Positions 1-40,394 of a DNA stretch of 40,394 nt are shown here, in pieces. Location: positions 1 to 40,394 of the forward strand of contig VGXV01000031.1 in the NCBI GenBank assembly GCA_016873165.1, given 5' to 3'. The notes beneath the pieces were generated by a model. The model did no database searches. It saw nothing but the letters and a program-made list of their open reading frames with translations, and had not been told where the DNA came from. Within the stretch, counting starts at the first letter, position 1. Every line of letters begins with the position of its first letter. Made by a program: the position numbers and the translations under genes. Source of the DNA: Planctomycetota bacterium. Lineage in GTDB: Bacteria > Planctomycetota > Brocadiia > Brocadiales > Brocadiaceae.

Positions 1-222
1 TACCGGAAGTAACGAACAAAATCAAGTGCAAATATTTGTCGCAAAGCATTGAAAAGTCATAAGTTGTGGCCGACTCGACTTACGACTTAAAAATATTTTT
101 TCAGACGCATTCTTTAACAAAATAATGTTTATTATATAAAAAAACTCGCAAAACACTTAGTTGATAGAAAAATTAGAATATTTATTGCCATTGATAATTT
201 AGATAGATATCATTATGCATTT

Positions 223-1563
223 ATGAGACATTCCTTTTTTAATGACTATTCTGCGCAAATTACTAGCGTTCGTGACAATATTATTTATATTACACGAGAA
301 TTTGCAGACAATGGCGCAATTGGTAACTGTGGTTTTTGCTTGGTTTTTGTATGTCGCAAATCTGTCTATGATTTTGTTGAGATTTACGACCCAGCAAAGT
401 ATGAGGATTTACACCTAACTGTTTTTAAGTTAAAAAGAGTACCTATTGAGCGTGTTGTTAATTCAAGATTAAATTTATTAAAGGATGCTATAGCTGTTAG
501 TAATACTAAAGAGTGGGACGAAGTATTCGATGCTATTTATAAATACTATAGCCTCGGAGAAAACGGAATTAAATTTACCTTGGACATTATGGAGATAATA
601 AACAATTTATCCCACCATGGATACCGCTCTCTTTTTTCATTTATTTCTGAGCTAAGACTATCTAACAATATGGATATACTGGAGAGATTGTTTAACAAAC
701 AACCTCGTACAGGTTTATTGTTATATATTCTTAATTCTATGAGAAAATATAGTCATAACAACGAGCATTTTCCAAATATGTTTCTTAACGATGCTCAAAA
801 ATGGCGTGAGGATGCAAAGGTTGTCGAAGCATACAAACCTCATGTGCATACTTACTGGTTGAAATATTTTATGTTAAAATATATTGAAAAGTACAGGGAA
901 GTTAGATTAGACCAGATTTTGGAAGAATTCTGTACCCTCGGGAAGTACGAGGAACACTTAGTTCGTCTTGTACTGGGTAGTCTGTGTACATCAAACAGTT
1001 ATTGTTGCGCAATGGTAAAATACGAATTGGCGGGCATAAATAAGGCTAATAATGTTATATGCATAAGCGATAGAGGAAAAACTTTAGTAAACAAAGTTGC
1101 TAGCACAACATTTATCAATCCAGAAAACGAGTTTTGCTTCACTTTTTCTTATCTTCAACTTGTGGTTGAGGATTATCTTCTGGCCTACCCAAAGGATTTT
1201 ATTAATGATTTGATTGTGCCCGATGATTACTCATATTTATATTACCCAAAAGAGAAATATGGGCAATTTGCCAAAAACATGATTACTAAAAAAGCGAAGG
1301 CTGTTGGTATATTATACTTAATATTACACACTTCATTAGACGCAGAAATGACGCACAGAGATTGTTTCTATAATAAGATTAAATTATTCTGTCCTGACAT
1401 GAAATCGGTTGGAAATAATCTATACAAAGAAATCAATGCATTGTTGAAATATTTTAGTCAACAACCAATTCAATTTATGAGCGATGAAGATATTGAAAGA
1501 ATCAATAGATTGAAAACCTTTTTCGAGGAATATTACAGGTCTGGTGTACAGATCAAGCCATGA
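223..1563 (+). CDS. C-terminal remnant of a large P-loop NTPase
   Basis: No family is recognised over most of this 446-residue protein. The open frame extends upstream of the first ATG to base 118. That extra part encodes RIFIAIDNLDR, a hydrophobic strand ending in acidic residues, typical of a Walker B motif in STAND/KAP-type P-loop NTPases. No Walker A is present, no usual start codon lies between 118 and 223, and stop codons sit at 88-90 and 115-117. Plausible pieces of the same protein appear in another frame before 117. The gene is therefore probably the C-terminal part of a longer ATPase whose 5' end is frameshifted or lost. The remainder is helix-rich and AT-rich. Such proteins often act in phage defence, but nothing here proves it. 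Confidence 0.5.
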   Translation: MRHSFFNDYSAQITSVRDNIIYITREFADNGAIGNCGFCLVFVCRKSVYDFVEIYDPAKYEDLHLTVFKLKRVPIERVVNSRLNLLKDAIAVSNTKEWDEVFDAIYKYYSLGENGIKFTLDIMEIINNLSHHGYRSLFSFISELRLSNNMDILERLFNKQPRTGLLLYILNSMRKYSHNNEHFPNMFLNDAQKWREDAKVVEAYKPHVHTYWLKYFMLKYIEKYREVRLDQILEEFCTLGKYEEHLVRLVLGSLCTSNSYCCAMVKYELAGINKANNVICISDRGKTLVNKVASTTFINPENEFCFTFSYLQLVVEDYLLAYPKDFINDLIVPDDYSYLYYPKEKYGQFAKNMITKKAKAVGILYLILHTSLDAEMTHRDCFYNKIKLFCPDMKSVGNNLYKEINALLKYFSQQPIQFMSDEDIERINRLKTFFEEYYRSGVQIKP

Positions 1564-1677
1564 CTACACTGTAAAAATTAGAAAATTATATTGGTTGCCA
1601 CGTAGTCTTTTGATTTGACGAAATAGATGTGTACTGATTAACGGTGGATCTTTTGTCAATTTGCTAACGAGACAATT

Positions 1678-2130
1678 ATGATATGCGAGACTGTTGAGAA
1701 GATTATTATAACTGCAATCGGTTCCCTTCTTGGGTTCCTCTTTGGGATAGGAATCATCTACATTAAAGATTATCGCGATAAAAAAAATAAAATTTTAGTC
1801 TCAAAAAAATTATTATATTTTTATGCAAATACTTTAGTCAAGTTAATCGTTTCAAAACCTTCTGATACAATTCCGCTAAAGTTTGAAACAATTTTTTCAT
1901 ATTATGATGTAATAGCTAGTAATAAACAAATGGTTAGTGATTTTGATGATATATATATGACATATATTCAATGGCGGATTGGTTCACTATCACAATCAGA
2001 AAAACTATATACAGTACAAGAAGAAAAATTAAAATCGATTGTAGAGAAATACAAAGACCTGAATAACCTGTATCAGAAGGCGGGGTCACCCATTAGAAGG
2101 CTATTGTCAAGCGAAAAAGATTTCCCATAG
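1678..2130 (+). CDS. small membrane-anchored hypothetical protein
   Basis: This 150-residue protein has an N-terminal membrane segment (about residues 8-29, rich in Ile, Gly and Leu) followed by a basic stretch, so the remainder is probably cytoplasmic. That part is helical and charged, with a Lys/Glu-rich region around residues 105-135. I do not recognise a family. It lies 115 bp downstream of the NTPase remnant on the same strand and has the same AT-rich composition, so the two may have belonged to one accessory module. Single-pass small proteins beside NTPases are common in defence loci, but this is only context. Confidence 0.45.
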   Translation: MICETVEKIIITAIGSLLGFLFGIGIIYIKDYRDKKNKILVSKKLLYFYANTLVKLIVSKPSDTIPLKFETIFSYYDVIASNKQMVSDFDDIYMTYIQWRIGSLSQSEKLYTVQEEKLKSIVEKYKDLNNLYQKAGSPIRRLLSSEKDFP

Positions 2131-2154
2131 CAAAAAATCGTAGATAGGCAAGAT

Positions 2155-2207
2155 AGGGGTCAAATCTTTACCATTGACAATATATCACAAGGAAAGATTT
2201 GACCCCT
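2155..2207. repeat. inverted repeat built on GGGGTCAAATCTTT
   Basis: Two 15-nt arms, AGGGGTCAAATCTTT at 2155-2169 and its exact reverse complement at 2193-2207, enclose a 23-nt AT-rich loop. Palindromes of this sequence type are common dispersed intergenic repeats, often attributed to REP/Y1-transposase activity. No T-run follows, so it is not a good rho-independent terminator. Confidence 0.6.
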
Positions 2208-2242
2208 CCATCTTCCACGCTGGGCGCGCATTCCCCGCCATT

Positions 2243-2261
2243 GCCGGCCATAAAGGCCGGC
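2243..2261. repeat. GC-rich hairpin repeat GCCGGCC-N5-GGCCGGC
   Basis: A perfect 7-bp stem (2243-2249 and 2255-2261) around ATAAA lies in an otherwise AT-rich intergenic region. The flanking segment (about 2220-2280) is also unusually GC-rich. It looks like a dispersed palindromic unit rather than part of a gene. Confidence 0.5.
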
Positions 2262-2340
2262 GCTACAAGTCGCCGAAGGCCTAATTAAATGCCACCCCGT
2301 TATCAATGAAAAATTCATATTTTATGAGCATTTTGAGTAT

Positions 2341-2649
2341 ATGAAACAAATAACAGCAACAGATGCCCTTGCATTATCAATATCTGAAAGAATTCAACTT
2401 GTATAGAGGACATCTGGGATACTATAGCAAATGAACCGGAAAAAATAGAATTAACCGCGGAAGAAAAAAGGATAATAGATGAACGATTGGAGGCCTATCA
2501 TAGAGATACTGATTTGGGCTCTCCGTGGGAGGATGTGTATCAAAGAATTGTGAGTAAACGAAGAAGAAGAAGAAAAGATAATAGTTCTTGCGGTACTTCA
2601 CGGTAAGAGAAGACTGGGTTTATCGAAAAAAAGAATAGACAATATCTAA
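2341..2649 (+). pseudogene. fossil addiction module: antitoxin remnant joined to ParE/RelE toxin C-terminus
   Basis: Starting at the ATG at 2341, the first frame reads MKQITATDALALSISERIQL and then stops. A +1 shift restores DIWDTIANEPEKIEL and, further on, a segment ending SPWEDVYQRI. This is the pattern of the putative addiction-module antitoxins (PF09720 type), which end in a Trp-containing helix. A second frame then gives EEKIIVLAVLHGKRRLGL up to the stop at 2647-2649, the typical C-terminus of a ParE/RelE-family toxin. The toxin's N-terminal 60-70 residues are missing. The locus is therefore a decayed two-gene toxin-antitoxin pair with a frameshift in the antitoxin and an internal deletion that removed most of the toxin. 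Confidence 0.7.
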
Positions 2650-2788
2650 CAAGTCTCTCCACCTGACCGCTATTTCGATACTAATCCATCCCCAATATAT
2701 CCTTGTAATTAAAACAGTTAAATGTATAATCGTTTTAAGGAAAAAACATATTATTGTCAATAGATTAGGTTTGACCCCATTGACTCTA

Positions 2789-2939
2789 TTGATTAGTGAT
2801 TATCGGAAAATATGGGATAGCCCCGCCATTTTTTAATGCTTCCCTTCAAATTTGTATTCATCACTTAAACCCCATTTTTTATAATATCAATCTTGCTATT
2901 GTTTTTGCATGATGCGATATTCACGAATCTCACTATTTA
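2789..2939 (+). repeat. 151-bp direct repeat, left copy
   Basis: This block is repeated at 3604-3754 in the same orientation with three mismatches in 151 positions (C/T, T/G and A/T). The two copies flank the truncated transposase. Each contains a short open tail ending SDYRKIWDSPAIF followed by a stop. They are probably relics of the same insertion-sequence end left by nested insertion or recombination. Confidence 0.85.
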
Positions 2940-3123
2940 GTGTCTGGAAGGAAACGGATAAAAGCCTTGTAGAATAAGGCAACGCGGGTGAAAATAGTTA
3001 ACGAATGTCATTGAATAATGAGGTGTGAGGTGGTAGGATATGGCGAAAACAGAGGAATTCAAGGTAGGAAGCCCCCAAATATTCGATTCATTAACAAAAA
3101 AGATAAAGGACATTCGTTAAGAA

Positions 3124-3651
3124 ATGAGAAAGAGAATAGAACCACAGAGGAAGCTGGGAACAATAAGCATAACAGAAGTAAAACTGCCGCTAAAAAGCCG
3201 TGACGAGTTGTCGCCGATATTGAGGGCATTGCAACATATCTATGCCACGCCGGAATTAAGAGACGAAGTATTCCGGATAGTGGAGGAGAAAGTGACGAGG
3301 GGGAAGAAAAAGACGGGACGATACGGGATGCAGTTGTGGCATATATTGGTATTAGCGGCAGTAAGGTTGGGGTTAGATGCGGATTATGACCGGTTGGAAG
3401 ATTTTGCCAATAACCATCGTCTGGTCAGGAAGATAATGGGAGTCGAAACGAAATTCGGAGAAGACAAGGTGTTTCCGTTGCAGAGTATAAAGGATAATGT
3501 GCGCTTATTGGACGGGGAGACTATCGGCAAGATAAATGAGATAGTGGTAAAAGAGGGATACCGGCTCGTTAACAAAAAGGAAGAGGAAAGGCGGGGTCGC
3601 ACCTTGATTAGTGATTATCGGAAAATATGGGATAGCCCTGCCATTTTTTAA
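3124..3651 (+). pseudogene. truncated ISNCY-like transposase (N-terminal part)
   Basis: The first 159 or so residues look like the N-terminal region of ISNCY-type transposases: a leading MRKRIEPQ segment, then ALQHIYATPELRDEVF, a GRYGMQLWHILVL segment and YDRLEDFANNHRLVR. The family is around 400-500 residues long and carries its catalytic acidic residues downstream, so this fragment lacks the active site. At about base 3604 the reading frame runs into the right copy of the 151-bp repeat and ends after SDYRKIWDSPAIF. The protein is not expected to transpose. A shorter frame at 3018-3203 overlaps it and shows no family features. Confidence 0.75.
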
Positions 3652-3754
3652 TGCTTCCCTTCAAATTTGTATTCATCACTTAAACCCCATTTTTTATAAT
3701 ATCAATCTTGCGATTGTTTTTGCATGATGCGATATTCACGTATCTCACTATTTA
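3604..3754 (+). repeat. 151-bp direct repeat, right copy
   Basis: This is the second copy of the block at 2789-2939. Its left edge is the breakpoint of the transposase coding sequence. The region 3755-4146 after it holds no gene, only a short hairpin and a terminator. Confidence 0.85.
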
Positions 3755-3798
3755 TGATTTATAGATAGTGCCGTGCGTATTCAACACGGGCAAACTTA

Positions 3799-3820
3799 GA
3801 GACGCATAGCGATGCGTCTC
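3799..3820. repeat. GAGACGCAT hairpin repeat, copy 1
   Basis: GAGACGCAT and its reverse complement ATGCGTCTC enclose a 4-nt loop and are followed by TACA. A close relative with the same arms and the same trailing TACA lies at 13668-13689. This indicates a dispersed palindromic repeat family in this genome. Confidence 0.6.
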
Positions 3821-4002
3821 TACAGCCTGTGCCACCTTATTTAATAAATTCACTTTTTTCAGTTCTAAGGGAAAGCATGGACGGGAAATTGAGATAACTA
3901 CCGTTTATGGTTTTCACGGTAGCACATCGTTAATAACCATTTAAAAATTTTCTTTTGAAATGTTTCTTCAATTCCTATTGTTCATTAAGATCAGCAGGCA
4001 GG

Positions 4003-4049
4003 AATGCATGACAGGGAAAAAATAATTACTTTCCTGTCATGCATTTTTT
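4003..4049 (+). terminator. rho-independent terminator, plus strand
   Basis: A perfect 13-bp stem (AATGCATGACAGG at 4003-4015, complement at 4033-4045) is followed by a run of six T at 4044-4049. It would end plus-strand transcription arriving from the degraded transposon region. It also separates that region from the convergent minus-strand metal locus. Confidence 0.75.
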
Positions 4050-4146
4050 ATCAGAAGAAAAAAGATTTACACAAAGATAGAGAAAATCGTCTTATCCGAT
4101 ATTCTTAAATATGAACTTTCTGATGCAATTTATTCCCTCCATTTCG

Positions 4147-4689
4147 TTATTCCTTCTTCTCCTTGTCACAAATAGGGCAAGACAAGAAATCAATATCACA
4201 TTCATCGCAATGGTGAAGGGTCCACTCGTGTGTCTTTTTCTTGCAATCAGGACATTTCATCTCCCACTTCGCAAATGCCTTTCCTTTGGGCGGTCTTGAT
4301 CTTACCTGTTTGCATTTGGGGCATTTTGACTCTTTCGGGGCCTTCAATTTTGCTGATTCTTCTTTGCACATTACACATACCAATGCATCTTTGTCACATT
4401 CATCACAATGATGTACGTCTAATTCCGACACTCCTTTTTTGCAATCCGGACACACCATACCCATAGGAGCAACTGTTTTCCCTTTCATTGGACCCAAATG
4501 CCCTTTTTTACAAGAGGGACACATCGGCAGGTCAATGGTCTCCGGTATCTGACGTTCCTGCGCCAGGGGTTTTACACTATGCTTGAATGTTTTTTCTTCT
4601 TCTGAGAATGCGCAATTATAAGCCCATAAAACCAAGCTAAAGATCATTACACTTAAAAAAAATGGCGTTGAAAATTTTTTGTTTATCAT
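4147..4689 (-). CDS. secreted CxxC-repeat putative metal-binding protein
   Basis: This 180-residue protein begins with a hydrophobic signal segment (about residues 8-28). The rest is a duplicated zinc-ribbon-like unit. CxxC pairs lie at 57/60, 80/83, 95/98 and 105/108, then at 123/126, 146/149, 161/164 and 171/174, so two copies of about 66 residues share the same spacing. His pairs (HHCDECD) precede the third CxxC of each copy. The ribosome binding site AAGGAG is 9 nt before the ATG. It is the last gene of the minus-strand efflux locus, 220 bp after the CusA-like gene. A role in extracytoplasmic metal binding or hand-over is inferred from composition and context, and no named family was recognised. 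Confidence 0.7.
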   Translation of the reverse strand: MINKKFSTPFFLSVMIFSLVLWAYNCAFSEEEKTFKHSVKPLAQERQIPETIDLPMCPSCKKGHLGPMKGKTVAPMGMVCPDCKKGVSELDVHHCDECDKDALVCVMCKEESAKLKAPKESKCPKCKQVRSRPPKGKAFAKWEMKCPDCKKKTHEWTLHHCDECDIDFLSCPICDKEKKE

Positions 4690-4908
4690 GACTATTGGCT
4701 CCTTATTATTAGGAAATCAATACGACAGTAAGAATTTGGTCCTTCTTTTTAATCCATTTTCCTCCTTTCCGAATAAAGTAGAAAACATGTTACCAAATTG
4801 CACATTTCATTCATCATTATTCATTATATATTAAATATTTATTATATATGAATGCCATGATATGAAAAACAATAATCAATATCAAGCAAAAAGCTTGTTG
4901 CATAAAAC

Positions 4909-7900
4909 CTACACAACTATCCCCTTTTCTGCAATTTCAGGACGTTTTCTTAATTCCTTCATAAATTTGTATTCTTTATGCCAGCTATTCAGACATGGGA
5001 TAATAAACACACTCACCAGCGCCATTGCCATGCCGCCAATGGAAGGAATCGCCATAGGTTTTGCTACTTCCGCGCCTGCTCCCGTTGACCACAGAATCGG
5101 CATAAGGCCGATAAACGTTGTGGCGGCGGTCATCATGCATGGGCGTATCCTGCGCGTTCCCGCCATAAGCACCGTTTCCCTGATTTCCTGTATGCTCTTT
5201 ATCTTTTTGTCCTTAAAAAGATCGTTGATATAGGTGGTGATAAGAACGGAATCATCATCAACGATTCCAAAGATTGAGATAAATCCCACCCATACTGCAA
5301 CACTGAAATTGTACCCAAATAAATATTGGAGCCATACCCCTCCGGCAATGGCAGTAGGTATTCCGGCAAACAAGATAAACATGGTTTGCGGAAACGATTT
5401 GAACGCCATAAATATCAAAATAAAACCGACAAACATTGATAATGGCACAAGGATTTGCAACCTGCTTCTTGCCCTGATCTGATTTTCAAACTGGCCGCTC
5501 CACTGGATAAAATATCCCTGTGGCAGCATAACTTTCTCAGAAACCACCTTTGACGCCTCTTCAACAAAGCTCATGGGGTCTCTGCCGCGAACGTTCATAA
5601 GGACATACGCCCGTAAAAGCGCATTTTCACTGCTGATCATGGCCGGCCCCATCACATAGCGAACATCAGCAACCTGCGTAAGGGGGATAAGTTTTCCTGC
5701 GGAACTCGAGACATAAATCCTTTGTAAAGCATCAAAATTATCCCGAAGTTCACGAACGTATCTAATCCGAACGGGATAGCGTTCCCGTCCCTCCACCGTT
5801 GTCGTAATGTTTTCTCCTCCGATGGCGGTTTCTATAATATCCTGCACATCTTTTATGTTTACTCCATATCGGGCAATTTCCTCGCGCTTTATCTTAAATT
5901 CAAGATAGGGTTTTCCCGTAATCCTCTCCGCATAAAGATCTGCAGCGCCGGGCACATCCCGCAATGCTTTTTCAACGTCCAGAGCCAGTTGCTGCAATAC
6001 GTTCAGGTCTGTTCCAAATATCTTGACCCCCACCGATGTACGAATGCCGGTAGCCAGCATGTCTATACGATTCACAATCGGCTGTGTCCATATGTTTGCC
6101 ACACCCGGTATTTTCAGCGCCTCATCCATTTCCTGAGTAAGTTCCTGTTTGGTAATTTTCCGTTCATCGGGCAAAATCCAGTGGAAGACGGGGTGGAAAA
6201 AAGAAGGGATACGGTTCAGAAATGTATATTCGATCTTTTTATTACGCCATTCCTCCTCCGGTTTTAAAGTGACAACCGTCTCAAACATCTCGACAGGCGC
6301 AGGATCAGTGGGGGTTTCCGCCCTGCCCAATTTTCCCACAACCATGTCCACCTCCGGAAAGGATTTTATGATCATATCCTGTTTTTGCATGACCTTGAAT
6401 GCATCCGTCAATGACACGCTGGGCAACATTACCGGCATAAACAGGATAGAACCCTCGTCCAGGGGCGGCATAAATTCCCTGCCAAGTTTTTTTGCGGCAA
6501 AGACCGATGAAACAACGATGGCAAGGGGAATTGCCAGAAACACCTTCTTATGATCCAATACCCACCGGAGAACCGGTTGATAGCCTCTTAATAATGCACG
6601 GGAAGTAAAGTTATCTTCCATGGGTCTCAGTTTGCCTTTTATCAAAAAGGTACAGAGCAAAGGCACAAGGGTGATTGCCATGACAACCGATGCCCCGATA
6701 GCAAAAGTCTTTGTCCATGCCAGGGGTTTAAAGAGCTTTCCTTCCTGCCCGGTAAGCCCGAATACCGGAAAAAACATAAAGACGGTAGTTAAGGCCGCAA
6801 AAAATATGGAACTCCCCACCTCTCTGGATGCATCAAGAATGATGTGTGCCCTGCTTTTTTTGCCATTTTGCTCGATAAGATTCCTGAAGATATTTTCTGT
6901 CATAATGATGGACATGTCACTTACTTCACCAATGGCAATGGCAAGACCGGTAAGGGACATAATATTTGAATCGATGCCCATCAAATACATACCCAGAAAT
7001 GAAATAAGTATGGATACGGGAAATCCAAGACAGCAAATGATGATACTTCTGACATGCAGTAGAAATACTACAACAACAATTGATGTTATGATAACTTCCT
7101 CTATGAGCGCTTCTTTCAGGGTAGCAATGACACGGTAGATGAGTCCCTCCCTGTCATAAAACGGCACGATTTTTACCCCCGGCGGCAATCCCGGTTCGAT
7201 CTCTTTGATTTTCTGCTTTATCCTTTTAATAACCGTCAGAGGATTTTCACCCTGACGCATGATAACAACCCCGCCAGCCACCTCGGCTCCTTCTTTATCC
7301 AACGCCCCGCGCCTGAAATCGCCTCCTATCTGAACTGTTGCCACGTTTTTCACAAATACGGGCACCCCGTTGTAACTGCTTATGGTGATGTTTTCTATAT
7401 CAGAAACGTTTTTTATAAACCCAAGTCCGCGGATGATAAACTCCATGCTGTTGTTCTCCACTACCTTGGCGCCTACATCGATATTACTTTTTCGAACGGC
7501 TTCAAATACATCCCCTACCGTCAGGCTGTATGCCATTAATTTATTGGGATCAACGTCAACCTGATATTGTTTCACAAAACCGCCTACCCCTGCCACTTCC
7601 GAGACGCCTTCGACTGCGTTGAGCTGGTAACGAATAAACCAATCCTGCACAGACCGCAGTTGTCCGAGGTCATATCCCTCGCCTTCCACGGTGTACCAGA
7701 AAATCTGGCCGAGTCCGGTAGCATCGGGTCCGAGCCTTGGAACAACATCTTTGGGAAGCAATGCCTGAATGAAATTTAATCTTTCAAGCACCCTGGAACG
7801 CGCCCAGTAAAAATCGATATTCTCTTTAAAAATAATATAGATCATAGAAAATCCAAACGCGGACTGAGAACGTATAACCTTTACACCGGGAACTCCCAAT

Positions 7901-8118
7901 AGGTTGACGGTCAGCGGGTAGGTGACCTGATCCTCCACATCCTGCGGACTGCGGCCAGGCCAGTCGGTAAAGACAATGCACTGGTTCTCCCCGATATCAG
8001 GAATGACGTCCATATTGACATGCCTCAAACCAAAAACACCGCCAAATATCACCAGCAGGTAAAAGCAGATGACCAGAAAACGGTTTTTAAGACATAGTTC
8101 GATAAGTTTGTTAATCAT
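4909..8118 (-). CDS. cusA: CusA/CzcA-type heavy-metal RND efflux pump
   Basis: This 1069-residue protein is close to the usual 1020-1070 for HME-RND pumps, which use the proton gradient to move metal ions from the periplasm or cytoplasm out through an outer-membrane channel. The N-terminus has the membrane segment followed by NMDVIPDIGENQ and the porter-domain start DWPGRSPQDVEDQVTYPL, typical of CusA/CzcA. The TM4 segment AIGEVSDMSIIMTEN keeps the Asp and Glu of the proton relay. DEGSILFMPVMLPS and FGIVDDDSVLITTYIND are further family hallmarks. Substrate (Cu/Ag versus Co/Zn/Cd) cannot be assigned safely. The adaptor lies upstream, separated by an inserted four-helix-bundle gene, and the outer-membrane partner is at 17338-18675. 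Confidence 0.93.
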   Translation of the reverse strand: MINKLIELCLKNRFLVICFYLLVIFGGVFGLRHVNMDVIPDIGENQCIVFTDWPGRSPQDVEDQVTYPLTVNLLGVPGVKVIRSQSAFGFSMIYIIFKENIDFYWARSRVLERLNFIQALLPKDVVPRLGPDATGLGQIFWYTVEGEGYDLGQLRSVQDWFIRYQLNAVEGVSEVAGVGGFVKQYQVDVDPNKLMAYSLTVGDVFEAVRKSNIDVGAKVVENNSMEFIIRGLGFIKNVSDIENITISSYNGVPVFVKNVATVQIGGDFRRGALDKEGAEVAGGVVIMRQGENPLTVIKRIKQKIKEIEPGLPPGVKIVPFYDREGLIYRVIATLKEALIEEVIITSIVVVVFLLHVRSIIICCLGFPVSILISFLGMYLMGIDSNIMSLTGLAIAIGEVSDMSIIMTENIFRNLIEQNGKKSRAHIILDASREVGSSIFFAALTTVFMFFPVFGLTGQEGKLFKPLAWTKTFAIGASVVMAITLVPLLCTFLIKGKLRPMEDNFTSRALLRGYQPVLRWVLDHKKVFLAIPLAIVVSSVFAAKKLGREFMPPLDEGSILFMPVMLPSVSLTDAFKVMQKQDMIIKSFPEVDMVVGKLGRAETPTDPAPVEMFETVVTLKPEEEWRNKKIEYTFLNRIPSFFHPVFHWILPDERKITKQELTQEMDEALKIPGVANIWTQPIVNRIDMLATGIRTSVGVKIFGTDLNVLQQLALDVEKALRDVPGAADLYAERITGKPYLEFKIKREEIARYGVNIKDVQDIIETAIGGENITTTVEGRERYPVRIRYVRELRDNFDALQRIYVSSSAGKLIPLTQVADVRYVMGPAMISSENALLRAYVLMNVRGRDPMSFVEEASKVVSEKVMLPQGYFIQWSGQFENQIRARSRLQILVPLSMFVGFILIFMAFKSFPQTMFILFAGIPTAIAGGVWLQYLFGYNFSVAVWVGFISIFGIVDDDSVLITTYINDLFKDKKIKSIQEIRETVLMAGTRRIRPCMMTAATTFIGLMPILWSTGAGAEVAKPMAIPSIGGMAMALVSVFIIPCLNSWHKEYKFMKELRKRPEIAEKGIVV

Positions 8119-8131
8119 AGTAGTAATGATT

Positions 8132-8163
8132 CATGATGCAGGATTCACGATACAAGATATATG
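8132..8163. repeat. left inverted repeat flanking the four-helix-bundle gene
   Basis: CATGATGCAGGATTCACGAT and the following bases to 8163 are an imperfect reverse complement of 8593-8623; shared cores are ATACAAGATA/TATCTTGTAT and the GATGCA end. The pair brackets the gene at 8183-8560 and nothing else. Confidence 0.6.
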
Positions 8164-8182
8164 TTTTAGATCGTGGATATTA

Positions 8183-8560
8183 TCATGTCCTGTGGTTTTT
8201 TATGACTGCTTCTCTGAAATTAAATAATTTTGCAAATAATTCTTCATATCTGTGAATTAATTCTTCAAAAATATCCTTCTGCAATGATCCTGTTTCATAC
8301 AGTAGTTCCAAATGCACTTTAGTTTCATCACATGAGGCCACAGCATAAGTCAAAAACTGAACAAACTCATTCTTGTATCTTCTTCTTCCGAAACCTTCAG
8401 CAATGTTAGAAACAATAGATTTCGAAGAACGTCTTATCTGGCTGCCTTCTTCATACATTTCAAACTTAGGTAATTTCTCTAAAGTCATTTTATGTACCTT
8501 GGCAGCCAACTCTTTTGCTAATATAAATATTTCAAGATCTCTATAAGATTGCGGCATCAT
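8183..8560 (-). CDS. four-helix-bundle protein, S23/IVP family
   Basis: This 125-residue protein matches the family first described from 23S rRNA intervening sequences (S23/IVP, TIGR02436 type). Features are the YRDLEIFILAKELA opening, then QIRRSSKSIVSNIAEGFGRR, FVQFLTYAVASCDETKVHLE and a C-terminal YEELFAKLFNF helix. Members form pentameric four-helix bundles; their molecular role is mostly unknown. Relatives act as accessory proteins of diversity-generating retroelements, but no reverse transcriptase is visible here. The gene sits between the adaptor and pump genes of an otherwise continuous efflux operon and is bracketed by inverted repeats, which suggests it was inserted as a unit. The start is the ATG at 8560 or the adjacent ATG. 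Confidence 0.85.
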   Translation of the reverse strand: MMPQSYRDLEIFILAKELAAKVHKMTLEKLPKFEMYEEGSQIRRSSKSIVSNIAEGFGRRRYKNEFVQFLTYAVASCDETKVHLELLYETGSLQKDIFEELIHRYEELFAKLFNFREAVIKNHRT

Positions 8561-8592
8561 ATCCTCTATATATTATGTACTTCTGTCTTTTT

Positions 8593-8623
8593 CATGTATC
8601 TTGTATCTCTCATCTTGCATCAT
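8593..8623. repeat. right inverted repeat flanking the four-helix-bundle gene
   Basis: CATGTATCTTGTATCTCTCA and the following bases to 8623 are the imperfect inverted partner of 8132-8163. Its edge touches the stop codon of the CusB-like gene, so any insertion did not damage that gene. Confidence 0.6.
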
Positions 8624-10617
8624 TATTTATCCTTAAACTCCATCGCTCCTCCATACAAGGCGCTTGCGCCTCCGGTAAGCTGGCTTTGGGAATCGATAAG
8701 GAAATTGGCAGAGGTGACAACCCTATCCCCTTCTTCCAATCCGTCCAATACCGGATAATAAGCGTCAGTCCTGGGGCCAAGGATAACCTCTTTTCCTATG
8801 TATTGGCCATTCCCTTTGTCTATATAGACAATCTTTCGTATGCCGGTATCTAATACCGCTGTGGCTGGAATGGCAAGAACCTGTGTGATTTTTTCCAGAT
8901 GCATGCCGCACTTCGGACAATCACCCGGTTTGTCAGAAATAACCTCAGAATGCATTGGGCACGTATATACTTCGCGTTTTTTTAACTCAGTTTTTTTATC
9001 AGGAATACCGGATATTTTCAGTTTTTCCCATCTCCCCAGGTGTCTTTTACAGTCAGGACATTCACCAGGTCTATCTGAAGTCATGCATGCCATAGGACAC
9101 ATATACGTGTATTTTTGAACCTCCTCTCCCGAAGGCAAGCGCACTGTTTCTCTCTTCATTACCATAGAGCCGCACATAGCGCATTCCTGCGGAGATATCG
9201 CAGGATTCCATTCTTTTCCGCAAATACACGTTAATTTCTCCCCCGAATCCGAAACAACTTTTTCCCTCTCCACAAGCTTCATGCCACACACAGGGCAATC
9301 CCCCGGCGTATCGGAAACATAACAATTCATGGGACACACATATTCATATTCTCTTTCGACTTGTGTATGAGGAGCAACCGGCGGCAAAACACCCACCACT
9401 CCTTTCCGAATAATCTCTTTACCGTTTTTTTCTTTTCCGGCTTGAGAAATGTTTATAAACTCTTTGTTATCTTCCGGGCAAATCCCCGGCCTGCTTGATT
9501 TTATTTCGGGATGATCAGGGCAGAGATAATCAAGCCCGCTTGTGTATCTCTTATCTTCCTGCCCCATTTCTTCAACAGGAATGCGTAATTTTGCATTTAC
9601 ATACATGGAAGGTTTCAGTTTGAAATCCATATTCGGGATATCACACCGTATTCTTACCGACCGTGTTGCCTCATCTAAATACGGCTCTATAAATGATATT
9701 TTTCCGATAAATACCTCGCCCGGATATGCCGGTGTTGTAATCTCCACTTCCTGTCCGATTTTTATCCAGGACATTTCATATTCATAAATATTCGCCTGCA
9801 TCCAAACGTTTGACAGGTCCGCTATCGTATAAACAGCGTCACCTTCTTTAACATACTGCCCCTCCAGCACCGCTTTATCAATGACTATTCCGCTCATCGG
9901 GGAGTAGATAATCATATGCTGTTGTATAGTTTTATTTTTCCTCAGTTCTTCTATTTGTTTTCCGGTAATACCCCACCACAACAACCGTTTTTCAGTAACA
10001 TTAATGAGCGATCGCGCTCCATCCACCACTTCCTGAAACGGGCTCTGCTGAACCTTCTCATACGTCTCCAATGCAAGCAGGTACTCCCTTTGAGTAGATA
10101 CCAATTCGGGGCTATACATCCAGACCATCGATTCCCCTTTTATCACTTCCGTGCCGGTAAAATCGACAAACAGTTTATCGATCCTGCCGGGAACCCTGGC
10201 GGAAATAACCGCTTTACGGCGTTCATCGTATTCAATCAACCCAACCGTATAAATATCTTTTGACAGCGACCGGTAATCAACCACATCCGTTTTAACCTGT
10301 GCCAGTTTACGGGCACGTTCATTCAATTCCACGGAGGATAATGTTCCTTCCTCCCCTGCACCTGCGCCTTTCTCGTATACAGGAATCAGATCCATGGCAC
10401 AAATAGGACATTTTCCCGGTTTATCCATACGGACAGAAGGATGCATACCGCACGTCCAGTAGAGTATTTTCTTTTCATTTGTTTCATTGGCATTTGCAGA
10501 TGAAAAAAAATATCCGCCTTCATAATTCAGCAGATGCATACCGAAAAGGATAGAAAAGATAACGGGAACTGTTATTCGAGAATATCTTTTATAAAGAAAT
10601 TTTTGTTTAAAAAACAT
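8623..10617 (-). CDS. cusB: CusB-like membrane fusion protein with six metal-binding modules
   Basis: This is the periplasmic adaptor of an HME-RND pump. A frame beginning at a GTG (10665) is open, but the ATG at 10617 has a GAAAGG site 10 nt upstream and opens directly into the membrane anchor, so it is preferred. In numbering from the GTG, a heavy-metal-binding domain (YWTCGMHPSVRMDKPGKCPI) lies at 69-97. The barrel-sandwich and helical hairpin span about 135-365 (YSPMSGIVIDKAVLEGQYVK). Five more YxCP...PGxCPxCGM-type modules lie at about 380-404, 442-466, 479-503, 521-545 and 567-592. The membrane-proximal domain (GLEEGDRVVTSANFLIDSQS) ends the protein. Normal CusB/CzcB proteins have none or one such module, so the insertion is unusual. 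Operon partners are the P-type ATPase upstream and the CusA-like pump downstream. Confidence 0.9.
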   Translation of the reverse strand: MFFKQKFLYKRYSRITVPVIFSILFGMHLLNYEGGYFFSSANANETNEKKILYWTCGMHPSVRMDKPGKCPICAMDLIPVYEKGAGAGEEGTLSSVELNERARKLAQVKTDVVDYRSLSKDIYTVGLIEYDERRKAVISARVPGRIDKLFVDFTGTEVIKGESMVWMYSPELVSTQREYLLALETYEKVQQSPFQEVVDGARSLINVTEKRLLWWGITGKQIEELRKNKTIQQHMIIYSPMSGIVIDKAVLEGQYVKEGDAVYTIADLSNVWMQANIYEYEMSWIKIGQEVEITTPAYPGEVFIGKISFIEPYLDEATRSVRIRCDIPNMDFKLKPSMYVNAKLRIPVEEMGQEDKRYTSGLDYLCPDHPEIKSSRPGICPEDNKEFINISQAGKEKNGKEIIRKGVVGVLPPVAPHTQVEREYEYVCPMNCYVSDTPGDCPVCGMKLVEREKVVSDSGEKLTCICGKEWNPAISPQECAMCGSMVMKRETVRLPSGEEVQKYTYMCPMACMTSDRPGECPDCKRHLGRWEKLKISGIPDKKTELKKREVYTCPMHSEVISDKPGDCPKCGMHLEKITQVLAIPATAVLDTGIRKIVYIDKGNGQYIGKEVILGPRTDAYYPVLDGLEEGDRVVTSANFLIDSQSQLTGGASALYGGAMEFKDK

Positions 10618-10707
10618 AATAAGCACGCCTTTCAGATCATAATGAATGATGTATATTGGGAACACCCTGCTTCATTAAGCATTCTCAAATTTATTCCGAA
10701 TTAATGA

Positions 10708-13485
10708 TTACGCGGATTCAGATATTTTGGCTTCTAAATTTCTCCTGAAATATTTTTCTATCTCAACTGCTATAAAGACCACAGACGACATTGCAAGGGC
10801 AAATGCCAGCTCACCGAAGGTAAGAGCCTCCGTCTTGAATATCGGCTGCAGGAAGGGGACGTATATGGTCGCCATTTGCAGGACAAAGGTCAAAATAACC
10901 GCCCCGATCAATGGCTTATTTGAGAATATTCCCAGACTGAAAAGCGATTCTTTCTCGGAGCGGATTGCAAGGACATTCCCCATCTGCGAGAGGCAGAGCA
11001 CCGTGAATGCCATTGTCTGCCAGTGCGAATGGCCTGTTGTTATCGCCCATGCCTGGGTAAACAGAGTAACCCCTCCCATCAGGAGGCCGACCCAGATGAT
11101 CGATATGCCAAGTCCATGGGCAAAGATACTTTCCTGTGGATGCCTCGGAGGTCTCTTCATAATGCCCTTCCCTGCGTCTTCTGCTGCAAGGGCAAGTCCC
11201 GGAAGACCGTCGGTCACAAGATTGATCCAGAGGATATGGATGGGCAGGAGCGGTATGGGCAATCCCAGAAACGGCGCGAGAAATATTGACCATATTTCAC
11301 CTGCGTTGCTTGTCATGGTATATTTTATGAAATTCCTTATATTGTCGAATATCCTTCGTCCCTCTTTCACTGCCTTTACTATCGTGGCAAAGTTGTCGTC
11401 AAGGAGTATCATGTGGGCTGCCTCTTTTGAGACGTCAGTGCCGGTAATACCCATGGCAACCCCTATGTCCGCCCTCTTTAGCGCCGGCGCATCGTTTACG
11501 CCGTCTCCGGTCATAGCAACAAATTGCCCCTTGTCCTGAAGCGCCTTCACAATCTTCAACTTTTGTTCAGGGGCAACCCTGGCGTACACACGTATATCTT
11601 CTACTTTTCTCTCGAATTCATCCATGGGAAGCCTTTCGAGATGTGTTCCGGTGATGACTTCCCCATCATCGTCTATTATTCCAATCCGCCTGGCTACGGT
11701 TCTCGCGGTAATAGGATGGTCTCCGGTTATCATAACTGTCTTTATCCCGGCAGATTCACACAGGGACACCGACTCTTTTGCCTCCTCCCTTGGCGGGTCC
11801 ATGATGCCTGCCAGTCCCAGAAAGGTAAGGCCAGCCTCCACTTCCTCTGGAATCATTTTTTCCGGAACCGTGTCCCACTTTCTTATCCCAATGGCGAGAA
11901 CCCTCAAGCCTCCGGCAGCCATCCGCTCACTTTCTCTTATGAGCTTCTCTCTGTTTAACTCTCTTATGCCGGATGAGGTAAGGATGCCTGTGCTTCTGTC
12001 AAGGATTACCTCTACCCCGCCTTTTGTAAACGATACGAATCCCGGATTACTCCCCTTTTCTAAAAAGGGGGAAGACGATATTTCTCTCAAAGGAGGGAGA
12101 GGGAAAGAAATTGAAATTTTGTGGAATGTAGTCATCATTTTTCTGTCAGAATCAAAGGGAATTTCAGCAACCCTCGGATGGCTATCTTCCCAGCTTTTTT
12201 TATCAAATCCAGTATTTTCCGCAGCGACTAATAGCGCCGTCTCGGTCGGATCGCCGATCAGGTTCCCATTAGCATCCTTTGCGGCATCATTGTTTAATGC
12301 CATAGCCATCATAAGGAGGTGAATGGGTAAATCGGCGGTTGTTGCGGCATCAGAAAGCTTTAGCCGGAGTTCTTGTCCATCATCTGTCATCCCTGCAGCG
12401 GGCGCTGTTGCCCCCTTCACCATTTCTCTCAGGGAGAGGGCAGGAACGATGGTTTCATCAATATATATCTCCTCAACCGTCATCTTATTCAGGGTTAGGG
12501 TGCCTGTCTTGTCGGTACAAATGTATGTCACAGAACCGAGAGTTTCCACCGCCGGAAGCTTCCTGATAAGGGCATTCTGCCTGACCATCTTCCTGGCGCC
12601 CAGCGCCAGGGATATTGTTACTACTGCAGGAAGGGCCTCCGGTATGGCTGCAACAGCCAAAGAGATGGCTGTAAGCAGCATCAGGACCGGCGATTCTCCC
12701 CTCACGAATCCCACAACAAAGAAGATGACGCACATAGCAATGACAGCAATGGCAAGTCTCTGTCCGAATCTGGCAAGCCTTTTCTGCAAGGGTGTCTTTA
12801 TCTCGCCCTCATTCTGCAGCATTGCGGCAATGCGGCCCAGTTCCGTTTCCATCCCTGTGTCCACAACAACACCTTTACCGCGACCATAGCTTACCAATGT
12901 TCCCTTATAGGCCATGTTCCGCCTGTCCCCAAGGGGTATCATTTCTTCATGGAACTGAGTTGTCAGTTTTTCCACAGGAACAGACTCCCCGGTAAGCGCC
13001 GCCTCTTCCACCTTCAACTGGGACGATTCAAGTATCCGTAAGTCGGCAGGAACAATCCTTCCAGCCTCAAGAAGCACAATATCCCCGGGAACCAGTTCAG
13101 AGGCAGGGAGGGTTGTATGTTGCCCATCCCTTAGCACAACGGCAGACGGCGCTGCCATCATCTTCAGGGACTCCATCGCCTTTTCAGCCCTGTATTCCTG
13201 GATAAACCCTATTATGGCATTCAAGATGACTATTACGACAATGGCAACGGTATCAGCCACCTCCCCCATTACGCCGGCAATAACTGCGGCTGCCATGAGG
13301 ATGATAATCATAAAGTCCTTGAACTGGTCAAGGAACTTCCCTAAAAGGGTTTTCTTCTTCCCTTCTTTCAGTTCATTAGGGCCATATTCTTCGAGACGCC
13401 TCCTTGCCTCTTCGGATGAAAGACCCTGAAGGGACGTTCTCAAATCTTCAACAATTTCATTTGATCCTTTTTGATGCCAGCGCAT
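10708..13485 (-). CDS. P2-type cation-transporting ATPase (PacL/Ca2+-ATPase-like)
   Basis: This 925-residue P-type ATPase has the full domain order. The N-terminal cation-ATPase domain contains LEEYGPNEL. The actuator motif TGES is at 165-168, the M4 ion-site motif PEALP at 282-286, and the phosphorylated Asp325 lies in DKTGTLT. The nucleotide domain carries GDPTETALL, the hinge is TGDGVNDAPALKRADIGVAMG-like, and six C-terminal helices follow. The PE-x-LP motif places it with P2 Ca2+/Mn2+/Na+-type pumps rather than P1B heavy-metal pumps, and no N-terminal CxxC metal domain is present. The ribosome binding site AGGAGG is 5 nt before the ATG. It lies between the radical SAM gene and the adaptor, all on the minus strand. 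The exported ion is not determined by the sequence. Confidence 0.92.
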   Translation of the reverse strand: MRWHQKGSNEIVEDLRTSLQGLSSEEARRRLEEYGPNELKEGKKKTLLGKFLDQFKDFMIIILMAAAVIAGVMGEVADTVAIVVIVILNAIIGFIQEYRAEKAMESLKMMAAPSAVVLRDGQHTTLPASELVPGDIVLLEAGRIVPADLRILESSQLKVEEAALTGESVPVEKLTTQFHEEMIPLGDRRNMAYKGTLVSYGRGKGVVVDTGMETELGRIAAMLQNEGEIKTPLQKRLARFGQRLAIAVIAMCVIFFVVGFVRGESPVLMLLTAISLAVAAIPEALPAVVTISLALGARKMVRQNALIRKLPAVETLGSVTYICTDKTGTLTLNKMTVEEIYIDETIVPALSLREMVKGATAPAAGMTDDGQELRLKLSDAATTADLPIHLLMMAMALNNDAAKDANGNLIGDPTETALLVAAENTGFDKKSWEDSHPRVAEIPFDSDRKMMTTFHKISISFPLPPLREISSSPFLEKGSNPGFVSFTKGGVEVILDRSTGILTSSGIRELNREKLIRESERMAAGGLRVLAIGIRKWDTVPEKMIPEEVEAGLTFLGLAGIMDPPREEAKESVSLCESAGIKTVMITGDHPITARTVARRIGIIDDDGEVITGTHLERLPMDEFERKVEDIRVYARVAPEQKLKIVKALQDKGQFVAMTGDGVNDAPALKRADIGVAMGITGTDVSKEAAHMILLDDNFATIVKAVKEGRRIFDNIRNFIKYTMTSNAGEIWSIFLAPFLGLPIPLLPIHILWINLVTDGLPGLALAAEDAGKGIMKRPPRHPQESIFAHGLGISIIWVGLLMGGVTLFTQAWAITTGHSHWQTMAFTVLCLSQMGNVLAIRSEKESLFSLGIFSNKPLIGAVILTFVLQMATIYVPFLQPIFKTEALTFGELAFALAMSSVVFIAVEIEKYFRRNLEAKISESA

Positions 13486-13667
13486 GAGCGCCTCCTGTTA
13501 TACTAAAAAATAGACGCGGATTAACATCGATTTCCCGTCTGTGAAGCCAAATGAAGTATCAAAACTCTTTATCACCTCATCGGCCTGCATTGTATGCCAC
13601 TGTAATTCGTTCATTATTTACACTCTCAGATTATCTTATGCCTTATACTGCATTTAATGGTGTCCTT

Positions 13668-13689
13668 GAGACGCATGCAATGGCGTCTC
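13668..13689. repeat. GAGACGC hairpin repeat, copy 2
   Basis: GAGACGC and GCGTCTC arms around ATGCAATG, followed by TACA, match the repeat at 3799-3820 apart from the loop. It lies in the 221-bp gap between the ATPase and radical SAM genes, which shows no other feature. Confidence 0.6.
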
Positions 13690-13706
13690 TACAAATATTT
13701 CGTGTC

Positions 13707-14750
13707 TTATACAGTTATTTTTAATCTTTCCCTGTAATTCATACAGGGATGGTTTTCAGTTGTTTCGCACAGATGCCCGCCTTCCACGTTGTCATTATAT
13801 AATCTTTGTATGCATACTTCGAGAGGCATCTCTGACACATTATATTTATGAGATGGCAGCAATATACACGATTCTACATACCCCTCCGGAGTAATATGAA
13901 TAAATTCGCTTCCCGCTTTCCCGCTGCAATCCATGAGGCGACCATCGTTCGGGAAATGAAGCACGTAAGCATTTGTTCTTTCTTTCAGATTTAAAAACCA
14001 TTGCCTGAATAATGTCCTCTGTGCTGTTGATAGCGTTAATCCCGAATCGGGTAATCTGCCAGCCGGTATATATTCTATAAAGAATCCTAACCGGCTACCA
14101 TAAGGGTATTTTCCCAAAAATGCATCTTCCACTTGAAGCAATTCAACATTTTCTGATGTAACTGTAATAGAAAATCCATAGAGTATTCTGTTATTTTTCA
14201 GATTCGCAAAGGCATTCATGACATTATGGTAGACGCCGGCACCCCGCCGTTTATCAGTTTCTTTCAAATCTCCTTCCAAACTGACTACCGGAATTATATG
14301 AGGCAATCCAGACAACTTTTTTGCGACACTCCCGGAAATCATAGTCCCATTCGTTATCAGAATAAAAAAACTATCCTTATGACAGCTTAAAATCTCCAGG
14401 AGATTCGGATATAACATAGGCTCTCCGCCCGTAAGCATAAAAACAAAACTCCCCAACGACTCAGCTTGTACAAGAATATTTCTCAATATATTTTCCGGTA
14501 ATTTCTTTTTTTCTCCATAGACCCTGGAATAACAATGATCACAGACAAGATTGCAATCGGAAAGAAGACTTATAACAATAATATGAGGAATGGGGCAACC
14601 GCTATCACCCTTCAGTTTATATTTCTTCTTTATTTTTTTATAAAAATTCCATAACACAAACAGATATCCGGGAGAAGTAATTATCCAGGGCAAAAAAGCC
14701 TTCCTGAAAATGCGACGAATATATTCATTATTACTGGTAGATAGAGACAT
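13707..14750 (-). CDS. radical SAM protein with C-terminal cysteine cluster
   Basis: This 347-residue protein carries the radical SAM cluster motif CxxxCxxC at Cys66, Cys70 and Cys73 (CNLVCDHCYSR) and the SAM-contacting GGEP motif at 108-111. The TIM-barrel core follows. Near the C-terminus, cysteines in LMDCSGKAG, YVESCILLP, HLCETT and HPCMNY could bind an auxiliary SPASM/Twitch-type Fe-S cluster. The N-terminal 45 residues are hydrophobic and basic (PWIITSPGYLFVLWNFYKKI), suggesting membrane association. The substrate is unknown. Peptide- or cofactor-maturing relatives usually have a small substrate peptide next door; none was identified, unless it is the small lipoprotein at 15032-15175. 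Confidence 0.82.
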   Translation of the reverse strand: MSLSTSNNEYIRRIFRKAFLPWIITSPGYLFVLWNFYKKIKKKYKLKGDSGCPIPHIIVISLLSDCNLVCDHCYSRVYGEKKKLPENILRNILVQAESLGSFVFMLTGGEPMLYPNLLEILSCHKDSFFILITNGTMISGSVAKKLSGLPHIIPVVSLEGDLKETDKRRGAGVYHNVMNAFANLKNNRILYGFSITVTSENVELLQVEDAFLGKYPYGSRLGFFIEYIPAGRLPDSGLTLSTAQRTLFRQWFLNLKERTNAYVLHFPNDGRLMDCSGKAGSEFIHITPEGYVESCILLPSHKYNVSEMPLEVCIQRLYNDNVEGGHLCETTENHPCMNYRERLKITV

Positions 14751-14846
14751 TATATTATTTATTCAAGCGATAATGGTGATTACAGGAATAACAAAATTCC
14801 TGCTTGTCGGTAGAAACAATATAAAAATGAGGTTCATGTTGCAAAC

Positions 14847-14989
14847 CAATGTCATTAAGTTAAGCAACCCTGACAAAAGTAGGGTGGATTAAGCGACAGC
14901 GAATCCACCTTTCCTGTGCATATTATTGGTGGATTCGGCGTAAAAAACAACGCCTTAATCCACTCTACCTTCTTAACTTAATGACATTG
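14847..14989. mobile_element. 143-bp MITE-like element with 10-bp target duplication
   Basis: Terminal inverted repeats of 18 nt (CAATGTCATTAAGTTAAG at 14847-14864, complement at 14972-14989) enclose a second inverted repeat (GGTGGATTAAG / CTTAATCCAC type). The ten bases TGTTGCAAAC occur immediately on both sides (14837-14846 and 14990-14999), as expected of a target-site duplication. There is no coding capacity, so it would need a transposase supplied elsewhere. The restored target would be a palindrome, GTTCATG-TTGCAAA-CATGAAC. Confidence 0.8.
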
Positions 14990-15031
14990 TGTTGCAAACA
15001 TGAACTGGCAGAAGATATTCCCAATTATCTA

Positions 15032-15175
15032 TCAATGTCCGCATCCTCCCCCATGACTATGTTCTTGTGTTTTGTTTGCTGAATCTTTTTTAGAGGACGA
15101 TGAGCAACCAATAAAGGTGCCGCTTAACACTACAATAATGATAAAGACCAAAACTTTGCTTATATTACGGTTCAC
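15032..15175 (-). CDS. small His/Gly-rich lipoprotein
   Basis: This 47-residue protein starts at GTG 15175, which has an AAAGGAG ribosome binding site 5 nt upstream. A longer frame from 15229 lacks such a site. After the N-terminal VNRNISK comes a hydrophobic stretch ending in a lipobox-like GTFIGC, so the mature protein would be a lipid-anchored peptide of about 24 residues. It finishes with HSHGGGCGH, a likely metal-binding tail. It lies just downstream of the beta-propeller gene, in the same direction, among metal-handling genes. No named family was recognised. A metal-buffering role is inferred from composition only. Confidence 0.65.
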   Translation of the reverse strand: MNRNISKVLVFIIIVVLSGTFIGCSSSSKKDSANKTQEHSHGGGCGH

Positions 15176-15258
15176 AGTAACTCCTTTCAACAATAATTTC
15201 ACAGAAACAATGTTTAATGGCAGTGCCATCAGTACGGTAAATTCAAATGATTAATGAA

Positions 15259-16581
15259 CTATGAATTCTGATTCTTTCCAAATCTGGTAGATATGCCATT
15301 CGGGAATTCACCTACCTTTATGGTATGAATAACCTTAAACCCCCCTGATTCGGTTTTGGCAATGACTGCCACCTTACCGGGAATTTCATTTGAAAGTGTA
15401 ACAAATGCAAATTCACCGCCAGGCGTATAACTCACCCCATGTGGCCCCACACCTGCTTCCACGATACTTATTACCTCCCATGATGTACCATCGTTGTCGT
15501 AGTTATCGTCAATTTCCACGACAAAACATGCATCCGGTTCATCGTCATTTGGTTCCATTGGCATCGCATCGTGAAGCGCGCCGAATAATGCCTCGACAAG
15601 GTCAAGGGCGGTGTCTTTATTGTCGTTAATCCAGTCAATCCAGTCCGCATTGCTGAAAACCGGATCAGGCACAGATGATGCTTCATTGTCTAACAAACTC
15701 GATGTCTGGCACGGCGCAATAAAATACTTATTGGTTGGATTTGAGGGTACCTGAATAGGGGAAAGCCCCACGGCAACAGTAGTTTCAATTTGTGGATTTG
15801 CAGGATCGGAGGTATTCAGGATACATTCGTAGCCCGGTACTGCACAACTGACGAAACACCAATGGCCATCTGTGGAAAAACCCAGGGCAACAGGTGTAGT
15901 CCCGTGACCGGGTTGACTGGCATCAGAGGCATTCAAGTATAAAGTCTTAACAACCTCGTTGCTCACGGTATCGATTACTGCAACGGCGCCGCTCCAGACT
16001 AGCGGGACATAAATATATCTGCCTCCGGGGTGGACTGCAAGTCCATGTGGATTGCTGTCAGCATCATCCCATGATTTTCCCAATTCATCTTTTATAATCT
16101 TAACCACGTCATCAAGCCCGGTAGGCATGTTAATGGTCTCTGTCGCTTCCAGGGTATCTGCATCCACCACGAGAACATTATCTTTACCATCTGAAACATA
16201 GAGATACTTGCCATCACGGGTCAAGGCTACATGGGCAAGTTCATCGGCTTCAAGTTCATTCCTTGTTATTTCACCGCTGCCTTTTTTACCGTTGAAAGAC
16301 ACCTTTACTATTTCCATGCCTGCCGATATGTACAGAGATGTCCCATCGTATGATGTAAAACAATTATGAATATCCTCAATTCCTGGTATATTGCCGATTT
16401 TTTTCATTTTCACCGGATCAATGATATCCACAGACTCACCAAGTCCTGTATAAACATAAATGCTATTAGTCCAGCTCTTGTACAATTTTTTATCATGTTC
16501 AGCAAATGCCTCTTTTACGCCAAATGGCATTGAAATTACCGACAACAACAAAATTCCCAAAAATCCTTTTTTCACTTTCAT
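15259..16581 (-). CDS. secreted YncE/YVTN-type beta-propeller protein
   Basis: This protein of about 440 residues has a signal peptide (KKGFLGILLLSVISMPFGV ... AFA) followed by repeated propeller blades. Examples are LYVSDGKDNVLVVDADTLEA, NPHGLAVHPGGRYIYVPLVW, AVIDTVSNEVVKTL and GVSYTPGGEFAFVTLSNEIP. Each contains the YV..G....V.VID pattern of the YVTN/YncE family. The ATG at 16581 follows AGGAGG by only two bases; a GTG two codons later is spaced better, and an ATG at 16614 has no site. Such extracytoplasmic propellers act as scaffolds or bind cofactors and metals. The location downstream of the YHS gene suggests a link to metal handling. Confidence 0.82.
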   Translation of the reverse strand: MKVKKGFLGILLLSVISMPFGVKEAFAEHDKKLYKSWTNSIYVYTGLGESVDIIDPVKMKKIGNIPGIEDIHNCFTSYDGTSLYISAGMEIVKVSFNGKKGSGEITRNELEADELAHVALTRDGKYLYVSDGKDNVLVVDADTLEATETINMPTGLDDVVKIIKDELGKSWDDADSNPHGLAVHPGGRYIYVPLVWSGAVAVIDTVSNEVVKTLYLNASDASQPGHGTTPVALGFSTDGHWCFVSCAVPGYECILNTSDPANPQIETTVAVGLSPIQVPSNPTNKYFIAPCQTSSLLDNEASSVPDPVFSNADWIDWINDNKDTALDLVEALFGALHDAMPMEPNDDEPDACFVVEIDDNYDNDGTSWEVISIVEAGVGPHGVSYTPGGEFAFVTLSNEIPGKVAVIAKTESGGFKVIHTIKVGEFPNGISTRFGKNQNS

Positions 16582-16672
16582 TTCCTCCTGATATTTGTGA
16601 TGTAAATACTCCATGCTATGCTAAAATAAACGCCACAATGACAGTTTCAAAGTTATTCAAAAATAGTGTTTA

Positions 16673-17038
16673 TCAATGGCTGTGCCTCTCATCCTCATCA
16701 TGTTGATGTGTTTCTTCAGCGGCATATGAAGCCGGATTTTTTTTAAATTCCTTTTTACAGTATTCCGAGCAAAAATAGTAAACTTTACCGTTATATTCTT
16801 CAAGAGATGCCTTCTTTATATCGACAATTTCCATATCACATACAGGGTCTTTTATCGATTCGGCTTTTTCAGCCTTTGTTTCTGCCTTAGCTTGAATTGC
16901 ATATTCCCCTCCTTCATGGCTTCTATGTTCATTGCCACCGCATGCCCCGCCACATGCCCACAGAATATTAGCTGTATAGGTACTGCTTAAACCAACAACA
17001 AATGTTAACATCAAAGCCTTCGGTAAAATGCAACTCAT
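16673..17038 (-). CDS. secreted YHS-domain protein with His-rich tail
   Basis: The start at 17038 is chosen because an AAAGGAG site precedes it and a signal peptide follows at once; the frame is open to 17122. The 121-residue product has a hydrophobic N-terminus, a CGGACGG segment at about 29-35, and a YHS domain at about 64-107 (DPVCDMEI ... YYFCSEYCKKEF) with its conserved cysteines. The tail is His-rich (HQHDEDERHSH). YHS domains occur in copper/silver-handling proteins and are usually taken to bind metal through these cysteines. The gene has its own predicted promoter with a BlaI-type operator at 17279-17307. Confidence 0.82.
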   Translation of the reverse strand: MSCILPKALMLTFVVGLSSTYTANILWACGGACGGNEHRSHEGGEYAIQAKAETKAEKAESIKDPVCDMEIVDIKKASLEEYNGKVYYFCSEYCKKEFKKNPASYAAEETHQHDEDERHSH

Positions 17039-17278
17039 AGTAAACTCCTTTCTGAATTTTCCATTTGATAATATAAAAACAATACACAACCTTCTGTCAG
17101 CACATGCTTCGCCTCTTACCACTTCATCAGACGCACATCAGTGTATCTCAACAAACAATATCTACGTGTTCCAAATTATCACAATGATCAGAAAATATCT
17201 GTTTGCAATTATATCCTTTCCATCAACACCTCCCCGCGCAAATCCGCATAAAAGAAATAAAAATTGCTTTACAAATTA

Positions 17279-17307
17279 ATTTTACATAGCGTAAAAGTTA
17301 TTTGCAA
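17279..17307 (-). promoter_or_regulatory. promoter with candidate BlaI-type operator upstream of the YHS gene
   Basis: On the minus strand TTGCAA (17302-17307) and TAAAAT (17279-17284) are 17 bp apart. The spacer and -10 contain TTTAC-ATAGC-GTAAA (17281-17295 on the plus strand). The minus-strand sequence CTTTTACGCTATGTA closely matches CTTTTACATAATGTA in the blaI promoter. The rest of 17039-17337 holds nothing else that I can see. Confidence 0.6.
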
Positions 17308-17337
17308 AAATAATATATAAATATATACCGGAATGTT

Positions 17338-18675
17338 TCACTGTGCCAGTCGAACCCCCACAGCCCGTTCCAAATTTGCCAAATTTGTTTCATAATCAAC
17401 TACCGATTTATAATACTGAAGCTGCGAATTTAAAAGCATCCGTTGGCTGTCTACCAGGCTAAGGAAATCGATAATATCCGTTTCATATCCGATTTGCGCC
17501 GCTTTAAGAGATTGTTCCGCCTGAGGAATAACACCTGTTTTGAAAAGATTTACCGTACTTTCCGATGATTGCAATTTGACGAAATAATCTTTTACTTCAA
17601 ACAGTGTTTTATTATTAACATACCGGTAATCTGACCTGGCGGCATTAAGATCTTCTTTTGCTTCCTTGACCTTTGAACGGTTTTTTGGCCATAACCATGG
17701 TATATTGATCGAAATAGCGGATGCCCATGTATCCGATTTTCCATCTTCCTGCATGTATTCAACCATTGGTTCAAAATCCGTATAATAATAGTCCTTTTTT
17801 GTAAGTTTTAGTTGTGCCTCATTCCTTTTGATTGCATGATCAAATTTCTTTAATTCAGGTCTGTTTTTTGCCGCAAGATTTTCCAACTCTTCCAACGATA
17901 CATCCACATGATGTATTTCAATAACAGGAGGATTTCCCATCGGATGCTGTGGATGCCGGTCAAGCAAAACGTTAATCCTGGCAATAACAGACTCTTTCTC
18001 CTTGTTCAAAATAATAAGTTCATTCGTAAGCGTTGACAGCTCAACCTGGGCAGAAAGCACGTCTCTTTGCGAAGTATTGCCTGCGGCATATTTTGTTTCA
18101 GCAATTTTTGCAAATTTTCGGAGTAGTTCCCTGTTCTCTTCCATGATTGCAAACGCACGAGTTACATAGAACAGATCATAAAATGCTATTTTTACCTGAG
18201 CGGTAATTTCCTGTATCTTTGACTGCAATTCTTCCTCAACCATTTTAGATTCCTGCGTTGCTACGTCCTCTCTTACATCCAGTTTCCCGGGAAAAGGTAT
18301 CTTCTGTGATAAAGAATACCGCTGTTGTAACATCTCGGTTTGGCCATTGATGTTGAGAGGATGGTTTGACATGTCGAAGGAACCTGCACGAAACATTGGA
18401 TCATCCAATGATTTTGCCTGAGAAATTCTGGCTCTTGATGCGCTTAAACGTTGACGAACAGCAACAATCTCAGGATTGTGTTCCAGCGCTTCATTAATCA
18501 ACCGTTTCAGGTTCAATGACGGAGGAGGCATAATTTCAGATTTGCCGGCACCGGCATCCTCTTTGTTCTCTGCCTGAAATGTATCGTTGCTCTCCGTCCG
18601 TGAAATCAATACTAATTGAGGAATTAAAAATATAAACAGCATAAATATATTGAGTGAGAATATACTATTCTTCAT
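17338..18675 (-). CDS. cusC: TolC/CusC-type outer-membrane efflux protein
   Basis: This 445-residue protein has a signal peptide and the two-repeat helical architecture of the outer-membrane efflux family. Features are NLKRLINEALEHNPEIVAVRQRL near residue 50, SQAKSLDDPMF, LSQKIPFPGKLDVRE and, in the second repeat, IGYETDIIDFLSLVDSQRML. It forms the exit duct for the RND pump. It lies 24 bp downstream of the M56 protease gene in the same operon rather than next to cusB/cusA. The start at 18675 is preceded by a weak AGGTG site. Confidence 0.87.
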   Translation of the reverse strand: MKNSIFSLNIFMLFIFLIPQLVLISRTESNDTFQAENKEDAGAGKSEIMPPPSLNLKRLINEALEHNPEIVAVRQRLSASRARISQAKSLDDPMFRAGSFDMSNHPLNINGQTEMLQQRYSLSQKIPFPGKLDVREDVATQESKMVEEELQSKIQEITAQVKIAFYDLFYVTRAFAIMEENRELLRKFAKIAETKYAAGNTSQRDVLSAQVELSTLTNELIILNKEKESVIARINVLLDRHPQHPMGNPPVIEIHHVDVSLEELENLAAKNRPELKKFDHAIKRNEAQLKLTKKDYYYTDFEPMVEYMQEDGKSDTWASAISINIPWLWPKNRSKVKEAKEDLNAARSDYRYVNNKTLFEVKDYFVKLQSSESTVNLFKTGVIPQAEQSLKAAQIGYETDIIDFLSLVDSQRMLLNSQLQYYKSVVDYETNLANLERAVGVRLAQ

Positions 18676-18699
18676 TGTTGCACCTGATGGAGTAAACCA

Positions 18700-19695
18700 T
18701 TATTTACACACAACAACATGACAGCTATTTTCTTTGCATCCATCTTTATCGTTCAATACATATGTTTTAGAAAAGACGGAGAGAAAAATTATTGAGACAA
18801 AAAAGAGTGATAAGAAGATTAAATAACGGGGAATCACAAAAAGCCTATATCCGGGGGAAGAAGATATTTCAGGTTCTATCAAACGTCTTATGCGATCTTC
18901 CCATATCTGCTGTTCACCTGAAAACGGGGTTACCGCAATCTGCATTATATTTTTCGTATTGTATCTGGACAATTTGATGAGCGCACTTGCCATTTCAAGA
19001 GGTTCATTCAGAAATTGTAACGCAGCATCGTCAGCAGCCTTCTCAGAGTATGTCTTATACAAACTCACCAGATAATTATTAAGCGGCAAAAAGAAATTAA
19101 GCGCACAGAAGATTTGCATAATCGCACACCGCAAAGGCGCCCTATCTTTCAGGTGATGAGCCTCATGAAGAATTACTGCCTGCAATTCTTTCCGGGTTAA
19201 ATATGAAAACATATCGGAAGATACGCATATCTTTGGCCGGAATATGCCGAATGTAAAGGCATGTAATAGTCTTTCCCTGCTTACATATAACGGATAACTT
19301 TTATACGGAAATTTTTTAAGCATCTCCTTTCCATTCGGATAATTTACAAAACTACTCATTTTGAAAGAACGAAACATTTTGCGGTTGATAGTAAATAGTA
19401 AAAATGCTTTATAAAGAGCGCTGCCAATGCCGGCAAAAAAGACAAATACACAAGTAAAAGAAAATACCATACAAAGCGTGTTAATACTGAAAAGGCAATT
19501 CAGACAAATACTGCCACAGCACGTAACGGAACTATACGTATTAAAAATACCTTTTATGTATCCGTTGACGCTTATGAGAATGCCACCTATCACCCCAAAA
19601 GTAATAATGCTGTTTATCATCACAAAAAATATAAAACATCTCTCTGCATTCTTTTGCTGTTGACTGAAAACGTTCTCTCTGCCTTTATTTTTCAT
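18700..19695 (-). CDS. M56 (BlaR1/MecR1-like) membrane metalloprotease
   Basis: This is a membrane-embedded zinc protease with several N-terminal hydrophobic segments, the zinc motif HEAHH (about residue 177 from the chosen start) and the downstream SEKAADDAA with the third ligand Glu. A TTG start at 19734 is open, but the ATG at 19695 overlaps the repressor gene by only 11 bp and is preferred. Membrane topology ends with a C-terminal hydrophobic segment (YLIFLSLFFVSIIFLSVF). There is no penicillin-binding sensor domain as in BlaR1, so the inducer is probably not a beta-lactam. In family members signal detection leads to loss of the cognate BlaI-type repressor, which is encoded immediately upstream. 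Confidence 0.85.
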   Translation of the reverse strand: MKNKGRENVFSQQQKNAERCFIFFVMINSIITFGVIGGILISVNGYIKGIFNTYSSVTCCGSICLNCLFSINTLCMVFSFTCVFVFFAGIGSALYKAFLLFTINRKMFRSFKMSSFVNYPNGKEMLKKFPYKSYPLYVSRERLLHAFTFGIFRPKICVSSDMFSYLTRKELQAVILHEAHHLKDRAPLRCAIMQIFCALNFFLPLNNYLVSLYKTYSEKAADDAALQFLNEPLEMASALIKLSRYNTKNIMQIAVTPFSGEQQIWEDRIRRLIEPEISSSPGYRLFVIPRYLIFLSLFFVSIIFLSVFSKTYVLNDKDGCKENSCHVVVCK

Positions 19696-20131
19696 TTGGT
19701 TGTTCTTTCGCAAGCGATTGTTTTTTTGATTCAATTAACTGGGAGAAATACTCGATTTTATCCGGATTTAAGTGAGACATATATTCAACAAAATTTACCA
19801 TTGCAGCTTTCAAAGACAGCCCCGAAATCCCTTCCACTACAGCTTTCGACACTATCTCATAAAATCGTTCTCTGCTATAAGAAGGTTTATACAAAAAGGC
19901 TTTTTTCTCTTTTCTTTTGCTCAACAGTCCCTTTTTTGTCATTCTGTTAGTAACGGTAATTACCGCTGAATAGGAAACGCTCCTCTCTTTCGGAAACGAT
20001 TCCAGGATTTCCTTAACGCTGGACTCTCCCTTCTCCCACAACACATTCATAATGTCTTCTTCCAGTTTTCCTAATATTTGATTTAATCCCTTCCTGAAAG
20101 GATTAAAATTAAATTTTAACGTTTTCCCCAT
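19685..20131 (-). CDS. BlaI/MecI/CopY-family transcriptional repressor
   Basis: This protein of about 148 residues has a winged-helix core: LGKLEEDIMNVLWEKGESSV, then VKEILESFPKERSVSYSAVI with the recognition helix TVTNRMTKKGLL, then a wing (KRKEKKAFLYKPSYSRE) and a dimerising C-terminal helix. These are hallmarks of BlaI/MecI/CopY repressors. The ATG at 20131 is chosen over the open TTG at 20143. The N-terminus (MGKTLKFNFNPFRKG) is longer than in BlaI. It is the first gene of an operon with the M56 protease and the outer-membrane channel, consistent with autoregulation through the operator at 20224-20234. Confidence 0.88.
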   Translation of the reverse strand: MGKTLKFNFNPFRKGLNQILGKLEEDIMNVLWEKGESSVKEILESFPKERSVSYSAVITVTNRMTKKGLLSKRKEKKAFLYKPSYSRERFYEIVSKAVVEGISGLSLKAAMVNFVEYMSHLNPDKIEYFSQLIESKKQSLAKEQPNEK

Positions 20132-20214
20132 ATCCAATAACAAATTTAGTTGAATAAATGATTACCAATAAGGCCTTTTAAAGAATTTTCATAGTATTAT
20201 TGTCCATACAAAAT

Positions 20215-20244
20215 ATTATATTCTACATTATGTAAAAGATGCAA
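20215..20244 (-). promoter_or_regulatory. blaI promoter with palindromic operator in the spacer
   Basis: On the minus strand TTGCAT (20239-20244) and a perfect TATAAT (20215-20220) are separated by 18 bp. The spacer contains the palindrome TACATTATGTA (20224-20234), resembling the TACA...TGTA operators of BlaI/MecI/CopY repressors. Binding would occlude RNA polymerase, giving autorepression. Confidence 0.65.
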
Positions 20245-20438
20245 GTCTTTTTTCTTCCTCTATCATTATATCCACATAAGTTGCGCAAAAAATAGAATAA
20301 ACACCAGCCTAACCTGCTTTCCGTAAGGGAAACGAGGTTGTTGTAGCTGGAATAGTCTGTAAAATCTTGGTTTTTACGATTTTTATTCCCTGAAACTTTG
20401 TCAGATCGTGCCGGAGTTTGCGGAGAAACTCTTTCTAT

Positions 20439-20536
20439 GGATGCATTCCCGATTTTTTGTAAAAAGGTTATTGATTTATGCAGACATAGAATGTCTACCC
20501 TGAAATGAGGTGTTACAAAAAATCGGGAATGCACCC
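20439..20536. mobile_element. 98-bp MITE-like element with 8-bp target duplication
   Basis: The element starts GGATGCATTCCC and ends GGGAATGCACCC. The terminal inverted repeats are 24 bp long with one mismatch, including a perfect 20-bp core (20443-20462 and 20513-20532). CTTTCTAT is present directly on both sides (20431-20438 and 20537-20544). An inner hairpin AGACAT-AGA-ATGTCT lies between. It has no coding capacity. The rest of 20245-20818 shows no gene. Confidence 0.8.
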
Positions 20537-20818
20537 CTTTCTATAACTGTATTGTAAGGTTTCGTATACACCGCTCTGCAAAATAATTTTCTGCAGTTTC
20601 TTATTATTCAATTGACTCAACCAGCGCTGTGTTATATATTTTATCGCGATTTTCAAATAATTTTTCCTCTGAGGAATAGAAAGGTTAAATCAGGCCTTTG
20701 GCAACTTTTAACAACGTAGTGGCAAGGCGCGCCTTGCCATTACATGAACAGTTTGAAATTCCTTAACGTTAAACTAATACTTTCATAATAAAAATTTAAT
20801 AATAAAGAGTATTCTCCA

Positions 20819-21913
20819 ATGCCTAAAAAAACAAAACAATTAACTCCATGTCAGTTACAACGAAAATATTTATGTAAACCACAAATTCTTCCGCAATTTT
20901 TAAAGAAGGGCATGAACATTAATGATCTCGTTGACGTTTATAACCATTCAGGAGCATTTAATGCCGGAAGACTCGCGGAAGCGTGCAGACTATACTGCCA
21001 CATGCTGAGTAAAGATGTCACCGTGGGGTTAACACTCTCCGGCGCAATGACTCCTACAGGAATGGGCGGAACCCTTATAAGCCTTATGGAAAAGGGGTTC
21101 GTTGATTTCATTATAGCAACTGGGGCAAATCTTTATCACGACCTTCACTTTGCCTTAAATTTACCGATTCATCAGGGAGATTTCAGGGCGGATGACACCG
21201 AGTTGTACCACGCGGGCATTGAACGAATCTATGACATTTTTATTACGGACGAACTTCTCCTGAAGACCGACAAATTTATCCAGGACGTCACAAAGAATAT
21301 CTCCTATACAGAGCCTATTTCCACCGCTGATTTCCATTACCTGCTCGGGAAGGCGGTTCTCTCAGAGACTCCATCCCCGCAATTAAGTTTTGTAGCACAG
21401 GCCGCAAAACATAATGTTCCGATTTTTGTTTCATCGCCGGGAGATTCTTCCATCGGCATGAACCTGTCGTATCTGAAATTACAGGGAAACAATTTTGTCA
21501 TAGACACCGATATTGATGTGATTCAATCTACTGCCATCATATTCAACAGTAAAATGAACGGCGTCGTAAGTATCGGCGGGGGTTCTCCCAAAAATTTCTA
21601 TATGCAAACCCAGCCGACTCTCGCCCAAATACTCGATATAAATAAGGGTGGACACGACTATTTCATACAAATCACTACCGATGCACCGCAATGGGGAGGG
21701 CTTTCCGGGGCAACACCTACCGAAGCTATTTCATGGGGAAAGATGCGCATAGAAGAAATAAAGAATCATGTTGTTGTTTACTGTGACGCAACAATTGCAA
21801 CACCTATACTTGCTTCTTACGCATTATCAAAAGCAAAAGCGCGCAAGAAAAAGCATTTGTATAAACAGTTGCCGGATATGGTCAATAATCTTAAAAAAAA
21901 TATAAAGAAATGA
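20819..21913 (+). CDS. deoxyhypusine synthase-like protein
   Basis: This 364-residue protein aligns along its whole length with the deoxyhypusine synthase family, which moves an aminobutyl group from spermidine with NAD. Visible hallmarks are LTLSGAMTPTGMGG, the NAD-binding stretch DFIIATGANLYHDLH, the DIDVIQSTAIIFNSK segment, VVSIGGGSPKNF, and GGLSGATPTEAISWGK with the catalytic-type Lys308. Eukaryotes and archaea use the enzyme on eIF5A/aIF5A. Bacterial members are DHS-like proteins that often make homospermidine or have unknown substrates, so polyamine metabolism is more likely here. It is alone on the plus strand, facing the cobalamin genes. Confidence 0.88.
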   Translation: MPKKTKQLTPCQLQRKYLCKPQILPQFLKKGMNINDLVDVYNHSGAFNAGRLAEACRLYCHMLSKDVTVGLTLSGAMTPTGMGGTLISLMEKGFVDFIIATGANLYHDLHFALNLPIHQGDFRADDTELYHAGIERIYDIFITDELLLKTDKFIQDVTKNISYTEPISTADFHYLLGKAVLSETPSPQLSFVAQAAKHNVPIFVSSPGDSSIGMNLSYLKLQGNNFVIDTDIDVIQSTAIIFNSKMNGVVSIGGGSPKNFYMQTQPTLAQILDINKGGHDYFIQITTDAPQWGGLSGATPTEAISWGKMRIEEIKNHVVVYCDATIATPILASYALSKAKARKKKHLYKQLPDMVNNLKKNIKK

Positions 21914-22071
21914 ATATGATAAGAGTGTTGAATTCGGTTCCGGTCTTTAAATTGCACATCGTGTCTATTCGAATGTAATTTGTCAATTTGAAAGATTCGA
22001 CCCCATTCGGTTTCCTTATTTTATAAGGCATCTCTAATATTGACGTATGGAGCAAATTTCACCTCCATTAA

Positions 22072-22223
22072 CTCCGCACTTTAGTGCGGAGATATCCACA
22101 ATAAATACACCGGCTTTAGCCATGACCTTCTGGTGCAGTAAAAGATATTGGGCTAACTTTACCTCAGGGCTGAAGCCCATGATTGTTTCTCCCCTTAACC
22201 CCATGCTGAAGCATGGGGTTAAG
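22072..22223. repeat. cluster of three small hairpins
   Basis: CTCCGCACT-TT-AGTGCGGAG (22072-22091), GGGC-TGAA-GCCC (22167-22178) and a 13-bp stem beginning CTTAACCCCATGC with a TGAA loop (22194-22223) follow one another in the convergent gap between the DHS-like gene and cbiL. The shared TGAA loop suggests one repeat family. None has a good T-run. Confidence 0.6.
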
Positions 22224-22253
22224 ACATGGGCAATTTTTCAAAAAGCTAAAGTG

Positions 22254-22973
22254 TTACGACCCTTTTGTTCCTTTTATTTTAACGATCATAACCGACATAT
22301 ATCCCCTGCCACTTCCTTTCAGGGATAATAAATCGCAGGTAACATAAGCGTCTTTTTGTCCGATATACGAGGCAAAAAGACCGTTTTCCGCAATGCCCAT
22401 GTCGTCCAGCAATTGTATTACTTCATCCAGTTTTTTCGCAACCTTCATTAAAACAACGGTATCGAATGATTCAAAAACCGGCCTTAACGACTCAACATTG
22501 ACAGGCACAGGTATCACTGCCAGTTTTTCATCGCCCGTCAACAGAGGAAAATTTCCGAAACATGCTGCGGCATTATACGAGGTGATGCCGGGAAGGGTGT
22601 GAATGACTTCCTTTGGCAGAAGAGAATCCAGTTGGCACAAAAGATAAATGTACGTGCTGAACGTCATCGGGTCACCCAGTGTCAGATATGCGACATTATG
22701 GCCTTTCATAACTTCATCGCGTACTTCTTCCGCTGATTTTTTCCACGCTGCGGCAAGCGTATTTTTGTCTTTTGTCATCGGATACGTCTGTGTTATTATT
22801 CTCTTCTGTTTTACATAATCCTCTACAATTTGCAACGCCAGACTTTCTTCTTTTGTATCGGATTTGGGAACAAAAATACAATCCGCATTCCGTATGGTAT
22901 TTACTGCCTTAATCGTCAGTAGTTCAGGGTCTCCGGGACCAAGCCCGATTCCATAAAAATTACCTGATTTCAT
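22254..22973 (-). CDS. cbiL: precorrin-2/cobalt-factor II C20-methyltransferase
   Basis: This 239-residue tetrapyrrole methylase opens with YGIGLGPGDPELLTIKAV, the glycine-rich loop of the family. It continues with ADCIFVPKSDTKEESLA, AYLTLGDPMTFSTYIYL, LPGITSYNAAAC and VLMKVAKKLDEV, specific to the CbiL/CobI branch. It adds the C20 methyl from SAM in the early corrin pathway, before ring contraction. It is the last gene of a minus-strand cobalamin cluster. GAGGGG is 3 nt before the ATG. Confidence 0.92.
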   Translation of the reverse strand: MKSGNFYGIGLGPGDPELLTIKAVNTIRNADCIFVPKSDTKEESLALQIVEDYVKQKRIITQTYPMTKDKNTLAAAWKKSAEEVRDEVMKGHNVAYLTLGDPMTFSTYIYLLCQLDSLLPKEVIHTLPGITSYNAAACFGNFPLLTGDEKLAVIPVPVNVESLRPVFESFDTVVLMKVAKKLDEVIQLLDDMGIAENGLFASYIGQKDAYVTCDLLSLKGSGRGYMSVMIVKIKGTKGS

Positions 22974-23027
22974 TTTCCCCTCATGCTACAACTTTTATGA
23001 CACACCCTGTATTTAAGCATAGTTTGT

Positions 23028-23678
23028 TTAATCACTTGGGTTTTTTATAATTACTACGGACGACCCGTTTGCATTAAGATTCACGGCGGATTGCACATCT
23101 GTTTCATGAATTGTCTCATTGGGAAGGGAAAGGTTTTCACAGATAAACATTTGTCTTTTTCGGATTCCTGCTTCTATAAGTTTAGTGGCAATTTTCGCAG
23201 GGGTGTTCACCTTATCCGTTAAAACTGCTACTTTATCATTTTCCTTTATCTTTTTAACAAGTTCAGCATATCCGGAACTCCTTCCATGCACACTCGCAAA
23301 TACGGCATCTTCCCAACTCTCTCCGATAGCGGCAAATGCCAATTGTATGCTGCTAAGTCCCGGAATTATGATACAGGATTCACGTCCGAATTTTTTAACA
23401 AGCATTTTCGTATAACTAAAAAAACAGGGGTCTCCGCTTACAAGAACAACAACCTGGCGGGTAAAACTCCAGTTTGCAATGTTTTTCAACAATAATTTAT
23501 AGTTTTTTTCCAGAATTATCCGCTTTGCGCTTGTATCGGGAAACAGTTTCAGCAAACGCCTGCTTCCCACGAGAATATCGGCTTTTTTAATATTGTATAA
23601 CGCCTTGGGAGAAATGTACGATTTTATCCCGGGACCGCAACCGACAATAATAATGCTGTTCCTTAGTTCATCAGCCAT
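23028..23678 (-). CDS. cbiE: precorrin-6Y/cobalt-precorrin-7 C5-methyltransferase
   Basis: This 216-residue SAM-dependent methylase has IIVGCGPGIKSYISPKAL at the N-terminus, ADILVGSRRLLKLF, VVLVSGDPCFFSYTKML and VIIPGLSSIQLAFAAIGESW, all characteristic of CbiE. In many bacteria CbiE is fused to or followed by the decarboxylating partner CbiT. Here the protein ends after the CbiE domain and no cbiT is adjacent. The start overlaps the end of cbiD by 16 bp, and GAGGCG lies upstream, which indicates translational coupling. Confidence 0.9.
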   Translation of the reverse strand: MADELRNSIIIVGCGPGIKSYISPKALYNIKKADILVGSRRLLKLFPDTSAKRIILEKNYKLLLKNIANWSFTRQVVVLVSGDPCFFSYTKMLVKKFGRESCIIIPGLSSIQLAFAAIGESWEDAVFASVHGRSSGYAELVKKIKENDKVAVLTDKVNTPAKIATKLIEAGIRKRQMFICENLSLPNETIHETDVQSAVNLNANGSSVVIIKNPSD

Positions 23679-24742
23679 TTTTTTGCGCCTCCGGATTTTC
23701 CAACAGCAGCGCCTTCCATATTAAATAATATCACACCCACATATAACGCATAATTCAGATATGCACGCACTTTGCCTTCAATTTTATCCGCAACATCATC
23801 CATCAATGGCAATGCGTTATTCTTATACAATATTTCCAGAATTCCTTCAACGGTGGAAACATCATTTAATTCATTGAGCCATTGTTGTGTGCGGAAAGAA
23901 GATTTAACAGAATCAATTAAAATATCATTTGCCGGACGTGATACGGAACTGTGGGTATTAAAATCATCTCTCAGCAGTTTTGCAAGTTTACCGGGATGAC
24001 CGGAAAGCATAACACATTCAAACCCCTTTTCTTTCACTGCATTCAGCATAAAACCAACGTAATTACTCATCTGCACTATCTGATCTTTTGCAATGCGGGA
24101 AAAGTTCGACATGGCACGTTCCCCTAAATTTCCCGGAACAAGCACAACATCTTTATACCCCAAGCCTTTCGCAATATCCAGTCCGCACAGGAGAGATGTT
24201 TTTAACGCCTCATCCGACATGGGACGAACAATACCGGTGGTTCCAATGATAGAGATACCGCCAATAATCCCAAGTTTCGGATTAAAGGTTTTCTCCGCCA
24301 GTTTTTCGCCATCAGGAACAGAAATAACTACCCTTGCCCCTTTATCATTTCCGATAACCTCACGCACAGAATTTTCAATCATGCGTTTCGGCACAGGATT
24401 GATTGCCGCCTGGCCAACAGGCACCTGTAACCCCGGCTTTGTCACCCTGCCAACCCCTCTCCCGCCGTCAATTTCTATTGCATTATTTTCAGCCTTTTCT
24501 ACTCTTGCGAATACTTTGCACCCGTTCGTTACGTCAGGGTCGTCTCCCGCATCCTTCTGTATCGCGCATTCCGATGCATTATCCATTATCTGCTTGCATA
24601 CTACCTGCAATCTTAATCTTTTTCCTATCGGAGTATCGATTTCAACCACATCAGGAATTTCGTTATAAAATAATCCCATTGCCGCAGCCTTTGCAGCAGC
24701 GGCTGCACAACTTCCCGTAGTATAGCCGGTTCTTAGAGACAT
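23663..24742 (-). CDS. cbiD: cobalt-precorrin-5B C1-methyltransferase
   Basis: This 359-residue protein starts SLRTGYTTGSCAAAAAKAA, the highly conserved CbiD opening. It continues with GVGRVTKPGLQVPVGQAAINP, NPVPKRMI, GGISIIGTTGIVRPMSDEA and MLSGHPGKLAKLL. CbiD marks the anaerobic (early cobalt insertion) route to vitamin B12, consistent with an anaerobe. It is placed between the cbiX-cbiC fusion (64 bp upstream) and cbiE (overlapping). The ribosome binding site is weak. Confidence 0.94.
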   Translation of the reverse strand: MSLRTGYTTGSCAAAAAKAAAMGLFYNEIPDVVEIDTPIGKRLRLQVVCKQIMDNASECAIQKDAGDDPDVTNGCKVFARVEKAENNAIEIDGGRGVGRVTKPGLQVPVGQAAINPVPKRMIENSVREVIGNDKGARVVISVPDGEKLAEKTFNPKLGIIGGISIIGTTGIVRPMSDEALKTSLLCGLDIAKGLGYKDVVLVPGNLGERAMSNFSRIAKDQIVQMSNYVGFMLNAVKEKGFECVMLSGHPGKLAKLLRDDFNTHSSVSRPANDILIDSVKSSFRTQQWLNELNDVSTVEGILEILYKNNALPLMDDVADKIEGKVRAYLNYALYVGVILFNMEGAAVGKSGGAKKWLMN

Positions 24743-24806
24743 AAAATAAGATGTATTAAAAATAGAGAAACACGATGCCGCTTACACACGTATTTAATGC
24801 CGCAAA

Positions 24807-25823
24807 TTATTTACCTTCTTTTGCCAAATTAATAATCGCGTTTATGATAGAAACCGCCACCGCACTGCCGCCTTTGCGGTTATCATTGGTAATATACGGC
24901 ACGGAGATATCTTTTAATGCAGCCTTTGCTTCAACCGCCCCCACAAAACCAACAGGAATACCTATTACCAGCGCCGGTTTTGCTTTACCTTTTTTTATCA
25001 AATCGATAATTTCAAACAAGGCCGTTGGCGCATTGCCAATTACCACAACGCCATCCCGCATTTCATCAAGCGAATATTGCATGGCAATCATTGCGCGCGT
25101 TTTTCCTAATCGTTTTGCCTCATCGGCAACAGTGTTATCATCAATTTTACAAATCAGCTTTCCCCCGGATTTTTCTACAGGATTTTTACTGATCCCGGCT
25201 TTCACCATGTTTACATCGGTAATTATATTCTTTCCTGCCTTTAACGCTTTGATCCCCGCCTCAACAGCGTTAGGGGAAAACATTAACGTATACGCATATT
25301 CAGTATCACCGGTAGCGTGTATCGCGCGTTGAATAATGGGTCTCTGTAATTCCGGCACATTCTCCAGATCCACAAGTTTCCCAATAATTTCAAAACTCTC
25401 ATCAATAATTGATTGCGGTTGCTCCAGCCGTTCTTTGTCACTGTACTGTCTTTCTACCAGTTTTTCATGGATACGATCTGCCACAATTAACGCAATTCGT
25501 TCATCTGCCCCGATATTATTGGTATAGATAAATTCTGCTTCGGGATATTTTGCTTTTTCTTTTTCCAGCATTTCGGGAATATCTTTAAATACATGATTCC
25601 CTTTAAAAAGAAGTAGCGGAACTACCACAAGCCGTTCCATGCCATTTGCCACTGTTTTCTCAATCACTTCGTCCAATCCGGGTTTTGCCAGTTGCAAAAA
25701 AGCGGGTTCTACCATGTCCCAACGGTTCATTCCCCGGAGCATATCTGCTATCTGCAATAAGCCGTCATTCCCGCTGCTTATTTTGCTCCCGTGAGAAATT
25801 AATATTACTCCTGTTTTCATCAT
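24807..25823 (-). CDS. cbiXC: fusion of sirohydrochlorin cobaltochelatase and precorrin-8X methylmutase
   Basis: Two enzymes of the B12 pathway are encoded in one chain. Residues 1 to about 125 are CbiX-like: GVILISHGSKISSGNDG with the metal-site His, and KGNHVFKDIPEML with the second His. Residues from about 140 are CbiC/CobH-like: IIDESFEIIG, then RPIIQRAIHATGDTEYA with the catalytic His, DVNMVKAGI, IGNAPTALFEIIDLI and IGIPVGFVGAVEAK. CbiX inserts cobalt at the start of the pathway, whereas CbiC moves a methyl group near the end. A TTG at 25829 is open, but ATG 25823 is 6 nt from AGAAGG and is chosen. Confidence 0.9.
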   Translation of the reverse strand: MMKTGVILISHGSKISSGNDGLLQIADMLRGMNRWDMVEPAFLQLAKPGLDEVIEKTVANGMERLVVVPLLLFKGNHVFKDIPEMLEKEKAKYPEAEFIYTNNIGADERIALIVADRIHEKLVERQYSDKERLEQPQSIIDESFEIIGKLVDLENVPELQRPIIQRAIHATGDTEYAYTLMFSPNAVEAGIKALKAGKNIITDVNMVKAGISKNPVEKSGGKLICKIDDNTVADEAKRLGKTRAMIAMQYSLDEMRDGVVVIGNAPTALFEIIDLIKKGKAKPALVIGIPVGFVGAVEAKAALKDISVPYITNDNRKGGSAVAVSIINAIINLAKEGK

Positions 25824-25893
25824 TAACAACCTTCTGAAAATACCTCGAAATACTTTTTAAACATCAATCGTTTCTTAAAAAGAAAATAACCGC

Positions 25894-26862
25894 CTATGCG
25901 GCCTCATAGTTCGAATAATTAGTCATGTGAGCGGTAATGTACGAAATAATCTCTTCCGTGCTCATACTCTTTAAGAGGTTTGGACGCAATTCCGTCGCAT
26001 TTGTCATGCCTACGATATACTTTACGGCATGCTTTCGAAAAAGTATCACTCCATTCGTATGACCGTAATAATCTTCCATGCAATGTAAATGGTATCTGAT
26101 CATTTCAATTTTTTCACTGGTCGAAACCGCTTCTCTGTCCCTGCCTTGAAAAATCCATGGATGTCCGATTGCCGCCCGCCCGATCATTACGCCGTCACAG
26201 TCTGTACGTTTCTTTATCTCTTTTATGTCCGCAGCCGTTCGCACGTCACCATTCGCAATTACAGGAATTTTCACCAACTGCTTTACTTCAGCAATGGCAT
26301 CCCAATCAGCCACACCGGAAAAAAACTGCGACCTTGTGCGTCCATGCACTGCAATAAGAGAAGCCCCGTTTTCTTCCAATATTTTCGCAATCTCAAGGTA
26401 ATTGCGTGTTTTATGATCCCACCCCAAACGGATTTTCCCCGTCACCGGCACTGATAAAGAGCCGGTAAGATTCTTGAATATTTTCTCTATTTTTGAGGGG
26501 TATTTCAGAAGCCCTGCCCCTGCTCCCTTTCCCGCAATATCGGACACGGAGCATCCCATATTGATATCAATGATATCCGGCCCCAATTGTTCTATCCTTT
26601 TGCACGCCTCAGTAATCCGGTCTTCATCATTGCCCACCACCTGGAACGTAATGGGACGTTCTTCCTCTTTAAACTCAAGCAACTTGTACGTCTTTTTACT
26701 GTTCCACACTATCCCGCACGTAGAAATCACTTCGGTATAGCTCATAGGCATGCCAAACCTGCGGCAAATAAGCCTGTAGGGAATATCGGAAAACCCCGCC
26801 ATGGGAGCTAATATCAAGTCGCCATACACGGGAATATTTTTAACGTAAAAACTCGGATTCAT
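25894..26862 (-). CDS. dus: tRNA-dihydrouridine synthase (DusB-like)
   Basis: This 322-residue flavoprotein reduces specific uridines in tRNA with NADPH. The TIM barrel starts LILAPMAGFSDIPYRLICRR. The catalytic Cys104 lies in DINMGCSVSDIAGKGAGAGLL-like sequence, where most relatives have GCP. Later come VTGKIRLGW, LIAVHGRTRSQFFSG, the FMN-binding IPVIANGDVRTAADIKE, and DGVMIGRAAIGHPWIF. The C-terminal helical domain is short. It is upstream of the cobalamin genes on the same strand, 70 bp from cbiXC. Confidence 0.92.
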   Translation of the reverse strand: MNPSFYVKNIPVYGDLILAPMAGFSDIPYRLICRRFGMPMSYTEVISTCGIVWNSKKTYKLLEFKEEERPITFQVVGNDEDRITEACKRIEQLGPDIIDINMGCSVSDIAGKGAGAGLLKYPSKIEKIFKNLTGSLSVPVTGKIRLGWDHKTRNYLEIAKILEENGASLIAVHGRTRSQFFSGVADWDAIAEVKQLVKIPVIANGDVRTAADIKEIKKRTDCDGVMIGRAAIGHPWIFQGRDREAVSTSEKIEMIRYHLHCMEDYYGHTNGVILFRKHAVKYIVGMTNATELRPNLLKSMSTEEIISYITAHMTNYSNYEAA

Positions 26863-26950
26863 AGCATAAATTCTTTAGAATATAAGAGCACAATTGTAAA
26901 ATAATAGTATCAAACATTTGAAGATTAAATACTTCATTAGCCTTCTGATG

Positions 26951-27000
26951 CTTCGACTTCGCTCAGCATGACCTCACTGTCATCCTGAGCGGAGTCGAAG
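26951..27000. repeat. inverted repeat CTTCGACTTCGCTCAG type, copy 1
   Basis: The arms 26951-26972 and 26979-27000 (CTGAGCGGAGTCGAAG end) are an imperfect 22-nt inverted repeat with a short loop. This class of repeat is widespread in intergenic regions of environmental bacteria. A rearranged copy lies at 27956-28080. Confidence 0.65.
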
Positions 27001-27197
27001 GGTTACATCTTTTAATGAAATTGTGAAACCGTTCCATATTTCTTAAACTTTATTTTTTTACTATACAATACAATCAAAACACAACCTGAAGCAAGGAATG
27101 ATTGTACCTCTATTTTAATAACTTTCCAAATAATTTAAATGTTTTCTTTCCCCCAGTCATCTGCTATATTTATTTTTATTTCACATCATTATACCCT

Positions 27198-27926
27198 ATG
27201 CTTTCTCAATCTGAATTATTAACGAAAAAGGGCGAACACATACGGCGGATGTTTGGTTCAATCGCCGGTGTATACGACCTTTTAAATACGATATTAAGTT
27301 TTAATCTCGACAAAAGCTGGCGGAAATTCGCCGTTAAAGTAAGTAACGTTACCCCGGATGCAAAGGTACTGGACGTATGCACCGGAACCGGCGACCTGGC
27401 AATCGAGTATTCCTCGAAACTCAATGACCGAGGCAAGGTGATAGGAAGCGACTTTTGCCATGAAATGCTTACCTTGGCCAACAAAAAATTGAGGAAGAGA
27501 AATTTGTCCACCAAAATAAATATCCTGCGCGCGGACACCCTTCGGTTGCCGTTTCATGACAACTATTTTCAGGTATCCTCAGTGGCATTCGGGATACGAA
27601 ACGTTTCTGATTTAAACGCGGGAATCAGCGAAATGGCAAGAATAACCGCTTCGGGCGGCAGGGTAGTCATCCTTGAATTCTCACAACCAACAAACATCCT
27701 TTTCCAGAAAATCTATTATTTCTACTTTAAAAAAATACTCCCTTTTATCGGCAAAATCATCTCTAAAAGCAGGTACAACGCCTATTCTTATCTGCCCTCA
27801 TCCGTTCTGAATTTTCCCGACAGGTACGGCTTAAAAAAAAGAATGGAATCTTGTGGTCTAGTTGATGTAAAAATCTACGCCCGGACATTGGGGATAGTGA
27901 CCATACATGTAGGCAAAAAACCTTGA
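27198..27926 (+). CDS. menG: UbiE/MenG-family quinone methyltransferase
   Basis: The ATG at 27198 is chosen because the family N-terminus (KKGEHIRRMFGSIAGVYDLL) begins there; the frame is open further to 27102. This protein of about 242 residues has the UbiE pattern: FGSIAGVYDLLNTILSFNLDKSWR, SAM-binding motif I VLDVCTGTGDLAIE, GSDFCHEMLTLA, ADTLRLPFHDNYFQ and VAFGIRNVSDL. The C-terminal FPDRYGLKKRMESCG and ARTLGIVTIHVGKKP are also typical. It methylates demethylmenaquinone (or the ubiquinone precursor) in quinone synthesis. It stands alone between repeat-containing intergenic regions. Confidence 0.9.
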   Translation: MLSQSELLTKKGEHIRRMFGSIAGVYDLLNTILSFNLDKSWRKFAVKVSNVTPDAKVLDVCTGTGDLAIEYSSKLNDRGKVIGSDFCHEMLTLANKKLRKRNLSTKINILRADTLRLPFHDNYFQVSSVAFGIRNVSDLNAGISEMARITASGGRVVILEFSQPTNILFQKIYYFYFKKILPFIGKIISKSRYNAYSYLPSSVLNFPDRYGLKKRMESCGLVDVKIYARTLGIVTIHVGKKP

Positions 27927-27955
27927 TATCGACATAAGCATTTGTTTTTCGAATG

Positions 27956-28080
27956 CTTCGACTTTGCTCAGTACGACACCTGCTTTTACGTCATTCCGAG
28001 CGGAGTCGGGGAACTGCTCAGCACAACTCCGATGTTACCCTGAGCGCCCGCCTACCGGACAGGCAGGGAGTATCGAAGGG
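27956..28080. repeat. degenerate tandem copies of the CTTCGACT...GAGTCGAAG repeat
   Basis: CTTCGACTTTGCTCAG at 27956-27971, a complementary arm at 27991-28011 and a third related arm ending GAGTATCGAAGG near 28080 show a rearranged version of the 26951-27000 palindrome. The insert CCCGCCTACCGGACAGGCAG (about 28047-28066) is itself a small palindrome. Confidence 0.5.
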
Positions 28081-28328
28081 TTATTTCTCGTGTGAAAATA
28101 AAAAACCATGTTTATATTTCGAAAATCTTACTTGTTTTGCTTCAATTGCATTGTTCTTTCCAAAAGAACCTTTTCACTTTTTTATAAATCAATCATCTTG
28201 ACACACCATGCAAGATTATGTAATATCTTTACTTGTCTTTTGCAACATGAGCGGTTAAATTGCTTTAGATTAACGCTCGTTTTTTTGCCTTTATAATCTC
28301 AATTCAGCAAAACAGGCCATCCAAACAC

Positions 28329-28402
28329 TGGGGAATAGTGTAACGGTAGCACAAGTGACTCTGGATCACTTTGTCGGGGTTCGAATCCCTGTTCCCCAGC
28401 CA
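28329..28402 (+). tRNA. tRNA-Gln, anticodon CTG
   Basis: The acceptor stem TGGGGAA (28329-28335) pairs with TTCCCCA (28392-28398), followed by discriminator G and an encoded CCA. The anticodon stem AGTGA/TCACT holds the loop CTCTGGA with anticodon CTG, reading CAG. The T arm has GGTTCGAATCC. The 3' part from 28357 is duplicated at 39237, so this tRNA gene is the integration target of the adjacent element and remains intact. Confidence 0.95.
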
Positions 28403-28407
28403 ATTAT
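28357..28407 (+). repeat. attL: tRNA-side attachment site
   Basis: Identical over 51 bp to 39237-39287. The first mismatches are at 28356 (T versus A) and 28408 (C versus T). The integrase stop codon begins two bases after it. Confidence 0.9.
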
Positions 28408-28408
28408 C

Positions 28409-29470
28409 TCAAGGACTTACGACTTTTGCAACATTGCCCTTTTCCTCAACTGTAGTCAAATTGTAGTCAGAATCTAAAATATCTACTCCTTCTCTGAGAC
28501 TCTCCGGGCAATGGTGTGCATACCTTTGCGTCATGGTAATATCATAATGGCCTAATAACTTTGATATTTTGTACAAATCAATACCTTTTTGTGCTAACCT
28601 CGTGGCAAAAGTATGACGCAAATCATGAAAATGAAAATTTTCTATTTCAGCCCTTTTTAAAGCCTCATTCAATGCTCTTATCAGATTCGGACCATTAATT
28701 TTTGTCCCTGCTTTACTGGCAAATACCAAATCATTCTTAATATTTCTTACCCTTGATTTTTCTTCCAATATACGAAAGGCCGTTTTATTCAATGGAACTG
28801 TCTTAGGGTTTCCGTTTTTCGTCTCTTGTATAATAATCGTCCTGTTAAACAGATTTACCCTATTCCATTCCAATGATAATAATTCGTTCTGACGTAACCC
28901 GGTATGCAAGGCAAAAACAACTATATCACAGAGCCATTGAGGCAAATTGCTCAGGAATCGCCTTTCATCTTCAAGAGTCAACCAACGATCTCGTTTGTTA
29001 TTTTCTTTCTCTTTCGGTACTTTTGAAACGGGATTTTCCTTTATCCATTCCCATTCTTTGACTGCAAGATTAAAGGCTTTTGATAACATGGCAAGCCGAC
29101 GGTTTATTGTTGCAGGCTTTTTCCCCTTCGCGTATTCTGATACTTTATAATCAGAAATTGTCTTTGGGGTAATTTCAGATAATTTACAATTCCCGAAAAA
29201 AGCCATTAAACTTTTCTTAGATGTCTTATAACTCGTTTGCATCCCGAACGACACCTTTGGCGCATATTCTTTCATAAACTTATCGATAAGATCATTAAAT
29301 GCCTTGCTTTCTCCTGCAAATTTCTCAAAATATTTACCTTCAATGATCTCAGTTTTTATCTTGGCCTCTAATGCTTTTGCAAGCTTTTTATCATTTGTCT
29401 CAAGGCTTTTCTGATACCTTTTTCCGTTGTACCTGATACATGCCCACCAGACACCGCCCCGTTTAAACAT
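28409..29470 (-). CDS. int: site-specific tyrosine recombinase (integrase)
   Basis: This 353-residue phage-type integrase has an N-terminal arm-binding segment (MFKRGGVWWACIRYNGKRYQ) and a SAM-like core-binding domain (about 60-165: FNDLIDKFMKEY ... KTISDYKVSEY). The catalytic domain holds the tetrad pieces TGLRQNELLSLEW (Arg), HDLRHTFATRLA (His-x-x-Arg), LLGHYDI (His) and the nucleophile in TQRYAH (Tyr). The ribosome binding site AAAGGAGGG is strong. The gene ends directly at attL, as in tRNA-targeting elements. The last codons contain the left pair of putative arm-type sites, so coding and recombination sites overlap. Confidence 0.94.
   Translation of the reverse strand: MFKRGGVWWACIRYNGKRYQKSLETNDKKLAKALEAKIKTEIIEGKYFEKFAGESKAFNDLIDKFMKEYAPKVSFGMQTSYKTSKKSLMAFFGNCKLSEITPKTISDYKVSEYAKGKKPATINRRLAMLSKAFNLAVKEWEWIKENPVSKVPKEKENNKRDRWLTLEDERRFLSNLPQWLCDIVVFALHTGLRQNELLSLEWNRVNLFNRTIIIQETKNGNPKTVPLNKTAFRILEEKSRVRNIKNDLVFASKAGTKINGPNLIRALNEALKRAEIENFHFHDLRHTFATRLAQKGIDLYKISKLLGHYDITMTQRYAHHCPESLREGVDILDSDYNLTTVEEKGNVAKVVSP
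28448..28469 (+). promoter_or_regulatory. putative integrase arm-type sites, left
   Basis: Two TGTAGTCA motifs (28451-28458 and 28462-28469) spaced 11 bp apart lie in the 3' end of int. The 22-bp segment around them is repeated exactly at 39075-39096 in the same orientation. Position near att and helical-turn spacing suggest integrase N-domain binding sites. Confidence 0.6.
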
Positions 29471-29530
29471 ATTTTCCCTCCTTTCCCGGGACTGACTTGT
29501 GTGTCTGTATGACCGTATCGGGAATTATAC

Positions 29531-29758
29531 TCATTTCCGTAATATATCTCCAATAATTTTATCAACGACTTTTTCCCTTTTGTTTATGTCACGTTTCAGA
29601 GATTCCATCATCAGGTCTATATCATTCAGATCAAATAGCACACGTTTCTTTAATTTAATTGAGGGAATAATGCCCTGACTTGCCATTTCGTATAATGATT
29701 TAACTGGCAAAGAAGTATAGCGTGAAATCTCTTTTATACTCACATATCTTTTTTCCAT
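29531..29758 (-). CDS. excisionase/AlpA-like helix-turn-helix protein
   Basis: This 75-residue protein has a MerR-like helix-turn-helix: YVSIKEISRYTSLPVKSLYEMASQGIIP followed by KLKKRVLFDLNDIDLMMES, the wing and second helix of excisionase/AlpA-type proteins. The location 60 bp upstream of the integrase gene on the same strand is typical of recombination directionality factors. The C-terminus (REKVVDKIIGDILRK) is basic. AGAGGTG lies before the start. It may instead regulate the integrase gene. Confidence 0.78.
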   Translation of the reverse strand: MEKRYVSIKEISRYTSLPVKSLYEMASQGIIPSIKLKKRVLFDLNDIDLMMESLKRDINKREKVVDKIIGDILRK

Positions 29759-29909
29759 AACACACCTCTTTTAATATATTTTTTAAGTATCAGGTATAAC
29801 AATACAAACAAAACAATAGGAATATCCGCCCTATCTTTAGTATCAACTCTTTAATCAACTGATAGAGACAGGAAGTATAGAAATTATTGGAACAACAAAA
29901 ACAATTCGT

Positions 29910-30734
29910 TTAAAACGGAATATCATCACCTCCAAACCATTCTTTTACCGACCCCGTATAATCTTCTTTAATCATTTTCTCTAAATCCTCAGCCCTGTAT
30001 TTCTCCAAATCCTTCCGAAATTTTCTGTTTATCTTGGGAAACAATAATTGAAGCCCGCCGATAGCAAATAATCTTTCTTCGTCCTCAAAGTTATAAAACT
30101 GTAATCGTTCAAAATGTTTCACTAAGGTGCTTGGGTCATTTATCAGTTCCTTTAACGTTCCCCGATAGTTTTTTATCCTTAATTCAAACCTGGTGATTTG
30201 TTTTCCTTCTTCCAAAATCTGTTTTTCTTTTTCAGTAATTGCGAATCCCTTTTTTAGACGAGACTTAATCTCCAAGGTCTTATCGTAAATAGTTATCTTC
30301 GGGTCTGAGCCTATGTAAATAGTACTCCCTTTAAAGAAATTATAGCTTCTCCTGTTAAACCCTTTCGCGTATAAGCGAGCAACTACTACATCAATAGGGA
30401 GATTCTCAATATCCGCCTTTATATCAACTCTTGTTACGGAAAAATACTCCGGAGATATAATATTGTTTTGGACGAAAATCGTTTCTAAATAACTATAAAA
30501 TTGTTTATATGAATCAAAATACTTTGGGTTAATATCCACCTTAGAGTATGAAATTCTGCAATTCGTATCTTCTCCAAATTTATGGGGGCACCACATTACC
30601 TCTGCATAATCCATCTTACAGAAATATTTGTAGAGCCTCGACCTTACTTCATCTTCCCTTATCTCCCAATACGCTTTTAAATACTCCATATCAGGAATAT
30701 AAAACGATGTCAGTCCTAATTTATCTATTCCCAT
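29910..30734 (-). CDS. Rep_trans-like replication initiator or MobT-like relaxase
   Basis: This 274-residue protein resembles the replication-initiation-factor family (PF02486; filamentous-phage RstA-like and MobT-like proteins). The recognisable parts are FSVTRVDIKADIENLP near residue 100, RSYNFFKGSTIYIGSDPKIT, the strand IYDKTLEIKSR, and ITRFELRIKNYRGTL. This order of YDK...K and RFELR is characteristic. Such proteins nick DNA at an origin for rolling-circle replication or transfer. I could not place the catalytic Tyr with certainty. AGAAGG lies 5 nt before the ATG. A perfect hairpin at 30817-30846 lies just upstream and could be part of the origin. Confidence 0.68.
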   Translation of the reverse strand: MGIDKLGLTSFYIPDMEYLKAYWEIREDEVRSRLYKYFCKMDYAEVMWCPHKFGEDTNCRISYSKVDINPKYFDSYKQFYSYLETIFVQNNIISPEYFSVTRVDIKADIENLPIDVVVARLYAKGFNRRSYNFFKGSTIYIGSDPKITIYDKTLEIKSRLKKGFAITEKEKQILEEGKQITRFELRIKNYRGTLKELINDPSTLVKHFERLQFYNFEDEERLFAIGGLQLLFPKINRKFRKDLEKYRAEDLEKMIKEDYTGSVKEWFGGDDIPF

Positions 30735-30816
30735 AATTACCTTCTCACTTTTTTCTTCTTTCCGTTTATTCTTTCAATTTTGTTTCTTCTCATGTGTATA
30801 TGTGTTTAGTAACGAG

Positions 30817-30846
30817 TTTGCTGGTTATTACCCATAAACCAGCAAA
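30817..30846. repeat. perfect 10-bp inverted repeat upstream of rep
   Basis: TTTGCTGGTT (30817-30826) and AACCAGCAAA (30837-30846) enclose a 10-nt loop ATTACCCATA. It lies between the small Cys-rich gene and the Rep-like gene. There is no T-run, so a replication origin or operator is as likely as a terminator. Confidence 0.5.
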
Positions 30847-30867
30847 TGTTCTCTTAATCTTCTCAAC

Positions 30868-31068
30868 TCACTCATGCGGGACGGGCTGCGCTTGATCGTG
30901 CCTTGCCGCCAAGCTATCGGCACTCATCGCTTGCCCGCAGGAGTTGAGATATTTATATACTTCTTCACTATCCACAAACCACTTGCAGGGTTGATGGGTA
31001 AATATTTCGGTGATACAGTAATCATCACCCTGCCAGTAAAAACAATGTTCGCAATTATTCTTTGCCAT
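30868..31068 (-). CDS. small Cys-rich protein
   Basis: The frame is open from 31203, but an AAGGGAG site lies 5-6 nt upstream of the ATG at 31068, so the real product has about 66 residues. It begins MAKNNCEHCFYWQGDDYCIT and continues FTHQPCKWFVDSEEVYKYL. Four cysteines, the first two as CEHC, fit a small zinc-binding fold of the kind seen in phage and plasmid regulators. The C-terminal part (AARHDQAQPVPHE) looks unstructured. It precedes the rep-like gene, 133 bp away. Function unknown. Confidence 0.55.
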   Translation of the reverse strand: MAKNNCEHCFYWQGDDYCITEIFTHQPCKWFVDSEEVYKYLNSCGQAMSADSLAARHDQAQPVPHE

Positions 31069-31261
31069 ATTTCTCCCTTTCTTATGGTTTTCGCCCTTGT
31101 CCGTCCTGGCCCATGCAATGTGCGCTTGCGCCCACGTATTGATGGTACGTGCGCACTTGCTCTCCTTCCGGCAGTGCGCCTGAGGCATGGCGCAAGGTCT
31201 CATCGGATCAAGGGCGAAGACTTTTTTTATTACCAGGAAACACTCATAGTATTTTCACAAA

Positions 31262-31310
31262 ATAAAAAAGCCGTGACTACAGTTGAACTTGTCAACCACA
31301 ATCACGGCTT
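31262..31310 (-). terminator. rho-independent terminator, minus strand
   Basis: AAGCCGTGA (31268-31276) and TCACGGCTT (31302-31310) form the outer stem, with GTTGA/TCAAC inside. On the minus strand the hairpin is followed by TTTTTTATT. It ends the RHH / zinc-ribbon operon and insulates the downstream small Cys-rich, rep, xis and int genes. Confidence 0.75.
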
Positions 31311-31359
31311 CTTTGTCTTCTGGAGACTTCTTTGCCGATTACATAGATAATAATTAGTA

Positions 31360-31533
31360 TTATCTTTTATCTACAATAAAACTTTTACATTTAGGGCACT
31401 TCGTTTCTATCATTCCCTCTGATTTATATATATTCACAAATCTTGATTTGTAACTTATACGTTCATTTGTTTCTACTTTTAATTTTGTTTTACATATTGG
31501 ACAATTACCACTGGGAAGAAGATAGAAAGGCAT
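31360..31533 (-). CDS. 57-residue zinc-ribbon protein
   Basis: This short gene encodes a 57-residue protein with two cysteine knuckles, CPIC at 11-14 and CPKC at 46-49, and basic surroundings (KTKLKVETNERISYKSR). The arrangement is a single zinc ribbon, reminiscent of the Mu Com-type translational regulators, though the similarity is only of pattern. The ribosome binding site CAGGAG lies inside the last codons of the upstream RHH gene; the stop codon of that gene and this ATG are 3 bp apart, so the two are translationally coupled. A terminator follows 50 bp downstream. Confidence 0.68.
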   Translation of the reverse strand: MPFYLLPSGNCPICKTKLKVETNERISYKSRFVNIYKSEGMIETKCPKCKSFIVDKR

Positions 31534-31536
31534 TTT

Positions 31537-32172
31537 TTATACTCCTGCTGTGTCATTTTCTTTTAATTCTTTTTTTAATTCATTGTGTACTTTTTCAAGT
31601 TCTGTCTTTATTTTTATATAAGAATCCTTTGCAAAGGCCAGAGCGGTAAAGTGGTAGCATGCCTTTTCTGCTAATTCTTTTTTCATCTCGATTATATACC
31701 CCTGGTTTTCCTTATCATTCGACTTTATATAGGCAAGTCCTTCAATAAGGGATTGCCCAATTGATTCAATGAATGAACCTGCAGCATATCTTTTGAAATC
31801 TTCGGAAATCGAATCAAAATGCTTAATAGTGTCATTTAAAATGATACCAATCCAACTTAAAAGTATGACAGGTTGATAGTCTGTTTCGGTTTTATTCGCT
31901 GGATTGAGAAATTCCGTGTAAATACATGCAATAAAATTCTCAAATGCTCTTATAATCGGTGATTTTTCTCGCTCTTTCCAGTAAACAGGCCGTTCTTGCT
32001 TCCTTTTACTAATAGTGCTTAATATGAATTCTTTATCTTCCTTAAAGCTATCAAGAAGGTTTTCATCAATAAGTTTTGACAGGGAAATACCCTTTGCCTT
32101 TGCCTTCTTTTCCAGGAACTTTCTGAGTTCTTTACTGATTCTTATTCCTACAAATTCTTCTTTTTTTGCCAT
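31537..32172 (-). CDS. ribbon-helix-helix protein with helical C-terminal domain
   Basis: This 211-residue protein starts with a ribbon-helix-helix pattern: EFVGIRISKELRKFLEKKAKAKGISLSKLIDENL, where the beta strand is VGIRIS and the helices follow, as in Arc/MetJ/CopG regulators. Residues 70-200 form a helical domain of unknown type. It is the first gene of a two-gene operon with the zinc-ribbon protein. It has a good promoter (32215-32243) and a palindrome TTAGTTACTAA (32179-32189) next to the start, suggesting autoregulation. It is probably the element's copy-control or transfer regulator, but that is inference. Confidence 0.65.
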   Translation of the reverse strand: MAKKEEFVGIRISKELRKFLEKKAKAKGISLSKLIDENLLDSFKEDKEFILSTISKRKQERPVYWKEREKSPIIRAFENFIACIYTEFLNPANKTETDYQPVILLSWIGIILNDTIKHFDSISEDFKRYAAGSFIESIGQSLIEGLAYIKSNDKENQGYIIEMKKELAEKACYHFTALAFAKDSYIKIKTELEKVHNELKKELKENDTAGV

Positions 32173-32178
32173 GTTCTA

Positions 32179-32243
32179 TTAGTTACTAATTGTTTAACAT
32201 TTATTTACAAGCTGATTATCAATAATACCATCTATTTTGTCAA
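32179..32243 (-). promoter_or_regulatory. sigma70-type promoter and palindrome of the RHH operon
   Basis: On the minus strand a consensus TTGACA (32238-32243) and GATAAT (32215-32220) are exactly 17 bp apart. The palindrome TTAGTTACTAA (32179-32189) lies between the transcription start region and the ATG at 32172 and is a plausible RHH operator. Confidence 0.7.
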
Positions 32244-32541
32244 TATAATTATTTATTTTTCTTTTTTTATATGTTTCGGATCATTCTTAAATTTTCTAAA
32301 AGTTGCTCATTCAGCGCTGGATTGTTTGGAGTTGCATTATGGGGGGTAATTTTTATTTTGGCAGGTTTTTTCTCTCTCGAAAATGGGTATTTTCAGTTTT
32401 TCTTTGTTCCTCTATGATCTGATCAAACAACCTATTTCGCCCGTGTCATTCCCTTCCCTCTTAGTTCCGCAAAATACTCTCCACTAAGAGCGAAGGTTTC
32501 AGCGTTATTTTATTTTGCTTTCCCCTTAGTTGTTCCCATAG

Positions 32542-32590
32542 CACAGCATTCTTTCATCTTCCACAAAACAGAAGATCAAAGAATGCTGTG
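32542..32590. repeat. long hairpin, 20-bp stem
   Basis: CACAGCATTCTTTCATCTTC (32542-32561) pairs with 32571-32590 with one mismatch, leaving a 9-nt loop. No T-run follows on either strand. The rest of 32244-32724 contains no coding region that I can support. It could be a structured recombination or replication site between the element backbone and the cassette array. Confidence 0.6.
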
Positions 32591-32724
32591 ATTTATTAAA
32601 TTATCTTTATTTCAGAATAATATGGTTTTTCAATGTAATTGCTTTATATTCATTCAGATTTGTTAATAGGAAAAGGTAGGAGAATATTGATATGAGCAAA
32701 TTTTATTTATTATTCACTTTTTAC

Positions 32725-32779
32725 ATCTAACGTAAAGCTCAGCGGCGAAGCGTTAGCGGAGTCCGCGGGAACGTTGGGT
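32725..32779 (-). other. attC-like site 1 (after Abi_C cassette)
   Basis: Read on the minus strand, the site begins with R''-type ACCCAAC (32773-32779) and ends with R'-type GTTAGAT (32725-32731), both fitting the attC consensus RYYYAAC and GTTRRRY. The 55 bp between are an imperfect palindrome rich in GCG/CGC (CGCGG ... CCGCTGAG). The size matches short attC sites of integron cassettes. It lies 50 bp downstream of the Abi_C gene stop. Confidence 0.65.
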
Positions 32780-32828
32780 TAAGTTTTTGAAAGCTGCATG
32801 CAAAATACAAAACCTAATTCCATGTTTT

Positions 32829-33608
32829 CTAAGTACTATATTCACTGCTTAGAAGCTTTACTAAAATTTGCGCCCATTTAATGCTATCAAAAACCAATGG
32901 TCTTAATACTGGCTTTGTTCCATGAACGTCTGACATATTTGCCCTTAAATTTTGCATTACAAATGCTGCTTGATTTAAGGAACCTTCAAAGTTTTTATTA
33001 AAAGGAACAATGCCAGAATCTTTCCAGTTAATGTCTTTTAGTTGATCGCCTATTGCAGTAAACACGCCTAAAGCTTTAAGAGCCTCTGTACATCGTTGCT
33101 GAAACGATGCTTTTGTTGGATCACCAAGATTTTTATTTTGATAGATTTTATTTGTAATACTATCAACTGCCCCACAAGCCGCCGAGATTGCACCGCTTAA
33201 GTCACCATCCCTAAGTCGTTTCGCGACTTTATTAAATCATCTCTGGAAACTTCATCCAATTCTTGAAGATCGATGTTATCAAGTAATTTAATAGGGATTA
33301 CATTACCATCTATAATTTGCCAACCAAGACGAGACAGATATTTTTCTAGCTGTTCTTTAGTTTCACTTTTTCTATTTAGAATTTCTTCCACAACAATATT
33401 CAAAGAACGATATTTTTCTTTCATCATCGAATTTAAAAAATTCTGATTTGATTATACTTAGAAATGGATTCCAGAAATCGCCAGTTTTTGCAATTTGGAT
33501 AACATCGAAACCCGCAAGCTCAACGATTTTTTTAGCATCAAGGAGTCTAAAATGTTCTTCTAGTATTGCAGTAGCAGCACACCAAGCGGAGTCAATATTG
33601 GGATTCAT
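32829..33608 (-). pseudogene. frameshifted Abi_C-type abortive-infection gene
   Basis: Three overlapping frames read in order give one protein of about 260 residues. Frame 1 runs from the ATG at 33608 (MNPNIDSAWCAATAILEEHF to EFFKFDDE). Frame 2 continues EKYRSLNIVVEEILNRKSET to DEVSRDDLIK, with the shift near 33425-33430. Frame 3 continues VAKRLRDGDLSGAISAACGA and on to NLRANMSDVHGTKPVLRPLV, with the shift near 33220. The final part, with ACGAVDSITNKIY and the SDVHG motif, is the Abi_C (PF14355) domain found in abortive-infection proteins. Two single-base indels break the gene, so it is inactive unless the assembly is wrong. It sits between two attC-like sites as a cassette. Confidence 0.75.
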
Positions 33609-33624
33609 AGCGCCTCATTTCAGC

Positions 33625-33713
33625 ACCTAAAGTTCAAGCTGAGTGGCGTGGCAAAAGATCTTGCCCATAAGGCCACTGACGACAACCATGTCCACTCAAG
33701 CATTTTGTTGGGC
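33625..33713 (-). other. attC-like site 2 (after PIN cassette)
   Basis: On the minus strand it begins with GCCCAAC (33707-33713, perfect RYYYAAC) and ends with TTTAGGT (33625-33631), one mismatch from GTTRRRY. Inner arms CCACTCAAGC (33692-33701) and GCTGAGTGG (33638-33646) pair with one extrahelical base, a feature of attC sites. The next gene starts 16 bp beyond it, as in cassettes. Confidence 0.65.
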
Positions 33714-33727
33714 ATCGACAATATCTA

Positions 33728-35188
33728 TTAATAAATATTCATTTTTTTTGCTATCTCAGCCTTTGGGTCAGCTGCCAAATAATTAAGGTTTAAGGGTAGA
33801 TTATATTCGACTGGACTTGGTATGTTTTTTGCCGACACAGTACATTTGATGGCACATTTACTAATTTGATTATCTGAAGGTGGGATCAATATATTCAATT
33901 CAAATGTTTCATTATGAGTCTGATGCCTGAACTCCTCACATTCAAATTCCCAACGTCTAGAAGGCTTATTGGGCTTGTTGTTTTTCCAATAAAATAAATT
34001 CCTATCCCTATCATTTCTTAAAGAAAGATTAGGGATGTTTTGATATAGGGGATCAGATAACGACAAGTGGCTTTTTTGTATATCTTCAACAAGACCTAAA
34101 AAAGAGTTTCTCTGCTTTTCCCATCTACCTTCTGGTGGTTGGGGAGGAGATGGAATCTTATGAGTATTTTTTTCTTTTTGGTCTTTTTCATCAAATTTAT
34201 AAAAAAATATGCCACCTAAAGCTTCAAATGTGATTATTAAATTTTCAGCAGGGACGTTACCGATATTACTAATTACAAATAATAATTTTACAAACCTTGA
34301 TTCGTTTTCCAGTAATTCAGGATATTCTGAAATGAATTCCGAAACTTTATCAATCCAATTTGGGTAATCTACTTTTAAATAAGTGTTAATTTCCTCTTTA
34401 GAAGGTGGCACATAAGTTTGTGTGTAGCCAAGTGCCATTGACATAGCTCGTAATCCAGAAAACACATCATCTGGGGGGCTTGATTCATTAGAAAAATCTG
34501 TTTTAGGAGGGTATCGTTCTTTTATTTTATCAACAAATTCTTGAACTTCTTGGTCAGTCAACTTGTTATATATTAATATGTTTGTTTCATATTTATCTAT
34601 TTCATTACCTATTGTGTCTTCAACAATAATGCTTATAACAGGATAGCAACTTGTAAGATCGTTTATTTGTTCTGTTAGTTTATTGATTATTTTGTCTTTT
34701 TGGTCTGGTTCTGGTGGCAATAACCATTCGTCAGGAACAACTATACTTTGTATGTTACATCGTTTGGCTGTTAGCAGAGGGTTTGTGTCATGGGTAATGA
34801 TTGATATACTTTGTTTATGATATATTGATTTATAGTTAAGTATTTCAGCTATTATCCTGTCGTCAGGATGTGACATATCTAAAAAATCAGGCAGATGGCA
34901 TTCAAGTTTTAACGCAGGTGTAAATGAAATTTCCACTAGAGGATTTGATTCTTTAATAATAATTTTTGTATGTTCTGAGAGAATTATTTCTCTTAATAGA
35001 GCATTTGCTTTTTTAGCTCTTTTAGACCTTCTGCTATTACCATCATGTTTTTGTCGATCAATTTCTTCCTGTACTGCCTTTGGAATAAGAAGAAGTATAT
35101 GCTGATCGTCAGATAGTTCATGCCAAGGCAATTGCTTTAACTCCTTGCATTGAATAAAAATATTTGTATCAAGAAAAATTGTTTTCAT
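33728..35188 (-). CDS. PIN-domain protein with large C-terminal extension
   Basis: The N-terminal 160 residues form a PIN nuclease domain: FLDTNIFI with Asp7, acidic Glu41/Glu42 in KAVQEEIDRQK, Asp109/Asp110 in MSHPDDRIIAE, and Asp134 in ITHDTNPLLTAKRC. These are the metal-binding acidic residues of PIN ribonucleases. The remaining 320 residues are an unrecognised region with beta-rich sections (FVISNIGNVPAENLIITFEA resembles an immunoglobulin-like strand arrangement) and probable linkers rich in Pro and charge. It differs from classic VapC toxins (130 residues) and no VapB partner is adjacent. It lies between attC-like sites 2 and 3 and so appears to be a gene cassette. RNA cleavage in defence or toxin function is inferred. 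Confidence 0.78.
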   Translation of the reverse strand: MKTIFLDTNIFIQCKELKQLPWHELSDDQHILLLIPKAVQEEIDRQKHDGNSRRSKRAKKANALLREIILSEHTKIIIKESNPLVEISFTPALKLECHLPDFLDMSHPDDRIIAEILNYKSIYHKQSISIITHDTNPLLTAKRCNIQSIVVPDEWLLPPEPDQKDKIINKLTEQINDLTSCYPVISIIVEDTIGNEIDKYETNILIYNKLTDQEVQEFVDKIKERYPPKTDFSNESSPPDDVFSGLRAMSMALGYTQTYVPPSKEEINTYLKVDYPNWIDKVSEFISEYPELLENESRFVKLLFVISNIGNVPAENLIITFEALGGIFFYKFDEKDQKEKNTHKIPSPPQPPEGRWEKQRNSFLGLVEDIQKSHLSLSDPLYQNIPNLSLRNDRDRNLFYWKNNKPNKPSRRWEFECEEFRHQTHNETFELNILIPPSDNQISKCAIKCTVSAKNIPSPVEYNLPLNLNYLAADPKAEIAKKMNIY

Positions 35189-35212
35189 CTGAATGATTTT
35201 CTAATTATTTTT

Positions 35213-35347
35213 GCCCAACAATGTTATTAACAAATTTTGTTTTATTCTACAAACTATACAGCACAAGTCAAAGAATAATTGACACATATATTGACATATA
35301 AAATCCTCACCAATATAATTCTAAGTTGTTAATATTACAAATTGAGT
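35213..35347 (-). other. attC-like site 3 (after TPR cassette)
   Basis: On the minus strand it starts ACTCAAT (35341-35347, one mismatch from RYYYAAC) and ends with GTTGGGC (35213-35219, perfect GTTRRRY). Inner arms TATTAACAA and TTGTTAATA pair over about 9 bp with a 100-nt AT-rich centre. At 135 bp it is at the upper end of attC lengths. The next gene starts 24 bp after it. It is weaker than sites 1 and 2. Confidence 0.5.
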
Positions 35348-35416
35348 AATATCAAGAAATAGGATAAGTATTTCCTTCATTATCAGCTTAACTCGTAAAA
35401 TTGTGTCATGCCAAGT

Positions 35417-37246
35417 TTATTTTCCATCACCTAATTTTTCTCGTACTTCATAGATAAATTTCCTAACAAATTTATCATTAACAAAAGTTTTATTCATAGG
35501 TTTTAAAATACTTCTTTTTAAATTTTTATCCCAGTTGCTATTATGTGCAATTAATTTTAAATTTAACTTAGTTGTGGTATCATTTATTCTTTCAACTAAG
35601 ATGTAATATTTATAATATTTTCGATTCATAGACCATCTGCAAGTATCTGTAATAATAATCCCAGATTCCTCGTCTGATGTAATTATTTTTTCCTTTTTTT
35701 TGTTCAAAACATAATTCACTGCATCCCATACATCTTCGTACTTATAGTTAAATACACTGTAATGACTATCAAAGAGGTTTGCATCCTTTTCTCCTGATAA
35801 TAATTCTTCAAAGGTTATTGCTGCAATTTCAATTTTTGACATATCAGAAATTTCTTTATTAGTAATGTCGGAACCTACTTGACTTTCATAAATCTTGGCA
35901 TAGCGGTCCGCTTCTTCATACAATTCTTGAGAACGATAGAATTCCTCAAGAACTTTATATACATCATAAAATTCAGGGTCAACTTCGATCGATTTATTAA
36001 GATATAGTTCCGCGTTTTTAACAGCACCTTTTTCTTTGTATGCAAGCCCTATCAAATAAAAATAACTTGACGTTTCTTTGGTTTTCTCCAAGGCACTCTG
36101 CCAAATAGCAATCGCATCGTCCAATTTCCCTACTTTGGTGTATGCAATACCAAGGTTATAGTATATTTTTATATTTTTATCACCTTTTTCTAATGCTTTT
36201 AACCATTCAGCAATAGCTTTCTCATACTGCCCATTTTTCGCATAAAAAGTCCCCTGTTTGTATTCAGATGGAAATTCTTCGTCCTTATTTATTTTCTGAG
36301 AAGTTTGTTCTGTCTTGACAAAATTTGTTTCTTTAGAAGATTTATTTTGCTCACAAGAAACAGATGTCCAACCTTGGTTCATTTGCAACCAATTTGCCCA
36401 ACCACCTGTTTGGTTTCCTAACACAAGATTTACACAAAAATTATTTTCGGTATCTAAAGAAGAAAAAATATACTCTTTGTCCACAAAAAATTTATAAACT
36501 ATGCGTCTTTGTGCATATTCAAGAAAATCATCACCTAGACTTCCAATTACCAAAGCATAGGCTCCTTTTGACAATGTACTTTTTGGAGAAAGGTAAACTA
36601 TTTCTTGATTGTTTGCAACGGGTTGAATTCCGAGACTAATGACTCTCGATCGTTCGCCACTACAAAATACAGCATCCCATTTTCCTATCCGTGATACTTT
36701 TTTCTCTGGTTTTCTAAAATCACCTCCACTATAACTTATTTTATTGTTGATGTATTTCATGGTAACTAAATGAATATTATTCATTAAAGTTTTTACATTC
36801 TTATCAAATAAAATAAATTTTACCTCTCCATTTAATTCTTCTGGTTCTCCTTCGTATGAACTATTTACTTCAATAAACTTTTTGTCTTTTAATAAATAAA
36901 AACCATAATATTGAGGATAAGCAGTTTGATTAATTGATGAATCTGTTTTTTGTATTTGTAAAGGATTAGTATTGTTTCGATCTATCATTATTTCGATCAA
37001 TTTGTTACTTACACCGTTTTTTTTTAATTCTACCAAATCATTTGGACTTACATTAAATTGAGTAGAATTCGATTCTATTACTTTTATTATTGCAACTTCA
37101 CTTAAACCTGCTTTTATAAGCTCAATTATTGTTTCATTAGTGATAACTGACTGAGCATCTTTGCTCTCAACATCTTTTGCTATTAAAAGTTGATTAACAA
37201 AAATACACAAAGATATAAATACCACAAACGTAATTAATCGTACCAT
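35417..37246 (-). CDS. secreted TPR-repeat protein
   Basis: This 609-residue protein has an N-terminal signal peptide (LITFVVFISLCIFVNQLLIA). A helical hairpin motif follows at about residues 37-95 (ITNETIIELIKAGLSEVAII ... LKKNGVSNKLIEIMI), a module common in secreted proteins. At about 335-460 tetratricopeptide repeats occur, for example KQGTFYAKNGQYEKAIAEWL, NLGIAYTKVGKLDDAIAIWQ and GLAYKEKGAVKNAELYLNKS. The C-terminal 130 residues (YEDVWDAVNYVLNKKKEKII) resemble envelope lipoprotein domains. AAGGAAAC precedes the ATG. Three AATACTAG direct repeats lie upstream at 37303-37328. It is the first gene of the putative cassette array but has no attC-like site upstream. Confidence 0.72.
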   Translation of the reverse strand: MVRLITFVVFISLCIFVNQLLIAKDVESKDAQSVITNETIIELIKAGLSEVAIIKVIESNSTQFNVSPNDLVELKKNGVSNKLIEIMIDRNNTNPLQIQKTDSSINQTAYPQYYGFYLLKDKKFIEVNSSYEGEPEELNGEVKFILFDKNVKTLMNNIHLVTMKYINNKISYSGGDFRKPEKKVSRIGKWDAVFCSGERSRVISLGIQPVANNQEIVYLSPKSTLSKGAYALVIGSLGDDFLEYAQRRIVYKFFVDKEYIFSSLDTENNFCVNLVLGNQTGGWANWLQMNQGWTSVSCEQNKSSKETNFVKTEQTSQKINKDEEFPSEYKQGTFYAKNGQYEKAIAEWLKALEKGDKNIKIYYNLGIAYTKVGKLDDAIAIWQSALEKTKETSSYFYLIGLAYKEKGAVKNAELYLNKSIEVDPEFYDVYKVLEEFYRSQELYEEADRYAKIYESQVGSDITNKEISDMSKIEIAAITFEELLSGEKDANLFDSHYSVFNYKYEDVWDAVNYVLNKKKEKIITSDEESGIIITDTCRWSMNRKYYKYYILVERINDTTTKLNLKLIAHNSNWDKNLKRSILKPMNKTFVNDKFVRKFIYEVREKLGDGK

Positions 37247-37489
37247 TTTAGTTTCCTTAGAAAATTAGTTATTTATAAACACATTTCATATAAAATGTTC
37301 AAAATACTAGAATACTAGGGAATACTAGGAACATCGACCGTTTTATTTGTCAAGTATATTATTCTAAGATAATCATTGATATCTATTATTTTTCCCTTCC
37401 AAAATACTTTTTAATGATACAGTTATTTTAATATAAAACTAGAGGTATGCGTATATCTTCCGTTACTTTTCTTGCCTTTCGATATCCGA

Positions 37490-37677
37490 CTATTTTATAA
37501 AAGAGATACCAAGGTCTTTAAAAATCTTTTTAGCGAGATTATCATTTATTTCAGTATGTCTTGGAACTACTGAGCTTCTGTTCATCTCTGGATTATACCA
37601 TTATGATTGCCCCCCCCTTCCCTTAACAATTCACATCCTTGTAAACAAAGATGCCGGATAAGTTTAATTCATTTCAT
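37490..37677 (-). pseudogene. hicA: decayed HicA toxin gene
   Basis: The reading frame begins ATG AAA TGA, a stop at codon 3. It then gives IKLIRHLCLQGCELLREGGG followed by a single-base loss, after which WYNPEMNRSSVVPRHTEIND and LAKKIFKDLGISFIK complete a standard HicA toxin (RNA-cleaving, dsRBD-like). The ATG overlaps the hicB stop codon as ATGA, the usual translational coupling in the hicBA order. Two lesions (premature stop and a frameshift next to an 8-G run) mean no full toxin is made, unless they are sequencing errors. Confidence 0.78.
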
Positions 37678-37886
37678 AATGTGATTTTTTCTTCCTGAAA
37701 ACCGCTTCCGGCAGCAGATAGCGCGTCTTTTTTATTGAATTCCAACACTTCTTTTAAAGTAATTTGCAAGCTTTCTAACAACTCTTCCCGTGAAGACTCC
37801 TGACAATTTACACCTGGTATTTCTTCACTCCATCCTATCCACCATTTATCTTCTTTTTTTATTACCGCAGTGTATTCGTTATGCAT
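37674..37886 (-). CDS. hicB: HicB-like antitoxin
   Basis: This 70-residue protein opens YTAVIKKEDKWWIGWSEEIPGVNCQESSREELLESL. That is the HicB fold signature: two strands with the conserved SEEIPG segment, then the helix. The protein lacks a C-terminal DNA-binding domain, like many short HicB proteins. AGAGGT is placed before the ATG. It overlaps the decayed hicA by 4 bp. With the toxin inactive, it is an orphan antitoxin that could still neutralise related HicA toxins. Confidence 0.75.
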   Translation of the reverse strand: MHNEYTAVIKKEDKWWIGWSEEIPGVNCQESSREELLESLQITLKEVLEFNKKDALSAAGSGFQEEKITL

Positions 37887-38021
37887 AATTTTACCTCTTG
37901 GTTTTTTTACGAATTACGATGATATTTTGACTACGGTATGATGTCTCATTAATTTATGTAAATATTTATATTAATGCATATTTCATTATGAAGCGCCACC
38001 AGCGTAACTGGTAATTCTCGC

Positions 38022-38285
38022 TTAAATTGTCTCAGATACCTCAACTCTCACATCATATCCGAGTCTGTGCAAGTAATCATAGCAATTGTCCCAGTTTAAA
38101 CCAAACTCACGGACATCTGCAAGCCCTATCCGCGCAAGGATATCTCTTATAAGTTCAAAATACTCATTTTCAAAATCGGCATCTTTCATCATTTCTTCTG
38201 CCCAGCTTATGAGACTTGATAAATCTATCTCCCTGTTAATATACTTTATAAGCATACCAGCGAGCATCTTTCTTGATACGATCAT
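38022..38285 (-). CDS. conserved hypothetical protein, second gene of a two-gene module
   Basis: This 87-residue helical protein begins MIVSRKMLAGMLIKYINREI and continues SLISWAEEMMKDADF, then ILARIGLADVREFGLNWDNC and YDYLHRLGYDVRVEV. I know this sequence type as conserved across unrelated bacteria but cannot name a function. Its ATG overlaps the stop of the upstream gene (ATGA), so the two are co-translated. The compact acidic composition and coupling to a basic partner resemble toxin-antitoxin pairs, but no nuclease motif is visible. Confidence 0.6.
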   Translation of the reverse strand: MIVSRKMLAGMLIKYINREIDLSSLISWAEEMMKDADFENEYFELIRDILARIGLADVREFGLNWDNCYDYLHRLGYDVRVEVSETI

Positions 38286-38542
38286 TGTTTTTCATCTCCC
38301 ATTTTTTTATGTCCCTTATCCACAGGATATTTTTCATGGGTTTCAATCAAATTTCCATCATTATCATAAATTTCCTGATAAAATTTTATAGTTTCTTCCA
38401 TGGCATCTACTTCTTTCACATATCGCGCTTTCCACCCATGTCTTCCGTTTATCTCCAACCAATATTTTCTGCCTCCGTCACTTAATTTCTCCCAGTTAGC
38501 GAATTTTCTTTCATTAAGCCGTCTTTTACCTTTGATATCCAT
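38282..38542 (-). CDS. conserved hypothetical protein, first gene of a two-gene module
   Basis: This 86-residue protein has the motif KLSDGGRKYWLEINGRHGWK, then ARYVKEVDAMEETIKFYQEI and ETHEKYPVDKGH, a conserved pattern I cannot assign to a function. It is basic, with aromatic and Gly-Arg rich loops suggesting nucleic-acid contact. The 3' end overlaps the next gene by 4 bp. An HTH gene (38564-38848) is 21 bp upstream on the same strand, so all three form a likely operon. Confidence 0.6.
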   Translation of the reverse strand: MDIKGKRRLNERKFANWEKLSDGGRKYWLEINGRHGWKARYVKEVDAMEETIKFYQEIYDNDGNLIETHEKYPVDKGHKKMGDEKQ

Positions 38543-38563
38543 ATGAAACCAACAAGTCTAAAG

Positions 38564-38848
38564 TTATTTCCATATTTCTTTTGCTTCCCTGATATCTTTC
38601 TCCGTTACTTTACTCCCCCTTGTTATTCCCTGAAGTACAACACGATTTTCCTTCTCTTCTTTCTTCGTATCACTGAAATAGTCTTTTAATGCTTCTTCGG
38701 TAACAAGCCATTTGGTTCCCATTTTTCTTGCTTTAAGCTTTCCTTGACGAATATACGTTCTCAAAGTAAAGGTGGTAATTCCTAAAATTTCTGATAGCTC
38801 TTTTAATGAGTAAAGTTTTAGCTCTCTTAACATTTTGGAATATATCAC
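38564..38848 (-). CDS. helix-turn-helix DNA-binding protein (excisionase/antitoxin type)
   Basis: This 94-residue protein has a MerR/excisionase-like DNA-binding domain (YSLKELSEILGITTFTLRTY, IRQGKLKARKMGTKWLVTEEALKDYF) and a C-terminal tail (SKVTEKDIREAKEIWK) of the kind seen in antitoxins that wrap a partner. It is the first gene of a probable three-gene operon near the right end of the element. It could regulate the downstream module or assist recombination, since the arm-type repeats lie just upstream (38988-39096). Confidence 0.7.
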   Translation of the reverse strand: MIYSKMLRELKLYSLKELSEILGITTFTLRTYIRQGKLKARKMGTKWLVTEEALKDYFSDTKKEEKENRVVLQGITRGSKVTEKDIREAKEIWK

Positions 38849-39066
38849 TCCACAAAATATTTTTCCCTTTATCTGTAATAGTTTTTACGTTTGCGTTGGT
38901 TTAATTATACTCTTTCCCATTTAAAATAACATAAAAAACATGTGAGTTTTTTACTTCAAACATTAAAAGAGTATTTTTCTTAAAAAGTGTAGTCATTTCA
39001 GAATTTTTAAGAATCCTTTATCATTCTTTACCATCATTCAGATTTATAGTTACACAGAAAAAAGAG

Positions 39067-39096
39067 TGTAGTCAAACTGTAGTCAAATTGTAGTCA
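39067..39096 (+). promoter_or_regulatory. putative integrase arm-type sites, right
   Basis: Three TGTAGTCA motifs start at 39067, 39078 and 39089, an exact 11-bp period; a fourth lies at 38988-38995. Part of this array is identical over 22 bp to the left cluster in int. It lies about 140 bp inside attR, a usual arm-site distance. Confidence 0.6.
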
Positions 39097-39236
39097 ACGC
39101 ATGCGAAATGCAGAGAATTCAAGAGGAATAGAAGGGAAAGTTCTTTTTGTAGTAATTGTTTATCATTCAATAGGTTGCGGTCATAACAGACACAAAGTCA
39201 GTCAGTTATAAAAAGTGTTAAAAATGGCATTTTTCA

Positions 39237-39287
39237 GACTCTGGATCACTTTGTCGGGGTTCGAATCCCTGTTCCCCAGCCAATTAT
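39237..39287 (+). repeat. attR: right attachment site
   Basis: A 51-bp exact copy of 28357-28407, comprising the 3' 46 bp of tRNA-Gln plus ATTAT-type flank. It lacks the 5' half of the tRNA, so it is not a functional tRNA gene. Confidence 0.9.
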
Positions 39288-39390
39288 TTCAGGAACAATT
39301 CATTTCATCTTGATTTCGTACGAATATTAAGCTTAAATCGCGTATTATATGTTCAAACATATTCCTGCATCTCCACTTCGATGAAAACTT

Positions 39391-39606
39391 ATGGACATTA
39401 AAGAACGCAAAAACCACAGGATGTATATTCAGGTGCTTCGTCAAATGTCACCGGAAAAAAGATTGCTCAAGGCCTTTGAATTATCTCACTTTAGCAAGCA
39501 ACTTTTTATTCATGGCCTGCGGAAAAGATTCCCTAACCTTTCAGATAAAGATTTTCAGAAAGAACTTTTGAAACGTCTCGATAAATGTCACAACAGGAAC
39601 TATTAA
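39391..39606 (+). CDS. small hypothetical protein coupled to a nucleotidyltransferase
   Basis: This 71-residue protein (MDIKERKNHRMYIQVLRQMS to KRLDKCHNRNY) has a helical, basic sequence with the pattern MSPEKRLLKAFELSHFSKQL and FPNLSDKDFQKELLKRL. Small proteins of this pattern lie before nucleotidyltransferase genes in many bacteria. It overlaps the next gene by 22 bp, so the two are translationally coupled. I infer the small partner of a toxin-antitoxin-like nucleotidyltransferase pair. It lies outside the integrative element. Confidence 0.6.
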   Translation: MDIKERKNHRMYIQVLRQMSPEKRLLKAFELSHFSKQLFIHGLRKRFPNLSDKDFQKELLKRLDKCHNRNY

Positions 39607-40151
39607 AAAAGGTTATTCAGGCGCTCGAAAATGCCGGAATTGAACACATGATTACCGGCTCCGTAGCTTCAAGCCTGCAGGGAGAACCGAGGTCTACCCA
39701 CGATATAGACATCATAGTTGCAATCCGGGAAACAGACGCAAAGAACCTGATACAGGCATTCCCACCATCCGACTTTTATTTAGACGAAGACAGTATTATT
39801 AATGCCATTAACGCACAAAAAATGTTCAATTTGATTGACGTAAGAGAAGGAGATAAAGTTGATTTCTGGATATTAACCGATGAACCTTTTGATCAGTCAC
39901 GTTTTTCCCGAAAATATGAAGAAAATGTCTTTGGTATAAAGATGCAGGTATCCAGTCCGGAAGATACCATCCTGGCAAAACTAAGGTGGGCAAAACTTTC
40001 TGGTGGCAGTGAAAAACAATTTACTGACGCCTTACGTGTTTACGAAGTACAATTTAAAAAACTGGATATGCAGTATCTGTCGTTTTGGGTTAAAAAATTA
40101 AATATTGAATCCTTATGGAATCGGTTGAAAAATAGCGCAGAAACTGAATAA
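39585..40151 (+). CDS. nucleotidyltransferase-fold protein (AbiEii/MNT-like)
   Basis: This 188-residue protein has the nucleotidyltransferase signature GSVASSLQGEPRSTHDIDII, where the GS pair and DID acidic motif bind the metal-nucleotide. A third acidic residue follows in DKVDFWIL. Later come SSPEDTILAKLRWAKLSGGS and a C-terminal helical region. The same pattern occurs in type IV-like antitoxin/toxin systems and in stand-alone DUF-type NTases. Substrate is unknown. The start at 39585 overlaps the upstream gene. Confidence 0.75.
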   Translation: MSQQELLKKVIQALENAGIEHMITGSVASSLQGEPRSTHDIDIIVAIRETDAKNLIQAFPPSDFYLDEDSIINAINAQKMFNLIDVREGDKVDFWILTDEPFDQSRFSRKYEENVFGIKMQVSSPEDTILAKLRWAKLSGGSEKQFTDALRVYEVQFKKLDMQYLSFWVKKLNIESLWNRLKNSAETE

Positions 40152-40369
40152 AATATCAGGATAGGGAGGCACATACTATGAAAATTGAAGAAGAACCTTG
40201 CGATCTTTAATAATTTATAAGATAAATAAAACTATGCCCACAATCATTCATTAGTAGCAAATCAAGCTTTGATAATCATATAGAAGGCTCCTTCACAATT
40301 CGATGCCAAATTGTATCATAAGGGCATCGTGAAATAAACGGTGAAAACGGTAAGAAAGGAGGAGCAGAT

Positions 40370-40394
40370 ATGAGTTATTTTGTGGGAATAGATT
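40370..40394 (+). CDS. start of a probable IS110-type transposase (cut by window end)
   Basis: Only eight codons are visible: MSYFVGID. IS110-family DEDD transposases commonly begin M-x-YFVGID(V)SK, where this Asp is the first catalytic acidic residue. AAAGGAGG lies 6 nt upstream. The 218 bp between the nucleotidyltransferase and this start show no other gene. Confidence 0.45.

Follow-up and report, generated by a model that had tools for sequence, protein, structure and literature searches.

How did an array of integron gene cassettes come to lie, with no integron integrase beside it, inside an island integrated at a tRNA gene? The question is raised by a 40,394-nucleotide stretch of a Brocadiaceae genome (Planctomycetota; contig VGXV01000031.1), hereafter the window, in which a preliminary description had noticed attC-like palindromes behind three genes. 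Our analysis leads to the answer that the window very probably holds an integron that lost its integrase gene (intI) and is now carried by a tyrosine-integrase island of 10,880 bp at tRNA-Gln.

A recombination site with about fifty copies

The array is headed by an element with the following features:

35217–35372, minus strand: attI with putative divergent promoters; 156 bp; crossover G^TT at 35219/35218; R box to 35213
35244–35271, minus strand: putative Pc, TTGACT-16-TAGAAT, pointing to the cassettes
35291–35319, plus strand: putative intI promoter, TTGACA-17-TATAAT (12/12); intI itself gone

When positions 32600–35450 were searched against relatives, this element was the most strongly conserved piece, above the genes and the attC sites: 19 of 59 relatives matched the query, nearly all of them at 35217–35372, and a second copy in the host genome (G000:C13) is 88% identical to that of the window. 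A sequence model (R1) made from 28 copies, the window copy included, gave 54 matches in 20 of the 33 genomes of the host family, with four in the host genome besides the window's; the initial matches in relatives are independent of R1. In a sample of 199 genomes from the phylum, every match to the element was in a member of the host family, and plasmids, phages and viral contigs gave none. Within this one family there are about fifty such docking sites, the window's attI among them, and most lack an integrase.

Both edges of the element are informative. At its 3' edge, the copies are fully alike (pairwise identity 1.00) at the final two bases of GTT; identity declines across RRRY and, five bases on, has dropped to about 0.27. 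This is the sharp boundary that recombination between G and TT produces where the first cassette differs from copy to copy. The 5' edge coincides in relatives with the start codon of an integron integrase gene read in the divergent direction, as at locus L088, where an intact intI of 459 amino acids (TIGR02249, 364 bits) stands beside the attI; this integrase (L088:6231-7607) is extended at its N terminus and contains two SAM-like (PF13495) stretches. The gene or a piece of it is retained at 18 of 52 copies: at L073 it is nearly complete but split, at 16 copies only pieces are left, ranging from the initial 26 codons to the final hundred, and at most two of the 52 have a near-complete intI. 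At 24 of the 52 copies, attC sites are found on the same strand no more than 3.5 kb downstream; at one copy they are upstream, and at none on the opposite strand. In 10 of 39 copies the cassette start is the exact complement (9 nt) of an R'' farther on, where swapped starts would give 0.5. Judged from these sequence comparisons, the 156-bp element is an attI, a docking site of the integron-integrase kind. In one relative, a 2.2-kb stretch contains three partial attI copies, with a different gene after each (L091:6043-8202; G006:C1:3487041-3489201).

The attI also carries putative divergent promoters, one directed towards intI and one towards the cassettes. The Pc-like TTGACT-16-TAGAAT has counterparts in relatives, and promoter-like sites overall occur at chance frequency in the region.

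The cassettes and the missing integrase

Read along the minus strand, the order is TPR gene, a gap of 44 bp, attI, PIN gene, attC, broken gene, attC:

35417–37246, minus strand: TPR-repeat protein gene; sits where intI would; outside the array, no cassette
33728–35188, minus strand: PIN-domain protein gene of cassette 1 (PF13638, 2.2e-13); cassette about 33631–35218
33625–33713, minus strand: attC of cassette 1; 22.2 bits, E 0.0017 (model R2); R'' TGCCCAAC complements cassette start GTTGGGCA
32829–33608, minus strand: broken gene of cassette 2; three frames, with ORFs 32829–33065, 33197–33427 and 33372–33608
32725–32784, minus strand: attC of cassette 2; R' GTTAGAT; 28.4 bits, E 4e-5 (model R2)

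R2 is an attC covariance model trained on 23 sites, namely five of class 1 integrons, one of a cyanobacterial plasmid and otherwise sites of relatives, with the window excluded; it was scored unfiltered on both strands of the whole 40-kb window. Plain scans for the R''/R' consensus and a home-made stem score were too weak alone for finding attC sites. The preliminary description had counted three attC-like palindromes and proposed a covariance model as the check: two sites stood clear (32725–32784 at 28.4 bits and 33625–33713 at 22.2 bits), the third-best place in the window reaching 11.7 bits, but the supposed third attC near 35213 had no match to R2 and is part of the attI, its palindrome arising from inverted boxes within that element. 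For the two sites confirmed, the reported RYYYAAC and GTTRRRY-type ends and the position behind same-strand genes hold, as does the cassette-like placing of the start codon at two junctions (those of the PIN gene and the broken gene).

The PIN cassette start, GTTGGGCA, and the start of its attC, TGCCCAAC, form a perfect 8-nt match. Most attC sites of relatives outscore both sites of the window, and the folding check that had also been proposed went against them, as the single-strand fold energy of neither attC is better than that of shuffled sequence. The attC of cassette 2 reads TTTAGGT where GTTRRRY is expected, and the start of cassette 2 mismatches the R'' of its own attC, which makes a deletion or fusion likely there. 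Given the low scores, the folds and this mismatch, the array, its attC sites included, looks partly decayed. The host genome has about 29 attC matches across some 20 contigs; a further decayed array in it (L014:654-5439, on G000:C8) has four attC sites, and a fragment of intI lies at G000:C8:8374-8526.

In the other genomes searched, the PIN gene has one full-length relative (Sideroxyarcus, 35%), at whose locus no attC was found. In its C-terminal part the broken gene shares 53% identity with a hypothetical protein from a plasmid of Pseudomonas putida; the gene had been taken for an Abi_C gene, an identity without support from Pfam, where neither its pieces in three frames nor the intact plasmid homologue has a match. 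Nor can the TPR gene be kept as a cassette with its own attC: R2 found none behind it, and the gene lies outside the array, its stop codon about 45 bp from the far edge of the attI. Ahead of it no recombination site, attC or attI, was found.

The reported absence of an integron integrase was upheld. At the array an intI search gave no match, the sole match on the contig being the island's own integrase (28511–28687), and in the host assembly we found broken integron integrase genes and no intact one, in a draft of 191 contigs that could miss one. Of the features of a complete integron, the locus has an attI and attC-ended cassettes in one orientation, and it lacks the adjacent intI. By our own covariance model it also fits the definition of a CALIN (two or more attC sites, no integron integrase), the name given to it previously; the name is right as to the two attC sites without integrase, but it understates the locus, where the attI and the putative divergent promoters are still present.

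The carrier island at tRNA-Gln

The array lies between two copies of a 51-bp direct repeat, within these features:

28329–28402, plus strand: tRNA-Gln (ctg), island attachment gene (ARAGORN and Rfam)
28357–28407: left 51-bp direct repeat, attachment site; exact repeat of 39237–39287
28409–29470, minus strand: island tyrosine integrase (PF00589, 1.9e-38)
29910–30734, minus strand: Rep_trans-like replication initiator, weak (PF02486, E 3e-4, below cut-off)
31537–32172, minus strand: small protein with RHH/NikA- or RelB-antitoxin-like N terminus, weak (sub-threshold matches)
38564–38848, minus strand: excisionase-like island protein (TIGR01764, 34.6 bits against a cut-off of 28.8)
39237–39287: right 51-bp direct repeat, attachment site; exact repeat of 28357–28407

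The repeat is the 3' part of tRNA-Gln, and a sister genome (G019) has the empty site, contiguous across the tRNA and 93% identical in the right flank over 961 bp. Because of the repeats, the integrase and excisionase, and this empty site, the 10,880-bp island can be recognized as an insertion and the integrase-less integron as its cargo, in agreement with the tRNA-integrated tyrosine-integrase element first described. Homologues of the island integrase adjoin tRNA-Pro in relatives. The further suggestion of a defence-like island is a weak reading: PADLOC gave no defence match for the five proteins tested (PIN, TPR, Rep-like, RHH-like and the homologue of the broken gene). An Rfam gathering search returned nothing but the tRNA. 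A search for hydrazine synthase, made on the supposition that the host might be an anammox planctomycete, gave no match. Three other features were observed: a short dispersed repeat at 26936–27005, of which the host genome has over 20 similar copies; a 20-bp inverted repeat with a 9-nt loop at 32542–32590, between the array and the RHH-like gene; and a small gene and a nucleotidyltransferase-like gene at 39391–40151, immediately outside the right end of the island.

Probable loss of the integrase and possible use in trans

Since a docking site and putative divergent integron promoters remain, we infer that the array goes back to a genuine integron whose intI was lost. In the mechanism we propose, IntI, encoded by the lost cis gene or acting in trans, would have inserted the cassettes through attI x attC recombination at G^TT; a deletion or rearrangement would then have removed intI and brought the TPR gene next to its former start codon. 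Pc may now drive the PIN gene. With no intact IntI in the host genome, the array would be frozen and would travel only with the island, and it would still be usable if IntI were supplied.

Three other accounts of the locus can be weighed against this one. CALINs can arise by off-target insertion of cassettes (PMC8618304), and there is no intI nearby, so that the locus might never have been an integron; yet cassette 1 is immediately preceded by a complete attI with its putative Pc and intI promoter, and homology between copies stops at G^TT, which leaves this origin very improbable. We consider it just as improbable that the TPR gene and the attI together form one cassette in which attI replaces attC, as known from class 1 and 2 integrons. 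The attI does follow the TPR stop codon by about 45 bp in the same direction, but no recombination site was found ahead of the gene, and the element retains the putative intI promoter and ends at the intI start of relatives. Least credible of all is an unrelated dispersed repeat (a MITE, for example) that ends near cassettes by chance: the element is multicopy within genomes, as such a repeat would be, but it is joined to intI in relatives, its attC neighbours are strand-biased, and it ends exactly at the recombination core.

Sites of this kind may still be served by an integrase encoded elsewhere. In the sister genome, contig G019:C60 has two tandem attI copies that share 416 bp at 98% identity (the end of proA, named by eye from sequence, the first 26 intI codons, and the attI) and diverge at the exact crossover into different cassettes (L084:5647-6059 and 9498-9912), while intact intI genes are present at other loci of G019. 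Both copies are without most of intI, and at least one change of cassette is therefore most simply explained by an integrase acting in trans. Several orthologous attI loci whose intI is lost or damaged likewise have different cassettes in different species. Outside the window, the tandem pair suggests that an integrase from another locus can use sites without intI.

It is conceivable, if rather doubtful, that this amounts to an active platform, in which attI sites without intI are retained as docking sites that gain and lose cassettes through IntI encoded elsewhere in the cell, the array of the window having been loaded in this way before it hitchhiked on the island. Speaking for it are the G019:C60 pair, with the same truncated intI, different cassettes and intact intI elsewhere in the genome; the cassettes that differ between species at orthologous attI loci lacking a complete intI; and the near-complete intI at no more than two of 52 copies. 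On the other side, the genome of the window shows broken intI only, a single clean tandem pair gives no rate, and loss of intI after loading fits the window equally well; in Xanthomonas, repeated loss of intI alone has produced many static arrays (PMC12444791).

Several known systems resemble the locus in part. CALINs, as defined in IntegronFinder 2.0 (at least two attC, no nearby intI; PMC9024848), have been attributed to off-target insertion, intI loss or rearrangement (PMC8618304); unlike these, the window keeps attI and both putative promoters, Pc and that of intI, so that an origin by intI loss is visible. Because attI sites other than those of class 1 integrons have been poorly described and go undetected by IntegronFinder (PMC9024848), arrays like this one are filed as CALINs and their origin is left open. 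Chromosomal integrons of Xanthomonas with inactivated intI show the same persistence of arrays after intI decay; there, however, the intI-bearing integrons are at one locus, ilvD, with CALINs elsewhere (PMC12444791), whereas the host family has attI platforms at several loci per genome, one of them on a tRNA island. Pieces of attI within arrays are known in clinical integrons, and the Delta-attI-type cassettes of class 1 and 2 integrons share with the window an attI away from intI in a cassette context, but in these it is mostly a short attI end that replaces attC behind an ORF (PMC12901181), and here a full 156-bp attI heads the array. Finally, integrons are carried as cargo of integrative mobilizable elements, for example Salmonella genomic island 1 (PMC2297512); by contrast, the island of the window brings no intI, and its attI is specific to the family. 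A literature search found no report of a comparable dispersed attI family, which is not proof of absence.

The extent, boundary and putative promoters of this attI type are defined by about fifty copies, which let loss of intI be told from off-target insertion and make a direct test of use in trans possible. The window itself shows an integron remnant carried by an ordinary tRNA island. For the family as a whole, we tentatively raise the possibility that its integrons turned from a cis to a distributed arrangement, in which many attI-promoter platforms without intI, spread genome-wide and on islands, would be served in trans by a few intI genes.
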